From the NCBI GenBank assembly GCA_021108215.1, contig JAIORK010000011.1, positions 1-63,678 on the forward strand: a stretch of 63,678 bases of DNA, read 5' to 3'. The stretch comes from a bacterium. GTDB lineage: Bacteria > Oederibacteriota > JAAXVQ01 > JAUVAV01. The notes below the pieces were generated by a model, which worked only from the letters and a program-made list of their open reading frames with translations, had not been told where the DNA came from and made no database searches. Positions within the stretch are counted from its first letter, which is position 1, and every line of letters begins with the position of its first letter. The position numbers were made by a program, and so were the translations under genes. This document shows, piece after piece, positions 1 to 63,678 of the stretch.

Positions 1-3
1 GCA

Positions 4-3000
4 TCACGAAAGTAGCTTTACATGCGGCTTGAGGTCAAACTCGCTGAAATACTCCGAATTAGAGTCCCGGTTTTCAACGATATACCAATAATATGGATCC
101 AGTTCAATTTTAATCGGTTCAAATTCAGTGTTAAATGAATAACTATGCGAGCCTGACTTTAATCTAATCTTTACTATTTCCTTTAGTTTTTCATTTTCAT
201 CAAGTATACCCACCTCAAGCCATTCATTAACTGCTTTTTTTGTCAGATTGCCAATGCCATCATTGTTTATTTTCTCCGCTAATATTTCTAAAGTAACCGC
301 ATTATTATTAACAGAAGCATTTCGCAATTTTATCCGGTACTGCATTCGGTTTTCAAACCATTCTTCAGCAGCAATACACATAGATTCAGGCAGCCATTTT
401 TTCAAATCCCTGTAAAAATCACTAGATGTAACAAAATCACCCGAGCTGTTTCGCGATTGACGCAGCAGCCATTTACACAGCCACTCATTAAATTTTGTCA
501 CTCCTGCCTGCTGCGCAATAGAATACAATGCCCAGCCGCCCTTATTCCGGGATACATAACCAGCATCATCTACCCGCAATAGCAACGGTTCTTTTATGGA
601 TTCATCGCCTTTGCCTTTTTCATAATCAGCATATTTTTTGGTGAACCATTTTTTTAATTCCGGATGTCCGAATTTGTGATCCATAAAAATCAAGGCTGCA
701 TATTCGGGAATCGAATCGGTAATAACTCCGGCACCCTGCACATCCGCAGTCATTATTTTTACGGAAGTCCATTGTTTAGCCATTTCATAAGCGATGTTAA
801 AGTATATATATTCCAGATCTTCCGGTTTTTGGGTATCTGCGGTCCATCCATGATTTTCGGAAATGGCAACCACATTGTGATAGGTAACAAAATCTTTATT
901 ATAAAATGGCTTTTCCAAAATGTGTAAGCAGGAATAGGGATATTCTCCGAATTTTTCAGATAGATATAGAAAAGATTCCTGTACTGCTTTTTGAATATGT
1001 TCAATATTGTAGGTATGTCTGGGATGGTAATATATTGTGGTTTGAGTTTCCCCAATCCTCATCACCTTCTTTGAATATCTCGCTGATGCTATATAAAAAT
1101 TCATAAAACCGGGTTTTTCGGATTTATACTGAAAGTAATTTTTATCATTTTTCTGCCATTGGTTAATTAATACACCGGGACAAACTACTTGCTGCTCCCC
1201 GGATGTACTGACAACGATATTCCAGGATAATTTATCAGCCTGATCGGACTGCACCAGATTCCCACGGGAAAAAGGCTCCTGGTAACCGGCCATGCGAGAT
1301 TTTTTAAGTACAAGATTATTTCCCAGACGATCTATGTTATTTTCCACTTCCCGCTTTTCATCATATCCAAAATAAGGAAGAATATCCGTACCCGAAAATG
1401 AGCCGTTATAAGTCAAATCCGCCTGAGGATCATTTTGATGAAACCCTTTATAATGAAGCTCAGCCTGGACATGAAGTACGGTTTTTTCTCCGGATTTAAG
1501 CGGGCGTGATAAATTGTAAATCGCATAACGCAGTAATTTATCTTCGGCTATCAATTCCATATCCCGGTTTTCCAGCTTTAAATTATCAATAAATAAAAAC
1601 CTTTTCCAATTAATATGTAAAGTGTCGATTGCCTGTCCGCTCTTGTTTACAAGCAGCAGCCTGGCATTATATTTTGTTCTGCGATCAAGAGGATTTATAT
1701 CCAACTCCATGTTTATATCAGCAATCTTTGGCTGAGGCAGTTCTGAATACTTTAGATATTTATTTTCATAATCAGCTGCTTCCGCGTTTTTTTGATCGCT
1801 GGTTTGGAATCCTGCCAGCTTATGAACGTTTTTATCAATTACATATTCAAAAGCGATAAATAAACCAAGAAAAAGGAAAAATACTATGACAAAACCTGCA
1901 TTAAGTCCTTTATAAAAACCCATAAATCGTTCTTTAAAAATTTTTTTAATGCCGCGGTTCCATAATTTAACTGTAAGCAGCAGAAACATCACCGCCAGTG
2001 CGCTCCAGGCTCCGGCATACCAGGGCATGGCTTTATCGAATATGCCATAACCATTCATTTCCGAATAATCCTCTACCCCAGGCGTAAAGGGAAAAAGAAA
2101 TCTCAGTTGCTCGATTAAACCAAACTCCACCGAAATTACCAAAAACAGAAATATGGCAATAGATGTTATATGCCCGGCTATACGACTATTGAATAAAGTG
2201 CCGGCAAAAAACGCGAGGGCTATCAAATGCATAAACGATACCAGACCAAAACGCGATAGATATATATCCTTAAAATATAATCCCCATTCTATATCAAAAA
2301 AGCCCTGGCTGATTTGCGCGCATAAACCCGCGCCGAGCATTACCGTACATACCAGAAAGGCAACACCTGACATCGCGATAAATCGCGATAAAACAAACAC
2401 CCAGGTGGGCGCCGGCATGGCGTCGGTAATCTGCCAAATCCCGGATTTCCGGTCTTTAAATAAAACCTCACCTGCCCACAGCATTATAAAAATAGCGAGC
2501 ACAACACCCATAGGTGCCCTGACAAATGACATGATATAAGTAAGCGGCAAATGAGAGGTGGTTATGTAATACTGAGTATTCCAGATAAAATTATAGCCGA
2601 CAAACATCACAAACAAAAGCAGCATTACAATACGAAATACCACCGGCCGGGTAATATTTTTTAATTCCAGCCAGGCCAGGCGCAAAGACTTGCGCAGCAA
2701 TTCCCTCACAGAATAAACCGGAGTTACAACGGACATTTCCAATTGCTGCCTGGCGGTGCCAGCAATATTTTCCGGTATTTTATTTTGTTTTGTAGCCAGA
2801 ATCTTTATAAAATATTTAAAATTAAATTTTTTGAAAGAAATTATAAACATTATACCCGTTAGACCAAGCCAAAGCAGGCGGTTGATTAAAAACTCGGCAT
2901 TAAGCGCCAAGTACGCGGTATTACGTTCTACAATACTCATGCTGTTAATAATTTTTTCCGCAACTACATAGCCGAATGGATCTATTAATGATAAAAGCAA

Positions 3001-3600
3001 AACATAAGTCGAACTGTCTTTAAGCGCCAGACCTACCATCACAAAAAAAAACAGGCTTGCGGTTCCAATAAAAGCAGCAGCGGCTTTTCTGAAAAGGACA
3101 ACCAGAAAAATCGGAAATATAGTCAGCAGTAATATGTTAGGAATGGTGAAAATAATAAAAGCATGTATCAGTTGGCCGATAGGCGCAGGGCCGAATTGCT
3201 CCGGAGCACCAATCCCTATATAGGGTAAAAGCAGCATACCAAGGGGATAACCAATAAATAATACAATAGTTATCAAAACAGCGCTGATTAATTTACTGAC
3301 AAAATAAACTTTATCATTTACCGGGCCGGCATACATTATTTCCGCAGTTCTTGCCTGCAAATCCCGGCCCAGCGCGGACGCGGCAATTATGCCGGAAATA
3401 ACTATACCCAGCATTCCCATGCAGGCTATATTCAGATATATAGCAGCCGGCGCGTTCATAAATAATTTGACATTTGTCGCCATATTGTAAAAACCGAGAT
3501 TATACCATATACCCTGGGCGGCCAGGATTGCAAACAGAATGTAGGTAAGGGGGTTTTTTAATCGTTCCAGAAATTCAAATTTAATTATTTTCGCTATCAT
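4..3600 (-). CDS. ABC-2 type permease fused to degenerate M1-peptidase domain
   Basis: A 1198-residue inner-membrane protein. The N-terminal half (about 1-600) has two sets of hydrophobic helices typical of ABC-2 export permeases; about residues 640-1198 form a soluble domain resembling M1 (gluzincin) aminopeptidases, a fusion known in several diderm phyla. The zinc motif of the family (HEXXH-x18-E) aligns with Y938-E939-M-A-K942-QW, followed by VQGA and then TDSIPEY. Both metal-binding histidines (now Y and K) and the third ligand (now D) are replaced, so the domain is probably not a zinc peptidase. The start has an AGGAG site 6 nt upstream. It lies 9 bp after the ABC ATPase gene and surely forms a transporter with it. 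The substrate is unknown. The stop is complete at the window edge. Confidence 0.85.
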   Translation of the reverse strand: MIAKIIKFEFLERLKNPLTYILFAILAAQGIWYNLGFYNMATNVKLFMNAPAAIYLNIACMGMLGIVISGIIAASALGRDLQARTAEIMYAGPVNDKVYFVSKLISAVLITIVLFIGYPLGMLLLPYIGIGAPEQFGPAPIGQLIHAFIIFTIPNILLLTIFPIFLVVLFRKAAAAFIGTASLFFFVMVGLALKDSSTYVLLLSLIDPFGYVVAEKIINSMSIVERNTAYLALNAEFLINRLLWLGLTGIMFIISFKKFNFKYFIKILATKQNKIPENIAGTARQQLEMSVVTPVYSVRELLRKSLRLAWLELKNITRPVVFRIVMLLLFVMFVGYNFIWNTQYYITTSHLPLTYIMSFVRAPMGVVLAIFIMLWAGEVLFKDRKSGIWQITDAMPAPTWVFVLSRFIAMSGVAFLVCTVMLGAGLCAQISQGFFDIEWGLYFKDIYLSRFGLVSFMHLIALAFFAGTLFNSRIAGHITSIAIFLFLVISVEFGLIEQLRFLFPFTPGVEDYSEMNGYGIFDKAMPWYAGAWSALAVMFLLLTVKLWNRGIKKIFKERFMGFYKGLNAGFVIVFFLFLGLFIAFEYVIDKNVHKLAGFQTSDQKNAEAADYENKYLKYSELPQPKIADINMELDINPLDRRTKYNARLLLVNKSGQAIDTLHINWKRFLFIDNLKLENRDMELIAEDKLLRYAIYNLSRPLKSGEKTVLHVQAELHYKGFHQNDPQADLTYNGSFSGTDILPYFGYDEKREVENNIDRLGNNLVLKKSRMAGYQEPFSRGNLVQSDQADKLSWNIVVSTSGEQQVVCPGVLINQWQKNDKNYFQYKSEKPGFMNFYIASARYSKKVMRIGETQTTIYYHPRHTYNIEHIQKAVQESFLYLSEKFGEYPYSCLHILEKPFYNKDFVTYHNVVAISENHGWTADTQKPEDLEYIYFNIAYEMAKQWTSVKIMTADVQGAGVITDSIPEYAALIFMDHKFGHPELKKWFTKKYADYEKGKGDESIKEPLLLRVDDAGYVSRNKGGWALYSIAQQAGVTKFNEWLCKWLLRQSRNSSGDFVTSSDFYRDLKKWLPESMCIAAEEWFENRMQYRIKLRNASVNNNAVTLEILAEKINNDGIGNLTKKAVNEWLEVGILDENEKLKEIVKIRLKSGSHSYSFNTEFEPIKIELDPYYWYIVENRDSNSEYFSEFDLKPHVKLLS

Positions 3601-3609
3601 AATAATCTC

Positions 3610-4500
3610 CTATACGCCGGCCAGGGCATTAGTTCCCGGATGGATAACGGTAAAATAGGCGTCTTCCAGATCAGGTTCTTTTCCCCGAAAGGAAGCATCC
3701 GGCTGCTCATCACTATAAACATCTATGCTCATCTTCCCTTGTTTTAAATGGGATGACGTTACTTTGAATTTATTTTCATAATCCGGCAGTTCATGCGCGG
3801 TGATTTCTTTCTCCCAAATCTTTCCTTTGACCGAGTCAATAATATCCTGCGGTATGCCGGTAACCAACATCTTGCCATGGCCAATAACCGCCATTTGGTG
3901 GCAAAGGCTGGTGACATCTTCCACAATGTGGGTGGAAAGAATTACAATCGCGTCTTCTCCCAGCTCACTTAAAATACTATAAAAACGTTTCCGTTCTGCG
4001 GGATCCAGTCCGGCAGTCGGTTCATCCACTATAATAAGCTCCGGATTTCCGATTAAAGCCTGGGCAATACCAAAACGCTGTTTCATTCCTCCGGAAAAAG
4101 TCCCCAATTTACTGTCCCTCTCAGCATACAAATTGACTTTTTGCAGCAAGGAGTTGACCAGTCCTTTGCGCTCATTTTTTTTTGACATACCCTTAATATC
4201 CGCCAGATAATCAAGCATTTCAAAAGCTGTAACTGAATCATACAACCCGAATTCCTGGGGAAGATACCCGAGTTTTTTGCGTGTTTCCATGGACTGTTTA
4301 AATACATTTATGGTATCAAAATATATTTCACCGGAATCAGCGTCTTGCAGCGTGGCAATCGTACGCATCAAGGTAGATTTACCCGAGCCGTTCTGGCCTA
4401 ACAAGCCGAACATGCCTTTGCCGATGGTTAGACTGACACCCTTAAGCGCTTGCACCCCATTGGGGTAGGTTTTTGAAAGATTATTTATTTTTAATTGCAT
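3610..4500 (-). CDS. ABC transporter ATP-binding protein
   Basis: Cytoplasmic ATPase subunit that powers the adjacent ABC-2/M1-like permease. Visible motifs are Walker A (GQNGSGKST, about residue 37), a signature loop (FSGGMKQR), Walker B (LIIVDEPTAGLDP) and the H-loop (STHIVEDV). About 296 residues, normal for the family with a short C-terminal extension. Two consecutive ATG codons follow an AGGAG site; the second (4500) has the better 7-nt spacing. The permease gene starts 9 bp downstream, so the two form an operon. The family exports varied substrates; nothing here identifies which. Confidence 0.9.
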   Translation of the reverse strand: MQLKINNLSKTYPNGVQALKGVSLTIGKGMFGLLGQNGSGKSTLMRTIATLQDADSGEIYFDTINVFKQSMETRKKLGYLPQEFGLYDSVTAFEMLDYLADIKGMSKKNERKGLVNSLLQKVNLYAERDSKLGTFSGGMKQRFGIAQALIGNPELIIVDEPTAGLDPAERKRFYSILSELGEDAIVILSTHIVEDVTSLCHQMAVIGHGKMLVTGIPQDIIDSVKGKIWEKEITAHELPDYENKFKVTSSHLKQGKMSIDVYSDEQPDASFRGKEPDLEDAYFTVIHPGTNALAGV

Positions 4501-4561
4501 CATTTATCTCCTGGTTATTAAAATACCCTTCTCTGAAAAGACCGGGCCATAATTCATTTTT

Positions 4562-4655
4562 GTCATCCCCGAATAATGTTATCGGGGATACAGTGACTTT
4601 TAACTCTTAAAATTGAAACCTCTGGATTCCGGCTAAAATCATGCCGGAATGACGG
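4562..4655. repeat. Paired intergenic hairpins
   Basis: Two hairpins sit back to back between the first receptor gene and the ABC operon. The first has arms ATCCCCGA (4565-4572) and TCGGGGAT (4582-4589). The second has arms GATTCCGGC (4625-4633) and GCCGGAAT (4643-4650) within the CTGGATTCC...GGAATGACGG layout seen in many bacterial intergenic repeats. Neither is followed by a clear T-run on the minus strand, so they look like dispersed repeats rather than terminators. Confidence 0.55.
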
Positions 4656-4670
4656 CAAGGCTGTTTTCTC

Positions 4671-6887
4671 TCAAAATTTATAGGAAACCTTACCTCCAAA
4701 TGTTCTTGGCGCTCCCATTAAAACACTATTCATACCCGTCAGATCATAGGCAAATTGAAAATACCTTTTATCTAAAATATTTTTCATCCAGAACATAAAC
4801 TCAAAATTATTGATACCCAGTCCAATATGAGCATTAAAAAGCGCATAACCCGAATTTTTCATCGAGTTGTCCACACTATAATATTGTTCTCCGGTATATT
4901 TAAGTTCACCTCTAATAATGGGTTTGTACGACAGCTTATCCGAATGCATGATTTCTTTCGCATATTGAATACCAATCAGCCCGGTATATAACGGAGTAAA
5001 AGCCTGTGATTTACCCTTTAAGTCTTTTTTCTCCATTTGATTGGTCATAAAGTTATAAGTTGTTATCTCAAACTCTCTTAGAGTTGATTTATTGTACCCG
5101 CCTGAGGCATCAATAGTCAGACCATCAGCTATTAATGCCTGGGTCTCAAGTTCCACGCCATAAACCACGGATAAAGCGGCATTCTGTATCCCATAGTCCG
5201 TCGGGCCGAAATAAACATTCACCTGCTGATCCTTCCACTCTGCATAAAATATATTCGCATTTACTGAAAGCCTTTGGTTAAAAAGCCTTGATTTAATTCC
5301 TGCTTCATAGTTCCAGCTATATTCAGGATCATATTTAATTTTTCCCGAAATATGACTATAGGTGTTTATGCCACCGGCTTGATAGCCCCGGGTAACACTG
5401 ATAAAGGGTTTTGCAATATCGTCAATATTATAGGCTATGGCAAATTTAGGCGACAGAGCCTGATAATCCGCTGATTCATTATATTTTTCCCCTGTAAATA
5501 CTGTTTCGCCCATATAGCTACTCATAGTTTGGATTTCTGTTTTTTTAGTATCATAGTCACACCTTAGCCCTGCTGTTAATCCCAGCCGGTTAAATAAAGT
5601 ATAGGTAAGTTCGCCAAAAGCCGAACCGGTTAATGTTGAGAGGGAATAATTATCCATAAACCCATTGCCTTCCATAGTAGCGTAAGGAAAATAGGGACTA
5701 CATGAATCTTTCCCATATACTGCTCCCAAGTTCTGTTCCCGGTCATCATAGGAAACAAATAATCCCAGCAGCCATTTTAGATTTATATCTGTCATATCAG
5801 TTTGAATTCGCAGCTCATCATTTAAGGAAAAATCGTTATTCTCTCCACCGAATAACATAATATCACTCGCAGTATAATCCATTTCCATATCAGCAAATTT
5901 GCTGTCAGCTTTATTAATTCCCAGAATATTGACAATATTAATATTTTTTATTGAAAATTCAGACTTGAATGATCCGTTATGGCCAATAGTTTCATGAGTA
6001 CCTGTTGCATTATGGTATAGCGTATACGGATCTTTATTTGCCATATCCGGCGAGGAATGAAAAGGGTATAACTCCTCTGACTTTTGCCAGTATTCATATT
6101 TTATATCAAACTCACTTGAAGAAGACGGCTTGATTTTTACAGCCACATTACCCGCACCTGCTGTAATTCCCCCGGTTTGCCTGCTAAGCGTTTCATTATA
6201 AAAATATCCGTCAAAAGACTTGAAATACCCTCCGAGTTTTAAAAATATTTTTTCATTTATCAGCGGGAAGGATATATCTCCATTGGTAATAGTATTATTA
6301 AAATTTCCATATTTAGTGCTAATATGTCCGCTAATTTCATTAACCGGAGGTTTTGAAATTATATTGATTACGCCCCCCATATTGTTTTTGCCGTATAAAG
6401 TTCCCTGCGGGCCTTTTAATATCTCAATCCTTTCCACGTCGTATAAAATCGGCGGGATTGACATAAACTTGCCCATATATATGCCGTCTAAATAAATCCC
6501 GGTGGCCGATCCACAGGCATTCATCGTGTAGAATCCCCGAATCACAGGCGATACCGATCCTGAAAATCCGGCATCTACTATAGTTACATTCGGACTTACT
6601 GCTGATAAATCCGCAATATCATCTATATGTAAATCCTCAATACGTCCGGAATCAAGCGAGGTTATCGCGGCCGGCACATCAAAAGCATCTTCTTCTTTTT
6701 TCTGGGCGGTTACCACGACAACCGGCAGCACGACAGCGAACAATTTTTCTGAGTTAGCTTCTTTTTCAATTGCCTGCGCCTGCCCGGTTTCCGGTGATGG
6801 TATCCGGGTATTTGTTTCTTCGGCACACACATTAAATTGCAGCAGCATAGCTGCCATTACCATTAAGCATGTTTTCTTTTTCTTCAT
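4671..6887 (-). CDS. TonB-dependent outer-membrane receptor (receptor 1)
   Basis: A 738-residue receptor with an N-terminal signal peptide (MKKKKTCLMVMAAMLL, cleavage near the CAEE region), a plug domain (about 50-165, with ERIEILKGPQGTLYGKN and GVINIISKPP) and a 22-strand-type barrel ending in phenylalanine (SYKF). Such receptors take up scarce ligands, mostly iron chelates, using energy from TonB; the plug wording is closest to siderophore receptors of FyuA type, but the ligand cannot be read from sequence. An AGGGGG site precedes the start. No GTTAG operator is seen upstream, unlike receptor 3. It is separated from the ABC operon by hairpin repeats. Confidence 0.9.
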   Translation of the reverse strand: MKKKKTCLMVMAAMLLQFNVCAEETNTRIPSPETGQAQAIEKEANSEKLFAVVLPVVVVTAQKKEEDAFDVPAAITSLDSGRIEDLHIDDIADLSAVSPNVTIVDAGFSGSVSPVIRGFYTMNACGSATGIYLDGIYMGKFMSIPPILYDVERIEILKGPQGTLYGKNNMGGVINIISKPPVNEISGHISTKYGNFNNTITNGDISFPLINEKIFLKLGGYFKSFDGYFYNETLSRQTGGITAGAGNVAVKIKPSSSSEFDIKYEYWQKSEELYPFHSSPDMANKDPYTLYHNATGTHETIGHNGSFKSEFSIKNINIVNILGINKADSKFADMEMDYTASDIMLFGGENNDFSLNDELRIQTDMTDINLKWLLGLFVSYDDREQNLGAVYGKDSCSPYFPYATMEGNGFMDNYSLSTLTGSAFGELTYTLFNRLGLTAGLRCDYDTKKTEIQTMSSYMGETVFTGEKYNESADYQALSPKFAIAYNIDDIAKPFISVTRGYQAGGINTYSHISGKIKYDPEYSWNYEAGIKSRLFNQRLSVNANIFYAEWKDQQVNVYFGPTDYGIQNAALSVVYGVELETQALIADGLTIDASGGYNKSTLREFEITTYNFMTNQMEKKDLKGKSQAFTPLYTGLIGIQYAKEIMHSDKLSYKPIIRGELKYTGEQYYSVDNSMKNSGYALFNAHIGLGINNFEFMFWMKNILDKRYFQFAYDLTGMNSVLMGAPRTFGGKVSYKF

Positions 6888-6952
6888 TCTTTTTACCCCC
6901 TGTTTAAATTACTTTTTTATTTATTCTGCCAATAAGCACTCCAATATCCTTT

Positions 6953-6973
6953 TTATGCTTTTAATCCGCTCAT
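6953..6973 (-). promoter_or_regulatory. Possible 6-codon leader ORF before receptor 1
   Basis: A strong AAGGAGGAG site at 6979-6988 leads into an ATG (6973) that opens only six codons, MSGLKA, and then TAA. It lies 66 bp upstream of the receptor 1 start. It could be a leader peptide that tunes translation or transcription of the receptor, or chance. No attenuator-type hairpin was seen between it and the receptor gene. Confidence 0.2.
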
Positions 6974-7025
6974 ACCCGTCTCCTCCTTAAATACATATAG
7001 CTTCTATCTCACATTCAACATCCTT

Positions 7026-7256
7026 CTAATTCAAATAGAATACCAACATACGCGGGCATTTGTGTCCCATGGAACATGGAAGCTTATGACTGTTTGCCAC
7101 AACTTCAAGCAATGGCCCGCAGGTCTTTTGGCTGATAAATTCCCGCTTTTCAATCTCAGGAAGACAAAAATCAACAGGCCTTGCCCGGCAGGCCCAAACA
7201 TCTGTAAATTTCGTCAACTGGACGTTTTTCTTCGAATTGATAATTTCAATCTCCAC
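7026..7256 (-). CDS. Small Cys-containing protein between two receptors
   Basis: A 76-residue open frame starting with GTG, 8 nt after a clear GGAGG site (7265-7269). It has five cysteines, including C-x5-C in PCSMGHKCPRM near the C-terminus and ACRARPVDFC in the middle. There is no signal peptide or membrane helix. I do not recognise the family. The good ribosome-binding site and its place in a gap between receptor genes argue for a real gene; the overlapping plus-strand frame (7062-7274) lacks such support. It may be co-transcribed with receptor 1. Cysteine-rich small proteins beside iron receptors are sometimes metal-binding, but that is only a guess. Confidence 0.45.
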   Translation of the reverse strand: MEIEIINSKKNVQLTKFTDVWACRARPVDFCLPEIEKREFISQKTCGPLLEVVANSHKLPCSMGHKCPRMLVFYLN

Positions 7257-7290
7257 TGCGTGTGCCTCCGGTAAATTGATGTTATTAATC

Positions 7291-7340
7291 GGTAGGGACG
7301 ATTCACTTGTGCCCTTCTTTTAGGTATGAATCGCCCCTGC
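7291..7340. repeat. GTAG-type hairpin repeat, long-loop copy
   Basis: Arms GGTAGGGACGATTCA (7291-7305) and TGAATCGCCCCTGC (7327-7340), separated by a 21-nt loop. It belongs to the same GTAG...CTAC hairpin group found at 14291, 20133, 22617, 25730 and 27418 but has a longer loop. It lies just before receptor 2 ends and the small Cys protein begins. Confidence 0.55.
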
Positions 7341-7351
7341 ATGACTATCGG

Positions 7352-9280
7352 TTAGAACTTCACTTTCAACCCAGCGAGAACACTGGTACCATCAATATCA
7401 TATTCATCTGTGATATTTTTCTCGCCCGAAAGGTTATCTGCCCGGACAAATATGTCCACATAATCAAGAATATTGCGGGACAAAGCTAAATTAAACAGGG
7501 TATAGGCATCCAGTTGGTCTTCATTTTCCGCATCCTCAAAGCGTTCGCCCACATATTCCGCCTCTGCCACCAGCAGTACATCAATAAAGGGAATGCGGTA
7601 ACTGGCGCTGAAGTCGAGCTTATGTTGAGGCTTACAGGTCAGTTCTTTCCCTGTCTCTTTATCCTCGGTTTGAAGATATGTGTAACCCAGCCTAAAGTTC
7701 AGATCATCCAGGGGCTGGCCGGCCACGCTAAATTCCATACCTTGCGTCATAACCGCATCCACATTGACCCAGTTCATATCCCAGGGCGGACGTCCCCGTC
7801 TTACATATTCAGCATTAATTAAATCCTCAATATCATTACGGAAATAAGAGAGCTTGGTCAGGAGCAGAGTTGAAAGGTTATACTCCGCGCCTACCTGATA
7901 ACCAATGGATTTCTCAGGCTTGAGATCAGGATTCGCTTTGACCAGGAAAGGTCCCATGCGCCAGTCCTCTGCATACAACTTAACCAGGCTGGGAGCACGA
8001 AATGCGGTTCCCGCAGAAGCTCGCAATTTTAATCCTTCCATAACCTTATACATCAAGCTGGCCTTGGGATTAGTCTCTGTTCCCCAAAGGTCGTGATTAT
8101 CCCCCCTGGCACCCAGAACTGCTGTTACCGGGCCAATATCCATTTCCGTCTGCAGCAGTCCACTGTGCAGGGTCTGATCCGCAGAATATTCTTTGCCCTG
8201 ATCGTCTAATTTTTTGCTGTAATACGAATATCCACCGATAAGTGTGTAGTAATCAAACAAAGTACGGCTGTAATTGATTTCAGCATCATAATCATCGCCA
8301 ATGTAATCAGTACTTTTATCCTCGGTGTAATGTTTATAATTTAATAATCCCCCCCGGAAATTTAATTTTGAATATTTGTCCGGAGTCCAATCAAACAGCA
8401 TATTCAAACCCAGATGCTCCTGATTGCGGCCTTCATAATCCATCTTGTTTTTAGAGTAGGATGGTTTGACAGCTAATTTAACCTGGGGAGTAAATGAGTA
8501 TTGCATGGTCCCTTGCACCATATCCTCGCTGTATTTATCGGTTTCCTTCTCAATGCCGTCGGACTGCCGGTGCGTATAATTTGCGGCCACCCCGAAATCT
8601 CCGGTCTTAATGCAGCCGCCTGCCTCATAAATCTGAGTCTGCCGGCTGCCCAAAGATGCGCCGGCTGAGGCTTGCATTTTTTCCGTCGCTGACTTAGTAA
8701 TAATATTCACCACCCCGGCCATGGCATCGCTTCCGTAAAGCGCGGAACCCGGTCCTTTAACAATTTCAATTCTTTCAATCATTTCCACCGGGATTTGGTT
8801 AAGGTCAACAGCGTTGGCATGCCCGCCTACAGCTCTCTGTCCATCCACCAGAATAAGCGTCTGACTTGCGTCTAAACCCTGGATTTCAATCTTCCCCTTA
8901 TCTCCCCAACTGCCGCAGGATTTGTTAATCTTTATTCCCGGCAAACCGCGCAAAGCATCCTGAACCGTTTTAACGCCCCTGGCCTGAATATCTTCCTTTG
9001 TTATGATCTCGGTTGTCACCGGCACATCGCCCAGTTTGTGTTCAGTCCGGGTAGCTGAAATTACAAGCGTATCTAAATTAAAATTTGACATTTCTTTCTC
9101 TGCTGAGGCAGCGGGAATCTCAACCGGCACTGCCGATTCCGCCACCGGAGCTGATTGCTCCTCAACCGGCGGCGCTGTTTGTTCTGCAACCGGCGTTGTC
9201 TCAATTTTCTGTTGCGCCCATGCCGGCATTCCCCATGTAACCATGCCCAGCATGGTTACTATTGCTATGTATTTTTGCAT
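7352..9280 (-). CDS. TonB-dependent receptor with FRAP/NPDL boxes (receptor 2, probable heme type)
   Basis: A 642-residue outer-membrane receptor. Residues 1-22 are a signal peptide ending WAQQ, followed by a Pro/Ala/Glu-rich stretch and a likely TonB box (DTLVISATR). The plug includes VERIEIVKGPGSALYGSDAMAG; the C-terminus is LKVKF. FRAP (427-430) and NPDL (450-453) boxes occur in HmuR-type heme receptors, although similar wording occurs in other receptors, and the histidine often found between them is absent. Placed just downstream of the HmuS-like and DUF2292 genes, it is probably the heme receptor of this locus. Cobalamin (BtuB-like) is the main alternative. Confidence 0.88.
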   Translation of the reverse strand: MQKYIAIVTMLGMVTWGMPAWAQQKIETTPVAEQTAPPVEEQSAPVAESAVPVEIPAASAEKEMSNFNLDTLVISATRTEHKLGDVPVTTEIITKEDIQARGVKTVQDALRGLPGIKINKSCGSWGDKGKIEIQGLDASQTLILVDGQRAVGGHANAVDLNQIPVEMIERIEIVKGPGSALYGSDAMAGVVNIITKSATEKMQASAGASLGSRQTQIYEAGGCIKTGDFGVAANYTHRQSDGIEKETDKYSEDMVQGTMQYSFTPQVKLAVKPSYSKNKMDYEGRNQEHLGLNMLFDWTPDKYSKLNFRGGLLNYKHYTEDKSTDYIGDDYDAEINYSRTLFDYYTLIGGYSYYSKKLDDQGKEYSADQTLHSGLLQTEMDIGPVTAVLGARGDNHDLWGTETNPKASLMYKVMEGLKLRASAGTAFRAPSLVKLYAEDWRMGPFLVKANPDLKPEKSIGYQVGAEYNLSTLLLTKLSYFRNDIEDLINAEYVRRGRPPWDMNWVNVDAVMTQGMEFSVAGQPLDDLNFRLGYTYLQTEDKETGKELTCKPQHKLDFSASYRIPFIDVLLVAEAEYVGERFEDAENEDQLDAYTLFNLALSRNILDYVDIFVRADNLSGEKNITDEYDIDGTSVLAGLKVKF

Positions 9281-9366
9281 TTCTTCCTCCTGGTTTTACT
9301 AAATTTTTTTTCTATTCGGAATCCTCTGGTTATCCAGTGGGTATTCACGTATGAAATCTAAAAATA

Positions 9367-9389
9367 AGCTCCACCGGCATGGTAGCTTT
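9367..9389 (-). terminator. Possible hairpin terminator after the HmuS-like operon
   Basis: On the minus strand AAGCTACC and GGTGGAGCTT pair imperfectly around a short loop and are followed by ATTTTTAG. It lies between the DUF2292 stop and the receptor 2 start and could end or attenuate the upstream transcript. Confidence 0.35.
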
Positions 9390-9399
9390 TGGAATCAGT

Positions 9400-9549
9400 T
9401 TAGTTTTGGAAACGTTTCTTCTCAATTTTTTCTATTTGCACTATCTTTGCATCATGAATAATGATTCTCACCTCCCCATAATTCAATTTCATAATCGCCT
9501 TTGCGATTTCAGCCATAATATTTTTTTCTTCAAGATTCTCTTTTTTCAT
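9400..9549 (-). CDS. DUF2292 family small protein
   Basis: A 49-residue protein whose core, AIMKLNYGEVRIIIHDAKIVQIEKIEKKRF, fits the DUF2292 family (short cytoplasmic proteins of unknown function with a G-x-V-x-I-x3-D-x2-V-x-Q pattern). The frame runs further upstream into the CobN-like gene, but the ATG at 9549 has an AGGAG site 8 nt upstream and is preferred. It begins 11 bp after the CobN-like stop, so it ends that operon. DUF2292 genes often accompany metal and redox gene sets; the role here is unknown. Confidence 0.75.
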   Translation of the reverse strand: MKKENLEEKNIMAEIAKAIMKLNYGEVRIIIHDAKIVQIEKIEKKRFQN

Positions 9550-9560
9550 TAGCCTGACTC

Positions 9561-12500
9561 CTATAGTCGCTGCCTGCGCATGCCCCACAAAAGCGCTCCT
9601 GCAAAAACACCTATCAAAAGCAGCAAGATAAAGATAAGTTTTCTATTTTCTTTGATCATTTTTTTAACTTGTTCCATAACCTGCTGCTTCTTTTCCAGTT
9701 TCATGCCTTTTTGGTTTTCCGCAGCTTTGCCGACGCGGGTCTGAGTTATCTGTTTTTCATAGGCTTCTTTTAATTGCGGATCCAGTTGTTTGGTAAGCAT
9801 GGCTCTTAATTTGGCATTGTCACATACAAAACCGCTGCATCCGGCTTTGTAATCAACCACCAATCGGGCATGCAGAATTGCCAATTGCTTGATCACTTTA
9901 GCATCCGGTTTCCATAATCCTTTGCGCACGGTTTCCAGCATAACTGCTGTCATTTCCTGCAATGCAAAAGGATTTTTCTTTTGAAAATATTTTTCCATAC
10001 CCAGTTGATGCTTATCCTCAATATAGACCTGATGCAGTTCATCCCACAACGCTTTATCAATGACTTTAGGTTTCATTACATTCCAGCCATAGGTGTTTCT
10101 AAAACTCTCGGCAAATGTTTCCGCAGCAGAAGCTCCTTCTTTTTGCAGGCCTTTAATATATTTGGGATTAAATAGCGTTGTTCTGGACTCAAGCCATATA
10201 GCTTCTTTGGCGCCTTGTACTTGGGCACTATGTTTATTACGCAAATCATTAAAATAGGCATCCGGATCGCGGCCGGTTACATTGCGTATTACAGCATTAA
10301 GCCCGCCCATAAATTCATACACATGATCCAGGGATAAGGGACCGTTGACAGAAGACGAGCGCGGTTGAACAACAGTATCGGTCATCTGCAAAGCACCTTC
10401 AAAAATGCCAGGTTTAAAGGTTCCCCAGTTACCGGGCATATAAACTGCGCCCATATTTTTCATATATTGATCGGTTATTTCTTTGTCTTTTTCCCACTTG
10501 TCACCTGATTCCACTAATCCCATAATCGCTGTGCCATAATTACCATTAACACCTCCAAACACTCTGGCTGTTGAAAAAGTCCGGGCTTCTTCCGGTGACA
10601 AACCTTTGGCTTTCATCACTGCTTCTGCCTGTTGGGTACCTTCTTTGACATAATTCTTATATTCCTGTCCATCATCAGCCTGACTGGCCAAATCCACAGC
10701 TTTTTGAATCAGATTAATTCGCGATGAAGCAATATCCCGGAACTGTCCGGATGTCTGTACCACCACATCAATCCGGGGCCGCTTTAACCTTTCCATAGGA
10801 ATTAACTTCAGATCGTGGACAACACCCCGCGAATTACGGACCGGCTCAATACCCAGTAAATAAATGATTTCTGCAATCTGAGTACCCTGACCACGAATAA
10901 ATTCACCACCCCATAGGGTAAAAGCCACTTTTTTAGGATAGTTACCTGTTGTTTTTAATTTAGCTGCCAATAATTGTTCTGCCAGTTCAACGCCGGTTTT
11001 CCAGGCTTCTTTAGTTGGTGTTTTTTCCGCATCAATGGCATAAAGATTTCGTCCGGTAGGCACGGCCTGGGGATTAACAATGGCATCGCCGCCGGAAGAA
11101 GGTGCTATATAGCCTCCATTTAATGCATTTTCCACACCTGATAATTCAGCTCCGGTTGATGCCTGCAAATTCCGGTAATACGTTTTTACTGACAACAAGG
11201 CATTACTATAGGTTTTGGCGGCCCTGACATATGCTGCTTCTTTTGCTTCCAGATCAACCAAACGGGCTTGGGCCAGTTCCAGGCCTTTTTCCAGTCGCTC
11301 CGTATAAGCAGAACTTGTCATCATGGTTGATACTGCTTTGGCCATGGGATGATCCATATCAGTAATGATTTCCGCCAGATTTTTATTTTTTAAATAAAAT
11401 TCCCAATCAATAATTATTTCTTTTAATTTGGCAACATTTTGCTTATCTACAATTGTTTTTTCAACCGAACTCCCTTTAAACAATATAAGCAATGCATTGC
11501 TGGTTTTTTTATCCAGACACTGCTCAGCCCGCTTTTTCCGCATCATTACTTGTTGGGCAGCAACCCGTTGCTGCAATTTCTTGTCCTTTAATAATTCAAA
11601 TACCCGCTGCCGGACATTCTCATCCTGCATTTTTCCAACTAATTGAAGAACATCAGGCATGTTCATAAATTTTAGTTTCTCCTGCATGGCAGGAATTAGT
11701 TTGGCAATTTTCATAGCCTTTTTCATACTTACCGGATCAAGTAATCCAAAGATACGATCAACGTTTTTCTCTTTTTTTAATTCTTCAATAAATGCCTTTT
11801 TTTCAGGATCACCGGCAACAGCCACCACATCATTAATTAATGCTTCTTCATCTATAAAAGAGACCGACTCGGCTTTTTTGTGACCTGTTTTTTTCCCCGA
11901 CATGGCAATCATGCCGGCAAAAAATTCATCATCACTCATGGTTTTGTTGGCATCATCCCAGACTTTGATCCGTCTTTGATCTTTTAGATCAAGATAGTCA
12001 AACTCATCTTTTTCACCTTTGAGTATGGCAGCAATCATCGCGCCTGCTTTTTGGCGGTAGTGTTCTTCAAAATAATGAGCATTACCTTTTTTTTCCAGCG
12101 TTAAAAGGCCTTTAATTACATCCATATCAGCTAATCCATACGCCAACCCATCAATAGCCATTAACCTGGCTGTTTGATAATTTTCCTTTTTTGTATAAGA
12201 GCGGCCCATTGAATATAATCCTTTGGTGATTTTTTCCTGTTCAATGGCATGAATATAATTATGAAGTTTGCTTAACATTTCTTCTGTAAAAGGGTCCTCA
12301 TCTTTAAGACCTATATCTTTTCTCAAATTAAGTTTATCTACTACTTCAATAACAGTATTTTTATAAGCTTTTTTCATGCCTGGTTTTTCTGTGCTGTAAT
12401 AATGATGAATCGCCTCATGCAGGTCATTAAATTGCGCATACAATTCTGATTCTGTAAACGGCGGAGTTAAATGCGTTACCAATGTGGCATAGCTTCTTCT

Positions 12501-13385
12501 TTTGGCAATAATGGCTTCACCAATATTGTTAATTACATATAAATAGATGTGCGGCATTTCACCGATCAGGGCATCAGGCCAGTCTTCTTTGGAAAGTGCT
12601 GTTTGTTTCCATGGTGTGAATTCAAGACTGCCATGAGTACCAAAATGCATAACTGCATCCGCGTTAAATCCGTATTGCAGCCATAAATAGGGCGCAATAT
12701 AGGAATGAGGCGGCGCTTTTTTAACCCCATGAATTAATTTGGATGATTCGTCTCCATAGGCCGGCATGGGCTGCGGCAGAATAACAACATTGCCGAATTG
12801 AATGCGTGCAATCGCTAAATATTGAGCACCTTCTTTTTCCACGTTCATATAGGAACCCGGCGCCGGTCCGTATAATGAAACAACATTTTTAATCATGTCC
12901 GGTGTTAAACGCTTTTGACACCAGACTTGATACGTTTTTACATCAATCAATTCCGGTTCACCTTGTTTTAAAAATTGTTTGATGGTTCCCTGGGCATAGG
13001 TACCAAGCACAGCACCTTTTTTTTGAATAAGCTGTTGCAGTTCATTAACCGACTTTGGCAATAACCCGGTTTGATAGCCTTGGGACTTCAAATAGTGCAA
13101 TGTATTGAATAAGGATTCACAGACATTAAGACCTCCGGCTACCATGGCGTTTAATCCCGGTCCTTTGTAATAAACAATCGCCAGTTTTTTATCTTGGTTA
13201 TCCGCTTTTTTTAACTTCAGCCAGTTATCTGCCTTAGCTACCATGCGCTCTACCCGTTCAGGAATGGCTTTAAACACATATAATCCCTGGTCGTTTTTAA
13301 ACTGGGCGCCAATAATCTGCATATCAATGGCCCCATCCAGTTCCGGCATGACCATACTCTGACTGAGCATAGATCTTCGGACCAT
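9561..13385 (-). CDS. HmuS/CobN-like dechelatase, C-terminal part (frameshifted gene)
   Basis: Main part (up to 1274 residues) of a CobN-family protein, the giant chelatase subunit of cobaltochelatase. Recognisable CobN stretches are MVMPELDGAID near the start, NADAVMHFGTHGSLEFTPWK, LIGEMPHIYLYVINNIGEA, TLWGGEFIRGQGTQIAEI and RPRIDVVVQTSGQFRD. The C-terminus is a membrane anchor (about 1248-1268, IFILLLLIGVFAGALLWGM) followed by Arg-rich residues. Ordinary CobN is soluble; membrane anchoring together with receptor, DUF2149, MotA-like and flavodoxin neighbours points to HmuS, reported as a heme dechelatase in anaerobic Bacteroidota. The N-terminal part is in another frame (see next entry); adding one base near 13386 would join both into about 1567 residues. 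The first codons shown are not the natural start. Confidence 0.75.
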   Translation of the reverse strand: MVRRSMLSQSMVMPELDGAIDMQIIGAQFKNDQGLYVFKAIPERVERMVAKADNWLKLKKADNQDKKLAIVYYKGPGLNAMVAGGLNVCESLFNTLHYLKSQGYQTGLLPKSVNELQQLIQKKGAVLGTYAQGTIKQFLKQGEPELIDVKTYQVWCQKRLTPDMIKNVVSLYGPAPGSYMNVEKEGAQYLAIARIQFGNVVILPQPMPAYGDESSKLIHGVKKAPPHSYIAPYLWLQYGFNADAVMHFGTHGSLEFTPWKQTALSKEDWPDALIGEMPHIYLYVINNIGEAIIAKRRSYATLVTHLTPPFTESELYAQFNDLHEAIHHYYSTEKPGMKKAYKNTVIEVVDKLNLRKDIGLKDEDPFTEEMLSKLHNYIHAIEQEKITKGLYSMGRSYTKKENYQTARLMAIDGLAYGLADMDVIKGLLTLEKKGNAHYFEEHYRQKAGAMIAAILKGEKDEFDYLDLKDQRRIKVWDDANKTMSDDEFFAGMIAMSGKKTGHKKAESVSFIDEEALINDVVAVAGDPEKKAFIEELKKEKNVDRIFGLLDPVSMKKAMKIAKLIPAMQEKLKFMNMPDVLQLVGKMQDENVRQRVFELLKDKKLQQRVAAQQVMMRKKRAEQCLDKKTSNALLILFKGSSVEKTIVDKQNVAKLKEIIIDWEFYLKNKNLAEIITDMDHPMAKAVSTMMTSSAYTERLEKGLELAQARLVDLEAKEAAYVRAAKTYSNALLSVKTYYRNLQASTGAELSGVENALNGGYIAPSSGGDAIVNPQAVPTGRNLYAIDAEKTPTKEAWKTGVELAEQLLAAKLKTTGNYPKKVAFTLWGGEFIRGQGTQIAEIIYLLGIEPVRNSRGVVHDLKLIPMERLKRPRIDVVVQTSGQFRDIASSRINLIQKAVDLASQADDGQEYKNYVKEGTQQAEAVMKAKGLSPEEARTFSTARVFGGVNGNYGTAIMGLVESGDKWEKDKEITDQYMKNMGAVYMPGNWGTFKPGIFEGALQMTDTVVQPRSSSVNGPLSLDHVYEFMGGLNAVIRNVTGRDPDAYFNDLRNKHSAQVQGAKEAIWLESRTTLFNPKYIKGLQKEGASAAETFAESFRNTYGWNVMKPKVIDKALWDELHQVYIEDKHQLGMEKYFQKKNPFALQEMTAVMLETVRKGLWKPDAKVIKQLAILHARLVVDYKAGCSGFVCDNAKLRAMLTKQLDPQLKEAYEKQITQTRVGKAAENQKGMKLEKKQQVMEQVKKMIKENRKLIFILLLLIGVFAGALLWGMRRQRL

Positions 13386-14263
13386 TCCTCATAGGGTCTA
13401 TACATTTGCAGAGCACACATAACCGGAATGTTTTTTTCTTTTAAATAAGCAATCAGCGCTTCTCCCTGCCCGGGAATCATTCTTCCATGGGGCATAAGAA
13501 TCACCAGATCAGGCTCAACTGACTTGATAAATTCAAAACGCCTGGTAAATCCGGCAATCGGGTAGACATTATGACCTGCTGATTCCAGGCCAATGATCAA
13601 AGCGTCAACCGGACCGCGATTGTTGGGATTTTTTGGTCCTAAATTGCTGGTCACAATACAAATATTACTGGCGGCTTGATCGTAATAACCCCTGGTTTCA
13701 TAAAATAATTGATAGTCTTTTTTGACGGGATAATATGCTTCTTTATCCAGATGAAAAAACAAATTACGCGGAATAATATGCGGTTCGGATATTTTTTGGG
13801 TAAATAGTTTTTTATTATCAAACACACGTCTGCTGTAATTCAAAAGATTGGTGAAATTCTTTTTACCGCTGTTTTCAAAATAACCTTCAATTGCTTTTAA
13901 ATCTTTTCCCGTCAGGTTGGTCAAATCACTCCCGGTGCTGGTGGCTGCATAGACATAAACTTTGCTGCCCTTTTTAATCGCCTGTTTGATTTTTAGCTGT
14001 TGCTCCGGTTTTAGATGAAGCCCCATGCCAAATAAATAAATCGCTTTAAAGCGGGTCAAACGCGGCATTTTTGTTTCGCGCAGATCATACCGTTTCAATT
14101 TCACAAACATATTCGGCTTAGCCTTCATAATCTCGGCATATTGAAAATCCCGAAAATTAATAAACGCGATTGATGTGGGTTTTACATAGCGATAAAACAA
14201 TCCTCCCAACACAAACAGTAGTAATACCCCGGCAATGATTATTTTGATTTTATTTTTTTTCAT
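13250..14263 (-). CDS. HmuS/CobN-like dechelatase, N-terminal part (frameshifted gene)
   Basis: This frame encodes the N-terminus of the CobN-like protein: an uncleaved-looking membrane helix (residues 7-27, KIIIAGVLLLFVLGGLFYRYV), then a CobN N-terminal domain ending in IPVMCALQMYRPYEEWSED at about residue 292. CobN/HmuS proteins continue with a block like MLSQSMVMPELDG, which here is in the next frame. Residues after position about 293 are therefore out-of-frame noise up to the stop at 13250. One missing base near 13386 explains it; no A/T-rich slippery heptamer is seen. It starts 68 bp after the DUF2149 stop, with a GTAG hairpin in between. Confidence 0.72.
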   Translation of the reverse strand: MKKNKIKIIIAGVLLLFVLGGLFYRYVKPTSIAFINFRDFQYAEIMKAKPNMFVKLKRYDLRETKMPRLTRFKAIYLFGMGLHLKPEQQLKIKQAIKKGSKVYVYAATSTGSDLTNLTGKDLKAIEGYFENSGKKNFTNLLNYSRRVFDNKKLFTQKISEPHIIPRNLFFHLDKEAYYPVKKDYQLFYETRGYYDQAASNICIVTSNLGPKNPNNRGPVDALIIGLESAGHNVYPIAGFTRRFEFIKSVEPDLVILMPHGRMIPGQGEALIAYLKEKNIPVMCALQMYRPYEEWSEDLCSVRVWSCRNWMGPLICRLLAPSLKTTRDYMCLKPFLNG

Positions 14264-14290
14264 TTCCCCGACCTTTTCAATTCATTATTT

Positions 14291-14320
14291 GGTAGGGGCA
14301 CGGCGTACCGTGCCCCTACC
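14291..14320. repeat. GTAG...CTAC hairpin repeat
   Basis: Arms GGTAGGGGCACGG and CCGTGCCCCTACC (13 bp each) around a 4-nt loop. It sits between the DUF2149 and HmuS-like genes. It shares GTAG/CTAC ends and length with the hairpins at 20133, 22617, 25730 and 27418, while the stem sequences differ in a compensated way. Confidence 0.7.
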
Positions 14321-14331
14321 GATATTTATGT

Positions 14332-14658
14332 TTATTCCGGCACATAAATAATCTGCCCGTCTTCCAGTTCATAAGCGATGCCAATCTTGCGCCCTTTCCC
14401 TTCTCCGCTTTCCTGACTACCCTTATACGATGTGATCTGTTTCCCTTTTTTCACAATAATTTCCATATTTTCCTTACCGGCATTTTTTATCATAGTAAAT
14501 TCTTCCTGCCTGAGCAGCTCCGGCACTTTGAAAAAAGTAACCATTGCCACCATCAGAGCTACTGCGAAAATCATAGCCAGATCAAACAAATTGGCCATAC
14601 CTTCCAAAGGATCGCTATCCGCATCCAACAGACGGCGATAAGGACGATTATTGCGCAT
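14332..14658 (-). CDS. DUF2149 protein
   Basis: A 108-residue protein with the DUF2149 pattern: basic N-terminus, L-x-D-x-D-S-D-P-L-x-G-M-A-N-L-F-D motif (about 12-28) directly before one membrane helix (about 29-45), then a short periplasmic domain ending YELEDGQIIYVPE. The layout parallels ExbD/MotB: a conserved acidic segment beside one helix, paired with a MotA/ExbB-like channel. It is encoded next to such a gene and overlaps its end by 11 nt. In HmuS-type loci DUF2149, a MotA/ExbB homologue and DUF2162 recur together and probably form a proton-driven complex serving HmuS. The ATG at 14658 is chosen because a GGAGT site lies 8 nt upstream. Confidence 0.75.
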   Translation of the reverse strand: MRNNRPYRRLLDADSDPLEGMANLFDLAMIFAVALMVAMVTFFKVPELLRQEEFTMIKNAGKENMEIIVKKGKQITSYKGSQESGEGKGRKIGIAYELEDGQIIYVPE

Positions 14659-15250
14659 CTGCTTCACTCCGGCTTTTATTTACTTCCATCACAAATTGTA
14701 AATCATTCAAATCTTCCGTATTCCAGCGATGCCGGATAAGCTGGATTACAAAACCGATAGCGCCCACAAAAACCCCGACGACTGTTGTTGAAAAAGCAAC
14801 CTGCATATTAACTGCCATTGACTCAATATCACCTGAAGCCAGCCCCACCAGCGCCGGTCCCATGGGTATGAGGGTCCCCATAAGTCCCAGCATGGGACCA
14901 AGACGCATCATGGTCCTGGCTTTTTCAAGCTGTTTATGATTTTCCAGCTCATAATCCGCCAGCAGCTTGTCTGAAATAATTGATTGCCACTTTTTTATTC
15001 TGCATTGCTCTACAAAATAGAAAAATCGATATTGCTGTATATCTGCTGACATATCCTCAGTCTTTTCATGATTCATTAATTGCTTTAAAAGAGTCTGCTT
15101 TTTTTTCTTTAAATGCAACCTTTTGGTATAACTGCCATAAAATCCGCCCAACAGGATTAAGGTCATGACAAATATCGCAATCAAAGTCACAATCACCGGT
15201 ATTAACAATGCCGTTGATATCCAATATAAAACATTCGTCAGTACTAACAT
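14648..15250 (-). CDS. MotA/TolQ/ExbB-like proton channel protein (HmuS-locus stator)
   Basis: A 200-residue inner-membrane protein. A first helix (about 12-35), a cytoplasmic loop, and two helices at about 118-140 (MRLGPMLGLMGTLIPMGPALVGLASGD) and 145-170 (VAFSTTVVGVFVGAIGFVIQL) match the MotA/TolQ/ExbB fold, where the last two helices line a proton path. It overlaps DUF2162 by 7 nt and DUF2149 by 11 nt, so the three are co-translated. It is distinct from the two ExbB-type proteins of the TonB operon at 19466-21726 and likely pairs with DUF2149. Confidence 0.85.
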   Translation of the reverse strand: MLVLTNVLYWISTALLIPVIVTLIAIFVMTLILLGGFYGSYTKRLHLKKKKQTLLKQLMNHEKTEDMSADIQQYRFFYFVEQCRIKKWQSIISDKLLADYELENHKQLEKARTMMRLGPMLGLMGTLIPMGPALVGLASGDIESMAVNMQVAFSTTVVGVFVGAIGFVIQLIRHRWNTEDLNDLQFVMEVNKSRSEADAQ

Positions 15251-15933
15251 TTTTTTCTCTCCTTTGCCAACTTATGCATAAACCAGCCGCTGATCACAAA
15301 CAACATCATTCCCATCAGAACCAGACTGCTTTTTATCCATTCAATTTCAAATACCTGCTCACGCATTTCTGTCCCGGTTAACATCAACGGAATAAACATA
15401 GCTACCAGGATTTGGAAAAAATTAATAATAATCTTCATTTCCAACCGCCCGATCCATTGCTGAAAAACCATTCGCAAAAAAATGACTAATAAAAAAAGCA
15501 CCACAACAACAGCTGCGCTCATCATCAACGCAATCAACCAGTACGACCACTGATGTGCCACATGCAACAAACCGCCCAGACCGACAAACAAAAAAACAAA
15601 TACCAAACCATTCGGAAAAAGAATCCCATTTGTAAGTATTTTTCCTTGATCCCTATGCAAAAAATGATTGCGCATCATTCTAATCGTCAAAAACATTACT
15701 GCCATGGATTCCACAATCTGAAACGTACAAATACTCAACAAAACTTCCTTGCTTTGAACCCATGCCATCATCGTCAACGTATTCACTTTCATACTCAGCG
15801 GCAACATCACAAGTACGCTGATTGCAATCACACCCACCACACTCCATAGCAACACTTTGTTTTCATAAAGCGATAAAGTCAGCATGGTATGACCAATAGC
15901 TAAAATTGATAAAAACAGTAATAAGACCAGCAT
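15244..15933 (-). CDS. DUF2162 family multi-helix membrane protein
   Basis: A 229-residue protein with about six hydrophobic helices (LVLLLFLSILAIGHTMLTL at the N-terminus; a Lys/Arg-rich C-terminus) and no enzymatic motif. Family DUF2162 is described as predicted transporters and recurs with MotA/ExbB-like, DUF2149 and CobN-like genes in bacteria and methanogens. It overlaps the MotA-like gene by 7 nt. It may be the membrane partner that moves substrate or metal for the HmuS-like protein. Assignment rests on hydrophobicity pattern and context more than on motifs. Confidence 0.65.
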   Translation of the reverse strand: MLVLLLFLSILAIGHTMLTLSLYENKVLLWSVVGVIAISVLVMLPLSMKVNTLTMMAWVQSKEVLLSICTFQIVESMAVMFLTIRMMRNHFLHRDQGKILTNGILFPNGLVFVFLFVGLGGLLHVAHQWSYWLIALMMSAAVVVVLFLLVIFLRMVFQQWIGRLEMKIIINFFQILVAMFIPLMLTGTEMREQVFEIEWIKSSLVLMGMMLFVISGWFMHKLAKERKKC

Positions 15934-15945
15934 TATTTCTCCTGC

Positions 15946-16401
15946 TTAACTTTGATTTTCTTCAAAAGCTCCGGCCATTTTCACACCCCAGTCTTTGGCT
16001 TCATCCAAAACATCTTCACTAATTTCACCGTCGATTTTCAGATTGTCCGTAACGATTTCCGCGCCGCCGGCCTTGAGGGTTTCAGTCAAAATATCCACGG
16101 CCTTGCAATATTGAGCATACATACTGTCACCCGGTCCAAAAACCGCAGCCTTTTTGCCGGCCAGGTTCAGATTCCGCAGGCCTTCTTCGAACTGAATAAA
16201 ATCATCCTGCAGTTCCCCGTCACCCCAGGTCGAACAGCCCAGTACAATTAGCTCGTAGTCTTTCAAAGTCTCCGGGGAAAAATCCGCGACATTCTTCCGA
16301 ACCACCTCAAACTCCGCTGCTTTCAAACCCGTTGCCACGGCCTCGGACATCTTCTCGGTATTTCCTGTTGTACTTCCAAATACAATAATTGCTTTTATCA
16401 T
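15946..16401 (-). CDS. Flavodoxin
   Basis: A 151-residue cytoplasmic electron carrier. The FMN phosphate loop GSTTGNT (9-15), the W-containing FMN loop (CSTWGDGELQ) and the GPGDSMYAQYC segment make this a short-to-long-chain flavodoxin of standard length. AGGAGG precedes the ATG. It lies 12 bp before DUF2162 and 3 bp after DUF3793. In an operon with an HmuS-like dechelatase it is the natural candidate to deliver low-potential electrons, for example for reductive heme deconstruction or for keeping iron ferrous for FeoB. Confidence 0.93.
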   Translation of the reverse strand: MIKAIIVFGSTTGNTEKMSEAVATGLKAAEFEVVRKNVADFSPETLKDYELIVLGCSTWGDGELQDDFIQFEEGLRNLNLAGKKAAVFGPGDSMYAQYCKAVDILTETLKAGGAEIVTDNLKIDGEISEDVLDEAKDWGVKMAGAFEENQS

Positions 16402-16404
16402 TTT

Positions 16405-17076
16405 CTATCCTCCTATGGTTTGAATTTGCATTTGCTGCTTTATAAAATAACCGGCTATTTTTTCCATATACAAATCCGGATCTTTTTTATTTCCTATTAA
16501 CTTCTCCATAACCATTTCCGCTTTTTTCTGAAGTTCCATGGTTCTTATGGCTTTTTCAGGATGTTTATAAACCAGCCAGCGGCCTTTTGGAAAAAGCGGT
16601 CTCTGCTTACCTTCCATAAACATTTCCACATCATGCAAAGGAAACCCCAGAAACAATCCGATTTCATGCGGAACTGATCTGGATTTAAATCGCATTGCCA
16701 ATATATCAATATAATCTTCGAGTGTTTGACAGGCAGCATAACCCTGCGCACTTAAAAACCGGCATACATTTTCTTTTTCCAGTACTTGTTGTAAGTGCTC
16801 CGGCCGGTAAAAAAGAATATGCTGAGCGTTTTTCTTGGTCCCCATTTCTTTATAGGCCAATCCCAATGATTTCGTTACCTGACATCTATAGTGCGTCCAT
16901 AAAAAACATTGGCTGATATTGTCGTAGTTCTCAAAATGACTTAATCCCAGCAGGCATGCCGGTTTCAGCTTGAACAAAAGTACCGCCAGTTTCTTCTGTA
17001 AAAGACCAATTAAATAGTCAGCATGCCCGGAGCAACAGTGACTGTGATATTTTTTGATATGGCGATGACTAAACAT
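16405..17076 (-). CDS. DUF3793 family protein with His/Cys-rich N-terminus
   Basis: A 223-residue protein with the DUF3793 hallmarks: KPACLLGLSHF, HILFYRPEHLQQVL, SAQGYAACQTLEDYIDILAMRF and PHEIGLFLGFPLHDVEMFM. The family has no known function but often sits beside flavodoxin and iron-uptake genes. Residues 4-18 hold four more histidines and two cysteines (H4, H6, H11, H13, C14, C15, H18) and could bind metal or heme. The first gene of a transcription unit: a GTTAG...CTAAC operator lies 18-33 bp upstream of the ATG, which has an AGAGGA site. Confidence 0.8.
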   Translation of the reverse strand: MFSHRHIKKYHSHCCSGHADYLIGLLQKKLAVLLFKLKPACLLGLSHFENYDNISQCFLWTHYRCQVTKSLGLAYKEMGTKKNAQHILFYRPEHLQQVLEKENVCRFLSAQGYAACQTLEDYIDILAMRFKSRSVPHEIGLFLGFPLHDVEMFMEGKQRPLFPKGRWLVYKHPEKAIRTMELQKKAEMVMEKLIGNKKDPDLYMEKIAGYFIKQQMQIQTIGG

Positions 17077-17093
17077 AATCCTCTCTTTTTTTT

Positions 17094-17109
17094 GTTAGTT
17101 TCGTCTAAC
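17094..17109. promoter_or_regulatory. DtxR-type operator, DUF3793 unit
   Basis: GTTAGTTTCGTCTAAC, with perfect 5-bp arms GTTAG/CTAAC. The same 16-bp layout recurs at 24955, 25178 and 28235, always upstream of minus-strand iron genes. It resembles the TTAGG-type half sites of iron-dependent DtxR/IdeR repressors, and such a repressor is encoded at 27457-28215. Confidence 0.7.
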
Positions 17110-17134
17110 TTTTAATTTAAATTTTTTCTTTCTT

Positions 17135-18409
17135 CTATCGAACCAGGCGTTTTACCTGTTCCAAATAATTGCCTATATGTTTTTGCGGTTTTAATAATTG
17201 GGCCGCTTCCAAATACTGCTGCGCTTTTTCATACCGTGTTCGCGCCACAGACAATTGGGCCAGCCGGATAAGGGCATCAACCTTATAGAGTTGTATCCTG
17301 CCGGCGCGCTCATAGGCAATGGCAGCCTGTTCATACGTTTTTTCATCATAATACAAATCTCCCATAGCCAGTAAGGCTTTGCCATTAAGCGGATCTTTTT
17401 TCAGCACTCGTTTATAAGCGCTTAATGCTTTGGTTTTATCACCTTCCAAATCCGCTTTTCCGGCTAATTGCAAATACAGTTTATTCGCCTGCCTGGCCGT
17501 CAGTTTATTTGCAGCATTTAATTGTTGGGCCTTTTTAATTAATTCGTTTACATAAGTAATCTCCTTTACCATTAAAAACCCGTCAATGGCCCGGAGTAAA
17601 CGATTACTATCAACTGTTTTTTCAGAAAAAGCCTGTTTATAAACTATTAATGCCTGTTTCGGTTGATTTTGATTCAAAAACAGATCACCTAAAGTGCTTA
17701 AACCTTCTTTTGAAATCACCTTTAAACGTCTGGCGCTTTCCAGAGCACTGACAGCGCCGGCTGTGTTTCCCAATGACATGCGTCCATTGGCGAGCAATGC
17801 CCACAATTCCCCGCGAAAAGGATAATCTTTTATAACTCTTTCCAACAATTTAATTGATTCCTGATAACGTTCCTGTTCAAATAAAGCTTTTACCAATCCC
17901 AACACAGCATTCACATCCTTAGGATTATACATAATAGCCTGGCGATATGAAGATTCCGCAGCAACTGCATCTTCTTTCAACAAATAAGTGTATCCCAGCA
18001 ATGTCAGGGTTGATGGTTTGGGCGCACCTTCCAACAATAGATGCTTTAATTCGTCAATCGCTTCATCAACTCTGTCTTGCTGCACCAGCACTCTGGCCAA
18101 ATTGGCACGGGCTCTGTTAAAATTCTCCATTTTTTTCAGCGCACCACGATAAGCTTTTTCCGCTTTTTTATACTCATTCAACTGGAATCGAACATTGCCC
18201 AAAGCAAAATTCAAGGCAGCACTTGATTCAGCTTTAATTTTTGCTTCCAGTACCCGGGCTGCTTTGGTCAAATCTTTTTTGGACACTTCCGCTACCTGTG
18301 AAAGCAGCTTGGCTTCTTCCGATGAAACAACCGGTTCTCCTGCATAAACCGGTCCTGAAAGCAGAATAATTACCGCTGTCATCCCCATACTAATCTTAAC
18401 TTTTAACAT
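17135..18409 (-). CDS. TPR-repeat protein of the TonB2-type operon
   Basis: A 424-residue exported protein. A signal peptide (1-23, ending VYAGE) is followed by ten or so tetratricopeptide repeats (for example ALNFALGNVRFQLNEYKKAEKAYRGAL and NGKALLAMGDLYYDEKTYEQAAIAYERA). It is the last gene of the DUF3450-TtpC-ExbB-ExbD-TonB block; its ribosome-binding site (GGAGAGG) lies over the TonB stop codon. TPR proteins hold this position in Vibrio-type TonB2 operons, probably as periplasmic scaffolds. Confidence 0.88.
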   Translation of the reverse strand: MLKVKISMGMTAVIILLSGPVYAGEPVVSSEEAKLLSQVAEVSKKDLTKAARVLEAKIKAESSAALNFALGNVRFQLNEYKKAEKAYRGALKKMENFNRARANLARVLVQQDRVDEAIDELKHLLLEGAPKPSTLTLLGYTYLLKEDAVAAESSYRQAIMYNPKDVNAVLGLVKALFEQERYQESIKLLERVIKDYPFRGELWALLANGRMSLGNTAGAVSALESARRLKVISKEGLSTLGDLFLNQNQPKQALIVYKQAFSEKTVDSNRLLRAIDGFLMVKEITYVNELIKKAQQLNAANKLTARQANKLYLQLAGKADLEGDKTKALSAYKRVLKKDPLNGKALLAMGDLYYDEKTYEQAAIAYERAGRIQLYKVDALIRLAQLSVARTRYEKAQQYLEAAQLLKPQKHIGNYLEQVKRLVR

Positions 18410-18414
18410 TTTAC

Positions 18415-19065
18415 TTACCTCTCCAGTTTAAATTCCAAAGGCAATTCGACACTGGTAGCAACCGGGTTGTTATTGCGTCTGCCCGGTTTAAAACGCCATT
18501 TTTTAACAGCATTGATTGCCGATTGTTCAAATAAGTTGGCCGGTGCGGCTGATTGAATCTTAATGCTGCTTACCGAACCGTCAGCGTGAACAATAAATTT
18601 AATAACTACTTTGCCTTCTATACCTTTATTTCTGGCTGCCAAAGGATATACCGGCGCTACCTGATAAACAACCTTGGGCGCCTGATCTACTTCTGCAATG
18701 TCAAACACTAATTCATCCGCGTTTAACACATTACTTAAATTGAAATTCAATCCAAAATCACCCACTCCGGGTTGCAGACCAAGCACTACATTCATCTTCA
18801 TCATTGATAATTGCCGCCTCACAGGATTTAGTCTCGGTTTGGGATGTTCTTTTTTCTTTTCAATCAGCAACGGTATACGGGGCGGAACTTTTTGCATTTC
18901 AACGCTCTCCACCTGCCTGACAACCAGGGCTTTTGTTTTTTTTGCCATTGACTCGATTAATGGCAAACCAAGAAATATCGTCAGCGTAATAAGCAAACTA
19001 AATATAACCACCTGCCGGCTCCAGACCGGACCAATATCGATTTGGTATATTCGGACTTTACTCAT
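18415..19065 (-). CDS. tonB: TonB energy-transducing protein
   Basis: About 216 residues: one N-terminal membrane helix (about 18-38, VVIFSLLITLTIFLGLPLI), a short Pro/Lys-rich spacer (PPRIPLLIEKKKEHPKP) and a C-terminal TonB domain with APVYPLAARNKGIEGKVVIKFIVHADGSV and AINAVKKWRFKPGRR. It transmits proton-motive force to outer-membrane receptors. The ATG at 19065 is preferred over an upstream in-frame start because it has a CGGAGG site and overlaps the ExbD stop by 4 nt (ATGA), implying coupled translation. The short spacer is typical of TonB2-type proteins. Confidence 0.92.
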   Translation of the reverse strand: MSKVRIYQIDIGPVWSRQVVIFSLLITLTIFLGLPLIESMAKKTKALVVRQVESVEMQKVPPRIPLLIEKKKEHPKPRLNPVRRQLSMMKMNVVLGLQPGVGDFGLNFNLSNVLNADELVFDIAEVDQAPKVVYQVAPVYPLAARNKGIEGKVVIKFIVHADGSVSSIKIQSAAPANLFEQSAINAVKKWRFKPGRRNNNPVATSVELPLEFKLER

Positions 19066-19463
19066 CGGGCCTCCGTAGCGATACTTACTATTTTTGCACC
19101 GCCTAATTTGCATTCATCAATAACATCCACCACCACGCCACTTTTACTGCTTTCATCCGCCATAATAATAACCGGCCGATCCTGTTCTTTGAGCATTCTC
19201 GAAACCAAACTGCGAACTCCGCGCAGTCCGATTTCTTTGCCTCCGTAAATAATACTTCCATTGGTTGCAACACCGATCATAATGCTTTGTTTTTCCAGTG
19301 TTTGCGCGCTGGCAGCTTTGGGTTTTTGTATTTCCAGCCCTATTTCTTCTACAAAGGCTGTGGTAACTATAAAAAATATGAGCAATAAAAACATCATATC
19401 AATTAAGGGAGATATATTAATGTCAACCTTGTCATCTGATTTTAAATATTGCCGCCGATTCAT
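19062..19463 (-). CDS. exbD: ExbD/TolR biopolymer transport protein
   Basis: A 133-residue protein with a single membrane helix (about 22-40) that starts with the conserved Asp in NISPLIDMMFLLLIFFIVTT, followed by a periplasmic domain. The Asp carries protons in ExbB-ExbD motors. It starts 2 bp after the ExbB stop and overlaps tonB by 4 nt. Length and motif are standard. Confidence 0.93.
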   Translation of the reverse strand: MNRRQYLKSDDKVDINISPLIDMMFLLLIFFIVTTAFVEEIGLEIQKPKAASAQTLEKQSIMIGVATNGSIIYGGKEIGLRGVRSLVSRMLKEQDRPVIIMADESSKSGVVVDVIDECKLGGAKIVSIATEAR

Positions 19464-19465
19464 CT

Positions 19466-20089
19466 TCAGCTCCTTTTCAAAGCCAGGGAAACATGTATTT
19501 GCAATGCCAAAAGATGATGCTGCAATTGCTCCATTCGCTTTTTTAATACATTTATCCCAAATAATCCCGGTATGGCTACAATTAAACCAAATTGAGTGGT
19601 AATCATGGCCTGACTGACACCGGATGCCATTAATTCCGTGGTTTCTCTGGAATGTTCGGCAATTGCATCAAAAGTCCCGATCATACCCAACACTGTTCCC
19701 AAAAGTCCCAACAAGGGAGCCGCAGCAACCAGGGCCTGAAGAATAACCAATGTTCGGTTATAGGGTGTTACTTCTTTTTGCCATACTTCTTCAAATACAT
19801 TTTCCGGTTTGCAGCCCTGTTCAATTTTTTCAATGGCATAGACTATAATTTTCCAGAAATAGTATGCCTGACCGGCCGAAACTTTTTTCAGTGCTCCCCA
19901 TTTCTTTCGCAAGGACAATTCTTCTTCGATTTCATGCTGAACAATTTCCGGCATATCAAGTTTGCGTTTTAATGATTGATTCAATTGAATAAAATAATAC
20001 CAAATGAGATAACAAACCAATGCTATGGGAATCAAAAGCCATCCGCCTTTTATCCAGTAACCAATACTGTCAGATAATAAATTTATCAT
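19466..20089 (-). CDS. exbB: ExbB/TolQ-type proton channel protein
   Basis: About 207 residues with a first helix (about 15-35), a long cytoplasmic loop and two C-terminal helices (LVAAAPLLGLLGTVLGMIGTFDAI and MITTQFGLIVAIPGLFGINVL), the ExbB/TolQ signature. The frame stays open upstream to 20257, but that stretch is made of palindromic repeats and is not coding. ATG 20089 matches the family start (MINLLSDSIGYWIKGGW) although its ribosome-binding site is weak. Forms the energising complex with ExbD and TonB. Confidence 0.9.
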   Translation of the reverse strand: MINLLSDSIGYWIKGGWLLIPIALVCYLIWYYFIQLNQSLKRKLDMPEIVQHEIEEELSLRKKWGALKKVSAGQAYYFWKIIVYAIEKIEQGCKPENVFEEVWQKEVTPYNRTLVILQALVAAAPLLGLLGTVLGMIGTFDAIAEHSRETTELMASGVSQAMITTQFGLIVAIPGLFGINVLKKRMEQLQHHLLALQIHVSLALKRS

Positions 20090-20132
20090 CGTTTCCAACC
20101 TAATACCTTTCCAACCTTGCCTAGAGTATCTT

Positions 20133-20160
20133 GTAGGGACGTATTGCAATACGCCCCTAC
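20133..20160. repeat. GTAG...CTAC hairpin repeat
   Basis: Arms GTAGGGACGTATT and AATACGCCCCTAC around a 2-nt loop, 28 bp in all. It lies between exbB and ttpC and is one of at least six related hairpins in the window. Confidence 0.7.
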
Positions 20161-20192
20161 AATTAATTCCTTTAAAATCAAAGCCTATGGTA

Positions 20193-20301
20193 TTTTTGTC
20201 ATGCGATGTTCGCCTACGGCGATATTCCCTCGCTTCATCAATGGGCTTACCCGGCATTCGCCGGGCAAGCTGCCCATTGTGTTCGCGTTAGCATGATAAA
20301 A
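20193..20301. repeat. Composite nested palindrome
   Basis: Outer arms TTTTGTCATGC (20193-20203) and GCATGATAAAA (20291-20301) enclose an inner hairpin CAATGGGC...GCCCATTG whose core is ACCCGGC-attc-GCCGGGC (about 20239-20278). Its ACCCGGCATTCGC piece recurs inverted in the palindrome at 31273-31343. It occupies the exbB-ttpC gap and may form an mRNA structure that sets the ratio of the two gene products. Confidence 0.55.
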
Positions 20302-20331
20302 GCATTCGGGAATGATAACCTAAAAAACAGA

Positions 20332-21726
20332 CTAATTGCTCAAGCTCCCGGTACCTTTCCGGTGTAGTCCATTAATAAAGCTTATTGATGTTTGTTCCAG
20401 CGTATGGACAATGGTTTTTACTCTTCTTGCCAAATAGGCATGCACCAACAAAGCCGGAATTGCGATCACCAATCCGAATTCAGTTGTCACCAATGCTTCA
20501 CTGATACCGCCGGAAAGCAGATTTACTTTTCCGGTTCCAAATATTGCGACCATATCAAAGGTATGGATCATGCCGGTAACTGTACCGAGTAATCCCAATA
20601 GCGGCGCTGCTGCCGCCGCCACCGACAGAATGGATAAATTTTTCTCAAGATAAGGAATCTGACTCATAATCTGCTCATGCATAATTTCCTCAATATGTTC
20701 CTGGGATGCTTTGTGATGATGAATCCCTTCTAAAAGCACTGTTCCTATTGGTGCGCCGACTTTTTCCGCTTCAGTTTTTGCTGCTGCAATTTTTTTATTA
20801 TGCAGCAAACTTAATACCTTACATATTACAGGATCCGCATTAACTTCCAGTTTCATCAATGACCTAAATTTCCAGACAGCTGTAACCAGACAGAGTAATC
20901 CCAAACCCAGAATGGGTATCATGGTTATACCTCCGGCTTGTATATGCCCAAACCAGGTTTTTTTATACTTTTTAACTTTCAAGGCTTCGCCCAGCGTGAA
21001 ATCAAGAGGTATATTTTTTTCATTTCCCTTTAGTAAGGATGAAATAATATCAGGCGCTATGTTATAAACCATCGCCAACGTACTGCTGCCTAATTTAATA
21101 CCCAAAAGTCCTGCAACTTTTTGCTTATCATCCACAAAATATTCTATAGGTCCTGCCTGAACTATATTTCCTTTGTGCAGATAACCTGATTCATCCAATG
21201 CTTCACCTTTATAGATATAACCGCCTAATTGCTGTCTGTTTTTTCGAGCTGTAAATTCCAGTACCGGCTGAACAGCTTCCAGGACCGCTTCCGGAGTGTC
21301 CAAATTTAAAAAACGATCTATTTTAGCGAACTCACCGGCATAATGCTTAACTTCACTGCCACTCATTCGCACCATGGTATCTTTCCGGTATTCATTAAGC
21401 AAAGCAACTGCGAAATGTATTTCTTCTTTTAATAACCCTGTCTGATCTTTCAATTGTTCATAACCGGCTTCTTTCATCCAGAGAACATCTTTTAACATTT
21501 CTTTTTTTTGCCGCAAAGGAAGCAATGCCTGTTCAAGTGTTTCCAGCTTTTGGCTCATCACCACACGTCCGGCGCTGTTTTTTTCGCGAATATCCGCCAG
21601 TTTTTGATTCTCAAGAGCAATTTCCTCTTTGACTTCCAGAACCGTCTTTTCAATGGATTGCTCTGCATGAACCTGCCCGGTTAATGTGATCAGGCTTATT
21701 AAAATTAACAGCAGTATTCTTTTCAC
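20332..21726 (-). CDS. ttpC: TtpC: ExbB-like protein with large periplasmic coiled-coil domain
   Basis: A 464-residue protein. A signal sequence (1-21, ending VHAEQ) is followed by a coiled-coil-rich periplasmic domain (about 22-250) and then a MotA/TolQ/ExbB domain with three helices (ITMIPILGLGLLCLVTAVW; LSVAAAAAPLLGLLGTVTGMIHTF; VTTEFGLVIAIPALLVHAYL). This is the layout of TtpC of Vibrio TonB2 systems, an extra ExbB-like subunit needed by TonB2. It overlaps the DUF3450 gene by 4 nt and lies upstream of exbB, the same order as in those systems. Confidence 0.88.
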   Translation of the reverse strand: MKRILLLILISLITLTGQVHAEQSIEKTVLEVKEEIALENQKLADIREKNSAGRVVMSQKLETLEQALLPLRQKKEMLKDVLWMKEAGYEQLKDQTGLLKEEIHFAVALLNEYRKDTMVRMSGSEVKHYAGEFAKIDRFLNLDTPEAVLEAVQPVLEFTARKNRQQLGGYIYKGEALDESGYLHKGNIVQAGPIEYFVDDKQKVAGLLGIKLGSSTLAMVYNIAPDIISSLLKGNEKNIPLDFTLGEALKVKKYKKTWFGHIQAGGITMIPILGLGLLCLVTAVWKFRSLMKLEVNADPVICKVLSLLHNKKIAAAKTEAEKVGAPIGTVLLEGIHHHKASQEHIEEIMHEQIMSQIPYLEKNLSILSVAAAAAPLLGLLGTVTGMIHTFDMVAIFGTGKVNLLSGGISEALVTTEFGLVIAIPALLVHAYLARRVKTIVHTLEQTSISFINGLHRKGTGSLSN

Positions 21727-22586
21727 GGCACATCCCTTTCAAACTTTACGGGCAAGTGAACAAAGTCCGCAATCTGACTATGATTATTGTATTCAATGCT
21801 TTTGCGAATTTTTCCCGCCAATTCGCAGCGCCATTCCCATTGCCACCCGTTTATACCGGGACGTCCAATACCGGCTTGCCGGTTATCCGTAGATACACAA
21901 TACCCCTGGGCCAGACCTAAATAAATCACATCGCATTCCCGCTCTTTTCCATCATCCCCCAGCAGTACTTCTTTCGCTGTATTAATACTTTTTTGATACA
22001 GTTCAATTTTGGAATATACACCTATGATGGTTTGCAGCCGCTGCGAAATACTTCTTTTCCCTGCTGCTTTTAATTGACCAAACATTTTTTCCATTTCTTT
22101 TTTTAATGAAGATGGTAATTTTGTTTGCCATTTAAGCAACTCTTCTTCCGCCTGTTTAAGATGAACCTGACTGCCGGCCAATGCCCGATGATAGCGTTCC
22201 TGCTGCGCCTGCCATTTAATCCGTTTGATACGATTGCTGTGTTTATCCTGTTCCATAGCGCGCACTTCTTTTCTCAAAAGAGCTTTCTCTTTTACCAGCA
22301 ATGCATGTATGCGCTCAAGCCGCGACTGTTCTTCCTGGCCGGCTAGTTTTTCAGCTTCAACCTGCTGCTGGATTTCCGTCAACTGGCGAACCAGCTTGTC
22401 CAAAGTCATTGTATCCGCTATTGGATGATGCAGCTCGTGACGCGCGCTTTTATGCGCTGCCACCATTTTTTCACAGCCATGGCTTTTATTTTCTTCCGCA
22501 TATAGCAATGGTCTCACCCAGCCTGCCAGCAGGAGAGCTATAAAAAAAGAACATGCTATTTTCACAGTTACGTTGTGTTCATTCAT
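21723..22586 (-). CDS. DUF3450 periplasmic coiled-coil protein
   Basis: A 287-residue protein with a signal anchor (about 8-30), a long coiled coil (about 60-180, rich in Glu/Gln/Lys) and a C-terminal segment ending ADFVHLPVKFERDVP, which matches the conserved end of DUF3450 proteins. This family is the first gene of many TonB2-type operons, ahead of ttpC, as here. It probably binds TtpC through its coiled coil. The C-terminal domain has CDVIYLGLAQGYCVSTDNRQAG, also conserved in the family. Confidence 0.8.
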   Translation of the reverse strand: MNEHNVTVKIACSFFIALLLAGWVRPLLYAEENKSHGCEKMVAAHKSARHELHHPIADTMTLDKLVRQLTEIQQQVEAEKLAGQEEQSRLERIHALLVKEKALLRKEVRAMEQDKHSNRIKRIKWQAQQERYHRALAGSQVHLKQAEEELLKWQTKLPSSLKKEMEKMFGQLKAAGKRSISQRLQTIIGVYSKIELYQKSINTAKEVLLGDDGKERECDVIYLGLAQGYCVSTDNRQAGIGRPGINGWQWEWRCELAGKIRKSIEYNNHSQIADFVHLPVKFERDVP

Positions 22587-22616
22587 TTTCTTATCCTTCC
22601 GTAATATTCACAATAT

Positions 22617-22646
22617 GGTAGTGACCAGGCATGCCTGGTCACTACC
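22617..22646. repeat. GTAG...CTAC hairpin repeat, perfect palindrome
   Basis: GGTAGTGACCAGGCA followed directly by its exact reverse complement, 30 bp in all. It fills the gap between receptor 3 and the DUF3450 gene. The stem sequence differs from other copies but keeps GTAG/CTAC ends. Confidence 0.7.
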
Positions 22647-22666
22647 TGACAATTATTCAGCGTGCA

Positions 22667-24937
22667 TCAGAAGGCGAACTTGGCCCCACCGTACAGAATG
22701 CGCCCGGTATAGGGTTTATACATAAACGCCGCATCATCAGGTCGTTTATCGGTTTGTATTTCATTTAATGCGTTTTTCGCTCCGGCAAACAAGGTCAGCC
22801 CCAGTTTGTCAAAAGTATAGGCTGCACTTACAGTCATCATGAGGTACGGATCGGTTTTGACGATTTCACTGTCAGCAGACGCTACATCGTCTTCTGCATT
22901 GTAATCAATGTATTGACTGCCTATCCAGTCAGTGTCCACTGAAAACTTCCAGTTATCCGGCTGGTAAACCACGTTGATCCCTGCTGTCATCTGAGGCACA
23001 CGGGAAATGTACTTACTATCTTCTAAATATTTATCACCATGCACCGAATGATCCGCCCAATCACCGCGCGCTTCATTGTGTTTGGCATCTGTATATGCTG
23101 CATCCAGTTCTACTATCAGATTACGCAGCACATCCATTTCTCCGGACAACTCCACTCCCTGGGTATGAGCCTGACCGGCATTTTCCCAGATGTAATCATA
23201 TCTCAGAGTATTGGCGCTTGATCCGTCAGGCGCATCCGCCAACTCCACTTTACCTTCCAGATCAGTCCTGAAAACATTGGCACTGGCTGAGTACCAGGAC
23301 CCAACATAATCAACACTCATATTGTAGCTAATGGATTTTTCCGGTTTTAAATCGTCTCCTTTGAAAACACGGGGCGAACCGCTGCAAAGATGCAAATCTT
23401 CAGCAAACCCAAAAGGCACACGAAAACCCTGGCCAACATTAGCGCGTATTTTCATCGATTCCATCGGCACAAACATTAATCCGACGCGCGGTGTAAAAGC
23501 ATTTTCATCATAGGTTAAAGATCTTTCCACCAACCCAAGCAATTCACCACCGCTAAAAACGGTTTTGGATTGATGCATGTCATAGCGTCCTCCAATAATC
23601 AAATCAAGACTTTCCAACAAACCCCATTCATCCTGGAGGTATAATCCCAGGTCATCAGCTTCTTTAGTGCTGGTTGACATATAGGGCGAACCGTAGTCAG
23701 AAACAGTATCATCCACAATCACATACATGCCGCCTTCTTTAAGATAATTATGCGACAAGGTCACGCCGCCCAGAATAAAATGTTCACCGCCCAATTTAGC
23801 CGGCAAACCATAATTAATATCCGCTACATAAAAGTTTTCATCCGCCATATAGGGATTCATATCAGCACTGCCCGGATAGGTTCCATTGGCTTCCAGATAA
23901 TCACCCACAAAAGTATCATTGGTGGCATTACGATGATGTTCCGTATAGGTCGCATGAAAGTTGCACACGCTTTGATTGGAAAAAGTTTTTTTATAACCGA
24001 CTCCTGCTTCCACCCTGTCGGTATAAATATGTTCACTTCCTTCTGCAAAAGGATTCTGAAAGGCATTCGGCAGTTCGCCGCCTTTGCGCGCTTCTTTAAT
24101 GTTACGTCCGTTAAATGTCAAAGTATCCCTGCCTAAAAGCTCATGCACATTAATGCGAAAACCAAGTGAGGAATTATCGCTCCATACCCGGTCAGAGGCC
24201 AAATCGTTATTTTCATCAATAATATCTCCATTATCTTTCTGGGCTGCAATTAGCATATCCACCTGTTCGTTCAATTTGGCTGATGCCGCCAAGGCGTATA
24301 AATTGGTATTATCCGTGCCAAAGCTGGTTGAAATTTCCATAGATGGTTTTTTGCCAGGACTTTTTGTGATAACATTAATCACACCTGAAATAGCCTTATT
24401 TCCATAAAGCGCTGAACTGGCTCCCTTAACAACTTCAATCCGCTCTACACTGGAAGCCGGAATTTGTTGTAATCCGTAAATCGAAGCCAGACCTGAATAA
24501 ATCGGCTGGCCGTCGATAAGCACCTGAACATGATCCCCGGCCAATCCCTGCATACGAACCTGGGAAAAATTACAAAACGAACATTGCTGTTCAACGCGGA
24601 TACCGGCCACACCATCTAAAGCTTCATATAAATTGACCGCTCCTTTTAACGCCAGATCTTCCGCAGTAATAATTTCCGTACGTATTGGAACATCGGACAA
24701 CACACGTTCCGACTTGGTACCGGTTACCACCACCTGATCCATTTTGAATTCAGCAATTTCTTTTTTCTTTTCAACAACTGCTTCTTCCATCGCAGAATCC
24801 GCCTCTGCAATAACCGGTGAATCCATTGCCATATTATCCAGAATCACTTCCTGATTTTCAGCTTTGACTATTGCACTACCTGTCACAAACATGGCTAAAA
24901 CCATTAAACTTATTACACTTACTTTTTTACCAAACAT
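22667..24937 (-). CDS. TonB-dependent outer-membrane receptor (receptor 3)
   Basis: A 756-residue receptor: signal peptide (1-26, ending VKAEN), an acidic stretch, a TonB-box-like MDQVVVTGT, a plug (about 80-195; VERIEVVKGASSALYGNKAISGVINVITK) and a barrel ending AKFAF. The plug has an unusual EQQCSFCNFSQVRMQG with a CxxC pair. FRVP and DDLKPEKS replace the FRAP/NPDL boxes of receptor 2, and a Cys-containing loop (AEDLHLCSGSPRVF) lies between. It directly precedes the TonB2 operon and has a perfect GTTAG operator 18 bp upstream of its start, so it is probably the iron-regulated receptor served by that TonB. The ligand is likely an iron or heme source. Confidence 0.9.
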   Translation of the reverse strand: MFGKKVSVISLMVLAMFVTGSAIVKAENQEVILDNMAMDSPVIAEADSAMEEAVVEKKKEIAEFKMDQVVVTGTKSERVLSDVPIRTEIITAEDLALKGAVNLYEALDGVAGIRVEQQCSFCNFSQVRMQGLAGDHVQVLIDGQPIYSGLASIYGLQQIPASSVERIEVVKGASSALYGNKAISGVINVITKSPGKKPSMEISTSFGTDNTNLYALAASAKLNEQVDMLIAAQKDNGDIIDENNDLASDRVWSDNSSLGFRINVHELLGRDTLTFNGRNIKEARKGGELPNAFQNPFAEGSEHIYTDRVEAGVGYKKTFSNQSVCNFHATYTEHHRNATNDTFVGDYLEANGTYPGSADMNPYMADENFYVADINYGLPAKLGGEHFILGGVTLSHNYLKEGGMYVIVDDTVSDYGSPYMSTSTKEADDLGLYLQDEWGLLESLDLIIGGRYDMHQSKTVFSGGELLGLVERSLTYDENAFTPRVGLMFVPMESMKIRANVGQGFRVPFGFAEDLHLCSGSPRVFKGDDLKPEKSISYNMSVDYVGSWYSASANVFRTDLEGKVELADAPDGSSANTLRYDYIWENAGQAHTQGVELSGEMDVLRNLIVELDAAYTDAKHNEARGDWADHSVHGDKYLEDSKYISRVPQMTAGINVVYQPDNWKFSVDTDWIGSQYIDYNAEDDVASADSEIVKTDPYLMMTVSAAYTFDKLGLTLFAGAKNALNEIQTDKRPDDAAFMYKPYTGRILYGGAKFAF

Positions 24938-24954
24938 TCTTCTTCTCCTTTGTA

Positions 24955-24970
24955 GTTAGACTAGTCTAAC
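24955..24970. promoter_or_regulatory. DtxR-type operator, receptor 3
   Basis: GTTAGACTAGTCTAAC, a perfect 16-bp palindrome 18 bp upstream of receptor 3 and 18 bp downstream of the small Cys-rich gene. It suggests that receptor 3 and the TonB2 operon start from an iron-repressed promoter here. Confidence 0.75.
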
Positions 24971-24987
24971 TTAGCTGTTAAATTTTT

Positions 24988-25158
24988 TTATTTCTTTTTA
25001 CTACAACCGCAGCTGCTGTCACATCCTTCGCAACTGTGGGATCCTTGACGGTCTCCACTTATTGTCAACTCAGGTCTTAACTTCCTTTTTTTACTATAAA
25101 CCGTTACCAGGAATATACATGATGCACCCAATGCCAGAGCAATAACAACAGTTTCCAT
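24988..25158 (-). CDS. FeoB-associated Cys-rich membrane protein
   Basis: A 56-residue protein: an N-terminal membrane helix (METVVIALALGASCIFLVTV), a basic stretch (YSKKRK), and a C-terminal cysteine cluster C43-x2-C46-x3-C50-x-C52 ending in lysines. This layout is that of the FeoB-associated Cys-rich membrane proteins found next to feoB. AGGAGG lies 6 nt before the ATG. It sits 79 bp downstream of feoB with its own perfect operator at 25178-25193. The cysteines may bind ferrous iron arriving through FeoB. Confidence 0.85.
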   Translation of the reverse strand: METVVIALALGASCIFLVTVYSKKRKLRPELTISGDRQGSHSCEGCDSSCGCSKKK

Positions 25159-25177
25159 AACCAACCTCCTTTTCTAT

Positions 25178-25193
25178 GTTAGATTAATCTAAC
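25178..25193. promoter_or_regulatory. DtxR-type operator, FeoB-associated gene
   Basis: GTTAGATTAATCTAAC, a perfect 16-bp palindrome 20 bp upstream of the small Cys-rich gene and just after feoB. It is one of four such sites. Confidence 0.75.
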
Positions 25194-25236
25194 TTTAAAA
25201 TTATTTCTTTTCTTTCGCTATCCCCAAACATAGCTC

Positions 25237-27384
25237 CTATATCCCGATTTTCAACAATGTCCCAATTTGATAAACCAGAAATGTAAGAATATAGCCTACA
25301 ATCGTCAGTCCAAAAAACTGTGCTGCCGCCCATTTCCATGATCCGCTCTCTTTGCGCGTTATGGCAACCGTTGCCACACATGGGGTTGCAATAAGCATAA
25401 AAAGCATCATACAAAAGGCAACCAGCGGTGAATAATTCTTCTTCAATTTTTGCCGAAGTGTTGTTGATTCTTCATCTACCGCACCTAATGAAAATACTAT
25501 TCCCATTTGCGCTACAAATACTTCCTTAGCTGCAAAAGCACCCAGCATAGCAGTTGAAATACGCCAGTCAAATCCGAGTGGTTTGAAAAGTGGTGCAACA
25601 GCACAGCCAACGCGTCCGATACATGAATATTTCAAAGCATCTGCTGCTGCTTTGCCCTCTACGGTTTCTATTTCTTCATTGGTTTCAGCTGATTCCGGTA
25701 ATACTTCCTGGGTAAGATGAACCTCGCTCCCTTGGGCGCGATCAATCGCGCCCCTACTGGATTTCTGCTGAGGGAAAACAGCCAATACCCACAAAATAAC
25801 AGAAATAGCCAAAATAAGCGTCCCGGCTTTTTTCAGATAGAGCCATGATTTTTCCCACATATGCATAAAAATACTGCGCATAGTTGGCAGCCGGTAGGGC
25901 GGCAATTCCATAACAAATGGTGCAGACTCACCTTTGAATACGGTCATGCTCAAAATTTTCGCTCCGGCCATTGCAATTAGAATGCCGATTACATAGAGCA
26001 GCATAACAATACGCGCTGTCCATAGACCTGGAAAAAATACCGGTGCGATGAGAGCATAAATCGGCAAACGGGCGCCGCAGCTCATGAGCGGCAATATCAT
26101 CATGGTAATCAAACGATCGCGCCTGTTCTCCATGGTCCGCGTAGCCATAATCGCCGGCACCGTACACCCAAAACCAATGATCATGGGAATACAACTTTTG
26201 CCGTGCAAACCAATGCGATGCATAAGTTTATCCATAATAAAGGCCGCCCGGGACATATATCCCGAATCTTCCAGCAGCGAAATTCCCAGAAATAAAAGTA
26301 CGATGTTGGGTAAAAATATCAGCACTCCTCCTACCCCGCCAATAATGCCGTCAATCAAAAGGGACTTCAAAAAACTGTCTGATCCATCCGGCCACCAGCT
26401 GCTCACAACAACACCCATCCACCCAAAAAAACTTTCAATCCATCCCATCGGTGCTTCACTGATCGAAAAAGTAAATTGAAAAATCAAAAACATTATGAGT
26501 AAAAATAAAGGAAATCCCAAAACACGATTTGCCACAACAGCATCCACTTTATCGGAAAAATCATGCCGCACTTCCGCAGAAGTCATGATTGCTTCCTGGC
26601 ACGCACCGGAAATAAAACCATACCGGGCTTCTGCAATAAGGACCTCTGCCGGATCATTGGTTAATTTTTTTAAATACTTTTGAGCCTTATTAGCCACTTC
26701 ATGGACCGCTGGGGATTGAATCAGCTCTTCAATTTCTTCATCTTTCTCTAAAAGTTTTACTGCCATCCATCTTGGATTCACATCTCCCGGCCCGGCATTT
26801 TCTTTTTTAAGAACATCATCAATTTTTCCCAGAGCTTTTTCAATATCCTGATTGTAATGTACTATCGGTGTATCGCAGGCAAGCCGGCACTGCAAACGGT
26901 TAATTATAGCTGCTTTTAATTTATCCAATCCCTTACCATTGCTGCCAACGGTAGGAACAATCGACACATTAAAAAGCCTCTCTAATTGCTTAAAATCATA
27001 ATAAATACCTTTGCGCTTAGCCAAATCACTCATGTTCATGGCCAGAACAAGGGGGATATTCATTTCCATTAATTGTGTTGCCAAATACAGATTACGTTCC
27101 AGATTAGTCAAATCGAGAACATCGACAACTACATCCGGCTTGTCCTGAATGATAAAATTCCGCGCAACTTTTTCATCCAGCGATTGCGCTGACAAACTAT
27201 AAGTGCCCGGTAAATCAACAACCTTGATATCCCAATCCTGATATTTAAATTTGCCTTCTTTTTTCTCAACCGTTACACCGGGATAATTGGCCACTTTTTG
27301 ATTGGACCCGGTCAAGAAATTAAATAATGATGTTTTACCTGAATTAGGATTACCCGCCAGCGCAATAGTTAACTTGTTTTTCAT
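25237..27384 (-). CDS. feoB: FeoB ferrous iron transport protein
   Basis: About 715 residues. The N-terminal GTPase has G1 (AGNPNSGKTSLFN), G3 (DLPGTYSL) and G4 (NMSD); the membrane part has the two Gate motifs, including SCGARLPIYAL and a later CVATVAI. It imports Fe2+ across the inner membrane. ATG 27384 is preferred over an in-frame GTG six bases upstream. A loop at about residues 540-585 (QQKSSRGAIDRAQGSE and a Glu-rich stretch) contains a GTAG-type palindrome at the DNA level. FeoA is not separate but fused to the repressor gene upstream. Confidence 0.96.
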   Translation of the reverse strand: MKNKLTIALAGNPNSGKTSLFNFLTGSNQKVANYPGVTVEKKEGKFKYQDWDIKVVDLPGTYSLSAQSLDEKVARNFIIQDKPDVVVDVLDLTNLERNLYLATQLMEMNIPLVLAMNMSDLAKRKGIYYDFKQLERLFNVSIVPTVGSNGKGLDKLKAAIINRLQCRLACDTPIVHYNQDIEKALGKIDDVLKKENAGPGDVNPRWMAVKLLEKDEEIEELIQSPAVHEVANKAQKYLKKLTNDPAEVLIAEARYGFISGACQEAIMTSAEVRHDFSDKVDAVVANRVLGFPLFLLIMFLIFQFTFSISEAPMGWIESFFGWMGVVVSSWWPDGSDSFLKSLLIDGIIGGVGGVLIFLPNIVLLFLGISLLEDSGYMSRAAFIMDKLMHRIGLHGKSCIPMIIGFGCTVPAIMATRTMENRRDRLITMMILPLMSCGARLPIYALIAPVFFPGLWTARIVMLLYVIGILIAMAGAKILSMTVFKGESAPFVMELPPYRLPTMRSIFMHMWEKSWLYLKKAGTLILAISVILWVLAVFPQQKSSRGAIDRAQGSEVHLTQEVLPESAETNEEIETVEGKAAADALKYSCIGRVGCAVAPLFKPLGFDWRISTAMLGAFAAKEVFVAQMGIVFSLGAVDEESTTLRQKLKKNYSPLVAFCMMLFMLIATPCVATVAITRKESGSWKWAAAQFFGLTIVGYILTFLVYQIGTLLKIGI
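25730..25757. repeat. GTAG-type hairpin repeat inside feoB
   Basis: Arms GGGCGCGAT (25734-25742) and ATCGCGCCC (25745-25753), followed by CTAC (25754-25757); on the minus strand it begins GTAGGGGCGCGAT. It is translated in frame as part of SRGAIDRAQG in a variable cytoplasmic or loop region of FeoB. The left end has lost the GTAG/CTAC match. Confidence 0.6.
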
Positions 27385-27417
27385 AACCACACCTTTTTAT
27401 TTTTATAGGAAACTTTC

Positions 27418-27445
27418 GTAGGGAACAGTCGCGACTGTTCCCTAC
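27418..27445. repeat. GTAG...CTAC hairpin repeat, perfect palindrome
   Basis: GTAGGGAACAGTCG followed directly by its exact reverse complement, 28 bp. It lies between the DtxR-FeoA gene and feoB and could affect the relative expression of the two. Confidence 0.7.
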
Positions 27446-27456
27446 ATTAACATTGT

Positions 27457-28215
27457 TTATTTTAATATTTTCACATCTATGCTCTTTGCTTCTTCTTTGC
27501 GCAAAGATAAATGATAACCTCTAATTTTGATATCTATAGGATCACCTAAAGGCGCTATTCTTTCTACCGTCAAAACAGCGCCGGTGGTGACACCCATTTC
27601 AAGAATGCGTTTTCTAAATACACCGCGATGGTTTATTTTCAATATCTCAGCCTTTTCCCCCGGCTCCAGTTTACTTAAAACACTCATTTCCGCTTGCTCC
27701 TTATTTCCCGTCACATGCAGTCTGACTCTCCTTGACATATTATCCAAACATTGGACACAGGGCCGGGCGTTCGTTTCATCACAGTAATACTTATGATATT
27801 GTGCTATCCAGTCCTTACCATTCCGTGGACAAATATCAATAAATTCCATAAATTTTATAAACTTATCCGTCATATCTTTTGTGAGTACATGCTCCATTTT
27901 ACAGGCACTCTCATCGGCCTGCTTTTCATCAACATCCAGTATTGTGACAAAAAACTCCTTCAAGGTTTCATGCCGCCGGATAATATCCCGGGCAACAGTT
28001 TCACCGTGTGCTGTGAGTGTCACATTACTATAAGGCGCGTAATTAATCAGCTGCTTCTTGGCCAACGTACGCAAGGCCACTGTGACCGAAGATTTTTTTA
28101 CTTTAAGTGCTTCCGCCAATTGCGTTGACCGGGCTTGGTTCTCACGCCGGATCAAATGATAGATTGCCTCCAGGTAATCTTCCAAGCTGCCGGTCAATGT
28201 CTGTTCACCTGCCAT
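27457..28215 (-). CDS. DtxR-family iron-dependent repressor fused to FeoA domain
   Basis: A 252-residue cytoplasmic regulator. Residues 1-72 form the winged helix (STQLAEALKVKKSSVTVALRTLAKK). The metal and dimer domain has H82/E83 and C105-x2-E108-H109, matching DtxR Cys102-Glu105-His106; the Cys favours iron sensing over the manganese sensor MntR. After a Cys pair (CVQCL, about 152) a FeoA/SH3-like domain follows (about 175-252, RILEMGVTTGAVLTVERIAPLGDP). It has an AGGAG site and an operator 20-35 bp upstream, implying autoregulation. It likely represses feoB and the heme locus when iron is plentiful. Confidence 0.93.
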   Translation of the reverse strand: MAGEQTLTGSLEDYLEAIYHLIRRENQARSTQLAEALKVKKSSVTVALRTLAKKQLINYAPYSNVTLTAHGETVARDIIRRHETLKEFFVTILDVDEKQADESACKMEHVLTKDMTDKFIKFMEFIDICPRNGKDWIAQYHKYYCDETNARPCVQCLDNMSRRVRLHVTGNKEQAEMSVLSKLEPGEKAEILKINHRGVFRKRILEMGVTTGAVLTVERIAPLGDPIDIKIRGYHLSLRKEEAKSIDVKILK

Positions 28216-28234
28216 AATTCTGCTCCTGTTATTT

Positions 28235-28250
28235 GTTAGGTCGGTCTAAC
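28235..28250. promoter_or_regulatory. DtxR-type operator, repressor-feoB unit
   Basis: GTTAGGTCGGTCTAAC, with 5-bp perfect arms, 20 bp upstream of the repressor start. This is the rightmost of the four sites and marks the beginning of the iron locus. Confidence 0.72.
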
Positions 28251-28305
28251 ATTAATGCAGTTTTAATAATTTGTCAATATTTTTTTCCATTGAACACTTA
28301 AAAAA

Positions 28306-29379
28306 TCACTTTCGTTTACAGTGGATCAGCGTATGACTCATTCCCAGATGATCGTGTACCGCTTCAATTTTAAGCCCCGCAGACATAATAAACCGCTCCA
28401 TTTCTGAATACCGGTACATACGGCTGTTGCCATTGGCCATGGCAGTAAAATAGGGGGAGGAATTAATCAAGCAGTAAGCGGCAATATCGTATTTTTGACG
28501 GTCCCAGTAGGTATCTAAAATAAAAAAATCTCCTTGCGGTTCCAACGCCTCCCGTGCCCGGGCGAGCAGACTTACAACCTGTTCTTCGGAAAAACAGACC
28601 AGAAACTGGCTCATCCAAACGGCATCAAATTCTTTGGGAAATACCTCCTCCGGATCAAGTAGATTATTGACGGGTTTTCCTTCAATCCGTTTTTCCAGAC
28701 CCTTTCCCTTGATGTTGACCGCAGCTTTGGCCAACTGCCCGGGAAGGTCTAAAATGGCGATTTTAATATCCGGATCAAAGTCCGCACATTGCAGCGCAAA
28801 CTTGCCTGTATTACCGCCAACGTCGAGCAATGTCCTGGGTTTTTGTTTGAAAACAATCGGCAATGCTTCCGGAAAAGCAGAATCACTATAATAATGATCA
28901 AAAGCGAACCAGCTTTTTTGTGCTTTGGGAGGCAATTGACTCAACGCCTCATACACCGTATCCCACTCACCAAAAACCTTTAATCCGGCGGGTTTGCCTT
29001 CTGCAATTGATTTATCCAAAGCAAACAGACCCTCGTAGCAGACATCATTGATGAAATCCATATTCACCCGGGTCATTTCATCATTGAGTAAAAAATGCCC
29101 GACCCGGGTCAAAATATAATGCTCGTTTTTCATTTCGAGTACACCCTGGCTGAGTCCGGTCTCGCAAAGCACGGTCACACCATACTCTGAAACCCCGGTT
29201 TCTTTGGCAATTACCTCAACCCGCAGCCCTTGCTCCCCCGCCGTCTTAATGGTCTTTAAGATATTCAAGTCACGGAGTAACCGAACAGCTTGAAACACCA
29301 CCGGCGCAAATGCGATTTTCTGCGCGGCATACCTCGCTTCCAGTGCTGTCTCTTTTTTTTGTTCAAATTTTTTATCCAT
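28306..29379 (-). CDS. SAM-dependent methyltransferase (O-methyltransferase type, with dimerisation domain)
   Basis: A 357-residue protein. Residues about 20-110 form a winged-helix dimerisation domain (RDLNILKTIKTAGEQGLRVEVIAKETGVSEYGV). The catalytic domain has motif I LLDVGGNTGKFAL (about 189) and an acidic residue at the end of strand 2 (IAILDLPGQ). The family methylates small molecules such as polyketides, quinone-like or aryl-polyene products; no substrate can be named. The start has a GAGGGG site. It stands 65 bp downstream of the kinase-like gene, but no other biosynthetic genes are near. Confidence 0.82.
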   Translation of the reverse strand: MDKKFEQKKETALEARYAAQKIAFAPVVFQAVRLLRDLNILKTIKTAGEQGLRVEVIAKETGVSEYGVTVLCETGLSQGVLEMKNEHYILTRVGHFLLNDEMTRVNMDFINDVCYEGLFALDKSIAEGKPAGLKVFGEWDTVYEALSQLPPKAQKSWFAFDHYYSDSAFPEALPIVFKQKPRTLLDVGGNTGKFALQCADFDPDIKIAILDLPGQLAKAAVNIKGKGLEKRIEGKPVNNLLDPEEVFPKEFDAVWMSQFLVCFSEEQVVSLLARAREALEPQGDFFILDTYWDRQKYDIAAYCLINSSPYFTAMANGNSRMYRYSEMERFIMSAGLKIEAVHDHLGMSHTLIHCKRK

Positions 29380-29443
29380 GACCCCTCATTTCAATCAATT
29401 AAAAATTAGGCTGATTCAAATCACCCGGCCGGCATGTGTAAAA

Positions 29444-31171
29444 TCATCCTGTTGGCGGTGAAACGATACGCTGGTTGGAATTCAATTTTTTAAAAAACTC
29501 AAAATTACAAATACGGATATCCGGTGTTCCGGCCGCATCCCGGACAATTTCTTTTCGACTGTTAACGGAAATCAGAAGGTGTTTGCCGCTCAGATTCAAA
29601 TCCTCAATACCGTTTCGCATTAGTTGCTCCTTCATCTGCATAACAACACGCATATATTCATCCCGGGAAATAATACCCTCACGGAAAGCATAAAGTGCAT
29701 TGATTCCTTCATAATAATCCCCGTCTTTTTCAGCCAATTTCTCGTCCGGGCCGTTCCAATAACCCCAAATAATAATATAATTCCGGTTTTTTTTAAGTAC
29801 CGGTGTCTTGTCAGGACTGAGAATCCCGGCATGACTGGCATAACGGCTGTTATCAAAAAAACGCTCAATAATCTCAGTTTTATGCCCAGTCATATAAATT
29901 GCCCGCGGATAGATGGTGGCGATGCCCTTTTGGGTCAATGCTATTGCCAATCCGATTTCTTCAAAGGGACTATTATATCCATGATCTAAAATTTTCTTTT
30001 CATCCTCTAAAAAAGGATCCATATCCGGTATCAGTCCGACTTTAGAAACCTCCCACACAATATGAATGTTATCCTTGGTCACCGTATAATAACTTTCCGA
30101 AAACATGGATATCTTGGTCCGTTTGGTTCCCTCCCAGCGTTCCGGTTGAAAATAATCGAACAAATAGGGATCCTTCCCCGCAACCCAGAGTCGGCCCTTG
30201 GTACTTTCCACACGACCGTAAACATAGTCCACACCAAATAATTTCATATGCTCCAAGTGGGGATGAAACTTGTCCGGCGTCGCTATGGAAAAACGGTCCT
30301 TCTGTCGGCGATGATAATCTTTGCGCAAATCCCTATGACGCAGTTTTTTTTGCTTTTCCGAGTATCCCAGCAATTCATAATCAATGAGCGCATATTGAAT
30401 TCGACCGGCATCATCCTTTTTCAATGATTGTTCGCCATCGGCCTGCACAATAATATGATTGGGTTTATTATCACTCACGACAAAACCGTTTTTCGCAAGC
30501 CGATCAGCCGCATCCTGGGTCAAGGCCCTAACCTGAGCATCATCCAGCAGCCCTTTTTCATAGGCCTGGGCCGCATCCATGCCTGGAAGCCACTCATAAA
30601 TCACCATATACAATCGGTTCATATCCAGATCGATCTCTGAATGAAAATGCATCATTGATTTCATTTTATCCTGGCTGCGCCCGGTCTGCCAAAGCTTGTA
30701 CCGCTTTGAGGGAACATAAATGGCCAGCGGCTTTTGAAGAACGATGCCTTCTGAGGATTTACGAAATATATTACGCAGGTCCTTGACCAGGGAGAATTCT
30801 TCAAAGGGACTATTAAATTCCGCATAAATCAGTTCATCGTAATCCACCGCACCCGGGACATCCTCGCCCATCCGGTTCCACTTAATAACCAGATCACGAT
30901 TGCGGCCGTTGATTTTCTTGGTCCGGACTTTATACACGCAACTTGTTCCGGAAAGCCGTTCCGAATTGTTTTTAAACCACTGGCTCTCTGCCTGAAAATC
31001 AGCAGGATTTAAATCTCCCAGCATGGAAAGTCCAAAAGCAGATATAAAAAAGTCATCCTCATTTTTCAATTTCAAATGTGCATATTCAACATCAAAGATG
31101 GCGGTTACCCGGTATATTTCACGCTCTTTTTTGTCGAGAAACCATTTTTTTATTTTGGCATTCTTAATCAT
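29444..31171 (-). CDS. Protein-kinase-like protein with internal duplication
   Basis: 575 residues from ATG 31171, chosen because GGAG precedes it while the upstream ATG (31213) has no such site. Kinase-fold traits: DLVIKW with a candidate ATP lysine (K97), VIYEWLPG as hinge, VVSDNKPNHIIV (D234) as catalytic loop and ALIDYELL (about 264) in the place of DFG. An N-terminal-lobe-like unit is repeated: FNSPFEE (119-125) with LQKPLAIYVPSK, and YNSPFEE (399-405) with IYPRAIYMTG. The second unit has no catalytic loop that I can see. No signal peptide. I do not know the family; a small-molecule or lipid kinase (PKL fold) is possible. Confidence 0.6.
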   Translation of the reverse strand: MIKNAKIKKWFLDKKEREIYRVTAIFDVEYAHLKLKNEDDFFISAFGLSMLGDLNPADFQAESQWFKNNSERLSGTSCVYKVRTKKINGRNRDLVIKWNRMGEDVPGAVDYDELIYAEFNSPFEEFSLVKDLRNIFRKSSEGIVLQKPLAIYVPSKRYKLWQTGRSQDKMKSMMHFHSEIDLDMNRLYMVIYEWLPGMDAAQAYEKGLLDDAQVRALTQDAADRLAKNGFVVSDNKPNHIIVQADGEQSLKKDDAGRIQYALIDYELLGYSEKQKKLRHRDLRKDYHRRQKDRFSIATPDKFHPHLEHMKLFGVDYVYGRVESTKGRLWVAGKDPYLFDYFQPERWEGTKRTKISMFSESYYTVTKDNIHIVWEVSKVGLIPDMDPFLEDEKKILDHGYNSPFEEIGLAIALTQKGIATIYPRAIYMTGHKTEIIERFFDNSRYASHAGILSPDKTPVLKKNRNYIIIWGYWNGPDEKLAEKDGDYYEGINALYAFREGIISRDEYMRVVMQMKEQLMRNGIEDLNLSGKHLLISVNSRKEIVRDAAGTPDIRICNFEFFKKLNSNQRIVSPPTG

Positions 31172-31709
31172 GGTTAACTCCGAAATAATTTTCCAACAAA
31201 TATTTTCCAGCATACACTATTTTATGACCTTTGTCGCCGACAACGCTCATTTGACAAGACTGTTAATTTGCAGGGTCCAGGCAACTTGCCCGGCTTGCCC
31301 CGCGTATGCGGGAGCGAATGCCGGGTGCCGGGCGCCTGGACCCTATCCTATGGTGATATAATCAAAACCTATAATCCCCGCATATCATCGTCTCATTTTC
31401 CGTCAGCGCAGCCTTAGTCTGATTTAAACCACCGGTTGATTTATAGTTTCCCGCTATTCAACAGCGTTTACGTAGTTTGGAAATAATTTTACGGTTGGCG
31501 GCGAAAAAAGCAAACTGCGCAATTTCAGAGAAGCGAATCCATCTCACTACATCAATTGGAGTATAGTGTGCAAGCACACGACTTGGATTCATAATCCGCA
31601 CCTGTGCGATTTTTTATTTACTTCTCGAGTAATCCTTGTTAAAGTCATAAAAATTATTTGTGAGTTTTGGTTCCATTCCCATGGATCCGGCGGCAAACCA
31701 GGAGGCGCT
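31172..31709. other. Divergent intergenic region between kinase-like gene and FKBP
   Basis: 538 bp without a supported gene. It must hold the promoters of both divergent genes; no convincing -35/-10 pair was picked out. It contains a large GC-rich palindrome (31273-31343). The plus-strand frame open from 31566 runs into FKBP but has no ribosome-binding site at its start. Confidence 0.6.
31273..31343. repeat. GC-rich composite palindrome
   Basis: Outer arms GGGTCCAGGC (31273-31282) and GCCTGGACCC (31334-31343), with inner hairpins including CCCGC-gtat-GCGGG. The segment GCGAATGCCGGGT is the reverse complement of part of the composite palindrome at 20239-20278, showing a shared repeat family. 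Confidence 0.6.
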
Positions 31710-32144
31710 ATGACACAGGCAAAAAACGGAGACAAGGTGAAGGTCCATTACACCGGCAAATTGGAAGATAAAACAATTTTTGATTCCTCACAAGATCGCG
31801 AACCTCTGGAATTTCAGATCGGGAGTGGTCAGGTAATCAAAGGTTTTGATCAAGCTGTCCAGGGCATGGCAGTAGACGAAAACAAGACCGTGACCATCCC
31901 ACCGGATGAAGCCTATGGCATTCTTCAGGAAAAAATGATCTTCGATGTTCCCAAAGAAAAATTGCCCAAGGATCTCAAGCCGGAAGTAGGCATGCAACTG
32001 AGTATGCAAGGTAATGATGGCCGCTCGCTGCCGGTGACAGTTGTCACAATCGGCGAGACCTCAATCAAACTGGATGCCAACCATCCCTTGGCTGGAAAAA
32101 CCCTTATTTTTGATTTAAAAATGGTAGCAATCCAAACTGCCTAA
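31710..32144 (+). CDS. FKBP-type peptidyl-prolyl isomerase (SlyD-like)
   Basis: A 144-residue prolyl isomerase, the only convincing plus-strand gene in the window. FKBP motifs are VKVHYTGKLEDKTIFDSS, FQIGSGQVIKGFDQAV and the inserted flap region (PPDEAYGILQEKMIFDVPKE), then ANHPLAGKTLIFDLKMVAI, as in SlyD-like cytoplasmic chaperones. It lacks the long His-rich tail of E. coli SlyD. ATG 31710 is preferred since GGAGG lies 7 nt upstream; the frame's earlier ATG has none. It converges on the cardiolipin synthase gene. Confidence 0.92.
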   Translation: MTQAKNGDKVKVHYTGKLEDKTIFDSSQDREPLEFQIGSGQVIKGFDQAVQGMAVDENKTVTIPPDEAYGILQEKMIFDVPKEKLPKDLKPEVGMQLSMQGNDGRSLPVTVVTIGETSIKLDANHPLAGKTLIFDLKMVAIQTA

Positions 32145-32192
32145 AACTCTGATGCCGTCAATTAAAAATTCATACACCCGGCTGTTTTTGCT

Positions 32193-33653
32193 TCACAGCA
32201 AAGGCGCGAACAACCGCGCAAGGGAATTCCGGATATTTTTTAACTGCCCCAGGCGAAGATAATCTTCCAGGGTAAATTCCCGTGAATCTTTCATGTCCTG
32301 TACAAATTGCTTTTCAACTTCACCGGCAACCCGGCTATCGTAGAATACCGAACTGAGTTCATAATTAAGCCGAAAGCTGCGCAGATCCATGTTGGCTGTC
32401 CCCACAGAACACATCACCCGGTCTATCACAATGGTCTTGGCGTGCATGAATCCCTTTTTATAATGATAAATTTTCATTCCCGCTTCCAGTAATTCCTTAA
32501 AATAAGTAAATGCGGTCCAATACGGTATTTTTTTATCCGGCAAACCTGCAATCGTAATGCGCACATCAAGACCGCGGAGCACTGCAGTCTTGAGCGCTGT
32601 ATAAATGCTGGGACTGGGAATAAAATAAGAACTTTGGATATAAACATATTTCTGTGCTGAATTGATCATACAAAAATAAAGCTGTTCAATGGATGGCCAT
32701 TCCGAGTCAGGGCCGGAAGTGGTAATTTGTACCGGCAAAACCACACTCTTTTTTCTTTTGGCGGGAAACCGGAAAAAAGATTTTTCAAAAAGGGATTCGT
32801 GCGTTGTGTTGTACCAATCAATGGCAAAAATACCTTGCAGATGCATGACCGCCTGCCCTTCCATGCGCAGATGGGTATCCCGCCAAAACGGGAATTTTTC
32901 CCCGCCATCCCGGTACTCCTGCCCCATATTCATTCCGCCGGTATACCCCACCGTGCCGTCAATCACAACAATTTTACGATGATTGCGATAATTCAACGTA
33001 TGCAGTTTCATAAAAGACAGAAAATTGTAATAAGGATAGATTGCGATGCCGGCACGCCGCAGTTTACGAATATCCTTGTTTTTCAAAGTCCAACTACCAA
33101 AAAAATCATAAAGGACCCGGACCACAACCCCTTCCGCCGCCTTGGCAATCAGACACTCATGAAAAGCCGCAGTCATATCATCGGAGCGCCAGATAAAATA
33201 TTCCATATGAATGGTTTTTTTTGCTTTTTGCAAATCAATTAACAGTTCCCGAAACTTATCTTCACCGTCGTGATAAAGACGCACATCATTCTCCGTGGTA
33301 AGCAAAGACTGCGAACTATGATACAAAAGATGCATCAACTCTTTCTTATATGCCGGTTGCCGCCAAATCCGGTCATACATCTCCATCTGCTTTTCCTGCA
33401 CATGGACAAGACTTTCAAATGTTTTAAAAAGTTTATCCCCCAAAATATGCTGGGTAACCTGCTCGCTTTTTTTTCGTTTATGCCATTTACGGCCGATAAA
33501 AAAGTAGAATACAAATCCGAGTATGGGTAGAAATACAAAAACCAGTATCCAGGCAAGGGTCGAGGACGGTTCACGATTGTCAACAATGATAAAGACAATG
33601 GCAACAAGAATATAAATTTGGTAGGTTGTGACGGCAATGAGCAGCCAGTCCAT
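32193..33653 (-). CDS. cls: Cardiolipin synthase (phospholipase D family)
   Basis: About 486 residues. Two N-terminal helices (LLIAVTTYQIYILVAIVFIIV and LAWILVFVFLPILGFVFYFFIG) anchor it in the inner membrane. Two PLD HKD motifs follow: HRKIVVIDGTVGYTGGMN and HAKTIVIDRVMCSVGTANMD. It joins two phosphatidylglycerols, or PG and another lipid, to form cardiolipin. ATG 33653 has AGGAG with 7-nt spacing; an in-frame TTG at 33722 would overlap the upstream gene. It follows the radical-SAM gene at a distance of about 65 bp. Confidence 0.92.
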   Translation of the reverse strand: MDWLLIAVTTYQIYILVAIVFIIVDNREPSSTLAWILVFVFLPILGFVFYFFIGRKWHKRKKSEQVTQHILGDKLFKTFESLVHVQEKQMEMYDRIWRQPAYKKELMHLLYHSSQSLLTTENDVRLYHDGEDKFRELLIDLQKAKKTIHMEYFIWRSDDMTAAFHECLIAKAAEGVVVRVLYDFFGSWTLKNKDIRKLRRAGIAIYPYYNFLSFMKLHTLNYRNHRKIVVIDGTVGYTGGMNMGQEYRDGGEKFPFWRDTHLRMEGQAVMHLQGIFAIDWYNTTHESLFEKSFFRFPAKRKKSVVLPVQITTSGPDSEWPSIEQLYFCMINSAQKYVYIQSSYFIPSPSIYTALKTAVLRGLDVRITIAGLPDKKIPYWTAFTYFKELLEAGMKIYHYKKGFMHAKTIVIDRVMCSVGTANMDLRSFRLNYELSSVFYDSRVAGEVEKQFVQDMKDSREFTLEDYLRLGQLKNIRNSLARLFAPLL

Positions 33654-33718
33654 GGGCATCTCCTGTTGCGGTGCAATCGTCTCATCCTTCTCTATTGTCG
33701 CCAATCCCCGCTTCCAGT

Positions 33719-35008
33719 TCAAGCCCCAATCTTGTCCATGCGTTCTTTCATGACAGCGGAATGTGCAGCAGCTTGCTTCCTTTTAAACGGCTTTCGTCCG
33801 TGAAAAAATCCAGTTTGAATGTAATATTTCCAGTCTTTCAGCCAGTAACGCCGGTACAACCGGTCCGCCATGGGACCGGTTGCGATGGAGAGCGGACGGC
33901 GCAGCATATCAATGATCGGCCCCAGCATTTCCGAGGGATCACGAAAACATTCCCAATCGCATCGGTTGCAATCGGCATCCCACGAATCCGCTTTCCAATC
34001 CCGGTTTTCCAATCGGCCCATATCATCCTTTTCACGATAACCGCAAGGATAAACATGCCCGTCACGGGCGCTGACAAAAAAATAGCGAATCCCGCCCAGG
34101 CATGGATGCATTTTTTTTAATGTGCCCCGGTATTTCTCCCGTAATGCGTACAGGGATGACAAGGGTGTAAAATGACGAATCAGGCGGCGATATTGCGGCA
34201 CTACGCGCAAAAGGGCGTCAAAAAGAGCCGCCTTCTCATCACTTTGGTAATTCACCACCCAATCGGAAGATGTTGCCTGATAAACCGGTGCCAAACCGTC
34301 TTTAGACTTTTCCGAATCCATGCACATGGGAAAACAGATACTGCTCATGGTAAAACCCAATTGGACGGCGAACGCGAAGTATTCCGCTATGACGTCGACA
34401 TAACACTTTTGAAACGCCTTGAGATACTCCTCCCGGCTGGAAAAACCGTCCGGCCGAAGTGTATATGTTTTATCGCCGGCCAAATTTCTGTTCAGTCCCA
34501 AATTCACGGAAGGGTATATCCCATATGCATGAAAAATGGGCAGCGCCCGCCGGATCCCTTCCACCACACCGGGAAGACCGCGCATGCTTTCATGTACATC
34601 CGGCAGATAAGAATCAAGACTGATCCAGAAATTACGCAATGGCGTCCGTGACAATATGCGCGCAAACTTTTCAATTTTTTCAATATAGCCGTTTTTTTGC
34701 CAGCCGCAAAAAATAAAACCGTTGGTCCCGGTCCGGATATGCTTGATACCGTATTGACGGGCCGCATGGATGAACCGGACAAGCTCATCGGGAAACATCA
34801 TCGGCTCACCACCGGTAAAAGAGATGATTTTCAATCCGCGCCGGGAAGCCGCCTTAAGAATGGCATGCACAGACGCATCCCCCATTCGAGTCCGGGCATA
34901 TTTATTTGAGATGCGCATGCCGCACTGCGGGCATTTGGCATTGCAGTGATCCGTATACTGGATCACCAATTGACCGGGGATGATGGTGTTCAACAATTTA
35001 TCAAACAC
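33719..35008 (-). CDS. Radical SAM protein with SPASM-like C-terminus
   Basis: About 429 residues. CNAKCPQC near the start is the CxxxCxxC cluster motif of radical SAM enzymes, followed by SFTGGEPMMFPDEL (the GGE motif). The C-terminal part has cysteines in CLGGIRYFF, VYPCGY and CNRCDWEC, a pattern like SPASM auxiliary clusters. The start is uncertain: a strong AGGAGG at about 35020 favours GTG 35008 or 35017, while a GTG at 35092 adds an N-terminus with no counterpart in the family. It lies between the PHP-glycosyltransferase and cardiolipin synthase genes, so a role in modifying a lipid or envelope molecule is possible. No peptide substrate gene is visible nearby. Confidence 0.8.
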   Translation of the reverse strand: MFDKLLNTIIPGQLVIQYTDHCNAKCPQCGMRISNKYARTRMGDASVHAILKAASRRGLKIISFTGGEPMMFPDELVRFIHAARQYGIKHIRTGTNGFIFCGWQKNGYIEKIEKFARILSRTPLRNFWISLDSYLPDVHESMRGLPGVVEGIRRALPIFHAYGIYPSVNLGLNRNLAGDKTYTLRPDGFSSREEYLKAFQKCYVDVIAEYFAFAVQLGFTMSSICFPMCMDSEKSKDGLAPVYQATSSDWVVNYQSDEKAALFDALLRVVPQYRRLIRHFTPLSSLYALREKYRGTLKKMHPCLGGIRYFFVSARDGHVYPCGYREKDDMGRLENRDWKADSWDADCNRCDWECFRDPSEMLGPIIDMLRRPLSIATGPMADRLYRRYWLKDWKYYIQTGFFHGRKPFKRKQAAAHSAVMKERMDKIGA

Positions 35009-35151
35009 AATAATAACACCCCTCCTAAGTGACGAAAACAAGAAAAAAATCGCCGGCGGCGAAAACGAGGCCAAACAAGACCGCAGGTTCACGCCTCAAC
35101 CGGAACAGGCCTTGACCTTTGGGATACTCACACAGTCCGGGATTTTCGCGT

Positions 35152-37566
35152 TCAACGGATCCCCACACCCGTTGACACCTGATGACACGGTTCAGTGGCC
35201 ATACGCATGACATCGTCTCCAAACAGATCCCGCAAGGAATGCTCCCAGCAATAATACTTTTCGACCTGCTCCCGCGCTTTTCGGCACATCATGGCATACT
35301 GTTCCGGGCAATCATGTTTCATATTTAATATCTTGGTAATGGATTGAATCCATTCGTTTATATTTTCCACATCAGCGATCATCCCGCTTTTGCCGTGCAA
35401 AATGATCTCTTGCGGCCCACCCACATTGGAAACCACAACCGGCAGCCCGCATGCCTGCGCTTCTAAAACCACCATCCCGAATGTATCGGTCGTGCTGGGA
35501 AAAATCATGCAATCGGCTGCAGTGTAAACCGCCGGCAGAAACTCTCTTTTGAGACGGCCCAAGTAACGAACGTTTTCCAGCATTGCCGTTTTTTTCTTCA
35601 ATTCATTCAAATAGGGTCCGTCGCCGGCAAAAATCAGGTGGCAATCACGGTTTTGTGAAACCACTATTTTGTAAATTTCCACCAACAAATCAAGATTCTT
35701 ATCTTTGGATATGCGGCCGGCATAAAGCAAAATATCCCCTTTGATCTGTCGGAGCGATTCTAACGGGCTGATGCCGGGCGAAAATTTTTCCGTGTCAACA
35801 CCCTTTCTGTAAAAAGACAATTTCGAAGGGTTATAACCCTTTTCTTCCAGAATATCCATATACATGCTGGTCGGAACTTTAATGCAATGCATAAGGGAGT
35901 AAAACCATTGCATGTAGTTCTCAATCAGCTCACTGAAATCCTCTTCCTGTGTGATCAGTTTGGCCTGAGCGGCAAAATCCGTATGATAAATGCCGGTGCA
36001 TTTGATGTTCAGCAAGTGACCGGCCAGCAGCCCGACCAGACCCACCGGACCTGGTGTGGAAATATACATTTCCTCCGGAGCCGCCTGATAAACCATTGAG
36101 ATGGTTTTAAGCAGCGAGGGAACCCTGACAGTAATCTTCTCATACCCCGGAAGCGGCGTAGCATAAATGCCCGGCACCGCCATGATATTGGGAGGAAAAC
36201 CATCCAAAGCTTCATGCGGTTCGATGACCGTCACCACCGACAGGTTGATGCCGTGCCGGTGGGTGCGCCATCCAATCTGTTTAATCGTTTCCGCAACACC
36301 ATTCATCTCGGTGAAGGTATCTGTAAACCATAGGATACGTTTGTTAACATTGCTGCGTTCCGGCATAACCGCACGCAGCATGGTCTCGGTCAGAGTACGG
36401 TTCCGGAAGAGGTGTTTCAAGCTGGAAAAAAACGGCGTTGCCAAAAAAATACCCGGTATCAAAGACGCAATGTCGCGGATAATCTTGAAAACATCGCCCT
36501 TGGAAATGTCTTTGCGGAAAGAATCAAACAACCTGCTGAAATAATTATCCAATATATCCGATATCTTTTTATAAACAATTGTAAATTTTTTCTCAATATT
36601 CTCGCCGGTTTCCTGTTTTAACTCTTCGACCAAACTCCGAAACGATTGTTTCATCACGTCTTCCTTGTTCGTGTTTTTCGCGAACAATTTCAACTTGATG
36701 CGGTGTTTCATGCTGATGGCGCGGTTATTAAAAACCATCTCATTGATCTGACCCAACCAGCTCCCGGCAAATCCCGAGCTTTTACGCCGGGAAAATTCAT
36801 AGGCGATTTTGTAAATGGCAAAGGCAAATGACTGATAATTGTTATGCCTTCCTTTGGGAACCGTCAACTTCAATTTGATCATCCTTAAGAACTCATCAAT
36901 TCCTACAGCACCGGCAAATGTATAAGTCTGCCCGATAAAAAGCGCCGCATGGTCGTCGCTGCCTGCGGTATAACCCTTGATCCAGGGATCTGCACTGATA
37001 GGTTGGATGGCATGTTTTTGCTTAAGTGTCTCAATATAGTGCGGAGTCAAATTTTCAAGTATTTCCATCCACTTTAGATTGCTGTTTTGATCACGGGCGC
37101 CATTGATGCCCTCAAATACATCAAAAAGCAAAATAAGTTTTTCCAGATGTTCCTGTTTGAGTCGGTTATTGACCGAATAAGTGGCATGCGCCACGGCATA
37201 CGCCATGTCATGTTTTTGAATATAGTCCCGCAGGTCATAAATACTAGTGCGGCAACGTTCAATCTCCCGATAGTGTTCTTCATCCACATCATACACCAGG
37301 ACATGAACTTTGCAGCCGTCTTCCGGGAAATACGCAGTTGCTTCGACCCCGACAATAACATCGCCGGGATGTTTTTTCTTTAAGTGCAGAGCGCCATCAA
37401 TTCTATTGTGGTCGGTCAGCGCCACATAATCCATTCCCCGCTGCTTTGCGATCCGATAAACCTCTTCCGGTTCGGTATAGGATTCATGCGCACCCAACCG
37501 CTTCAGGAACCATTCCGAAGCGTGGCGGGAATACTTGGAATGCACGTGCAAATCCGCTTTGGCCAT
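35152..37566 (-). CDS. PHP phosphoesterase-glycosyltransferase (GT4) fusion
   Basis: About 804 residues. The N-terminal PHP domain shows metal ligands in HVHSKYSRH (7-15), LTDHNRIDG, VAHATYS and GSDDH (about 207). A linker region (about 250-405) is helical. The C-terminal GT-B glycosyltransferase (about 415-790) has the GT4 marks LLYAGRISKDKNLDLL and the donor-site motif FGMVVLEAQACGLPVVVSN. It may transfer a sugar to a lipid and hydrolyse a phosphoester in the same pathway. Start: ATG 37566 is preferred over an in-frame TTG eight codons upstream. Confidence 0.88.
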   Translation of the reverse strand: MAKADLHVHSKYSRHASEWFLKRLGAHESYTEPEEVYRIAKQRGMDYVALTDHNRIDGALHLKKKHPGDVIVGVEATAYFPEDGCKVHVLVYDVDEEHYREIERCRTSIYDLRDYIQKHDMAYAVAHATYSVNNRLKQEHLEKLILLFDVFEGINGARDQNSNLKWMEILENLTPHYIETLKQKHAIQPISADPWIKGYTAGSDDHAALFIGQTYTFAGAVGIDEFLRMIKLKLTVPKGRHNNYQSFAFAIYKIAYEFSRRKSSGFAGSWLGQINEMVFNNRAISMKHRIKLKLFAKNTNKEDVMKQSFRSLVEELKQETGENIEKKFTIVYKKISDILDNYFSRLFDSFRKDISKGDVFKIIRDIASLIPGIFLATPFFSSLKHLFRNRTLTETMLRAVMPERSNVNKRILWFTDTFTEMNGVAETIKQIGWRTHRHGINLSVVTVIEPHEALDGFPPNIMAVPGIYATPLPGYEKITVRVPSLLKTISMVYQAAPEEMYISTPGPVGLVGLLAGHLLNIKCTGIYHTDFAAQAKLITQEEDFSELIENYMQWFYSLMHCIKVPTSMYMDILEEKGYNPSKLSFYRKGVDTEKFSPGISPLESLRQIKGDILLYAGRISKDKNLDLLVEIYKIVVSQNRDCHLIFAGDGPYLNELKKKTAMLENVRYLGRLKREFLPAVYTAADCMIFPSTTDTFGMVVLEAQACGLPVVVSNVGGPQEIILHGKSGMIADVENINEWIQSITKILNMKHDCPEQYAMMCRKAREQVEKYYCWEHSLRDLFGDDVMRMATEPCHQVSTGVGIR

Positions 37567-37691
37567 TGTAACCACCGCCTTTCCCTTCAACCAGTCATAA
37601 CTGCTGTAACTTTCTTTGCAGTTCGACTATACCGGAGAAAAGGAATTGCAAGGTTAGTCTTTGCTTTATTTTCGATTAGAAGTTTGTGAAC

Positions 37692-37722
37692 AAAAAAAGC
37701 GCAGGCTGGGCCTGCGCTTTTT
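37692..37722. terminator. Bidirectional hairpin terminator
   Basis: Stem AAAAAGCGCAGG / CCTGCGCTTTTT with a short GC loop, flanked by A-run and T-run. It lies just after the stop of the CoADR-rhodanese gene (37758) on the minus strand and would end its transcript before the PHP-GT4 gene. Confidence 0.85.
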
Positions 37723-37757
37723 GATGAACCAATCTCACTAGGTGATAGTCGCCCCAA

Positions 37758-39428
37758 CTATTTTTCCTTGCGATAGGGCCACATAACTACCCCGCCGTCC
37801 ATTACCCTGACTTTTTTAAATCCTGCTGCTTTAAGAATAAGCGCTGCTTCATATCCTCGCAACGATATTTTACAAAAAGCGATAATCTCCTTATTTTTTG
37901 GCAATTCGTCTATACGCAGACGCAATGCACCTAATGGTATCAAGGTTGAATTCGACAGACGCACTTCATCACTCTCAGCCTGACTGCGAACATCTAAAAA
38001 CACAAAATCTTTTTTAGCCTCTTTCATCTCATGAACTTCTTTGGCAGAGATACCTTCTATATAACCATCAAGTTTATTGCGCGCCACATTAGCAGCAGTA
38101 ATAATATTATCCATGGCCGGCGAATAGGGTGGTGCGTAGCACAAATCCATATTGGCCAAATCGTCAACCGTCATTTTGGCGGCCAGTGTCATGGCGGCAA
38201 CATCAATCCGTTTATCCACATCACCCGGACCGGTCGCCTGTGCCCCGAGCAACTTGCGGGTTTTTTTATCCACCACAAGTTTCAGCAGCAAGGGTTTTGC
38301 ATTTTCCATAAAATGGGCACGATCCGGTCCCGGCGCCAACACCACTTCAACGTCGTATCCTTCCTGCTTGGCAGCTGCTTCCGTCAGTCCTGTCCGGCCC
38401 ACGGTAAAATCAAACACTTTGCAAACCGTGCTGCCCAAAACACCGGGAAAAATATCTTTGCGTCCACAAATATTATTGGCCGCCACACGCCCATGCTTAT
38501 TGGCGGTTGATCCCATCGGCATATAGCATGCTTTGCCTGTAATCCGGTCCTTGGATTCAACACAGTCACCCACAGCATAAATATTATCATCACTGGTTTT
38601 CATGGTTCCGTCCACAACCAGAGCACGGAAATCACCAATCGCCAATCCGGCGTCTTTCGCCAAGCCTACGGCAGGCCGCACGCCAATCGCCATAACAACC
38701 ATATCCGCTGCCAGGGTTTCTTTGTCGGTAACGACTTTTTCAACCGCACCCTCTCCTTCAAATTTTACAACAGTATGGTCCGTCAGAACCTTCACGCCCT
38801 TGGCTTCCATATGCTGTGTCACCAACCGGGCCATTTCCCAGTCAAGCATGCCGAATATTTGCGGCAATTTTTCAACAATTGTAACACGACATCCCTTGGA
38901 TACCAGCGCTTCGGTCACCTCAACCCCAATCAACCCACCGCCGATAATGACCACATCCTTTGCCTGGTCTTCCGCCAACAGCCGTTTAATGCCTTCGGCA
39001 TCCTGCACACCGTGAAGCGTATAAATATTCTCTAAATCAATTCCCGGAATCGGCGGGCTGACCGGCGTGGCGCCGGTTGCCAGAATTAATTTATCGTACC
39101 CAATCCAGGATGTTTTCTGGTCCTGAAGGTCTTTTATCTGAATGGTTTTTTTGTCCCTATCGATCTTCAGGGCTTCGGTTTTAGTCAATACATGGACATT
39201 TTTTACTTTTTGAAAAAATACCGGATCGCGTACAACCCCGACCGGAGTACACATCAGCTCTTTTTGCTCCTTGACCTCGCCGGATATGTAATATGGTAAA
39301 CCGCACCCGGCATAAGAAAGATATTCGTCCTTTTCAATAATTGTCACTTCCGCTTCCGGCATCATACGAATAATTTTCGAAGCCGCTTTCGGTCCCGCCG
39401 CCACCCCGCCAACAATAACAATTTTCAT
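37758..39428 (-). CDS. CoA-disulfide reductase-like flavoprotein with rhodanese domain
   Basis: A 556-residue fusion. The FAD domain begins KIVIVGGVAAGPKAA; C43-type active-site context YLSYAGCGLPYYISG is that of CoA-disulfide reductase. An NAD(P)H domain (VVIIGGGLIGVEV) and a dimerisation domain (about 330-450) follow, then a rhodanese domain (about 465-556) with catalytic cysteine in FCKISLRGY. Such CoADR-Rhd enzymes reduce CoA disulfide, persulfide or polysulfide with NAD(P)H and occur in anaerobes handling sulfur. It is a single-gene unit with a terminator downstream. Confidence 0.9.
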   Translation of the reverse strand: MKIVIVGGVAAGPKAASKIIRMMPEAEVTIIEKDEYLSYAGCGLPYYISGEVKEQKELMCTPVGVVRDPVFFQKVKNVHVLTKTEALKIDRDKKTIQIKDLQDQKTSWIGYDKLILATGATPVSPPIPGIDLENIYTLHGVQDAEGIKRLLAEDQAKDVVIIGGGLIGVEVTEALVSKGCRVTIVEKLPQIFGMLDWEMARLVTQHMEAKGVKVLTDHTVVKFEGEGAVEKVVTDKETLAADMVVMAIGVRPAVGLAKDAGLAIGDFRALVVDGTMKTSDDNIYAVGDCVESKDRITGKACYMPMGSTANKHGRVAANNICGRKDIFPGVLGSTVCKVFDFTVGRTGLTEAAAKQEGYDVEVVLAPGPDRAHFMENAKPLLLKLVVDKKTRKLLGAQATGPGDVDKRIDVAAMTLAAKMTVDDLANMDLCYAPPYSPAMDNIITAANVARNKLDGYIEGISAKEVHEMKEAKKDFVFLDVRSQAESDEVRLSNSTLIPLGALRLRIDELPKNKEIIAFCKISLRGYEAALILKAAGFKKVRVMDGGVVMWPYRKEK

Positions 39429-39550
39429 TCCTTGCCTCCCCTAAATTAATCAAATTTATTTAAAAACCACAAATGTCCCAATTGACCAAATATTTTAGCG
39501 CAGAACCGATCAGCATGCTTGTTTTTTTTGATTTGAGTTGCGGTATTTTT

Positions 39551-40387
39551 TCAGAGAATAATTTCCATACCTGAAAATAATGTCCGGCATTTTTCCTGAT
39601 ATCTCTCCGACAGCACACGCTCCATTTCAGGACCGGTGCAATGACCTGGAAAGATCTGATGGACATTCATTGCCTGCAATGCCTTCAGTGTATTTTCAAT
39701 TCTCCCTGCGCCGGCATGCTGAAGATGCATGCCCCCCACCACTGTGTGAATCGGTTTGTCCGGAAATTGTTCTTTGACTTGTAAAAGTGTATTGACAACG
39801 CCGCTATGCGCACAGCCCAACACAACCACCAATCCAACCGCGCTTTCACAGACCAACGCCTGATCATCCTCAAAAAGATCGAAATGTTTACCCTCCGTAT
39901 CCATGCAATAGTCAGGCTCACCGCTTTCAAATTCCGTTTGGCGTTTAACCGGCCCTGTCATCCATACGCCCGGAAACAGCATTTGCGGTGTGTTCAAAAA
40001 AACAACACACTCCTTATTTTCACGCAACGCGGACAAGCCCTCAGCCGGCATACCAATGCTCCGGGCTTTTCCACCGTTTTTAAAACTATACCGAATTTTC
40101 ATCGCCTTGGGATGTAAAAAAACGCGGGCTTTCCTTGCCATCTGCAGCACACCGTCCAAACCACCGGTATGGTCATAATGTCCGTGACTCAACACCACCG
40201 CATCCAACCGGTTCAAATCAATACCCAGGTGGCTTGCATTGGCCAACAAGCCTGTGGTCTGACCCGTATCAAAAAGCAGTTGTTTATCTTGATACGCCAT
40301 CCAAATTGCCAGTCCATGTTCCGCTACCAGCTCTTTCCGTTCGGAACGATTTTCCACCAGTACAACCATACGCAACGCGGAATTCAT
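39551..40387 (-). CDS. MBL-fold metallo-hydrolase
   Basis: A 278-residue hydrolase with the metal motif SHGHYDHTGG (about 66-75), a further ligand in LGCAHSGVVN, and GGMHL and FPGHCTG near the C-terminus. This matches the MBL subgroup often annotated as dihydropterin-ribofuranosyl-aminobenzene phosphate synthase-like, frequently found with Mrp/NifX genes. AAGGAG precedes the start and the gene overlaps the thioesterase by 4 nt. The substrate is unknown. Confidence 0.88.
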   Translation of the reverse strand: MNSALRMVVLVENRSERKELVAEHGLAIWMAYQDKQLLFDTGQTTGLLANASHLGIDLNRLDAVVLSHGHYDHTGGLDGVLQMARKARVFLHPKAMKIRYSFKNGGKARSIGMPAEGLSALRENKECVVFLNTPQMLFPGVWMTGPVKRQTEFESGEPDYCMDTEGKHFDLFEDDQALVCESAVGLVVVLGCAHSGVVNTLLQVKEQFPDKPIHTVVGGMHLQHAGAGRIENTLKALQAMNVHQIFPGHCTGPEMERVLSERYQEKCRTLFSGMEIIL

Positions 40388-40845
40388 ACTTCGCGCTCCT
40401 TGTGCACCTGAAATTGTTTTTGTTCAACAAATTTACCCTTGGCTGAGACCCTCACCTCACCATCATGCAGTAATTCTGATTTCATATAATAGATCAAAGA
40501 TGTTGCCTGATCAAGATATGCGCGAACAATCACGGTTTGATGCGTATGCACCGGTTTTTTAAAACGCACATTCAGCTCCGCTGTCACTGCAATAATACCC
40601 CAGGCAGCCAAACAAGTGGTCATCGCGCCGTCTAAAAGCGATGCCACCACCCCGCCATGCAGTCGTCCGGCATATCCGGTATAATACTCATCACAAACAA
40701 ACTCAGCTTCCACGGATTGGTCTCCACGGACTTTAAATTCCAGACCGAACCCTTCCGGTTTTCGATCCGCTCCGCAAATAATACACCGGGCATGTTCCTG
40801 ATTTTTAAAATTCCGAATTTTTTGTTGCGCCGTATCAATGGTCAC
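40384..40845 (-). CDS. PaaI-like hotdog thioesterase with N-terminal Cys pair
   Basis: A 153-residue protein with the hotdog motif GRLHGGVVASLLDGAM (about 65-80), typical of acyl-CoA thioesterases of PaaI type. CIICG near residue 21 adds a CxxC not needed by the fold. The GTG start overlaps the NifX-like gene by 11 nt and has a weak ribosome-binding site, so it is probably translated by coupling. The link to the Fe-S/NifX cluster is unexplained. Confidence 0.82.
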   Translation of the reverse strand: MTIDTAQQKIRNFKNQEHARCIICGADRKPEGFGLEFKVRGDQSVEAEFVCDEYYTGYAGRLHGGVVASLLDGAMTTCLAAWGIIAVTAELNVRFKKPVHTHQTVIVRAYLDQATSLIYYMKSELLHDGEVRVSAKGKFVEQKQFQVHKEREV

Positions 40846-41173
40846 AGTAATTTGCGCCGGTGCGAAGCGTCTGGTCCAAATACTGCATCACCAGATCTTC
40901 CGGTGTTTCCGGTGGTGCACCCACCACAACCTTGATCCCTTTTTCGACAAACAAAGTTTGCGCCCGGTTGCCCATACCGCCTGCAATGATAACATCCACA
41001 CCCAATTCATGCAGCCAGGCGGGCAGCACACCCGGTTCATGCGCCGGTGGCGCCAACTGCTCTTTTGAAGAAATACATTTCTTCGCTTCATCAACATCCA
41101 AAACGGCAAATACCTCACAATGCCCAAAATGACTGGTTAATTTTCCCTGTGCCAAAGGAATTGCTATTTTCAT
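40835..41173 (-). CDS. NifX/NifB-like dinitrogenase cofactor-domain protein (copy 1)
   Basis: About 112 residues of the Nitro_FeMo-Co fold: MKIAIPLAQGKLTSHFGHCEVFAVLDVD, then GVDVIIAGGMGNRAQTLFVEKGIKVVVGAP. The family binds Fe-S or iron-molybdenum cofactor intermediates; without nif genes nearby it more likely serves general Fe-S or metal-cluster handling with the adjacent Mrp ATPase. ATG 41173 has GAGGT 8 nt upstream, better than the in-frame GTG at 41182. It begins 5 bp after the Mrp gene. Confidence 0.87.
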   Translation of the reverse strand: MKIAIPLAQGKLTSHFGHCEVFAVLDVDEAKKCISSKEQLAPPAHEPGVLPAWLHELGVDVIIAGGMGNRAQTLFVEKGIKVVVGAPPETPEDLVMQYLDQTLRTGANYCDH

Positions 41174-41178
41174 CTGCT

Positions 41179-42078
41179 TCACCTCTCTTTAGTTTCTGCC
41201 AACCCCAGCAGGGGCTGAATTATTTCCGTAAATGCCTTACCGGCGACGGTGCCGGCATACTTCCCGACAAAGACCTCACCGGCATCACCACAGTGTGCGA
41301 TGACCGGCTCAAGGGGAAGCCTGCCCATAAACGGCACGCCCATGGCTGTCGCCATTTTTTCTCCGCCGCCTTCCGGGAACAACGCCATCGGATGTCCACA
41401 TTTTTCACAAGCCCACCCGCTCATATTTTCAACCACACCCAGAATCTTGACATTGGCCTGTTTACAAAAATTAACCGACTTCCGCACTGCCGCCAAAGCA
41501 ACCTCCTGGGGCGTGGTCACAATAATCGCACCTGCCAAATCATCAATGGATTGACAAATTGTCAATGGTTCATCCCCAGTACCCGGGGGGGCATCAATAA
41601 TAAGATAATCAAGATCATCCCAGACCACATCACGTAAAAACTGTTGAATAACCCCCATTTTCATGGGACCGCGCCAAATCACCGGATCATCAGGATGCGG
41701 AAGAAAAAATCCTATGGAAACCACCTTGAGCGGTCCTACAGAAACAGGTTCAATATCAACACCATTTGATGTGACCCGTTCTTTACTTAGATTGAGCATA
41801 GTGGGAATACTGGGACCATGAATATCCGCATCCATCAAACCGACACGATACCCGGCACGTGCCAATGCAAAAGCGGTATTCACTGCCACCGTACTTTTCC
41901 CAACCCCGCCTTTCCCGGACAACACCACAATTTTATGCTTAATCCGGCAGAGTCGTTGCTTAATTTTTTGCCGGTCATCAAATATTTTTTGATCTTCACC
42001 CGGCTTCATTTGCTTGGCACTACATGTTTCTGACTCACAGGTTTCACATTCACTCGCTGTTTTTTCATCTGCTTTCAT
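41179..42078 (-). CDS. Mrp/NBP35-type Fe-S carrier ATPase
   Basis: About 299 residues. A Cys-rich N-terminus (CETCESETCSAK) is followed by the deviant Walker A VLSGKGGVGKSTVAVN, DADIHGPSIP and the IDAPPGTGDEPLT block of Mrp proteins. A C-terminal CEKCG supplies the CxxC that binds a bridging Fe-S cluster in the dimer. ATG 42078 has AAGGAG 8 nt upstream and overlaps the ParA-ferredoxin stop by 4 nt. It likely assembles or transfers Fe-S clusters with the NifX-like partner. Confidence 0.92.
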   Translation of the reverse strand: MKADEKTASECETCESETCSAKQMKPGEDQKIFDDRQKIKQRLCRIKHKIVVLSGKGGVGKSTVAVNTAFALARAGYRVGLMDADIHGPSIPTMLNLSKERVTSNGVDIEPVSVGPLKVVSIGFFLPHPDDPVIWRGPMKMGVIQQFLRDVVWDDLDYLIIDAPPGTGDEPLTICQSIDDLAGAIIVTTPQEVALAAVRKSVNFCKQANVKILGVVENMSGWACEKCGHPMALFPEGGGEKMATAMGVPFMGRLPLEPVIAHCGDAGEVFVGKYAGTVAGKAFTEIIQPLLGLAETKER

Positions 42079-42965
42079 TGCATCTGCTCCTTCATGATTT
42101 TCCATACGCCCTGAATGTCTTCTACGATACCCGCACTGGTTATTTCCGGCAGGGTACGTCGTGCCAATTGCGCTTTTACAACCGCTTTATCATACCGTAT
42201 ACGTCCGGCCCAAATACCCTGGTTGGCATTGCAAAAATCCTGTATTTCTTTTGTCATACCGGGATTCAAGTCCCATTTATTGACACAAACATACGTCTGG
42301 GATTGAAAATGGCGCGTAAGTTCAAAAACTCTTTTCAGGTCATGCAATCCGCTTTGCGTAGGTTCGGTCACAATCAGGACCTGCTGCGCTCCGGTAAGCG
42401 ATGCGATCACCGGGCATCCAATCCCAGGCGATCCGTCGATTAAAATCAGGTCCTGCTGCTGCTCTTGCGCAATACGTTTGGCTTCTTTTCTAATCAAACT
42501 TACCAATTTCCCGGAATTTTCTTCCGCGATTCCCAACCTGGCATGCACCAGCGTTCCAAAACGAGTATGAGATATAAACCACTCTCCGTTTTTTACCGGT
42601 TCAAAGCGAATCGCTTTTTCCGGACAATAATAGGCACATACCCCGCATCCCTCACAACTGATCGGGTCCACCCGAAAAGTCCTCTCCGCCTGCGAAGTCC
42701 GGGGTCCGTCAAAGGAGACCGCGTCAAACCGGCAGACTTCCAAACACTTACCGCAAGCTGAACATTTTTCCGGAATGACTTCCGCCCGGCCGCCGCCGCT
42801 GAAATCTTCCTGCTTGATATTTTCAGGATCCAAAACCAGATGCAGATCTGCGGCATCCACATCACAATCCGCCAGCACAACCCTGCCGGCCAATGCAGCA
42901 AACGAAGCTACCAATGATGTCTTACCTGTACCGCCTTTACCGCTAATCACCACAAGTTCTTTCAT
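42075..42965 (-). CDS. ParA-like ATPase with inserted ferredoxin domain (copy 1)
   Basis: About 296 residues. It opens with the P-loop VVISGKGGTGKTSLVASF; an insertion at about 60-115 has two 4Fe-4S motifs (CSACGKCLEVCRFDA and CEGCGVCAYYCPEKA), then the ATPase resumes with LILIDGSPGIGCPVIASLTG. Such ATPases come in tandem pairs next to NifX/DUF134 genes in many anaerobes; the exact role is unknown. ATG 42965 has a GAGG site and begins 4 bp after the SLAC1-like gene. Confidence 0.9.
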   Translation of the reverse strand: MKELVVISGKGGTGKTSLVASFAALAGRVVLADCDVDAADLHLVLDPENIKQEDFSGGGRAEVIPEKCSACGKCLEVCRFDAVSFDGPRTSQAERTFRVDPISCEGCGVCAYYCPEKAIRFEPVKNGEWFISHTRFGTLVHARLGIAEENSGKLVSLIRKEAKRIAQEQQQDLILIDGSPGIGCPVIASLTGAQQVLIVTEPTQSGLHDLKRVFELTRHFQSQTYVCVNKWDLNPGMTKEIQDFCNANQGIWAGRIRYDKAVVKAQLARRTLPEITSAGIVEDIQGVWKIMKEQMQ

Positions 42966-42969
42966 TTTT

Positions 42970-43938
42970 TCATTCCTCTTCAACGCAAATTTCTTTTTTT
43001 ACAATACGCTTGATGGTTTTATACGACAAATAAACTATAAACAAACTTAGCACCGTCAAAAACAGATAAGCACCAACTTTAAAAACGGACAACGATGTTT
43101 CACGGTACATCAACAATGTCGCCAATGTCATTGCGGCGGTGGGAAACGTATACGCCCACCACGAAAGATAAAATTTGATCTTTCTAAACAAATTAAACTG
43201 TAAAACAACCAGAAAAAAAAGAAAAACAGCAATATAATACAAAATCTTCGCAAACGGATCAAGTGAATGTGTTAATTTCATATAAGAAATAAATCCGATC
43301 GCGGGCGGCGCAAAAAGAATAAAAAGCGTGGGCGCCAATTTTTCCGCCAGCGGATGATGAAAAATAATCCTGTTTAAGACGATTACAAATAATGCCAGCC
43401 ACATGATGATGCCAATGCTAAAGAAAAACCAGGATAATTCCGCTGAAAAATGCCGGACCCCTGCAATCGGTATAATCATATTCCCCACAATCGGAATAAA
43501 CCAGGCAGGATTAAGATGATGCAGCTCAATTTTATTATTTTGAATCCAGACCGACATAATAATCAGTGTGAATAAAAACTGCATAACAACACCGACGATC
43601 CATAAATATTTCGAAACTGTCATATTTAAATCCAGATAAATAATGCTGAATATCAATAATATTTTAGCAATGATCGGAAAAAAATTTATTTTCACCGGAT
43701 GCAAAAATTCTTTTTTCACCTCACCCGGATACCGAATAAATTTAGTCAAATAGATTACACTGATTACAGCCGCGAGCGCAATTGTCAAATATCTTACATA
43801 AGCACTAATCGAGACCGACAAATGCAAAACCATTTCCGCCCTTTGCAAAGCCAGCGCAAATCCTACCATACCCAATACGATTGCAAAAAACGATATTGAA
43901 AAATTTTGCAATCTATTTTCCTGATGCGCAGTTTCCAT
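42970..43938 (-). CDS. SLAC1/TehA-type anion channel family protein
   Basis: A 322-residue membrane protein with ten hydrophobic helices (for example ISFFAIVLGMVGFALAL at the start). NPAWFIPIVGNMIIPIAG and the SLSWW-like segment (FYLSWWAYTFPTAAMTLATLLMY) match the TDT/SLAC1 family, which passes small anions or exports dicarboxylates or sulfite. It is co-transcribed with the ParA-Mrp genes, 4 bp apart. What links an anion channel to Fe-S ATPases is unknown; sulfite or sulfide handling would fit. Confidence 0.83.
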   Translation of the reverse strand: METAHQENRLQNFSISFFAIVLGMVGFALALQRAEMVLHLSVSISAYVRYLTIALAAVISVIYLTKFIRYPGEVKKEFLHPVKINFFPIIAKILLIFSIIYLDLNMTVSKYLWIVGVVMQFLFTLIIMSVWIQNNKIELHHLNPAWFIPIVGNMIIPIAGVRHFSAELSWFFFSIGIIMWLALFVIVLNRIIFHHPLAEKLAPTLFILFAPPAIGFISYMKLTHSLDPFAKILYYIAVFLFFLVVLQFNLFRKIKFYLSWWAYTFPTAAMTLATLLMYRETSLSVFKVGAYLFLTVLSLFIVYLSYKTIKRIVKKEICVEEE

Positions 43939-43999
43939 AACATCCTCTTTTTTTAAAATAATCCAACAAATCCAGTGAGTTTCCTGTTGCGGATACCCT

Positions 44000-44183
44000 A
44001 ATTAGTTTCTGTTGCGGAAAACATAATTTCCTTAATCCCCTCCCCGGATTTGGTGGGAGGGGATTAAGGAGATGGGGTTTCGGCCTTTAATTTTAAAGCT
44101 TACTCCCTCACCTTCATCCTCTCCCAAGAGGAGAGGAATATTTAGTAAATCAAAAATTGGCCTTTCCGCAACAAGAACTAATT
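44000..44183. repeat. 184-bp inverted-repeat element (MITE-like)
   Basis: Ends AATTAGTTTCTGTTGCGGAAA (44000-44020; given here as a 21-bp span, shared core TGTTGCGGAAA) and the matching inverted end at 44163-44183 agree at 19 of 21 positions. Inside is a strong hairpin CTTAATCCCCTCCC...GGGAGGGGATTAAG (44030-44070). A partial extra copy of the end (TTTCCTGTTGCGGA) lies just left. No transposase. It occupies the gap between the two halves of the ParA-NifX cluster. Confidence 0.55.
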
Positions 44184-44201
44184 ATATTTCCCTGAATAAT
44201 T

Positions 44202-44645
44202 TCACCCGACCTGCCCGCCTGCCTTTTGCACGATCTCCTGCAATAGCTGTTGAAATAACTGCCGATAGTCCGGCAGCGCCGCGCAGATCATTTCACCTTT
44301 TGAATAAACTTCAGCAACCCGGCGGTCGTCCGGAATTTCCGACAGGATCGGAATACGATTATCCCTGCAATAATCCCGAACTTTATCATCTCCGCTATCC
44401 GCCCGATTAATAACCACACCAAAAGCCAAACCCAGTGCCCGTACCATTTCAACCGCCAGCTGTAAATCATGCAATCCAAAGGGTGTAGGCTCCGTCACCA
44501 GCACGACATAATCCACTCCACGAATACTCTCAATCACCGGACAGGATGTGCCTGGGGGCGCATCAATAATAATCAACCCTTCTTTCGGTGCCGCCTGTTT
44601 CACTGCCTGAATGACCGGAGGACTCATGGCTTCGCCAACATCCAA
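44202..44645 (-). CDS. ParA-ferredoxin ATPase copy 2, C-terminal part (frameshifted)
   Basis: This frame carries the second half of a ParA-like ATPase: LDVGEAMSPPVIQAVK, IIIDAPPGTSCPVIESIRG and VVLVTEPTPFGLHDLQLAVEM, colinear with copy 1. The first half lies in another frame (44563-45039). The natural reading joins KVGT to QFIHGVLDVGEAM if one base near 44660 is skipped. So the listed start is not natural, and the gene is either broken or misread. Confidence 0.75.
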   Translation of the reverse strand: MDVGEAMSPPVIQAVKQAAPKEGLIIIDAPPGTSCPVIESIRGVDYVVLVTEPTPFGLHDLQLAVEMVRALGLAFGVVINRADSGDDKVRDYCRDNRIPILSEIPDDRRVAEVYSKGEMICAALPDYRQLFQQLLQEIVQKAGGQVG

Positions 44646-45039
44646 TACCCCGTGGATAAATTGTACCCACCTTCCCTACTTCACGCGGGTGCTCGGTAAT
44701 CGCCTCAACCGGGCAAACCCGCTTGCACCCGCCGCAAGCATGACATAAGTCAGGATACGTGAGGACTTTTTCTCCTATTAAAACAATTGCACTGAACTGG
44801 CATATTTCCCCGCACTTGCCGCAAAGTGTGCACTTCGCTTCATCGACAACTGGAATAAGACGCATTACCGGATGTCGTTCCCTGATTTTCGGTTTTAAAA
44901 AAATATGGGCATTGGGTTCTTCCACATCACAATCAAGCAACGCAACCTGTTGCTCTGCAGCTGCGGCAACAACCGCCAGATTAGTTGCCACCGTTGTTTT
45001 TCCAGTCCCGCCTTTTCCACTTGCAATAACAACCCGCAT
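44563..45039 (-). CDS. ParA-ferredoxin ATPase copy 2, N-terminal part (frameshifted)
   Basis: Starts MRVVIASGKGGTGKTTVATN (P-loop) and contains CTLCGKCGEICQFSAI and CHACGGCKRVCPVEAI, two 4Fe-4S motifs, as in copy 1. After REVGKVGT (about residue 126) the frame departs from the family and runs on out of register. The ATG overlaps the DUF5320 stop (TGATG). Composite length 44202-45039 is 838 bp, one base more than a multiple of three. Confidence 0.78.
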   Translation of the reverse strand: MRVVIASGKGGTGKTTVATNLAVVAAAAEQQVALLDCDVEEPNAHIFLKPKIRERHPVMRLIPVVDEAKCTLCGKCGEICQFSAIVLIGEKVLTYPDLCHACGGCKRVCPVEAITEHPREVGKVGTIYPRGIGCWRSHESSGHSGSETGGTERRVDYY

Positions 45040-45380
45040 CAATCTTGGTCTTTTCCATCATCCAGCTTATTGATGCGTTCGTTCAGTTTGGCCAGTTCCG
45101 ACGTGAGCATGGCTGCCTGGTTTTTTAGTGTCTGCGCATTTTCCTGCGGTTCATCCTCCAAAGATGCTGCCGGACCAAACCCTGCGTAGGGTCCAAAACC
45201 GCCGCGCATGCCGAAAAACTGCCTGCCATTCGCGTATTGACCGCCGCCACGCCCGCCGCGCATACCCCAGCCGCCCCCTAACCGGTTATATCCCGGTTGG
45301 TTGGCACCACTACAGAATCCCATTTTTCTGCCTGTCATAGGGCCGAAACCCTGAGGCCCGCTTTGATCTCCTCTTGGCAT
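45039..45380 (-). CDS. DUF5320 Gly/Arg-rich protein
   Basis: A 113-residue protein beginning MPRGDQSGPQGFGPMTGRKMGFCSG, the standard opening of DUF5320 proteins, followed by a Gly-rich middle (GGGWGMRGGRGGGQ) and a C-terminal coiled coil (about 75-108). The family is encoded with NifX-like and ParA-ferredoxin genes in anaerobes; function unknown. Its stop overlaps the ParA start. Confidence 0.87.
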   Translation of the reverse strand: MPRGDQSGPQGFGPMTGRKMGFCSGANQPGYNRLGGGWGMRGGRGGGQYANGRQFFGMRGGFGPYAGFGPAASLEDEPQENAQTLKNQAAMLTSELAKLNERINKLDDGKDQD

Positions 45381-45402
45381 AATAATTCCTCCTTTATTTT
45401 TT

Positions 45403-45768
45403 TTAAACCCAATGCCCTTCTACATCCGCTTCTGCTATGCTTTTCAACTGGTCGCTTTGATACTTTTCCATCACTTGCGCAATCGTCCATTGGCCTTCAA
45501 GCGTATATATTTTTATCCCTGCCGCATGGAGCGCGGCAAATGCTTTGGGACCGACATGCCCTGTCACCAAAACTTGAGCACCGGCCTTGGCAACATGCCG
45601 TGCCGCCTGAATCCCCGCTCCCTGCATCGCCTCCAATTGTTGCTGATTATCCATCGGACGCACATCCCCGGTTTCAGTATCCATTACGATAAAATAGTCT
45701 GCCCGCCCGAAGCGTGTTTCAAATAAAGCATCCATGGTTTTACCTTGTGATGAAACTGCGATTTTCAT
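45403..45768 (-). CDS. NifX/NifB-like dinitrogenase cofactor-domain protein (copy 2)
   Basis: A 121-residue Nitro_FeMo-Co domain protein: MKIAVSSQGKTMDALFETRFGRADYFIVMD, then GIQAARHVAKAGAQVLVTGHVGPKAF. It differs from copy 1 (40835) by the FETRFGR variant. It lies 6 bp after DUF134 and is the first structural gene of the cluster, so both halves of the cluster have their own NifX-like member. Confidence 0.88.
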   Translation of the reverse strand: MKIAVSSQGKTMDALFETRFGRADYFIVMDTETGDVRPMDNQQQLEAMQGAGIQAARHVAKAGAQVLVTGHVGPKAFAALHAAGIKIYTLEGQWTIAQVMEKYQSDQLKSIAEADVEGHWV

Positions 45769-45774
45769 TTTATC

Positions 45775-46242
45775 TCATTCCTCCTTCTCTTCTTTTTCCG
45801 GCACATAGCCGGCCCACAATCCTTTTCTGTTTTCTGTATGCACCCGCCTGACCGCAGTTTTTCCACATTGTGGACACTGGCCCGGCCGAGGAGTTCCAAA
45901 CGGCACTTCCCATACATGCTCGCAAGGGCGGCAGGCAAACTGGCGTTTCCCGCGGATGGCCACCGGGCCGCCTTCAATATTTAAACAGCCGCCTTCAACA
46001 ATGACTTTGGCAGTTTTTTTATGCGCCGCTTCCAGAATTCTCCCAAACGTTTGCCGCGAAACATTCATGTGTTGGGCCGCTTTTTCCTGGTACAAACCCA
46101 AACAATCCGCCAAACGCAGGGCCTCATATTCATCCAGTGTCAAGACCACCTCAGGCAACGACTGCGCCGGAATCCCGGCCGATTTAAAGCGTTGGAATTG
46201 AGGTTTCCCGGCAACATTCCGGCAAAAACGGGGTCTGGGCAT
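45775..46242 (-). CDS. DUF134 helix-turn-helix regulator with zinc-ribbon tail
   Basis: A 155-residue protein. The DUF134 domain (about 1-95) has VVLTLDEYEALRLADCLGLYQEKAAQHMNVSRQTFGRIL, a sigma-4-like helix-turn-helix. Residues 110-145 carry CRPCEHVW and CPQCGKTA, a zinc ribbon. DUF134 genes lead NifX/ParA clusters in many anaerobes and probably regulate them. The ATG has a GAAGGAAGG site. Directly upstream is the palindromic promoter at 46262-46305, its likely binding site. Confidence 0.88.
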   Translation of the reverse strand: MPRPRFCRNVAGKPQFQRFKSAGIPAQSLPEVVLTLDEYEALRLADCLGLYQEKAAQHMNVSRQTFGRILEAAHKKTAKVIVEGGCLNIEGGPVAIRGKRQFACRPCEHVWEVPFGTPRPGQCPQCGKTAVRRVHTENRKGLWAGYVPEKEEKEE

Positions 46243-46261
46243 AGGCGCCTTCCTTCTTCAA

Positions 46262-46305
46262 AGCATTGACATATTATGAGCATATGCCCATAATATGTCA
46301 ATGCT
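46262..46305. promoter_or_regulatory. 44-bp palindrome forming promoters on both strands
   Basis: Two 22-bp arms match at 21 positions; the left arm begins AGCATTGACATATTATG and the centre is GCATATGC. Because of the symmetry both strands read TTGACA-N17-CATAAT: plus strand -35 at 46266-46271 and -10 at 46289-46294; minus strand -35 at 46296-46301 and -10 at 46273-46278. The minus-strand promoter would start about 24 bp before the DUF134 ATG. The palindrome is also a natural operator. On the plus strand it is followed by eight T, so it could also act as a terminator. Confidence 0.75.
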
Positions 46306-46425
46306 TTTTTTTAATATGTCCATATCCGCAACTCCTAAATTTTAACCTGTTTGATTAGTACAGGAAAAACCAAAAACACAGTTATAGAAAAACATTCCTT
46401 GCTTCTTTACTGACCCTATCCTGCG

Positions 46426-48006
46426 TTAAAACCGCACATGAACACTCAGTTTTCCTGTTTGGCTGGAATAGTTGTTGTCAGAAAAGGTTGAAGTAAATTG
46501 GGTTACTTTAAATTCGCCGGCCAGTTTGATATGCCCGGCCTTGGTCATTGGGTAGGCTGCAGTGAAGTTGTATTCCTGCCGATTCGTATCCGCAGCATTG
46601 GCACGGTTGGACAAACTAATGTTCACCAGTCCGCCCAGATCCAGGCGCTCATACATCCTGGCGTATATTGACAGTTTGATGCCATGGGTAATATTCTTTC
46701 CCGTCAGCAGAATTGTATTATCATAATAAGTTACATTTTCCTGATTGAGTGAATACCCCACACCGGGTGTGAGCTGGTTTAAAACTCCGGTTTTAAAAAC
46801 AAACGGCACTTTTACATCACCCAGTATGTAATCAGTACTGTAATCATTATCATTATTCCGCTCATCCTGGTAATCAGCATGTTCATAGGAAGCGTTTACA
46901 CAAACCATTCCGGCTTTGAAAAAACTATTGGCAGCATAGACCAGGTTGGCATTATCAATCAAAACGTTATCATTGCGATCTGTCAGTTTTGTCATTAAAT
47001 TAATGCCCATTCCCTTGTAAAAGAAATCCAGTCCAACTTTGGGGGTAAAAGTAACCAAGGTGTCGGTCATGTCTCCGTTAACATTATTATTATAACGTTC
47101 GCCATACACATATGCTTTGAGCATCCGGTTAAATAAATATTTATACAGATTCCCCTTAATCACCAACTTATCCGGACTCGCAAATCCGGTTAAGGAGTTG
47201 AACTGACTGCCTACCCGTTCGAACTCGGCAAAGCCCCGAAAGCCCTGGTACTGAAAAAGATTTCGTAAAAACAGGGCAATGTCACTTGTCTCGTCACCCG
47301 TACTTTCATTCTTTTGAAAGACCTGGGAGAGCTCGCCTTCAAAACGAAAATCGCGGGAAAGGGTATACTTAAAATCCGCTCCGTAGATATTATTTTTCAG
47401 AACATTTAAAAGTCCGGTAGAGTCGGTGATACTTCCCTGATCATCGGCGGCATTGACATAATTGATCCCCACCTCCAGAGCGCGGCCAAAGAAACGTTTA
47501 TTTACCCGAATACCACCGGCATAACGGGCAAAAGCGGCATTCTCCCGGGGCACCACTACCCGGCCGATAAACGGAGTCACCTGATAATCCATTAAGCTCA
47601 CCTTGGCCATGGCACCGCGGGCTGTCTGTCCCATGGTATACCGGGAATAGGTGGTAAAAAAATCACCGGCTGTAATTTTGTTAAACCCGCTGCCGGTCTC
47701 GACCAAAAATTTCTGGAGCTCAAAATAATCCTGCCCTTTTAAATTCGGTTCATCGGTATACTTGGCAGTTGTATTGGCCCGGATATAAAAAGAATCGAAA
47801 TTTTTAATAATTGATCCTGTTAAATAATGTTCGGAAAACAATCCCGGTGTTAGAATCGAACTACCTTCATTACCTTGTACGCTGTTGCTAATCACCGCAG
47901 AAGTAAGATCGAGATTGAGTATGTCCTTCTCCCCGATTTTTAACGCCTCCCCCGATGAAACAAACAGTAGCAGTCCAATAACAGCAGGAATAAATGCTTT
48001 GTTCAT
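46426..48006 (-). CDS. Outer-membrane beta-barrel protein
   Basis: About 526 residues: a signal peptide (1-22, MNKAFIPAVIGLLLFVSSGEA) and then alternating hydrophobic strands with aromatic belts through to a C-terminal phenylalanine (KLSVHVRF), the marks of an outer-membrane barrel. No plug or TonB box. I do not recognise a family; it looks like large uncharacterised barrels of diderm anaerobes. ATG 48006 is preferred over an in-frame GTG because GAGGT lies 5 nt upstream. It starts 16 bp after the coiled-coil gene, forming a two-gene operon. Confidence 0.78.
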   Translation of the reverse strand: MNKAFIPAVIGLLLFVSSGEALKIGEKDILNLDLTSAVISNSVQGNEGSSILTPGLFSEHYLTGSIIKNFDSFYIRANTTAKYTDEPNLKGQDYFELQKFLVETGSGFNKITAGDFFTTYSRYTMGQTARGAMAKVSLMDYQVTPFIGRVVVPRENAAFARYAGGIRVNKRFFGRALEVGINYVNAADDQGSITDSTGLLNVLKNNIYGADFKYTLSRDFRFEGELSQVFQKNESTGDETSDIALFLRNLFQYQGFRGFAEFERVGSQFNSLTGFASPDKLVIKGNLYKYLFNRMLKAYVYGERYNNNVNGDMTDTLVTFTPKVGLDFFYKGMGINLMTKLTDRNDNVLIDNANLVYAANSFFKAGMVCVNASYEHADYQDERNNDNDYSTDYILGDVKVPFVFKTGVLNQLTPGVGYSLNQENVTYYDNTILLTGKNITHGIKLSIYARMYERLDLGGLVNISLSNRANAADTNRQEYNFTAAYPMTKAGHIKLAGEFKVTQFTSTFSDNNYSSQTGKLSVHVRF

Positions 48007-48022
48007 GGATGACCTCACCTTT

Positions 48023-51000
48023 TTAATGAAAATTACGTGATCCGGCCGGTTGATATTTGTACTTTATTCTAATGCTATACTCTATACTGCCATATCCATC
48101 GTCACTGCCAGTCATATCCAGCACTTCGAAAAGACCATATTTATTATCCAATGTCCGCACTGCGTAAGTATGCCCAACTGCGGGATTAATATTGTATCCA
48201 TCACTGCCTATGTATTGTCCGTTATCTTCGGGAACAGTGGTTACGCTATCTATGCTGACTATCCCTAAATCCAGCGCACCGGAATAAGGCGGAGTGGTAT
48301 GATTCATTAAAATCGCCGGCACTCCGTACGGTTCGACCAACATATCATGAGGATCATCAAAGCCAACAAAAGCATGCCCGGTAGCAAAAAGAAAGAGCCT
48401 GTCACCTGACGGTGACAAGGTCACCATCCCCGAGGGCAAGGGTGCTTGTACTACCTCCCCCTGGAGTACGTTGGAAAACATGCCAAAAAGAGTAGCCGAT
48501 GATTTGAGCACTTGATTACGAACGCCGGTACTAATCACCATAACTTCCCATTGATTCTCTTTTACGGTTGAGTTGGTCCGCGTGTTTATATAAGATTTAT
48601 TCCAGTGGAAATTAATCACAATGATACCTCGATCCATCTGCGCGATATCAACTACGGGCTGGATCCGGATATTATCGGCATTGCGGAAAAAATTCCTGAG
48701 ATTTTGCTCCAGGGCGTAACGGTCGCCGTAATATTGATCAGAGATATGACGCATGAACAAGGCAACATTTTTGGTTTCATAGCTTTCTTTTAATTTGTCC
48801 AGGAGGGCTTGCGCAATTTCCTGATAAGTCTGATGAACATACTTGATTTTAATACGCGGAAACTCTTCCTGTAAGGAATGATCCCTCTCTTTATCCACTG
48901 CTTCACCGGAAATATAAAAGGTTTCATCACCCAGCGGAGCAAAGACCAACTCAAACATCCGGTTCCCGTTTTTATTATAAACAGCTGTCCGGCGATCGCC
49001 ATTCACCTGAATAAATACTGTAGCAACATCACTGCCGCCATAAAACTCCGGTTTTTGATGGGTCCGGCGATGGAAATAATAAAATGACTTGGCAAAACCC
49101 CTGATCACAATCTTGCCGTTGACCAGACTATTTTTGTAGACTGTCACTGTGCCGTCTTGCAATGTATTCAGTGGTTGATCCTGAATAACGACATCCTCAA
49201 TGACCGGTCTCGAGTCCTTTTTCCATTTAGTAATCAAGGGTTCTTTCATATCCCTTAATTTTTTAAGCATAGTCTCATTCTCACGGCACATGCCGTAAAA
49301 CTTGCGAAACGTGTCCAGTTCGTCATAAATCTCCAGAATTTCTTCAATATCCTCGTTACGCGTTTGTCTGCCATTAAGCTTTTCCGCCTGACCCAACAGT
49401 TTGCTCAGCAAAACTTGGGCTGCCTGGTTATCCTCGTTTTTTTGAGCCTGGTACTTGTCAGCCTCACCATCCCGCTGCGCAGCCCTGGTAATAATTTCCT
49501 GATATAATACAAACACCTGTTCAATGGCTTTCAGTGTCTTTTGTTTCTTATCCGTACTGCTTTGATACCATTTTGCCCGGATGCGCACACCTTTTTCATC
49601 ACCACTCCACTTCAGGGTAGTTGCATAGGTTTTTATGTATTGCTGAATTTCCTCATTAATCATAGTGATTTCCAGCATATCCTTATCCATTTTATTTTGA
49701 ATGGCCCGGGCTTCTTCTGAAATCCGGCTATAATCAGCTGCGGATAATTGAGGAAAAACCTCTTTTTCCGTACCGTGAAAACGATTACTGATGGGAAAAC
49801 CAACATACTCCGCCTGGGGATTGGGACGATTTTTACTAACCTGTTTTCCCTGCCAGTACCAAACTCCATAGCTAAGGAGCGTATCAATCTGTTTGTGTTT
49901 GTCCGCAAATTCTTTTTCAACGCTCTCATACTTTTCCTTCAAGCCGCTCCAGGCTTTGACAGCTTTGGTAATCGGACTCTCCACATTGTTGAGGATAAAT
50001 TGGGTAATCGATTTCTTTACATCACCATTCTTACCCGCTCGTACCCCATTCACCGTCAGCGTGGCATCTGAATCCATTATCCCTTTAACTTTCTCAATCT
50101 TCCCAACCTGATTTTCCACCTCTGACTTGATGGAACCGCGTAAATTTTTAATTGCCGACAGTATGCCTTCCAAAGAAACAACCCACTCGGCAGCTTCTTC
50201 TGATTTGCGATTCACCTCATCAACCGCTTTATAATAAGGTGTGATATTTTGTTCTCGAATCTCTTTATCCAGACGATTCCAAAGCCCGGCATAAGCCTTC
50301 AGCATAGCGGTGGTTTTCTCTTTTTGCTTGGTAACTTTGACAATTTCCTGATTCAGTTGGGATACCACAATCATGAGCGCTTCGACATTCCATATCGTGG
50401 CTTTGGCATATAACTTCTGTTTTTTGCCGACATAATCCTCATCAAGATAGGGTTTTAAATTAGTGCGCGTTTGACTTAAACGCGTTTTCAGACTTTTAAT
50501 ATCCTGAATAATAGATCCGGCTGATTTGTGTTGACCTTTGACCGCTGCCACTGCTTTTTTATTTTCCTTATCCAGCGCTTCGGCTTGCTTTTGTTCTTGG
50601 TATTCCAACAACAAGTCCTCCGACGTACCGTCCCGGTTGTTGAAAATTTCTCCGTATTGGCGCAACACACTATCCAGTTTTCCTGATAAATTTTCTAAAG
50701 CGCGTAATCGTTTTTCCAGAGCTGCGGTCTTTTCTTTCTGGTTCTTAATTTGATCTTCACATATAGTGCCCGCTTCTTTCTCAAACTCTTTTATTGTCTC
50801 AAGTTGGGCTTGCAGTATATCAGCATCTTTTTCATACTCGGTCTTGGCACTGGTAATCCGGGCATAGGCATGATTTGCACAAATCCTGAGCGCACCGCCT
50901 TTGGAAAAATCAAAGTGATCAATAAAAACCTTGACTGCTTCCCGCACAACATTGGCCTTAAATTGTTTTTTCAGTTTTGCGACAACAACATTGGTTTGCC

Positions 51001-51385
51001 TTTGCTTTTCATCCAAACGCTCCTTTTTATCAACGCTGCGCTTGATTTCAGCTTTGGTCTTTTTAATTGCCACAAGATAGGGATTGACTGCCTTCACCCC
51101 ATTGGGTTTGTATTTCGGAATTTCCGCACGAATATTGGCAAGGGATTGACTAATCGCCTTGCAGCGGGCAGCCAGATCGTTAATCTTTTGCTTACCGGCT
51201 TGCAGCCCGGCAGCACCTTTGAGAGCCTGTCGGCTTAAAACAACATTGGCGGTATCATAGACTTGTACACCTACCGCATTGATCTGACCCTGGATGGCGT
51301 TGTACCTACCGTGGATATCAGAACTGCCCCGGCAAATCGAGCATGCCAGGCTGAATGTGAATAATAATAGAATTAACTTTTTCAT
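48023..51385 (-). CDS. Large secreted coiled-coil protein
   Basis: About 1120 residues. Signal peptide 1-20 (MKKLILLLFTFSLACSICRG), then some 670 residues of mostly helical, Lys/Glu/Gln-rich coiled coil. From about 700 on it becomes beta-rich (VTVYKNSLVNGKIVIRGFAKSFYYF), then a helical piece like NTF2/SnoaL domains (about 865-930, ALLDKLKESYETKNVALFMRH), and a final beta domain with LSPSGDRLFLFATGHAF. No family recognised. Made just before an outer-membrane barrel and probably works with it in the periplasm or at the surface. ATG 51385 has a GGGGGG site. Confidence 0.75.
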   Translation of the reverse strand: MKKLILLLFTFSLACSICRGSSDIHGRYNAIQGQINAVGVQVYDTANVVLSRQALKGAAGLQAGKQKINDLAARCKAISQSLANIRAEIPKYKPNGVKAVNPYLVAIKKTKAEIKRSVDKKERLDEKQRQTNVVVAKLKKQFKANVVREAVKVFIDHFDFSKGGALRICANHAYARITSAKTEYEKDADILQAQLETIKEFEKEAGTICEDQIKNQKEKTAALEKRLRALENLSGKLDSVLRQYGEIFNNRDGTSEDLLLEYQEQKQAEALDKENKKAVAAVKGQHKSAGSIIQDIKSLKTRLSQTRTNLKPYLDEDYVGKKQKLYAKATIWNVEALMIVVSQLNQEIVKVTKQKEKTTAMLKAYAGLWNRLDKEIREQNITPYYKAVDEVNRKSEEAAEWVVSLEGILSAIKNLRGSIKSEVENQVGKIEKVKGIMDSDATLTVNGVRAGKNGDVKKSITQFILNNVESPITKAVKAWSGLKEKYESVEKEFADKHKQIDTLLSYGVWYWQGKQVSKNRPNPQAEYVGFPISNRFHGTEKEVFPQLSAADYSRISEEARAIQNKMDKDMLEITMINEEIQQYIKTYATTLKWSGDEKGVRIRAKWYQSSTDKKQKTLKAIEQVFVLYQEIITRAAQRDGEADKYQAQKNEDNQAAQVLLSKLLGQAEKLNGRQTRNEDIEEILEIYDELDTFRKFYGMCRENETMLKKLRDMKEPLITKWKKDSRPVIEDVVIQDQPLNTLQDGTVTVYKNSLVNGKIVIRGFAKSFYYFHRRTHQKPEFYGGSDVATVFIQVNGDRRTAVYNKNGNRMFELVFAPLGDETFYISGEAVDKERDHSLQEEFPRIKIKYVHQTYQEIAQALLDKLKESYETKNVALFMRHISDQYYGDRYALEQNLRNFFRNADNIRIQPVVDIAQMDRGIIVINFHWNKSYINTRTNSTVKENQWEVMVISTGVRNQVLKSSATLFGMFSNVLQGEVVQAPLPSGMVTLSPSGDRLFLFATGHAFVGFDDPHDMLVEPYGVPAILMNHTTPPYSGALDLGIVSIDSVTTVPEDNGQYIGSDGYNINPAVGHTYAVRTLDNKYGLFEVLDMTGSDDGYGSIEYSIRIKYKYQPAGSRNFH

Positions 51386-51544
51386 AATCCCCCCAATACG
51401 CAACTATGCATTATTAATCGGCAAATTAAGAAAAGGCATAAGTAATGCAAGCGGAACGTTCCAATTTCACAGCTTAAGTTCTTCCGGATTTACCGTTTTT
51501 TTCAGAACCGGCTATTTAGGCGCCGGGGCATACAATGAATCAAA

Positions 51545-52057
51545 TCATTTTTCAGCAAAACGGTATCTTTTTATAGAATATTTCAAACCATTTTCTTCAC
51601 CCGGGCGAATTTCCTCAACCATTGTAAAAGCACTATACTCCGGAAAAAAGGCATCACATTCAAATGCATGCTCAATTTCCGTAATAATCAATTCCTCTAA
51701 TGCAGGATGTGAAAATGCTTCCGCATAAATACTTGCGCCGCCAATGACAAACATGTCTCCGCCAAAGGATTTCGCGAGATCAAGCGCTGCTTGCAATCCA
51801 TCGGCCGTGTTCGGTGCAGAACATTTTTCAGGATGCCGGGTAATGACAATATTTTCACGCTCCGGCAGCGGACGAAATTTCTCCGGAATGGAGTCCCAGG
51901 TTTTCCTGCCCATGATGACACAATTGGGTTTATCCAAGTTCTTTGAAATCGTGGTCTGCTTAAACCACTGCATATCGCCTTTTAAGCGCCAGGGCAATTG
52001 ATTCCCTTGACCGATCCCCCGTTTAGCATCCACTGCGACAATGATTTTAAATCCCAT
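51545..52057 (-). CDS. folA: Dihydrofolate reductase
   Basis: A 170-residue enzyme that reduces dihydrofolate to tetrahydrofolate with NADPH. Family motifs: KIIVAVDAKRGIGQGNQLPWRLKGDMQWFK, VIMGRKTWDSIPEKFRPLPER and FVIGGASIYAEA. It starts 2 bp after the thyA stop; DHFR regenerates the folate that ThyA oxidises. Confidence 0.96.
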   Translation of the reverse strand: MGFKIIVAVDAKRGIGQGNQLPWRLKGDMQWFKQTTISKNLDKPNCVIMGRKTWDSIPEKFRPLPERENIVITRHPEKCSAPNTADGLQAALDLAKSFGGDMFVIGGASIYAEAFSHPALEELIITEIEHAFECDAFFPEYSAFTMVEEIRPGEENGLKYSIKRYRFAEK

Positions 52058-52059
52058 GA

Positions 52060-52911
52060 TCAGACCGCAATCGGAAAAACAATTTTAGGATGGGATTGAT
52101 AATCAACCAGTTCAGTCTGGTCATACTGCCAATCAAAAATAGAGATAAAGGATTTGGTCTCAATACGCGGTAAGGATAAGGGCTCACGCTTGAGCTGTTC
52201 TTTCGCGCCCTCGATATGATTTTCATAAATATGCACATCACTTAACATACCGGTGACCATGCCTTCCTTGAGTCCGGCTTCTTTAGCAAGCAAATGGAGT
52301 AAAATGGCATAGGAAGCCAGGTTAAATGGAATGCCCAGCATCAAGTCGCAGCTGCGCTGGAACCAGGTTAAATTCAACTTATTCCCGATCACCACCAGAT
52401 GAAAAAGAACATGACAGGGCGGCAAAGCCTGATGCGGCAGTGCGAGCGGATTCCATGCCGATACCAGCATCCGCCGGTCCTGCGGATTGGTTTTTAAGGT
52501 TTCAACCACTTGCGCAAGTTGGTCAACACCCTTTTTCACATCATCAGATTGTCCAAAATGACGCCATTGAAATCCATAAACCGGACCCAGATCATTTTCT
52601 TCCATCTGGATTCGTTTGCGTTCCTCATCCGGGGTGCCTTCCGGAATATGGTCAGGCGAACACCATTCATCCCAAATATGGCAGCCGCGTTCTTTGAGCC
52701 AGTTTTTATCGGTCAAGCCTTTGATAAAAAATTCCAGCTCTACGCGAACGGACTTGAATGCCATTTTCTTGGTAGTCAGCAAGGGAAACCCGTCCGCCAT
52801 ATCATGCTGCAACATTGCCCCGGCCAGCGAGAGCGCCTTCACACCGGTCCGGTTCTGCTTTACATCCCCTTCCGTTAATACTTTTTTGACCAATTCAAGA
52901 TACTGTTTCAC
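52060..52911 (-). CDS. thyA: Thymidylate synthase
   Basis: A 283-residue ThyA that methylates dUMP to dTMP with methylene-tetrahydrofolate. Catalytic cysteine C166 lies in ALPPCHVLF; RRMLVSAWNP and FQRSCDLMLGIPFNLASY are conserved dUMP and folate-binding blocks. Length is near the family norm. It heads the thyA-folA operon, just beyond the defence island. Confidence 0.97.
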   Translation of the reverse strand: MKQYLELVKKVLTEGDVKQNRTGVKALSLAGAMLQHDMADGFPLLTTKKMAFKSVRVELEFFIKGLTDKNWLKERGCHIWDEWCSPDHIPEGTPDEERKRIQMEENDLGPVYGFQWRHFGQSDDVKKGVDQLAQVVETLKTNPQDRRMLVSAWNPLALPHQALPPCHVLFHLVVIGNKLNLTWFQRSCDLMLGIPFNLASYAILLHLLAKEAGLKEGMVTGMLSDVHIYENHIEGAKEQLKREPLSLPRIETKSFISIFDWQYDQTELVDYQSHPKIVFPIAV

Positions 52912-52958
52912 CCAACATCTCCTCTAATTAAAACAAAGTGTTTTTTCTCAACAAAACT

Positions 52959-53103
52959 ACTATTCTTCTTTATACCGTCTAAAACTCCGTGGAATTAGTT
53001 TGTCATAACTTGTTTCCCGCAACGCCTCATCCGCCGGAAACCAGCGAAGATCGGGATCGAGTATCTTGTAGGACGAATGCGGAAAATCAGGATGAATGGT
53101 CAT
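52959..53103 (-). pseudogene. N-terminal remnant of a restriction helicase/nuclease subunit
   Basis: The ATG at 53103 opens MTIHPDFPHSSYKILDPDLRW, then one extra base shifts to another frame that reads FPADEALRETSYDKLIPRSF before a stop at 52959. This wording resembles the start of DEAD/DEAH-type restriction subunits of type III-like restriction-modification operons. Only about 47 codons remain and the frame is broken. It begins at the HepT stop codon, where such a gene would sit. Confidence 0.5.
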
Positions 53104-53474
53104 TATTCAATATCCTGAATAATTTTTTTGATTGTATCGGCAAGAGGTTTTATCTGGTGTTTGCAGACCCAAAAGATTTCTTCAGCATCTATATCAAAAT
53201 AATGGTGCGTAATAATGTCCCGCATTCCTTTGGCGCCTGTCCAGTCTATTTCAGGGTATTGCTTCAAGAGTTTGTGATCCGTAATTTTATCAATTTTTTT
53301 CAGACTTTCGCCAATGGCAATAATCATCATACAAATACTGTCTAATTTATCTATACCGTCCGGAGTATCAGTAAAATCGCTAACCGCGCTAATCGGCTCA
53401 AAACGTCGGATCACTTTTTGAATCGCATCATAAATCTGCCGCAATACATCTAAAATTATTTCTTTATCATACAT
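53103..53474 (-). CDS. hepT: HepT-like HEPN toxin
   Basis: A 123-residue HEPN (DUF86) protein. Its catalytic motif is R85-x4-H90-x-Y92 (RDIITHHY), matching the R-x4-H-x-Y of HepT RNases whose tyrosine is AMPylated by the MntA antitoxin. ATG 53474 has an AAGGAAG site and overlaps the MNT gene by 8 nt, so both are made together. Confidence 0.9.
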   Translation of the reverse strand: MYDKEIILDVLRQIYDAIQKVIRRFEPISAVSDFTDTPDGIDKLDSICMMIIAIGESLKKIDKITDHKLLKQYPEIDWTGAKGMRDIITHHYFDIDAEEIFWVCKHQIKPLADTIKKIIQDIE

Positions 53475-53757
53475 ACACAGCTTCCTTTTCAATCCGTTTT
53501 TTTAAAAAAGGATTCATTCTTTCACGAAGTCTCACAATGTCTACATGCTGGTGGAGTTGTTTCTCCAAATCTTGTTTTATATGCACGATGTTAAAGGGGT
53601 CCGGGATTTTAGTTTCAAGAAAAACATCCACATCGCTTTTATCAGTAGCCTGGTCTCTGGCAACAGAACCAAAAATGCCCAACACCAAAATGCCGTATTT
53701 TTCAGCATCCTTTGCTTTAAATTCTTTGAGTATTTTAATAACATCGGAACGGGACAT
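53467..53757 (-). CDS. mntA: MNT-type nucleotidyltransferase antitoxin
   Basis: A 96-residue minimal nucleotidyltransferase with GSVARDQATDKSDVD (30-44): the GS...D-x-D motif that binds NTP and metal. In HepT/MntA modules this protein AMPylates the toxin's tyrosine. Its stop lies inside the hepT start region. It follows HerA by 64 bp. Confidence 0.9.
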   Translation of the reverse strand: MSRSDVIKILKEFKAKDAEKYGILVLGIFGSVARDQATDKSDVDVFLETKIPDPFNIVHIKQDLEKQLHQHVDIVRLRERMNPFLKKRIEKEAVYV

Positions 53758-53821
53758 ACTTTTTGCTCCTATAATTTAATTTTACTTTTTACCATCTTTC
53801 CATTTATCGCAGATTTGTTTA

Positions 53822-55534
53822 TCACGCTTTTGTCTGTTTCCGCAAAGAATCAATTGCAGCTTTGATAGCATTCTCATCTTTTGATTTTGCCCATTCATCC
53901 CAAAAATCAACTGTAGCGCTTTTTGGCTTTACTTTTGGTTCTGCAACTTTTATTCTACTGGGCAATAATGAAGCATCACCAACAATCAACGCCTCACCAA
54001 TATCAAGTATTGGCAATAATTCAGCGAAATTACCTAAACTATCGGGAAAAAGACGCTTTATTACAGACTGATCTTCAGCATTAGTTAGTCTCATAGCAAT
54101 GAAGTTATTGCTTTGGCTTAAAACAGTACGGTTTACATCTGCCGGGCGTTGACTAACCACAACTAAACCAATGCCATATTTCCGACCTTCTTTCGCTATT
54201 CTTTCAAAGTTACTTAATGCAGATTCATCAATAGTGGATTTAGGATTTTCTGTTATATAAAGGTGCGCTTCATCACAAAATAGCGCAATAGGATGCCTAT
54301 CTGCCTCTTTTGTCCATTGTTGAATAGAAAATATAACTCTTGCTACCAATCCGATAATCAAAGGTAAAATATCAGACGGAACTTCTGCAAAATTAATAAC
54401 TTTCACTCCTTTTGCGCCCTTCTCAAATCCCATTAGTTTTTGACCGAATTCTTCAAACCATTCATACTTCTGCAAATCAGCATTTGAGCTGAATAAAAAG
54501 TTAAGCCTTTTATCGCTTTGTTTTGTTTTTAGTCTTTGAATAAATCTTGTTAGTTTCCCAAACAAAGGGCCTTGTTTTTCAGTTTTCGCTCCAGGAACCA
54601 TTTCTTTATCAAAGTTATCCAATTCAGTTATAACTTTATCCAACGCATAAGGTAGCGGACTATCAATGGTAAAATTACTTAAAATATCGGTTTTATTTTC
54701 ATAATTAAGTTTGCTTTTCTTTGCGTTGATTACAGCGTCAAAAAAAACCCTTGCTTGATTGGGAGCATTTTGGTCGCTCCTGTCCAGCATCATGGCTATC
54801 ATCTCTTCATATGTAAGCAGCCAATAGGGCAAAAAGATGTTGTTTCCAACATCACTATCGCCTGGTCCGGCAATTTTCAAGTGCTCAATGCTTTCAATTT
54901 CATCGGCCAACGGTTTGTACTCACCGTGAATATCAAATATCAAAGCATTTGCAGATGGCAGACTTGCGACTTGTTCAATAAGCCTTGCTACACTCCAGGA
55001 CTTACCTGAACCGGTACTGCCCACAATAACAGCATGACGCTGAAAAAACTTATTTCCATCCAGCCAAGCTTCGGCTTCATCATCCAAGGTATATTTTCCC
55101 ATAGATAATGGATTCTTATTCTCGGCTGCTAACGTAGAAATCGCTCGCATGAATTGAGTTAATTTCTCACTGCTAATCACAAAGCATTCGGCATTAATTT
55201 CCGGGACAGTTTCCAGTGTACGTTTAAACACATTTGGCTTTGTCCCTACTTTGTCAATATGCGTTCCTATCAGAGTAATTTTTACTACATTCTCAACAAT
55301 AGTCCCTTCATCAGGCATATCTTCATCAATTGGATTGGAAGATGCTTTTCTCATGATTTTAGTAACTAATCCTATAAGAAATTGTCCTACTTTACTGCTT
55401 CTTAATGCTACCAGATGATTAACCTGTAATTGTCTGAGTTTTTCTTCATTTCCAACTCTGACTACAACTGTTGCTGTATCAACACTTTCTACCAATCCAA
55501 TAGCATCATCACTTTCATAATTAAAAATACTCAT
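53822..55534 (-). CDS. HerA-type ATPase of SIR2-HerA defence system
   Basis: A 570-residue FtsK/HerA motor: an N-terminal beta-barrel (HAS-barrel-like, 1-110), Walker A GSTGSGKS (172-179), Walker B ALFCDEAHLYI (D421, E422) and a later SQRPADVNRTVLSQSNN block typical of HerA. It forms hexamers. It starts 10 bp after a SIR2-like gene; SIR2 and HerA pairs form a large complex that depletes NAD or degrades nucleic acid upon phage infection. The C-terminal stretch is Lys-rich. Confidence 0.93.
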   Translation of the reverse strand: MSIFNYESDDAIGLVESVDTATVVVRVGNEEKLRQLQVNHLVALRSSKVGQFLIGLVTKIMRKASSNPIDEDMPDEGTIVENVVKITLIGTHIDKVGTKPNVFKRTLETVPEINAECFVISSEKLTQFMRAISTLAAENKNPLSMGKYTLDDEAEAWLDGNKFFQRHAVIVGSTGSGKSWSVARLIEQVASLPSANALIFDIHGEYKPLADEIESIEHLKIAGPGDSDVGNNIFLPYWLLTYEEMIAMMLDRSDQNAPNQARVFFDAVINAKKSKLNYENKTDILSNFTIDSPLPYALDKVITELDNFDKEMVPGAKTEKQGPLFGKLTRFIQRLKTKQSDKRLNFLFSSNADLQKYEWFEEFGQKLMGFEKGAKGVKVINFAEVPSDILPLIIGLVARVIFSIQQWTKEADRHPIALFCDEAHLYITENPKSTIDESALSNFERIAKEGRKYGIGLVVVSQRPADVNRTVLSQSNNFIAMRLTNAEDQSVIKRLFPDSLGNFAELLPILDIGEALIVGDASLLPSRIKVAEPKVKPKSATVDFWDEWAKSKDENAIKAAIDSLRKQTKA

Positions 55535-55544
55535 ACTATTCTCC

Positions 55545-56588
55545 TTAAAACCAAATATTCAAAAAATTGTTTAATTGCCAAATATCACCGTCTAGAACAT
55601 CCGTATTATTTCTATTGTCCTCAAAATAATGTACCCTAGTTTTATTGCTTTTGTCATCTTCTTCCAAAACAATTGATTTAACCTGATTATTTAGTAATAT
55701 TTTTTTCCCGTTATCTGATATTTTTTTTGTTATCGCTACAATCGGTTTTCCCTTTTGCTGTACCTGGTGAATTAACTTTGGTTGAATATGCTCATCATTA
55801 AAACCATAACCAATACATAGAAAACACGGTGCCTGCTCCAATGCCTCATCTGCTTTGCTCATTACAGTTCTGTATGGTTCATTGTGCGTTCGTTGATATT
55901 TTTCGATTCCAGGAGTCACTATCAAAGGAATGCTATTTTCGGGAATTTCTTTAGCTAATGGTGATGAAAAAGAAGTACTATTTTGCCTATTGAACCAATC
56001 CAATGAACCATGCACTTTCCAAATATCAATTCTGTTCTGACTCGAACAGTTCTGAAGATAATTTTGATTAAAATTCAAAATATACTTCCCTGAAAAGCCA
56101 GTATGAATATTTGCATCAGCTAAGTCTGCTGCATATTCTGCAACTCTGTCATAATTGGTTGTTATTATTTTTAAATGCTTAGGATGCGATTGAAGTAATT
56201 TTAAAAATAAATCTTTAAGGAAAAACCCGCTTGTATCTTTAACTATTTTTTTATAGAAATCCAAATCTTTCCCATTAACTAGTTTCCAGGTCTCGGCCAC
56301 AACTCTACCAACCAAATTTTGAGATAACTGAACATTTTGCAGTGCTTGTTCTAAATTATTTGTCTTTTCCAACTCTTCTAAAAAATTAATCCATTCTGTT
56401 GTTTTATCAATAATCGTACTCCTCAAATTTTCAGCAAATTCATCCATTGATGGCAAACCAAAAGGAATGGTCGCTCCTGTACCAAGTATTACAACCGGTT
56501 GTTTCTCCAGATATTTTTGAACCATCTTTGCAAACTTATTTTTTTTATCTTCCAAAATATTTTTTTCTGTATTAGAGGCTCCCTTCAT
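55545..56588 (-). CDS. SIR2-like NADase of SIR2-HerA defence system
   Basis: A 347-residue SIR2 domain protein. Conserved residues: G36-T-G38-A-T with IPFGLPS (NAD loop), TTNYD (143-147), the catalytic-type H193 in VHGSLDW, and GYGFND (260-265). Paired with HerA it is a known antiphage module that acts by NAD+ consumption. Its ATG overlaps the stop of the upstream 85-codon remnant by 4 nt (ATGA), which suggests coupled translation with a preceding gene. Confidence 0.92.
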   Translation of the reverse strand: MKGASNTEKNILEDKKNKFAKMVQKYLEKQPVVILGTGATIPFGLPSMDEFAENLRSTIIDKTTEWINFLEELEKTNNLEQALQNVQLSQNLVGRVVAETWKLVNGKDLDFYKKIVKDTSGFFLKDLFLKLLQSHPKHLKIITTNYDRVAEYAADLADANIHTGFSGKYILNFNQNYLQNCSSQNRIDIWKVHGSLDWFNRQNSTSFSSPLAKEIPENSIPLIVTPGIEKYQRTHNEPYRTVMSKADEALEQAPCFLCIGYGFNDEHIQPKLIHQVQQKGKPIVAITKKISDNGKKILLNNQVKSIVLEEDDKSNKTRVHYFEDNRNNTDVLDGDIWQLNNFLNIWF

Positions 56589-56842
56589 ACCCTCACCTCA
56601 ATAATCTTCATAGTGTCATTGCCGAAGATATCCACAACTTTAACCGCAATTTTTGTCCGTTTTTTCGAGCAGGGATAATAAGCGGATTTCAATTCCAAAG
56701 AGCGGTCTTTTTTTGTGCGGAAGCTCTGCCATTCATTCTCGAAAACAAAATCTCCGGTCCAGACTTCCTCAACCTCGCCGGAGGCCTCGTTCTTTTGGCG
56801 CACGATCTCCCGTTTTTCATTGTCTGTAAGATTTAAAGGCAT
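56585..56842 (-). pseudogene. Probable methyltransferase remnant (internal deletion)
   Basis: An 85-residue frame. Its opening (PLNLTDNEKREIVR) resembles the start, and its end (KIAVKVVDIFGNDTMKIIEV) the C-terminus, of adenine-specific DNA methyltransferases of type III-like restriction operons, so a large middle part seems deleted. The comparison is from memory. It has no methylase motif (no DPPY or FxGxG) and cannot be active. It still leads the SIR2-HerA operon and overlaps the SIR2 start. It could instead be a small accessory protein. Confidence 0.5.
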
Positions 56843-56970
56843 GCTGTTATTCCCTATTTTTCTTTAAAAGCAAACATAAAAGACGGTATAAACCAGTTCA
56901 TTAACTCAACTGCTTATTGTAATCAGCTCCCACGCCATTTATAGCGATGGCGTTCAGTGCCGCTCTTGCA

Positions 56971-57294
56971 CTATGCTGCTATTTTAACGCCTTCACGCCT
57001 TGCCATTTCAATAATAATCCGTTCATCATTTTTTTCCCATTCTTCCACACCGCAAGGGACCGGTTCTATCCGGCTATCGGTACGTGCGGCTGTCCGCCAT
57101 AACCGGTTAATATCTTCATATGAGTAACTTCCATCGTATTTCCTCGACACAACGATTAAGTCAATATCACTCCATTGATTTGATTTGCCACGGGCATAAG
57201 AGCCAAAAAGAATGCCAAATTGAACAGGAATCCCTTCTTCGCACAGTCTGGATAAATATTTTTTTACGCTTCCAACAATGCTGCTGTCAACCAT
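56971..57294 (-). CDS. MNT-type nucleotidyltransferase (second pair)
   Basis: A 107-residue minimal nucleotidyltransferase with GSYARGKSNQWSDID in the GS...D-x-D position. ATG 57294 is preferred because GGAGG lies 7 nt upstream. It overlaps the HEPN gene by 31 nt. It forms, with that gene, a second toxin-antitoxin-type pair, distinct in sequence from the pair at 53103-53757. Confidence 0.87.
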   Translation of the reverse strand: MVDSSIVGSVKKYLSRLCEEGIPVQFGILFGSYARGKSNQWSDIDLIVVSRKYDGSYSYEDINRLWRTAARTDSRIEPVPCGVEEWEKNDERIIIEMARREGVKIAA

Positions 57295-57650
57295 TTCAAA
57301 ACCTCCTCGCTTTGCGCCAACTTTTCCCGGCATTCTTCCCCGGATACTTCATCTACTACAGGATCCGGGTAACGACCTGCCAGATTGTAGCGATTCATAT
57401 CCGCCAAAATATCGATATATTTGTCCGATAATTCCAATTGTGCTGTTTCAGCCAACCGATTGAGATTATGTAGCAAAGGTGCTATCGCCAGCGTTTTCCG
57501 GCACACATGCGCTTTCAATATTTTTTCCAGAGCCAAATGTACGTGAAATAAGCACTGGGTATAAAACTTATCGCGATCCAATGATTTTGCGGCCAATAAT
57601 TCTTTTTCCGCCCCGATCTGCCAATATTGGATTTGTTTGGCAATATCCAT
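57264..57650 (-). CDS. HEPN domain protein (second pair)
   Basis: A 128-residue HEPN protein with CLFHVHLALEKILKAHV (helix 2 motif) and RYNLAGRYPDP near residue 87-97, traits of the HEPN family that accompanies MNT proteins. Unlike HepT it lacks R-x4-H-x-Y, so it may be a non-nuclease partner. ATG 57650 follows a GGGGG site; an in-frame TTG five codons upstream is less likely. It starts the right border of the defence island. Confidence 0.85.
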   Translation of the reverse strand: MDIAKQIQYWQIGAEKELLAAKSLDRDKFYTQCLFHVHLALEKILKAHVCRKTLAIAPLLHNLNRLAETAQLELSDKYIDILADMNRYNLAGRYPDPVVDEVSGEECREKLAQSEEVLKWLTAALLEA

Positions 57651-57764
57651 CGCGTTTACCCCCAATATATTTTATTGATGTATTGTAAACAGTTCTCCTT
57701 GAAAAGAAAAGTATTTTTACCGGGAGCAATATCCCCCTTGAATCATCATACATTCCACATATCC

Positions 57765-59153
57765 TTAAAACTCCGCGCTCTGATACGCGCGCGGAAACGG
57801 AATCACGTCCCGAATATTCTGAATACCCGTGATAAACTGAACCGCCCGTTCAAATCCCAACCCAAATCCGGCATGAGGTACAGTTCCATATTTCCGCAGA
57901 TCAAGATACCACCAGTAATCTTTCGGATTAAGTTTGGCGCCTTCAATTCTCGACAAAAGTTTATCGTAATCGTTTTCACGCTCACTCCCGCCAATTATCT
58001 CACCCAATCTCGGCACCAGGACATCCAGTGCGCGAACCGTTTTGCCGTCAGCATTCAGTTTCATATAAAATGCCTTAATTTCTTTTGGATAGTCCGTCAC
58101 CATAACAGGCTTTTTAAAAATCATTTCTGTTAAATATTTCTCATGCTCCGATTGTAAATCCACGCCCCAGGAAACAGGAAATTCAAATTTTTGACCGCAT
58201 TTTTCCAATTGCGCAACCGCCTCAGTGTATGAAATGCGTTCAAACGGTGTTTCAACAATATGCTCCAAAGTCGTGAGCAATGACTTATCCACCCACTGAT
58301 TGAAAAATCGGATATCTTCTTCACAATACTCCAGTACATACTTGATAATGTACTTTAAAAATGCTTCCGCCATATCCATGTCGCGGTGAATATCACAAAA
58401 CGCCATCTCCGGCTCGACCATCCAAAATTCCGCCAAATGCCGGGAGGTATTGGAATGCTCAGAACGAAAGGTAGGACCAAAGGTGTAGATATCCCCTAAG
58501 GCACTGGCATAAATTTCTCCTTCCAATTGTCCGCTCACGGTCAAACCTGTTTTCTTCCCGAAAAAATCCTGGGTATAATCCACCTGCTTATCCTTCATGG
58601 GTACCTGTTCCAGGGGCAACGTGGTAACCTGAAACATTTTCCCTGCACCTTCGCAATCACTGCCGGTAATAATCGGGGTATGAGTATAGTGAAAGTTCCG
58701 TTCCTGAAAAAATTGATGAATGGCCATACTCAACTTGCTGCGCACCCGCGTCACCGCGCCAATCGTATTGGTTCGCGGACGCAAATGCGCGATCTCCCGC
58801 AAAAACTCCAGAGAATGCCGCTTTTTCTGCAAGGGATAGGTCTCCGGGTCGGCAGTACCGTACACCGTTACCGCCGTTGCCTGCAACTCAACTGTCTGGC
58901 CTTTTCCCTGCGAAGCAACCAGCACACCTTCCACCCCCACACTGGTACCGGTGGTTAATTGCGGAACAATTGCCATATAGTCGTCCATGGATTGATCAAG
59001 TATCACCTGAAGATTCTTCATACACGAGCCATCATTGAGTTCAATGAAGGAAAATGTTTTGCTCTCCCTTTTGGTCCTGATCCATCCTTGCACCAACAGC
59101 GATTGCTGCTTCGGATCCATCACTAGAATTGTTTTAATTTTTTCAGGTTCCAT
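57765..59153 (-). CDS. asnS: Asparagine-tRNA ligase
   Basis: A 462-residue class II aminoacyl-tRNA synthetase. The N-terminal OB-fold ([23 protein letters not shown]) binds the anticodon; motif 2 ([25 protein letters not shown]) and motif 3 ([27 protein letters not shown]) are clear. The [12 protein letters not shown] form marks AsnRS rather than AspRS. GGAG precedes the start. Confidence 0.97.
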
Positions 59154-59373
59154 TGTATGTCTCCATATTAAAATTATGTGTCCGCCAGTAGTGTCACCTA
59201 TTCATGCAACACAATACATATTTCAGTTTCAACCCGCATATTATCAAAATCACTACTGTCCAAATTAACATATCACACTGTTTTAAAATTGTTCTAAAAA
59301 CAATCCGATTCGCCCCTGTATTTTCTAATCAAACAGTAATATATCAAACTATTATTAAATTACGCAAGCCTGC

Positions 59374-60495
59374 TCACAACATCCCCGTCAAATACCGGCA
59401 CGTCCCGGTATCTAAAATTTCATTGATGATTTTTTCCGTAACCGGTCCCACACCGGAAAGAGTACGTAATGAATTCTTTTTTTCCTTAATTGATCCTTCC
59501 AATTTTGATATCGAATAGGCCGCATAACCATAAGGTGATTTTTTCCCTTCCGATTTCAACAAATAATCCAGATGCTCCAGCATCACCATGACCCGGTCGT
59601 TATCCGAAAGAAATTTTGTGTATATCGCAGGCGGCATGCGCCTTGCAAGTTTATATTTTCCCGCCAACCTATTGAATCGCCGCTGAATTTCCATGGCGTA
59701 ATCAGGCTGTGCATTTCCCCAGATATCACCGGTGTATATTTTATCGTACAGAGTTTGCAGACCGGGATATTTTTTTCCAAGAACATCCCGAAAATGATCC
59801 TGCTGAGCACCGGCCTTCAATGTCATGCCGCCAAAAAGCACAAAACCAACCCCAACCTCACGGGCTTGCGCTAAAGACTCTGACATTTCCTTTTCAGTAT
59901 CTGTAACTCCGGGAATCACCGGCAGAAGAAACATCCCGGTTGCCAATCCGGCTTTTTTCATTTTCGCCAATACTGAAAGTCGCTTGGTAGGCGGGTCGCA
60001 GCCAGGTTCAAAAACCGCACTGACATTATCATCTGTGGAAGAAAAGCTCATACTGACCAGCACACGCTGCGTTCGATTCATCTCCACCAACAGAGGTAAA
60101 TCGCGTTCCACCAAAGTCGACTTGGTTAACAAATGAACAGGATAATGAAACTGCTGAATAATACGAAGAATAGGGGATGCTAATTGATAGTGCTTTTCTG
60201 AAGGTTGGTATGTATCCCCCACGCCGCCGCCAACTAAAATGAAAGCGCGCTTCATAGGTTTGCGCTTCCGGCCGGGGTTCAACGCTTTTTCCAATAATTC
60301 AGGGGCATTCGTTTTCACAACCACATCATGCCCAAACTCACCCTCAACCCGGTATTTTTCCGCCCGGCCGTCGCAATAGGCACAATTATGTGTGCAGCCG
60401 CGGTATAAATTCATGCCATAACCGGACAAAAACCATGAATCAACTTTTTTATATTTGATTAGGATACTTTTGGCAAGTGTTTCATGTATTGGCAT
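59374..60495 (-). CDS. SPL-like radical SAM protein with HhH motif
   Basis: A 373-residue protein of the Rv2578c/spore-photoproduct-lyase-like group. CTHNCAYCD (34-42) is the radical SAM cluster; VVVKTNAPELLEKAL, LVGGGVGDTYQPSE and LTKSTLVERDLPLL follow the family order. The C-terminus ends in a helix-hairpin-helix (LRTLSGVGPVTEKIINEILD), hinting at DNA contact. Function is unproven; it may act in DNA repair, and the decayed repair gene just upstream agrees with this. Its ATG lies inside the end of that remnant. Confidence 0.87.
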   Translation of the reverse strand: MPIHETLAKSILIKYKKVDSWFLSGYGMNLYRGCTHNCAYCDGRAEKYRVEGEFGHDVVVKTNAPELLEKALNPGRKRKPMKRAFILVGGGVGDTYQPSEKHYQLASPILRIIQQFHYPVHLLTKSTLVERDLPLLVEMNRTQRVLVSMSFSSTDDNVSAVFEPGCDPPTKRLSVLAKMKKAGLATGMFLLPVIPGVTDTEKEMSESLAQAREVGVGFVLFGGMTLKAGAQQDHFRDVLGKKYPGLQTLYDKIYTGDIWGNAQPDYAMEIQRRFNRLAGKYKLARRMPPAIYTKFLSDNDRVMVMLEHLDYLLKSEGKKSPYGYAAYSISKLEGSIKEKKNSLRTLSGVGPVTEKIINEILDTGTCRYLTGML

Positions 60496-60670
60496 TATCT
60501 TGCTCTAATTTCAACAATCTTTTCTTCCCCGGAATTCCTCCGCCATAGCCAACCATTTCGCCATTGCTTCCAATATTCCGATGACAAGAAATAATCAACC
60601 CAATTGATTGACTCATTTATGAAATACGTCTATTGGCACCGATGCACACAACCCGTAATCTTCCCAAACG
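60482..60670 (-). pseudogene. Decayed O6-methylguanine-DNA methyltransferase (C-terminal piece)
   Basis: The minus strand reads RVVCIGANRRIS, a stop, then MSQSIGLIISCHRNIGSNGEMVGYGGGIPGKKRLLKLEQ. This follows the end of Ada/Ogt proteins (RAVG...N, then PCHRVIG..G...GYGGG...K..LL.LE). The PCHR motif reads SCHR, so the alkyl-accepting cysteine remains but the proline is gone. The in-frame TAA and the missing N-terminal half show decay. Confidence 0.7.
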
Positions 60671-60674
60671 ATGC

Positions 60675-61937
60675 TTACTCATCAGATTCACCGTATTTTT
60701 TTATCATGATGAGCTGATTATAATTTTTCAGACTTTCATATTTCACCTGATCCATCAATTGGTTGACCAAGAACCCGCCCACACCGCGTTTGGATCCTTT
60801 GGCAATATTGGCTTTCACAGAAATATTTTTTCGCTTGGTGACATCAAACGGGTCACCATAATCCCGGATCTGAATTTTAATCTGTTTTTTTTGAAATTCA
60901 ATTTTTAACCGGAGAATCTGCCACGGGTCAAAATCATTGCCGTGTTCAATAATGTTGAGCAGTACTTCCTCCACAGCCAGGGCCACTGCATTGGTGGTCA
61001 CATCATCCATTTCTTCTTTCTGACAAATACTGCTGATCATTTGGCGCAAAACGCCAAGATAATTAACGTCCGCATTGATCTTAACCTCAATCCCTTTGTA
61101 CCGGGATTTACGCCGTTTGGCGGTGCTCCCCGGCTTAAGGGTAATGATATGTCCCCAGTCATCCACCGTAAAGGTTTCATCACATTTTTCACAACGGTAC
61201 ACTTCCGGTATTTTGACGATAATCTCAGTTGCACAAGTGCTGCAGTTGACGCGCATGGGAAACTGCACGGTTTTCCCCGGAGTTTTGATTTCAACAGCGA
61301 CCTGCCCTTGATGCTTGCCATCAACAACCTTCAGTGCAACCTGCCCCGAAGCCGTAATCTTGATTTTGCCCTGCCAAACACCATTTTGAAAATCACCAAT
61401 TTCATTAGGAAGCACCATGCCCTCCGGGACATCCAATGCGGGACGGCCGGCATAATCTTTGACAACATCATTATTTTTTTCTTTGGCCTCGATTTTAATG
61501 ATGAAGTCCTCGCCCGAAAAAACTTCCGAGGATATCACGCTCATATCAAAGTGATCAATATCCTCCTCAACCTCTTCGGCCGCCGACCATTCCGTCAAGG
61601 CTTCCTCATTGTCATAAAACTCCAGCATGTCATCCAGCCCAATGGACTCAAAAATTTTCATAATTTTTTTGGAAACCCGGCAGGCTTTGATGTCCCCGCT
61701 TTCCTCCGCCCGGAATTCCTGGAGCATTCCCACAAAAATACCCACCCCGGCCGAACTGATATACTCCACCTCCGCAAGATCCACCACCAAACGGTGATGC
61801 CCCTGTTCCAGCAATGCTTCCAATTCCCTCTCAAAAACCGGCGCAGTCTCGGAATCAATGGATCCCTTGACAGCCAATAGGGTCACACCGGAAAGATGTT
61901 TGCTTTCATGTTTGGTCATTTCAATCGGTTGGCTCAT
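60675..61937 (-). CDS. STAS-zinc ribbon-HATPase fusion (anti-sigma factor/antagonist)
   Basis: About 420 residues. A STAS domain (about 9-118; phosphorylatable serine in EYISSAGVGIF, S61/S62) is followed by an acidic linker and a beta-rich part, a C-x2-C...C-x2-C zinc ribbon (C232, C235, C249, C252) and a GHKL kinase-type domain (about 283-420) with the N-box AVEEVLLNIIEHG and DYGDPFD, GSKRGVGGFLV. Anti-sigma factors (RsbW type) and their antagonists (RsbV type) are normally separate; both halves in one chain suggest a self-contained partner switch. ATG 61937 has AAGGAG 9 nt upstream. Confidence 0.88.
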   Translation of the reverse strand: MSQPIEMTKHESKHLSGVTLLAVKGSIDSETAPVFERELEALLEQGHHRLVVDLAEVEYISSAGVGIFVGMLQEFRAEESGDIKACRVSKKIMKIFESIGLDDMLEFYDNEEALTEWSAAEEVEEDIDHFDMSVISSEVFSGEDFIIKIEAKEKNNDVVKDYAGRPALDVPEGMVLPNEIGDFQNGVWQGKIKITASGQVALKVVDGKHQGQVAVEIKTPGKTVQFPMRVNCSTCATEIIVKIPEVYRCEKCDETFTVDDWGHIITLKPGSTAKRRKSRYKGIEVKINADVNYLGVLRQMISSICQKEEMDDVTTNAVALAVEEVLLNIIEHGNDFDPWQILRLKIEFQKKQIKIQIRDYGDPFDVTKRKNISVKANIAKGSKRGVGGFLVNQLMDQVKYESLKNYNQLIMIKKYGESDE

Positions 61938-62029
61938 GAGTGGTTTCTCCTTATCATAATCATCATTGCGGGTCGCGAAACATCCCACAAAAATGCAGTA
62001 CCATCAGGCCGGGATATACCTGTGTATTT

Positions 62030-63678
62030 TTATCGGCTTGATTTCTTGACGGTTTTCATGCCCCACTTTGATTTCGAGGCTTTAATTTTGTTTGTTAACT
62101 TATTTAATAAACGATTATCACCAAACGCCCGGGCCATTTCCAAATGATTAATATCATCAAAGGTCCCAAAGGTCCCGACCACCAAGCGAACCGCCTCTTC
62201 CGAGGCCGGAGCATCCAAAATAGTGTGGGCGATCATCTGGGCATGGTACTGAAATTGTTCCGCAATGGCTTTGGCCCATTCAGGATTTTTGGCAAGCGCA
62301 CTCTCGAATTCATTGACATATTGTTTATATTTTTCTTTTTGGCCTGCATAAACAAAGGTGTTTACTTTTTCTTTAAAAACTTCTCCGGCTTTTCCGGGTA
62401 AATAGGGATATTTCCGGAGATACGTATCCACCATAGTGATCTGAACTGTTTTTAAGCTGATTTCAGCAATCTCACCCATATCCTTTTTCTTGATCACTAT
62501 TTTATTTTCTTCCTTCTTCTGATGCTGATTATAGATGGCGATAGCCTCAACACAAGCATCATACCAGTCCTGACGTATGCTTTCAAATCGTTCGCTCAAT
62601 TCAATATAAATCGGATTGGCTGCCTGATTAGCGGCAGCTGATTTCCCAACAACTGCTGCTTGCTTGGCCTCTTCTTCTCCAGCTTGCTGTTTAGCTTCCG
62701 CTTCTTCATCCTGCTGCTTAGCTTCCGCTTCTTCATCCTGCTGCTTAGCTTCCGCTTCTTCATCCTGCTGCTTAGCTTCCGCTTCTTCATCCTGCTGCTT
62801 GGCTTCTGCTTCTTCAGCCTGCTGCTTGGCTTCCACTGCTTCAGCCTGCTGCTTAGCTGCTGCTCCTTCAGCCTGCTGCTTAGCTGCTGCTTCTTCAGCC
62901 TGCTGTTTGGCTGCTGCTTCTTCAGCCTGCTGTTTGGCTTCCACTTCTTCAGCCTGCTGCTTGGATGCTTCTTCTTCAGCCTGCTGTTTGGATGCTTCTT
63001 CTTCAGCCTGCTGCTTAGCTGCTGCTCCTTCAGCCTGCTGCTTAGCTGCTGCTTCTTCAGCCTGCTGTTTGGCTTCCGCTGCTTCAGCCTGCTGCTTAGC
63101 TTCCGCTTCTTCAGCTTGCTGTTTGGCTGTTGCTTCTTCTTCAGACTTCTGCTTGGCTGCTGCTTCTTCTTCTTCGGCCTTCTGCTTGGATGCTTCTTCT
63201 TCAACCTGCTGCTTGGATGCTTCTTCTTCAGCCTGCTGTTTGGCTTCCGCTGCTTCAGCCTGCTGTTTGGCTTCCGCTGCTTCAGCCTGCTGCTTAGCTG
63301 CTGCTCCTTCAGCCTGCTGCTTAGCTTCCGCTTCTTCAGCCTGCTGCTTAGCTTCCGCTTCTTCAGCCTGCTGCTTAGCTTCCGCTTCTTCAGCCTGCTG
63401 CTTAGCTTCCGCTTCTTCAGCCTGCTGCTTAGCTTCCGCTTCTTCAGCCTGCTGCTTAGCTTCCGCTTCTTCAGCTTGCTGTTTGGCTGTTGCTTCTTCT
63501 TCAGACTTCTGCTTGGCTGCTGCTTCTTCTTCGGCCTTCTGCTTGGCTGCTGCTTCTTCTTCAGCCTTCTGCTTGGCTGCTGCCTCTTCTTCGGCCTTCT
63601 GCTTGGCTGCTGCCTCTTCTTCGGCCTTCTGCTTGGCTGCTGCCTCTTCTTCGGCCTTCTGCTTGGCTGCTGCCTCTT
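62030..63678 (-). CDS. Repeat-rich coiled-coil protein, partial (5' end beyond window)
   Basis: The frame is open from the right window edge to a stop at 62030, at least 549 codons. The first 340 or so codons encode repeats such as AEEAEAKQQ (9 residues), AEEEAAAKQK (10) and QDEEAEAK; the last 200 residues are globular (YIELSERFESIRQDWYDACVEAI ... KSKWGMKTVKKSSR) without a known motif. The repeats would form a long rigid helix as in TolA. The start lies outside, so signal or membrane segments cannot be judged. Two other frames are also partly open because of the repeat, and are not genes. Confidence 0.75.
   Translation of the reverse strand, partial: EAAAKQKAEEEAAAKQKAEEEAAAKQKAEEEAAAKQKAEEEAAAKQKAEEEAAAKQKSEEEATAKQQAEEAEAKQQAEEAEAKQQAEEAEAKQQAEEAEAKQQAEEAEAKQQAEEAEAKQQAEGAAAKQQAEAAEAKQQAEAAEAKQQAEEEASKQQVEEEASKQKAEEEEAAAKQKSEEEATAKQQAEEAEAKQQAEAAEAKQQAEEAAAKQQAEGAAAKQQAEEEASKQQAEEEASKQQAEEVEAKQQAEEAAAKQQAEEAAAKQQAEGAAAKQQAEAVEAKQQAEEAEAKQQDEEAEAKQQDEEAEAKQQDEEAEAKQQDEEAEAKQQAGEEEAKQAAVVGKSAAANQAANPIYIELSERFESIRQDWYDACVEAIAIYNQHQKKEENKIVIKKKDMGEIAEISLKTVQITMVDTYLRKYPYLPGKAGEVFKEKVNTFVYAGQKEKYKQYVNEFESALAKNPEWAKAIAEQFQYHAQMIAHTILDAPASEEAVRLVVGTFGTFDDINHLEMARAFGDNRLLNKLTNKIKASKSKWGMKTVKKSSR
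62650..63678 (-). repeat. Nested 27/30-bp coding tandem repeats
   Basis: Within the coding region, 27-bp units (CTGCTGCTTAGCTTCCGC then TTCTTCAGC on the plus strand) recur five or more times at about 63310-63475, a variant with TCATCC recurs four times at about 62690-62800, and 30-bp units (TGCTTGGCTGCTGCCTCT then TCTTCGGCCTTC) recur at 63530-63678. All units keep the reading frame. Confidence 0.8.

Follow-up and report, generated by a model that had tools for sequence, protein, structure and literature searches.

A conserved palindromic core overlapping the predicted promoter of a DUF134 operon is a candidate self-repression operator

Introduction

Autoregulated helix-turn-helix (HTH) repressors combine a palindromic operator over their own promoter, a cognate site before the regulator gene and covariation between recognition helix and operator. 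The locus described here shares these traits and differs in that the family concerned, DUF134/UPF0251, has no operator described in the literature searched. The DNA-binding domain of DeoR (SorC-type, PDB 7bhy) has the same HTH fold as predicted for DUF134, which lacks the sugar-binding domain of DeoR. In MerR-type systems such as SoxR (PMC12825309), the regulator site lies between the −35 and −10 elements, as it does here. However, the spacer of our locus is 17 bp and not overlong, the protein belongs to another family and the operator position varies among relatives.

Symmetrical promoters have also been described. The E. coli bidirectional promoters of Warman, Grainger and colleagues have −10 elements that are shared or interlocking, and their two starts are separated by 10, 18 or 23 bp (PMC12825309). 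Our locus resembles them in its symmetry, which would let polymerase load both ways, with mutual exclusion (PMC12825309). In contrast to that type, its −10 elements are separate (46273-46278 and 46289-46294), its predicted starts lie ~35 bp apart and there is no divergent gene; neither a shared or interlocking −10 nor any of the three start distances was found.

Results

We analysed a 63,678-nucleotide stretch of contig JAIORK010000011.1 (the window), in which a first-pass annotation had noted a 44-bp near-perfect palindrome that reads as a promoter on both strands. The palindrome is real and slightly longer than reported, spanning 48 bp (46260-46307) with 24-nt arms, a spacer of 0 and 23 of 24 pairs matched, the sole mismatched pair being A46279/C46288. 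It is far beyond chance: scored at +1 per match and −2 per mismatch, it reaches 21, while 12 dinucleotide-shuffled copies of the window reach no more than 9-12 and the runner-up in the window scores 15. It is present as a single copy in the 3.56 Mb genome. As the annotation had stated, TTGACA-N17-CATAAT is present in both directions, on the plus strand (46266-46294) and on the minus strand (46301-46273), with 11/12 consensus bases. Since the first promoter lies wholly within the palindrome, the second is automatic and both constitute one observation. A single 11/12 promoter is unremarkable, because one more exists in the window (4182, plus strand) and shuffles average 1.3; the palindrome is therefore the real oddity.

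The predicted gene-side promoter has its −35 TTGACA at 46296-46301 and its −10 CATAAT at 46273-46278, on the minus strand, with a predicted start at ~46266. The −35 occurs at the same place and with the same 17-bp spacing in three relatives (L004, L005 and L007). Just upstream of it is an A8 tract (46305-46312, minus strand; T8 on the plus strand) that may act as an UP element. The mirror elements on the plus strand are a −35 TTGACA at 46266-46271 and a −10 CATAAT at 46289-46294, with a predicted start at ~46301. The palindrome edge is 17 bp upstream of the DUF134 ATG on the minus strand, and a Shine-Dalgarno-like AAGGAAGG (46248-46255, minus strand) precedes the start codon. Beside the palindrome, a 12-bp direct repeat (TAATATGTC[A/C]AT) occurs at 46291-46302 and 46312-46323, at a 21-bp, two-turn spacing.

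The downstream gene (45775-46242, minus strand) encodes a DUF134 (PF02001) regulator with a C-terminal zinc-ribbon-like part. It matches PF02001 at 71.7 bits (gathering score 27) and is the only DUF134 copy in the genome. On the same strand, its operon continues with genes for a NifX-like protein (PF02579; 45403-45768), a DUF5320 protein (45039-45380) and a MinD-type ATPase with a ferredoxin insert (44202-45042), whose reading frame is broken near 44650. This split across two frames reflects either a truly broken gene or an error of sequencing or assembly; an intact paralogue, a second MinD-type ATPase with ferredoxin insert, is located at 42075-42983 (minus strand). Also on the minus strand are genes for a TehA/SLAC1-type anion channel protein (42970-43938) and an Mrp/NBP35-type iron-sulphur carrier ATPase (MrpORP-like; 41179-42105). 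The gene upstream of DUF134 (46426-48018), likewise on the minus strand, has no Pfam match and no detectable counterpart near DUF134 in the other loci.

Broad sampling of 384 genomes gave DUF134 matches above the Pfam cut-off in 70 of them, and a NifX-like sequence is found in 48/106 DUF134 loci, either fused to DUF134 or encoded downstream in the same orientation. In L025, L031, L042, L043, L051, L097 and further Firmicutes loci, DUF134, a C-terminal NifX-like domain and a His-rich tail form one chain, which suggests that sensor and DNA reader are united in a single protein.

The annotation had proposed checking whether the palindrome precedes DUF134 genes elsewhere, and for most of those collected its 22-bp core does. 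DUF134 loci were collected from the 384 genomes around the window genome and by a scan of genome contigs, which together gave 105 distinct DUF134 genes whose upstream DNA could be analysed. With the window left out of training, a palindromic motif was found upstream of 84 of these at p ≤ 0.01 and of 79 at p ≤ 0.001, relative to dinucleotide shuffles. The consensus is TTAT(G/T/C)RRCATATGYY(C/A/G)ATAA, with CATATG at the centre. The window site, ATTATGGGCATATGCTCATAAT on the gene strand (46273-46294), is likewise centred on CATATG; it scores 31.0, third of the 105. When the motif was cross-trained between halves of the data, 46/74 and 17/31 upstream regions exceeded a 1% threshold that was set on real, operator-masked DNA of the same loci, in which the top control matches were further operator copies. 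The orthologous position carries an operator in other genera, and the core is conserved across phyla. About 20 DUF134 genes are without a site, some of them because another gene comes first in the unit or because the family is divergent.

The core is also close to exclusive to DUF134 genes. A strict pattern matched 20 places in the 384 whole genomes, 20/20 directly upstream of a DUF134 gene, and the reversed pattern had no matches in the same genomes. The DUF134 loci, 526 kb in all, contain 81 strong sites near DUF134 starts and 8 elsewhere, with 0 in shuffled loci. Among the sites elsewhere, those in L012 and L111 precede a gene that lies immediately upstream of DUF134 and seems to share its unit, and that in L099 in fact fronts a DUF134 gene absent from the gene list. 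No other core-like site with ≤2 mismatches was found in the window's genome.

Several loci carry further operator-like sequences. At L120:2084, such a site follows the DUF134 gene and lies upstream of a start resembling that of a twin-arginine-exported molybdenum oxidoreductase, a possible second DUF134 target. In L093 (~1382) and L075 (~1399), the operator is ~100 bp from DUF134 in an oppositely pointing promoter, which in L093 faces a DUF5320/NifX-type gene; divergent control is possible there. Sequences within the zinc-ribbon part of the DUF134 coding region (L022:5324, L068:1818 and L023:258) may be coding coincidences or an internal site before DUF5320. Two copies before one DUF134 gene (L027, L034, L038 and L052) suggest double-operator repression.

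To see how the protein might read this site, we turned to its predicted structure. The model of the window DUF134 (pLDDT 87.6) contains helices at residues 36-47, 52-59 and 63-83, of which the latter two form a predicted HTH of high confidence; Arg68 lies in helix 63-83, the putative recognition helix. The predicted HTH superposes on the operator-bound DeoR DNA-binding domain (7bhy) with 1.3 Å over 42 residues, although sequence similarity to DeoR is insignificant (E 0.93). A sequence search for a solved DUF134 structure returned none. The top Foldseek hits by E-value were MCM proteins at TM 0.2-0.3, matches that probably arise via the zinc ribbon.

Residue 68 and operator base −6 are the highest-ranking residue-position pair across 81 genes, with the window left out. 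Counted by half-site, Arg68 occurs with G in 75/88, Glu68 with C in 28/30 and Asn, Ala, Lys, Ile, Leu or Asp with T in 38/38. The window protein has Arg68 and its operator a G at −6 in both halves. Arginine-guanine and glutamate-cytosine are expected recognition-helix contacts, and the pattern fits them. On the tree there are 4 Arg68 changes and 1 supported independent pair, which agrees with the rule; with so few independent changes, a tree-aware sign test is powerless.

Finally, we determined where the operator lies relative to predicted promoters. Of the 66 genes with a recognisable promoter, 61 have its centre within −36 to +10 of the predicted start, in clusters at −29 (over the −35), −18 (in the spacer) and −1 to +5 (over the start). 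The window belongs to the spacer class with 12 other genes; members of this class keep TTGACA immediately beyond the operator, on the gene side. The 22-mer itself contains CATAAT, so its overlap with the −10 is partly built in. The varied positions inside the polymerase footprint fit steric repression. The site is conserved before orthologues, overlaps the predicted promoter of the regulator gene and changes in step with residue 68 of the protein. The annotation's proposal that DUF134 acts as a dimer competing with RNA polymerase for its own promoter is strengthened by all three of these observations.

Discussion

We propose, with a probability of roughly 0.83, that the 22-bp core is the operator of a DUF134 dimer and that binding would repress the protein's own DUF134-NifX-DUF5320-MinD/Mrp operon. 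One recognition helix would enter each half-site, with Arg68 reading the −6 guanine in each. In the sigma70-type promoter of the operon, the operator would occupy the −10 together with the 17-bp spacer, and because the site fills both, bound DUF134 would shut RNA polymerase out. The operon would then be under negative autoregulation until a signal releases DUF134. Our guess, prompted by the operon content and the Firmicutes DUF134-NifX-like fusions, is that this signal is probably linked to iron-sulphur or molybdenum-iron cofactors. The opposite promoter would be a by-product, silenced by the same operator.

The outer arms call for an account of their own. The window's 24-bp arms compare with 17 for the next longest among the operators, and on the sequences compared, long outer arms, in which the gene-side −35 and its mirror copy lie, are peculiar to the window genome. 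Outside the core, each of the 13 pairs matches, which has a probability of ~2e-8 by composition (per-pair rate) and makes the arms no accident of sequence, yet they are missing in relatives. Long arms can arise in one step when template switching corrects an imperfect palindrome, a documented type of mutation (PMC7202029, PMC8794818). The chances are about even that such a quasipalindrome mutation copied the gene-side −35 arm across, leaving a sequence without selected function; this would explain the arms only. The relatives compared, from which an ancestral state might be read, belong to other genera, and the extra arms could instead strengthen DUF134 binding.

For the core, the alternative to repression that fares best is that DUF134 activates the promoter by remodelling it from within the spacer in MerR fashion. 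We consider this unlikely. An operator centred at −18, as in the window and its 12 companions, would in principle permit activation, as with MerR proteins, but the spacers are an ideal 17 bp and not the 19-20 bp to which those of MerR promoters are stretched, and an operator that shifts between −29, −18 and −1 to +5 suits steric blocking and not a fixed activating contact.

We give slightly less credence still to a two-way switch, in which both promoters would be used, opposed polymerases would exclude each other and DUF134 would set the balance. Both promoters do have 11/12 consensus bases at the ideal 17-bp spacing, and polymerase competition is established at E. coli bidirectional promoters (PMC12825309). 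However, among 84 operators, matching strong promoters on both strands occur in the window only. In L004, L005 and L007, which are of the same family, the gene-side −35 is kept (TTGACT or TTGACA), whereas the mirror −35 retains only 2-3 of 6 matches, and it is absent from essentially all other operators. The annotation had found no obvious gene for the plus-strand promoter, and we agree: beyond 46301 there are only trivial reading frames, and an Rfam search of this strand gave no family above its gathering score, the hits being far below and of a miRNA-type hairpin kind that marks artefacts. A known RNA was rejected on the same grounds. The A8 tract lies upstream on the gene side alone, and a plus-strand transcript would begin into T8. 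The ~35-bp distance between predicted starts and the separate −10 elements do not correspond to the shared-−10 classes of 10, 18 or 23 bp, and an operator that is symmetrical would shut off the two directions alike. With the mirror −35 missing in its same-family relatives and no gene downstream, the symmetrical two-way promoter does not hold up as a functional feature.

That the palindrome acts as an RNA hairpin, either an intrinsic terminator or a leader structure, is very improbable. It does fold at −28 to −34 kcal/mol (z of about −8 to −9), and T8 follows the stem on the plus strand; but no plus-strand gene needs a terminator, the minus strand has only three T after the stem, and relatives keep the 22-bp core and its CATATG centre, not the long arms. 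The hairpin would moreover lie outside the operon mRNA if transcription starts near 46266 as predicted. As an intrinsic terminator the palindrome was rejected, since it was not among the sites listed by the terminator scan and the T8 is on the gene-less strand only. A mobile or dispersed repeat of the REP or MITE kind, which a long, nearly perfect intergenic palindrome might recall, has a negligible probability: several copies are required and 1 is present in 3.56 Mb, with no core-like site within 2 mismatches at the search sensitivity used, and the position is orthologous in other genera.

Self-repression by DUF134 would be a mechanism of a known kind; the family, the operator and the specificity rule appear to be undescribed. 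No description of a DUF134 operator was found in the literature searched, which consisted of papers readable without a subscription; the annotation, too, had named no described example of such an autoregulatory switch for DUF134. Mentions of DUF134, UPF0251 and PF02001 looked incidental as judged by title and abstract, and the UPF0251 passage was a mutation list.

More tentatively, and at somewhat less than even odds, DUF134 proteins may be widespread, undescribed self-repressing regulators of metal cofactors, with an ancestral CATATG operator and a residue-68 code (Arg-G, Glu-C, others-T), whose NifX-like partner, fused in many Firmicutes, would sense an iron-sulphur or molybdenum-iron cluster.

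In conclusion, these results assign a predicted role to a domain of unknown function, together with a precise DNA target and a residue-to-base rule that can be tested. They also link DUF134 to operons that encode NifX-like and MinD/Mrp iron-sulphur proteins and whose regulation is little known. The locus also urges caution, in that symmetrical promoters should not be taken for two-way switches where a palindromic operator explains them.
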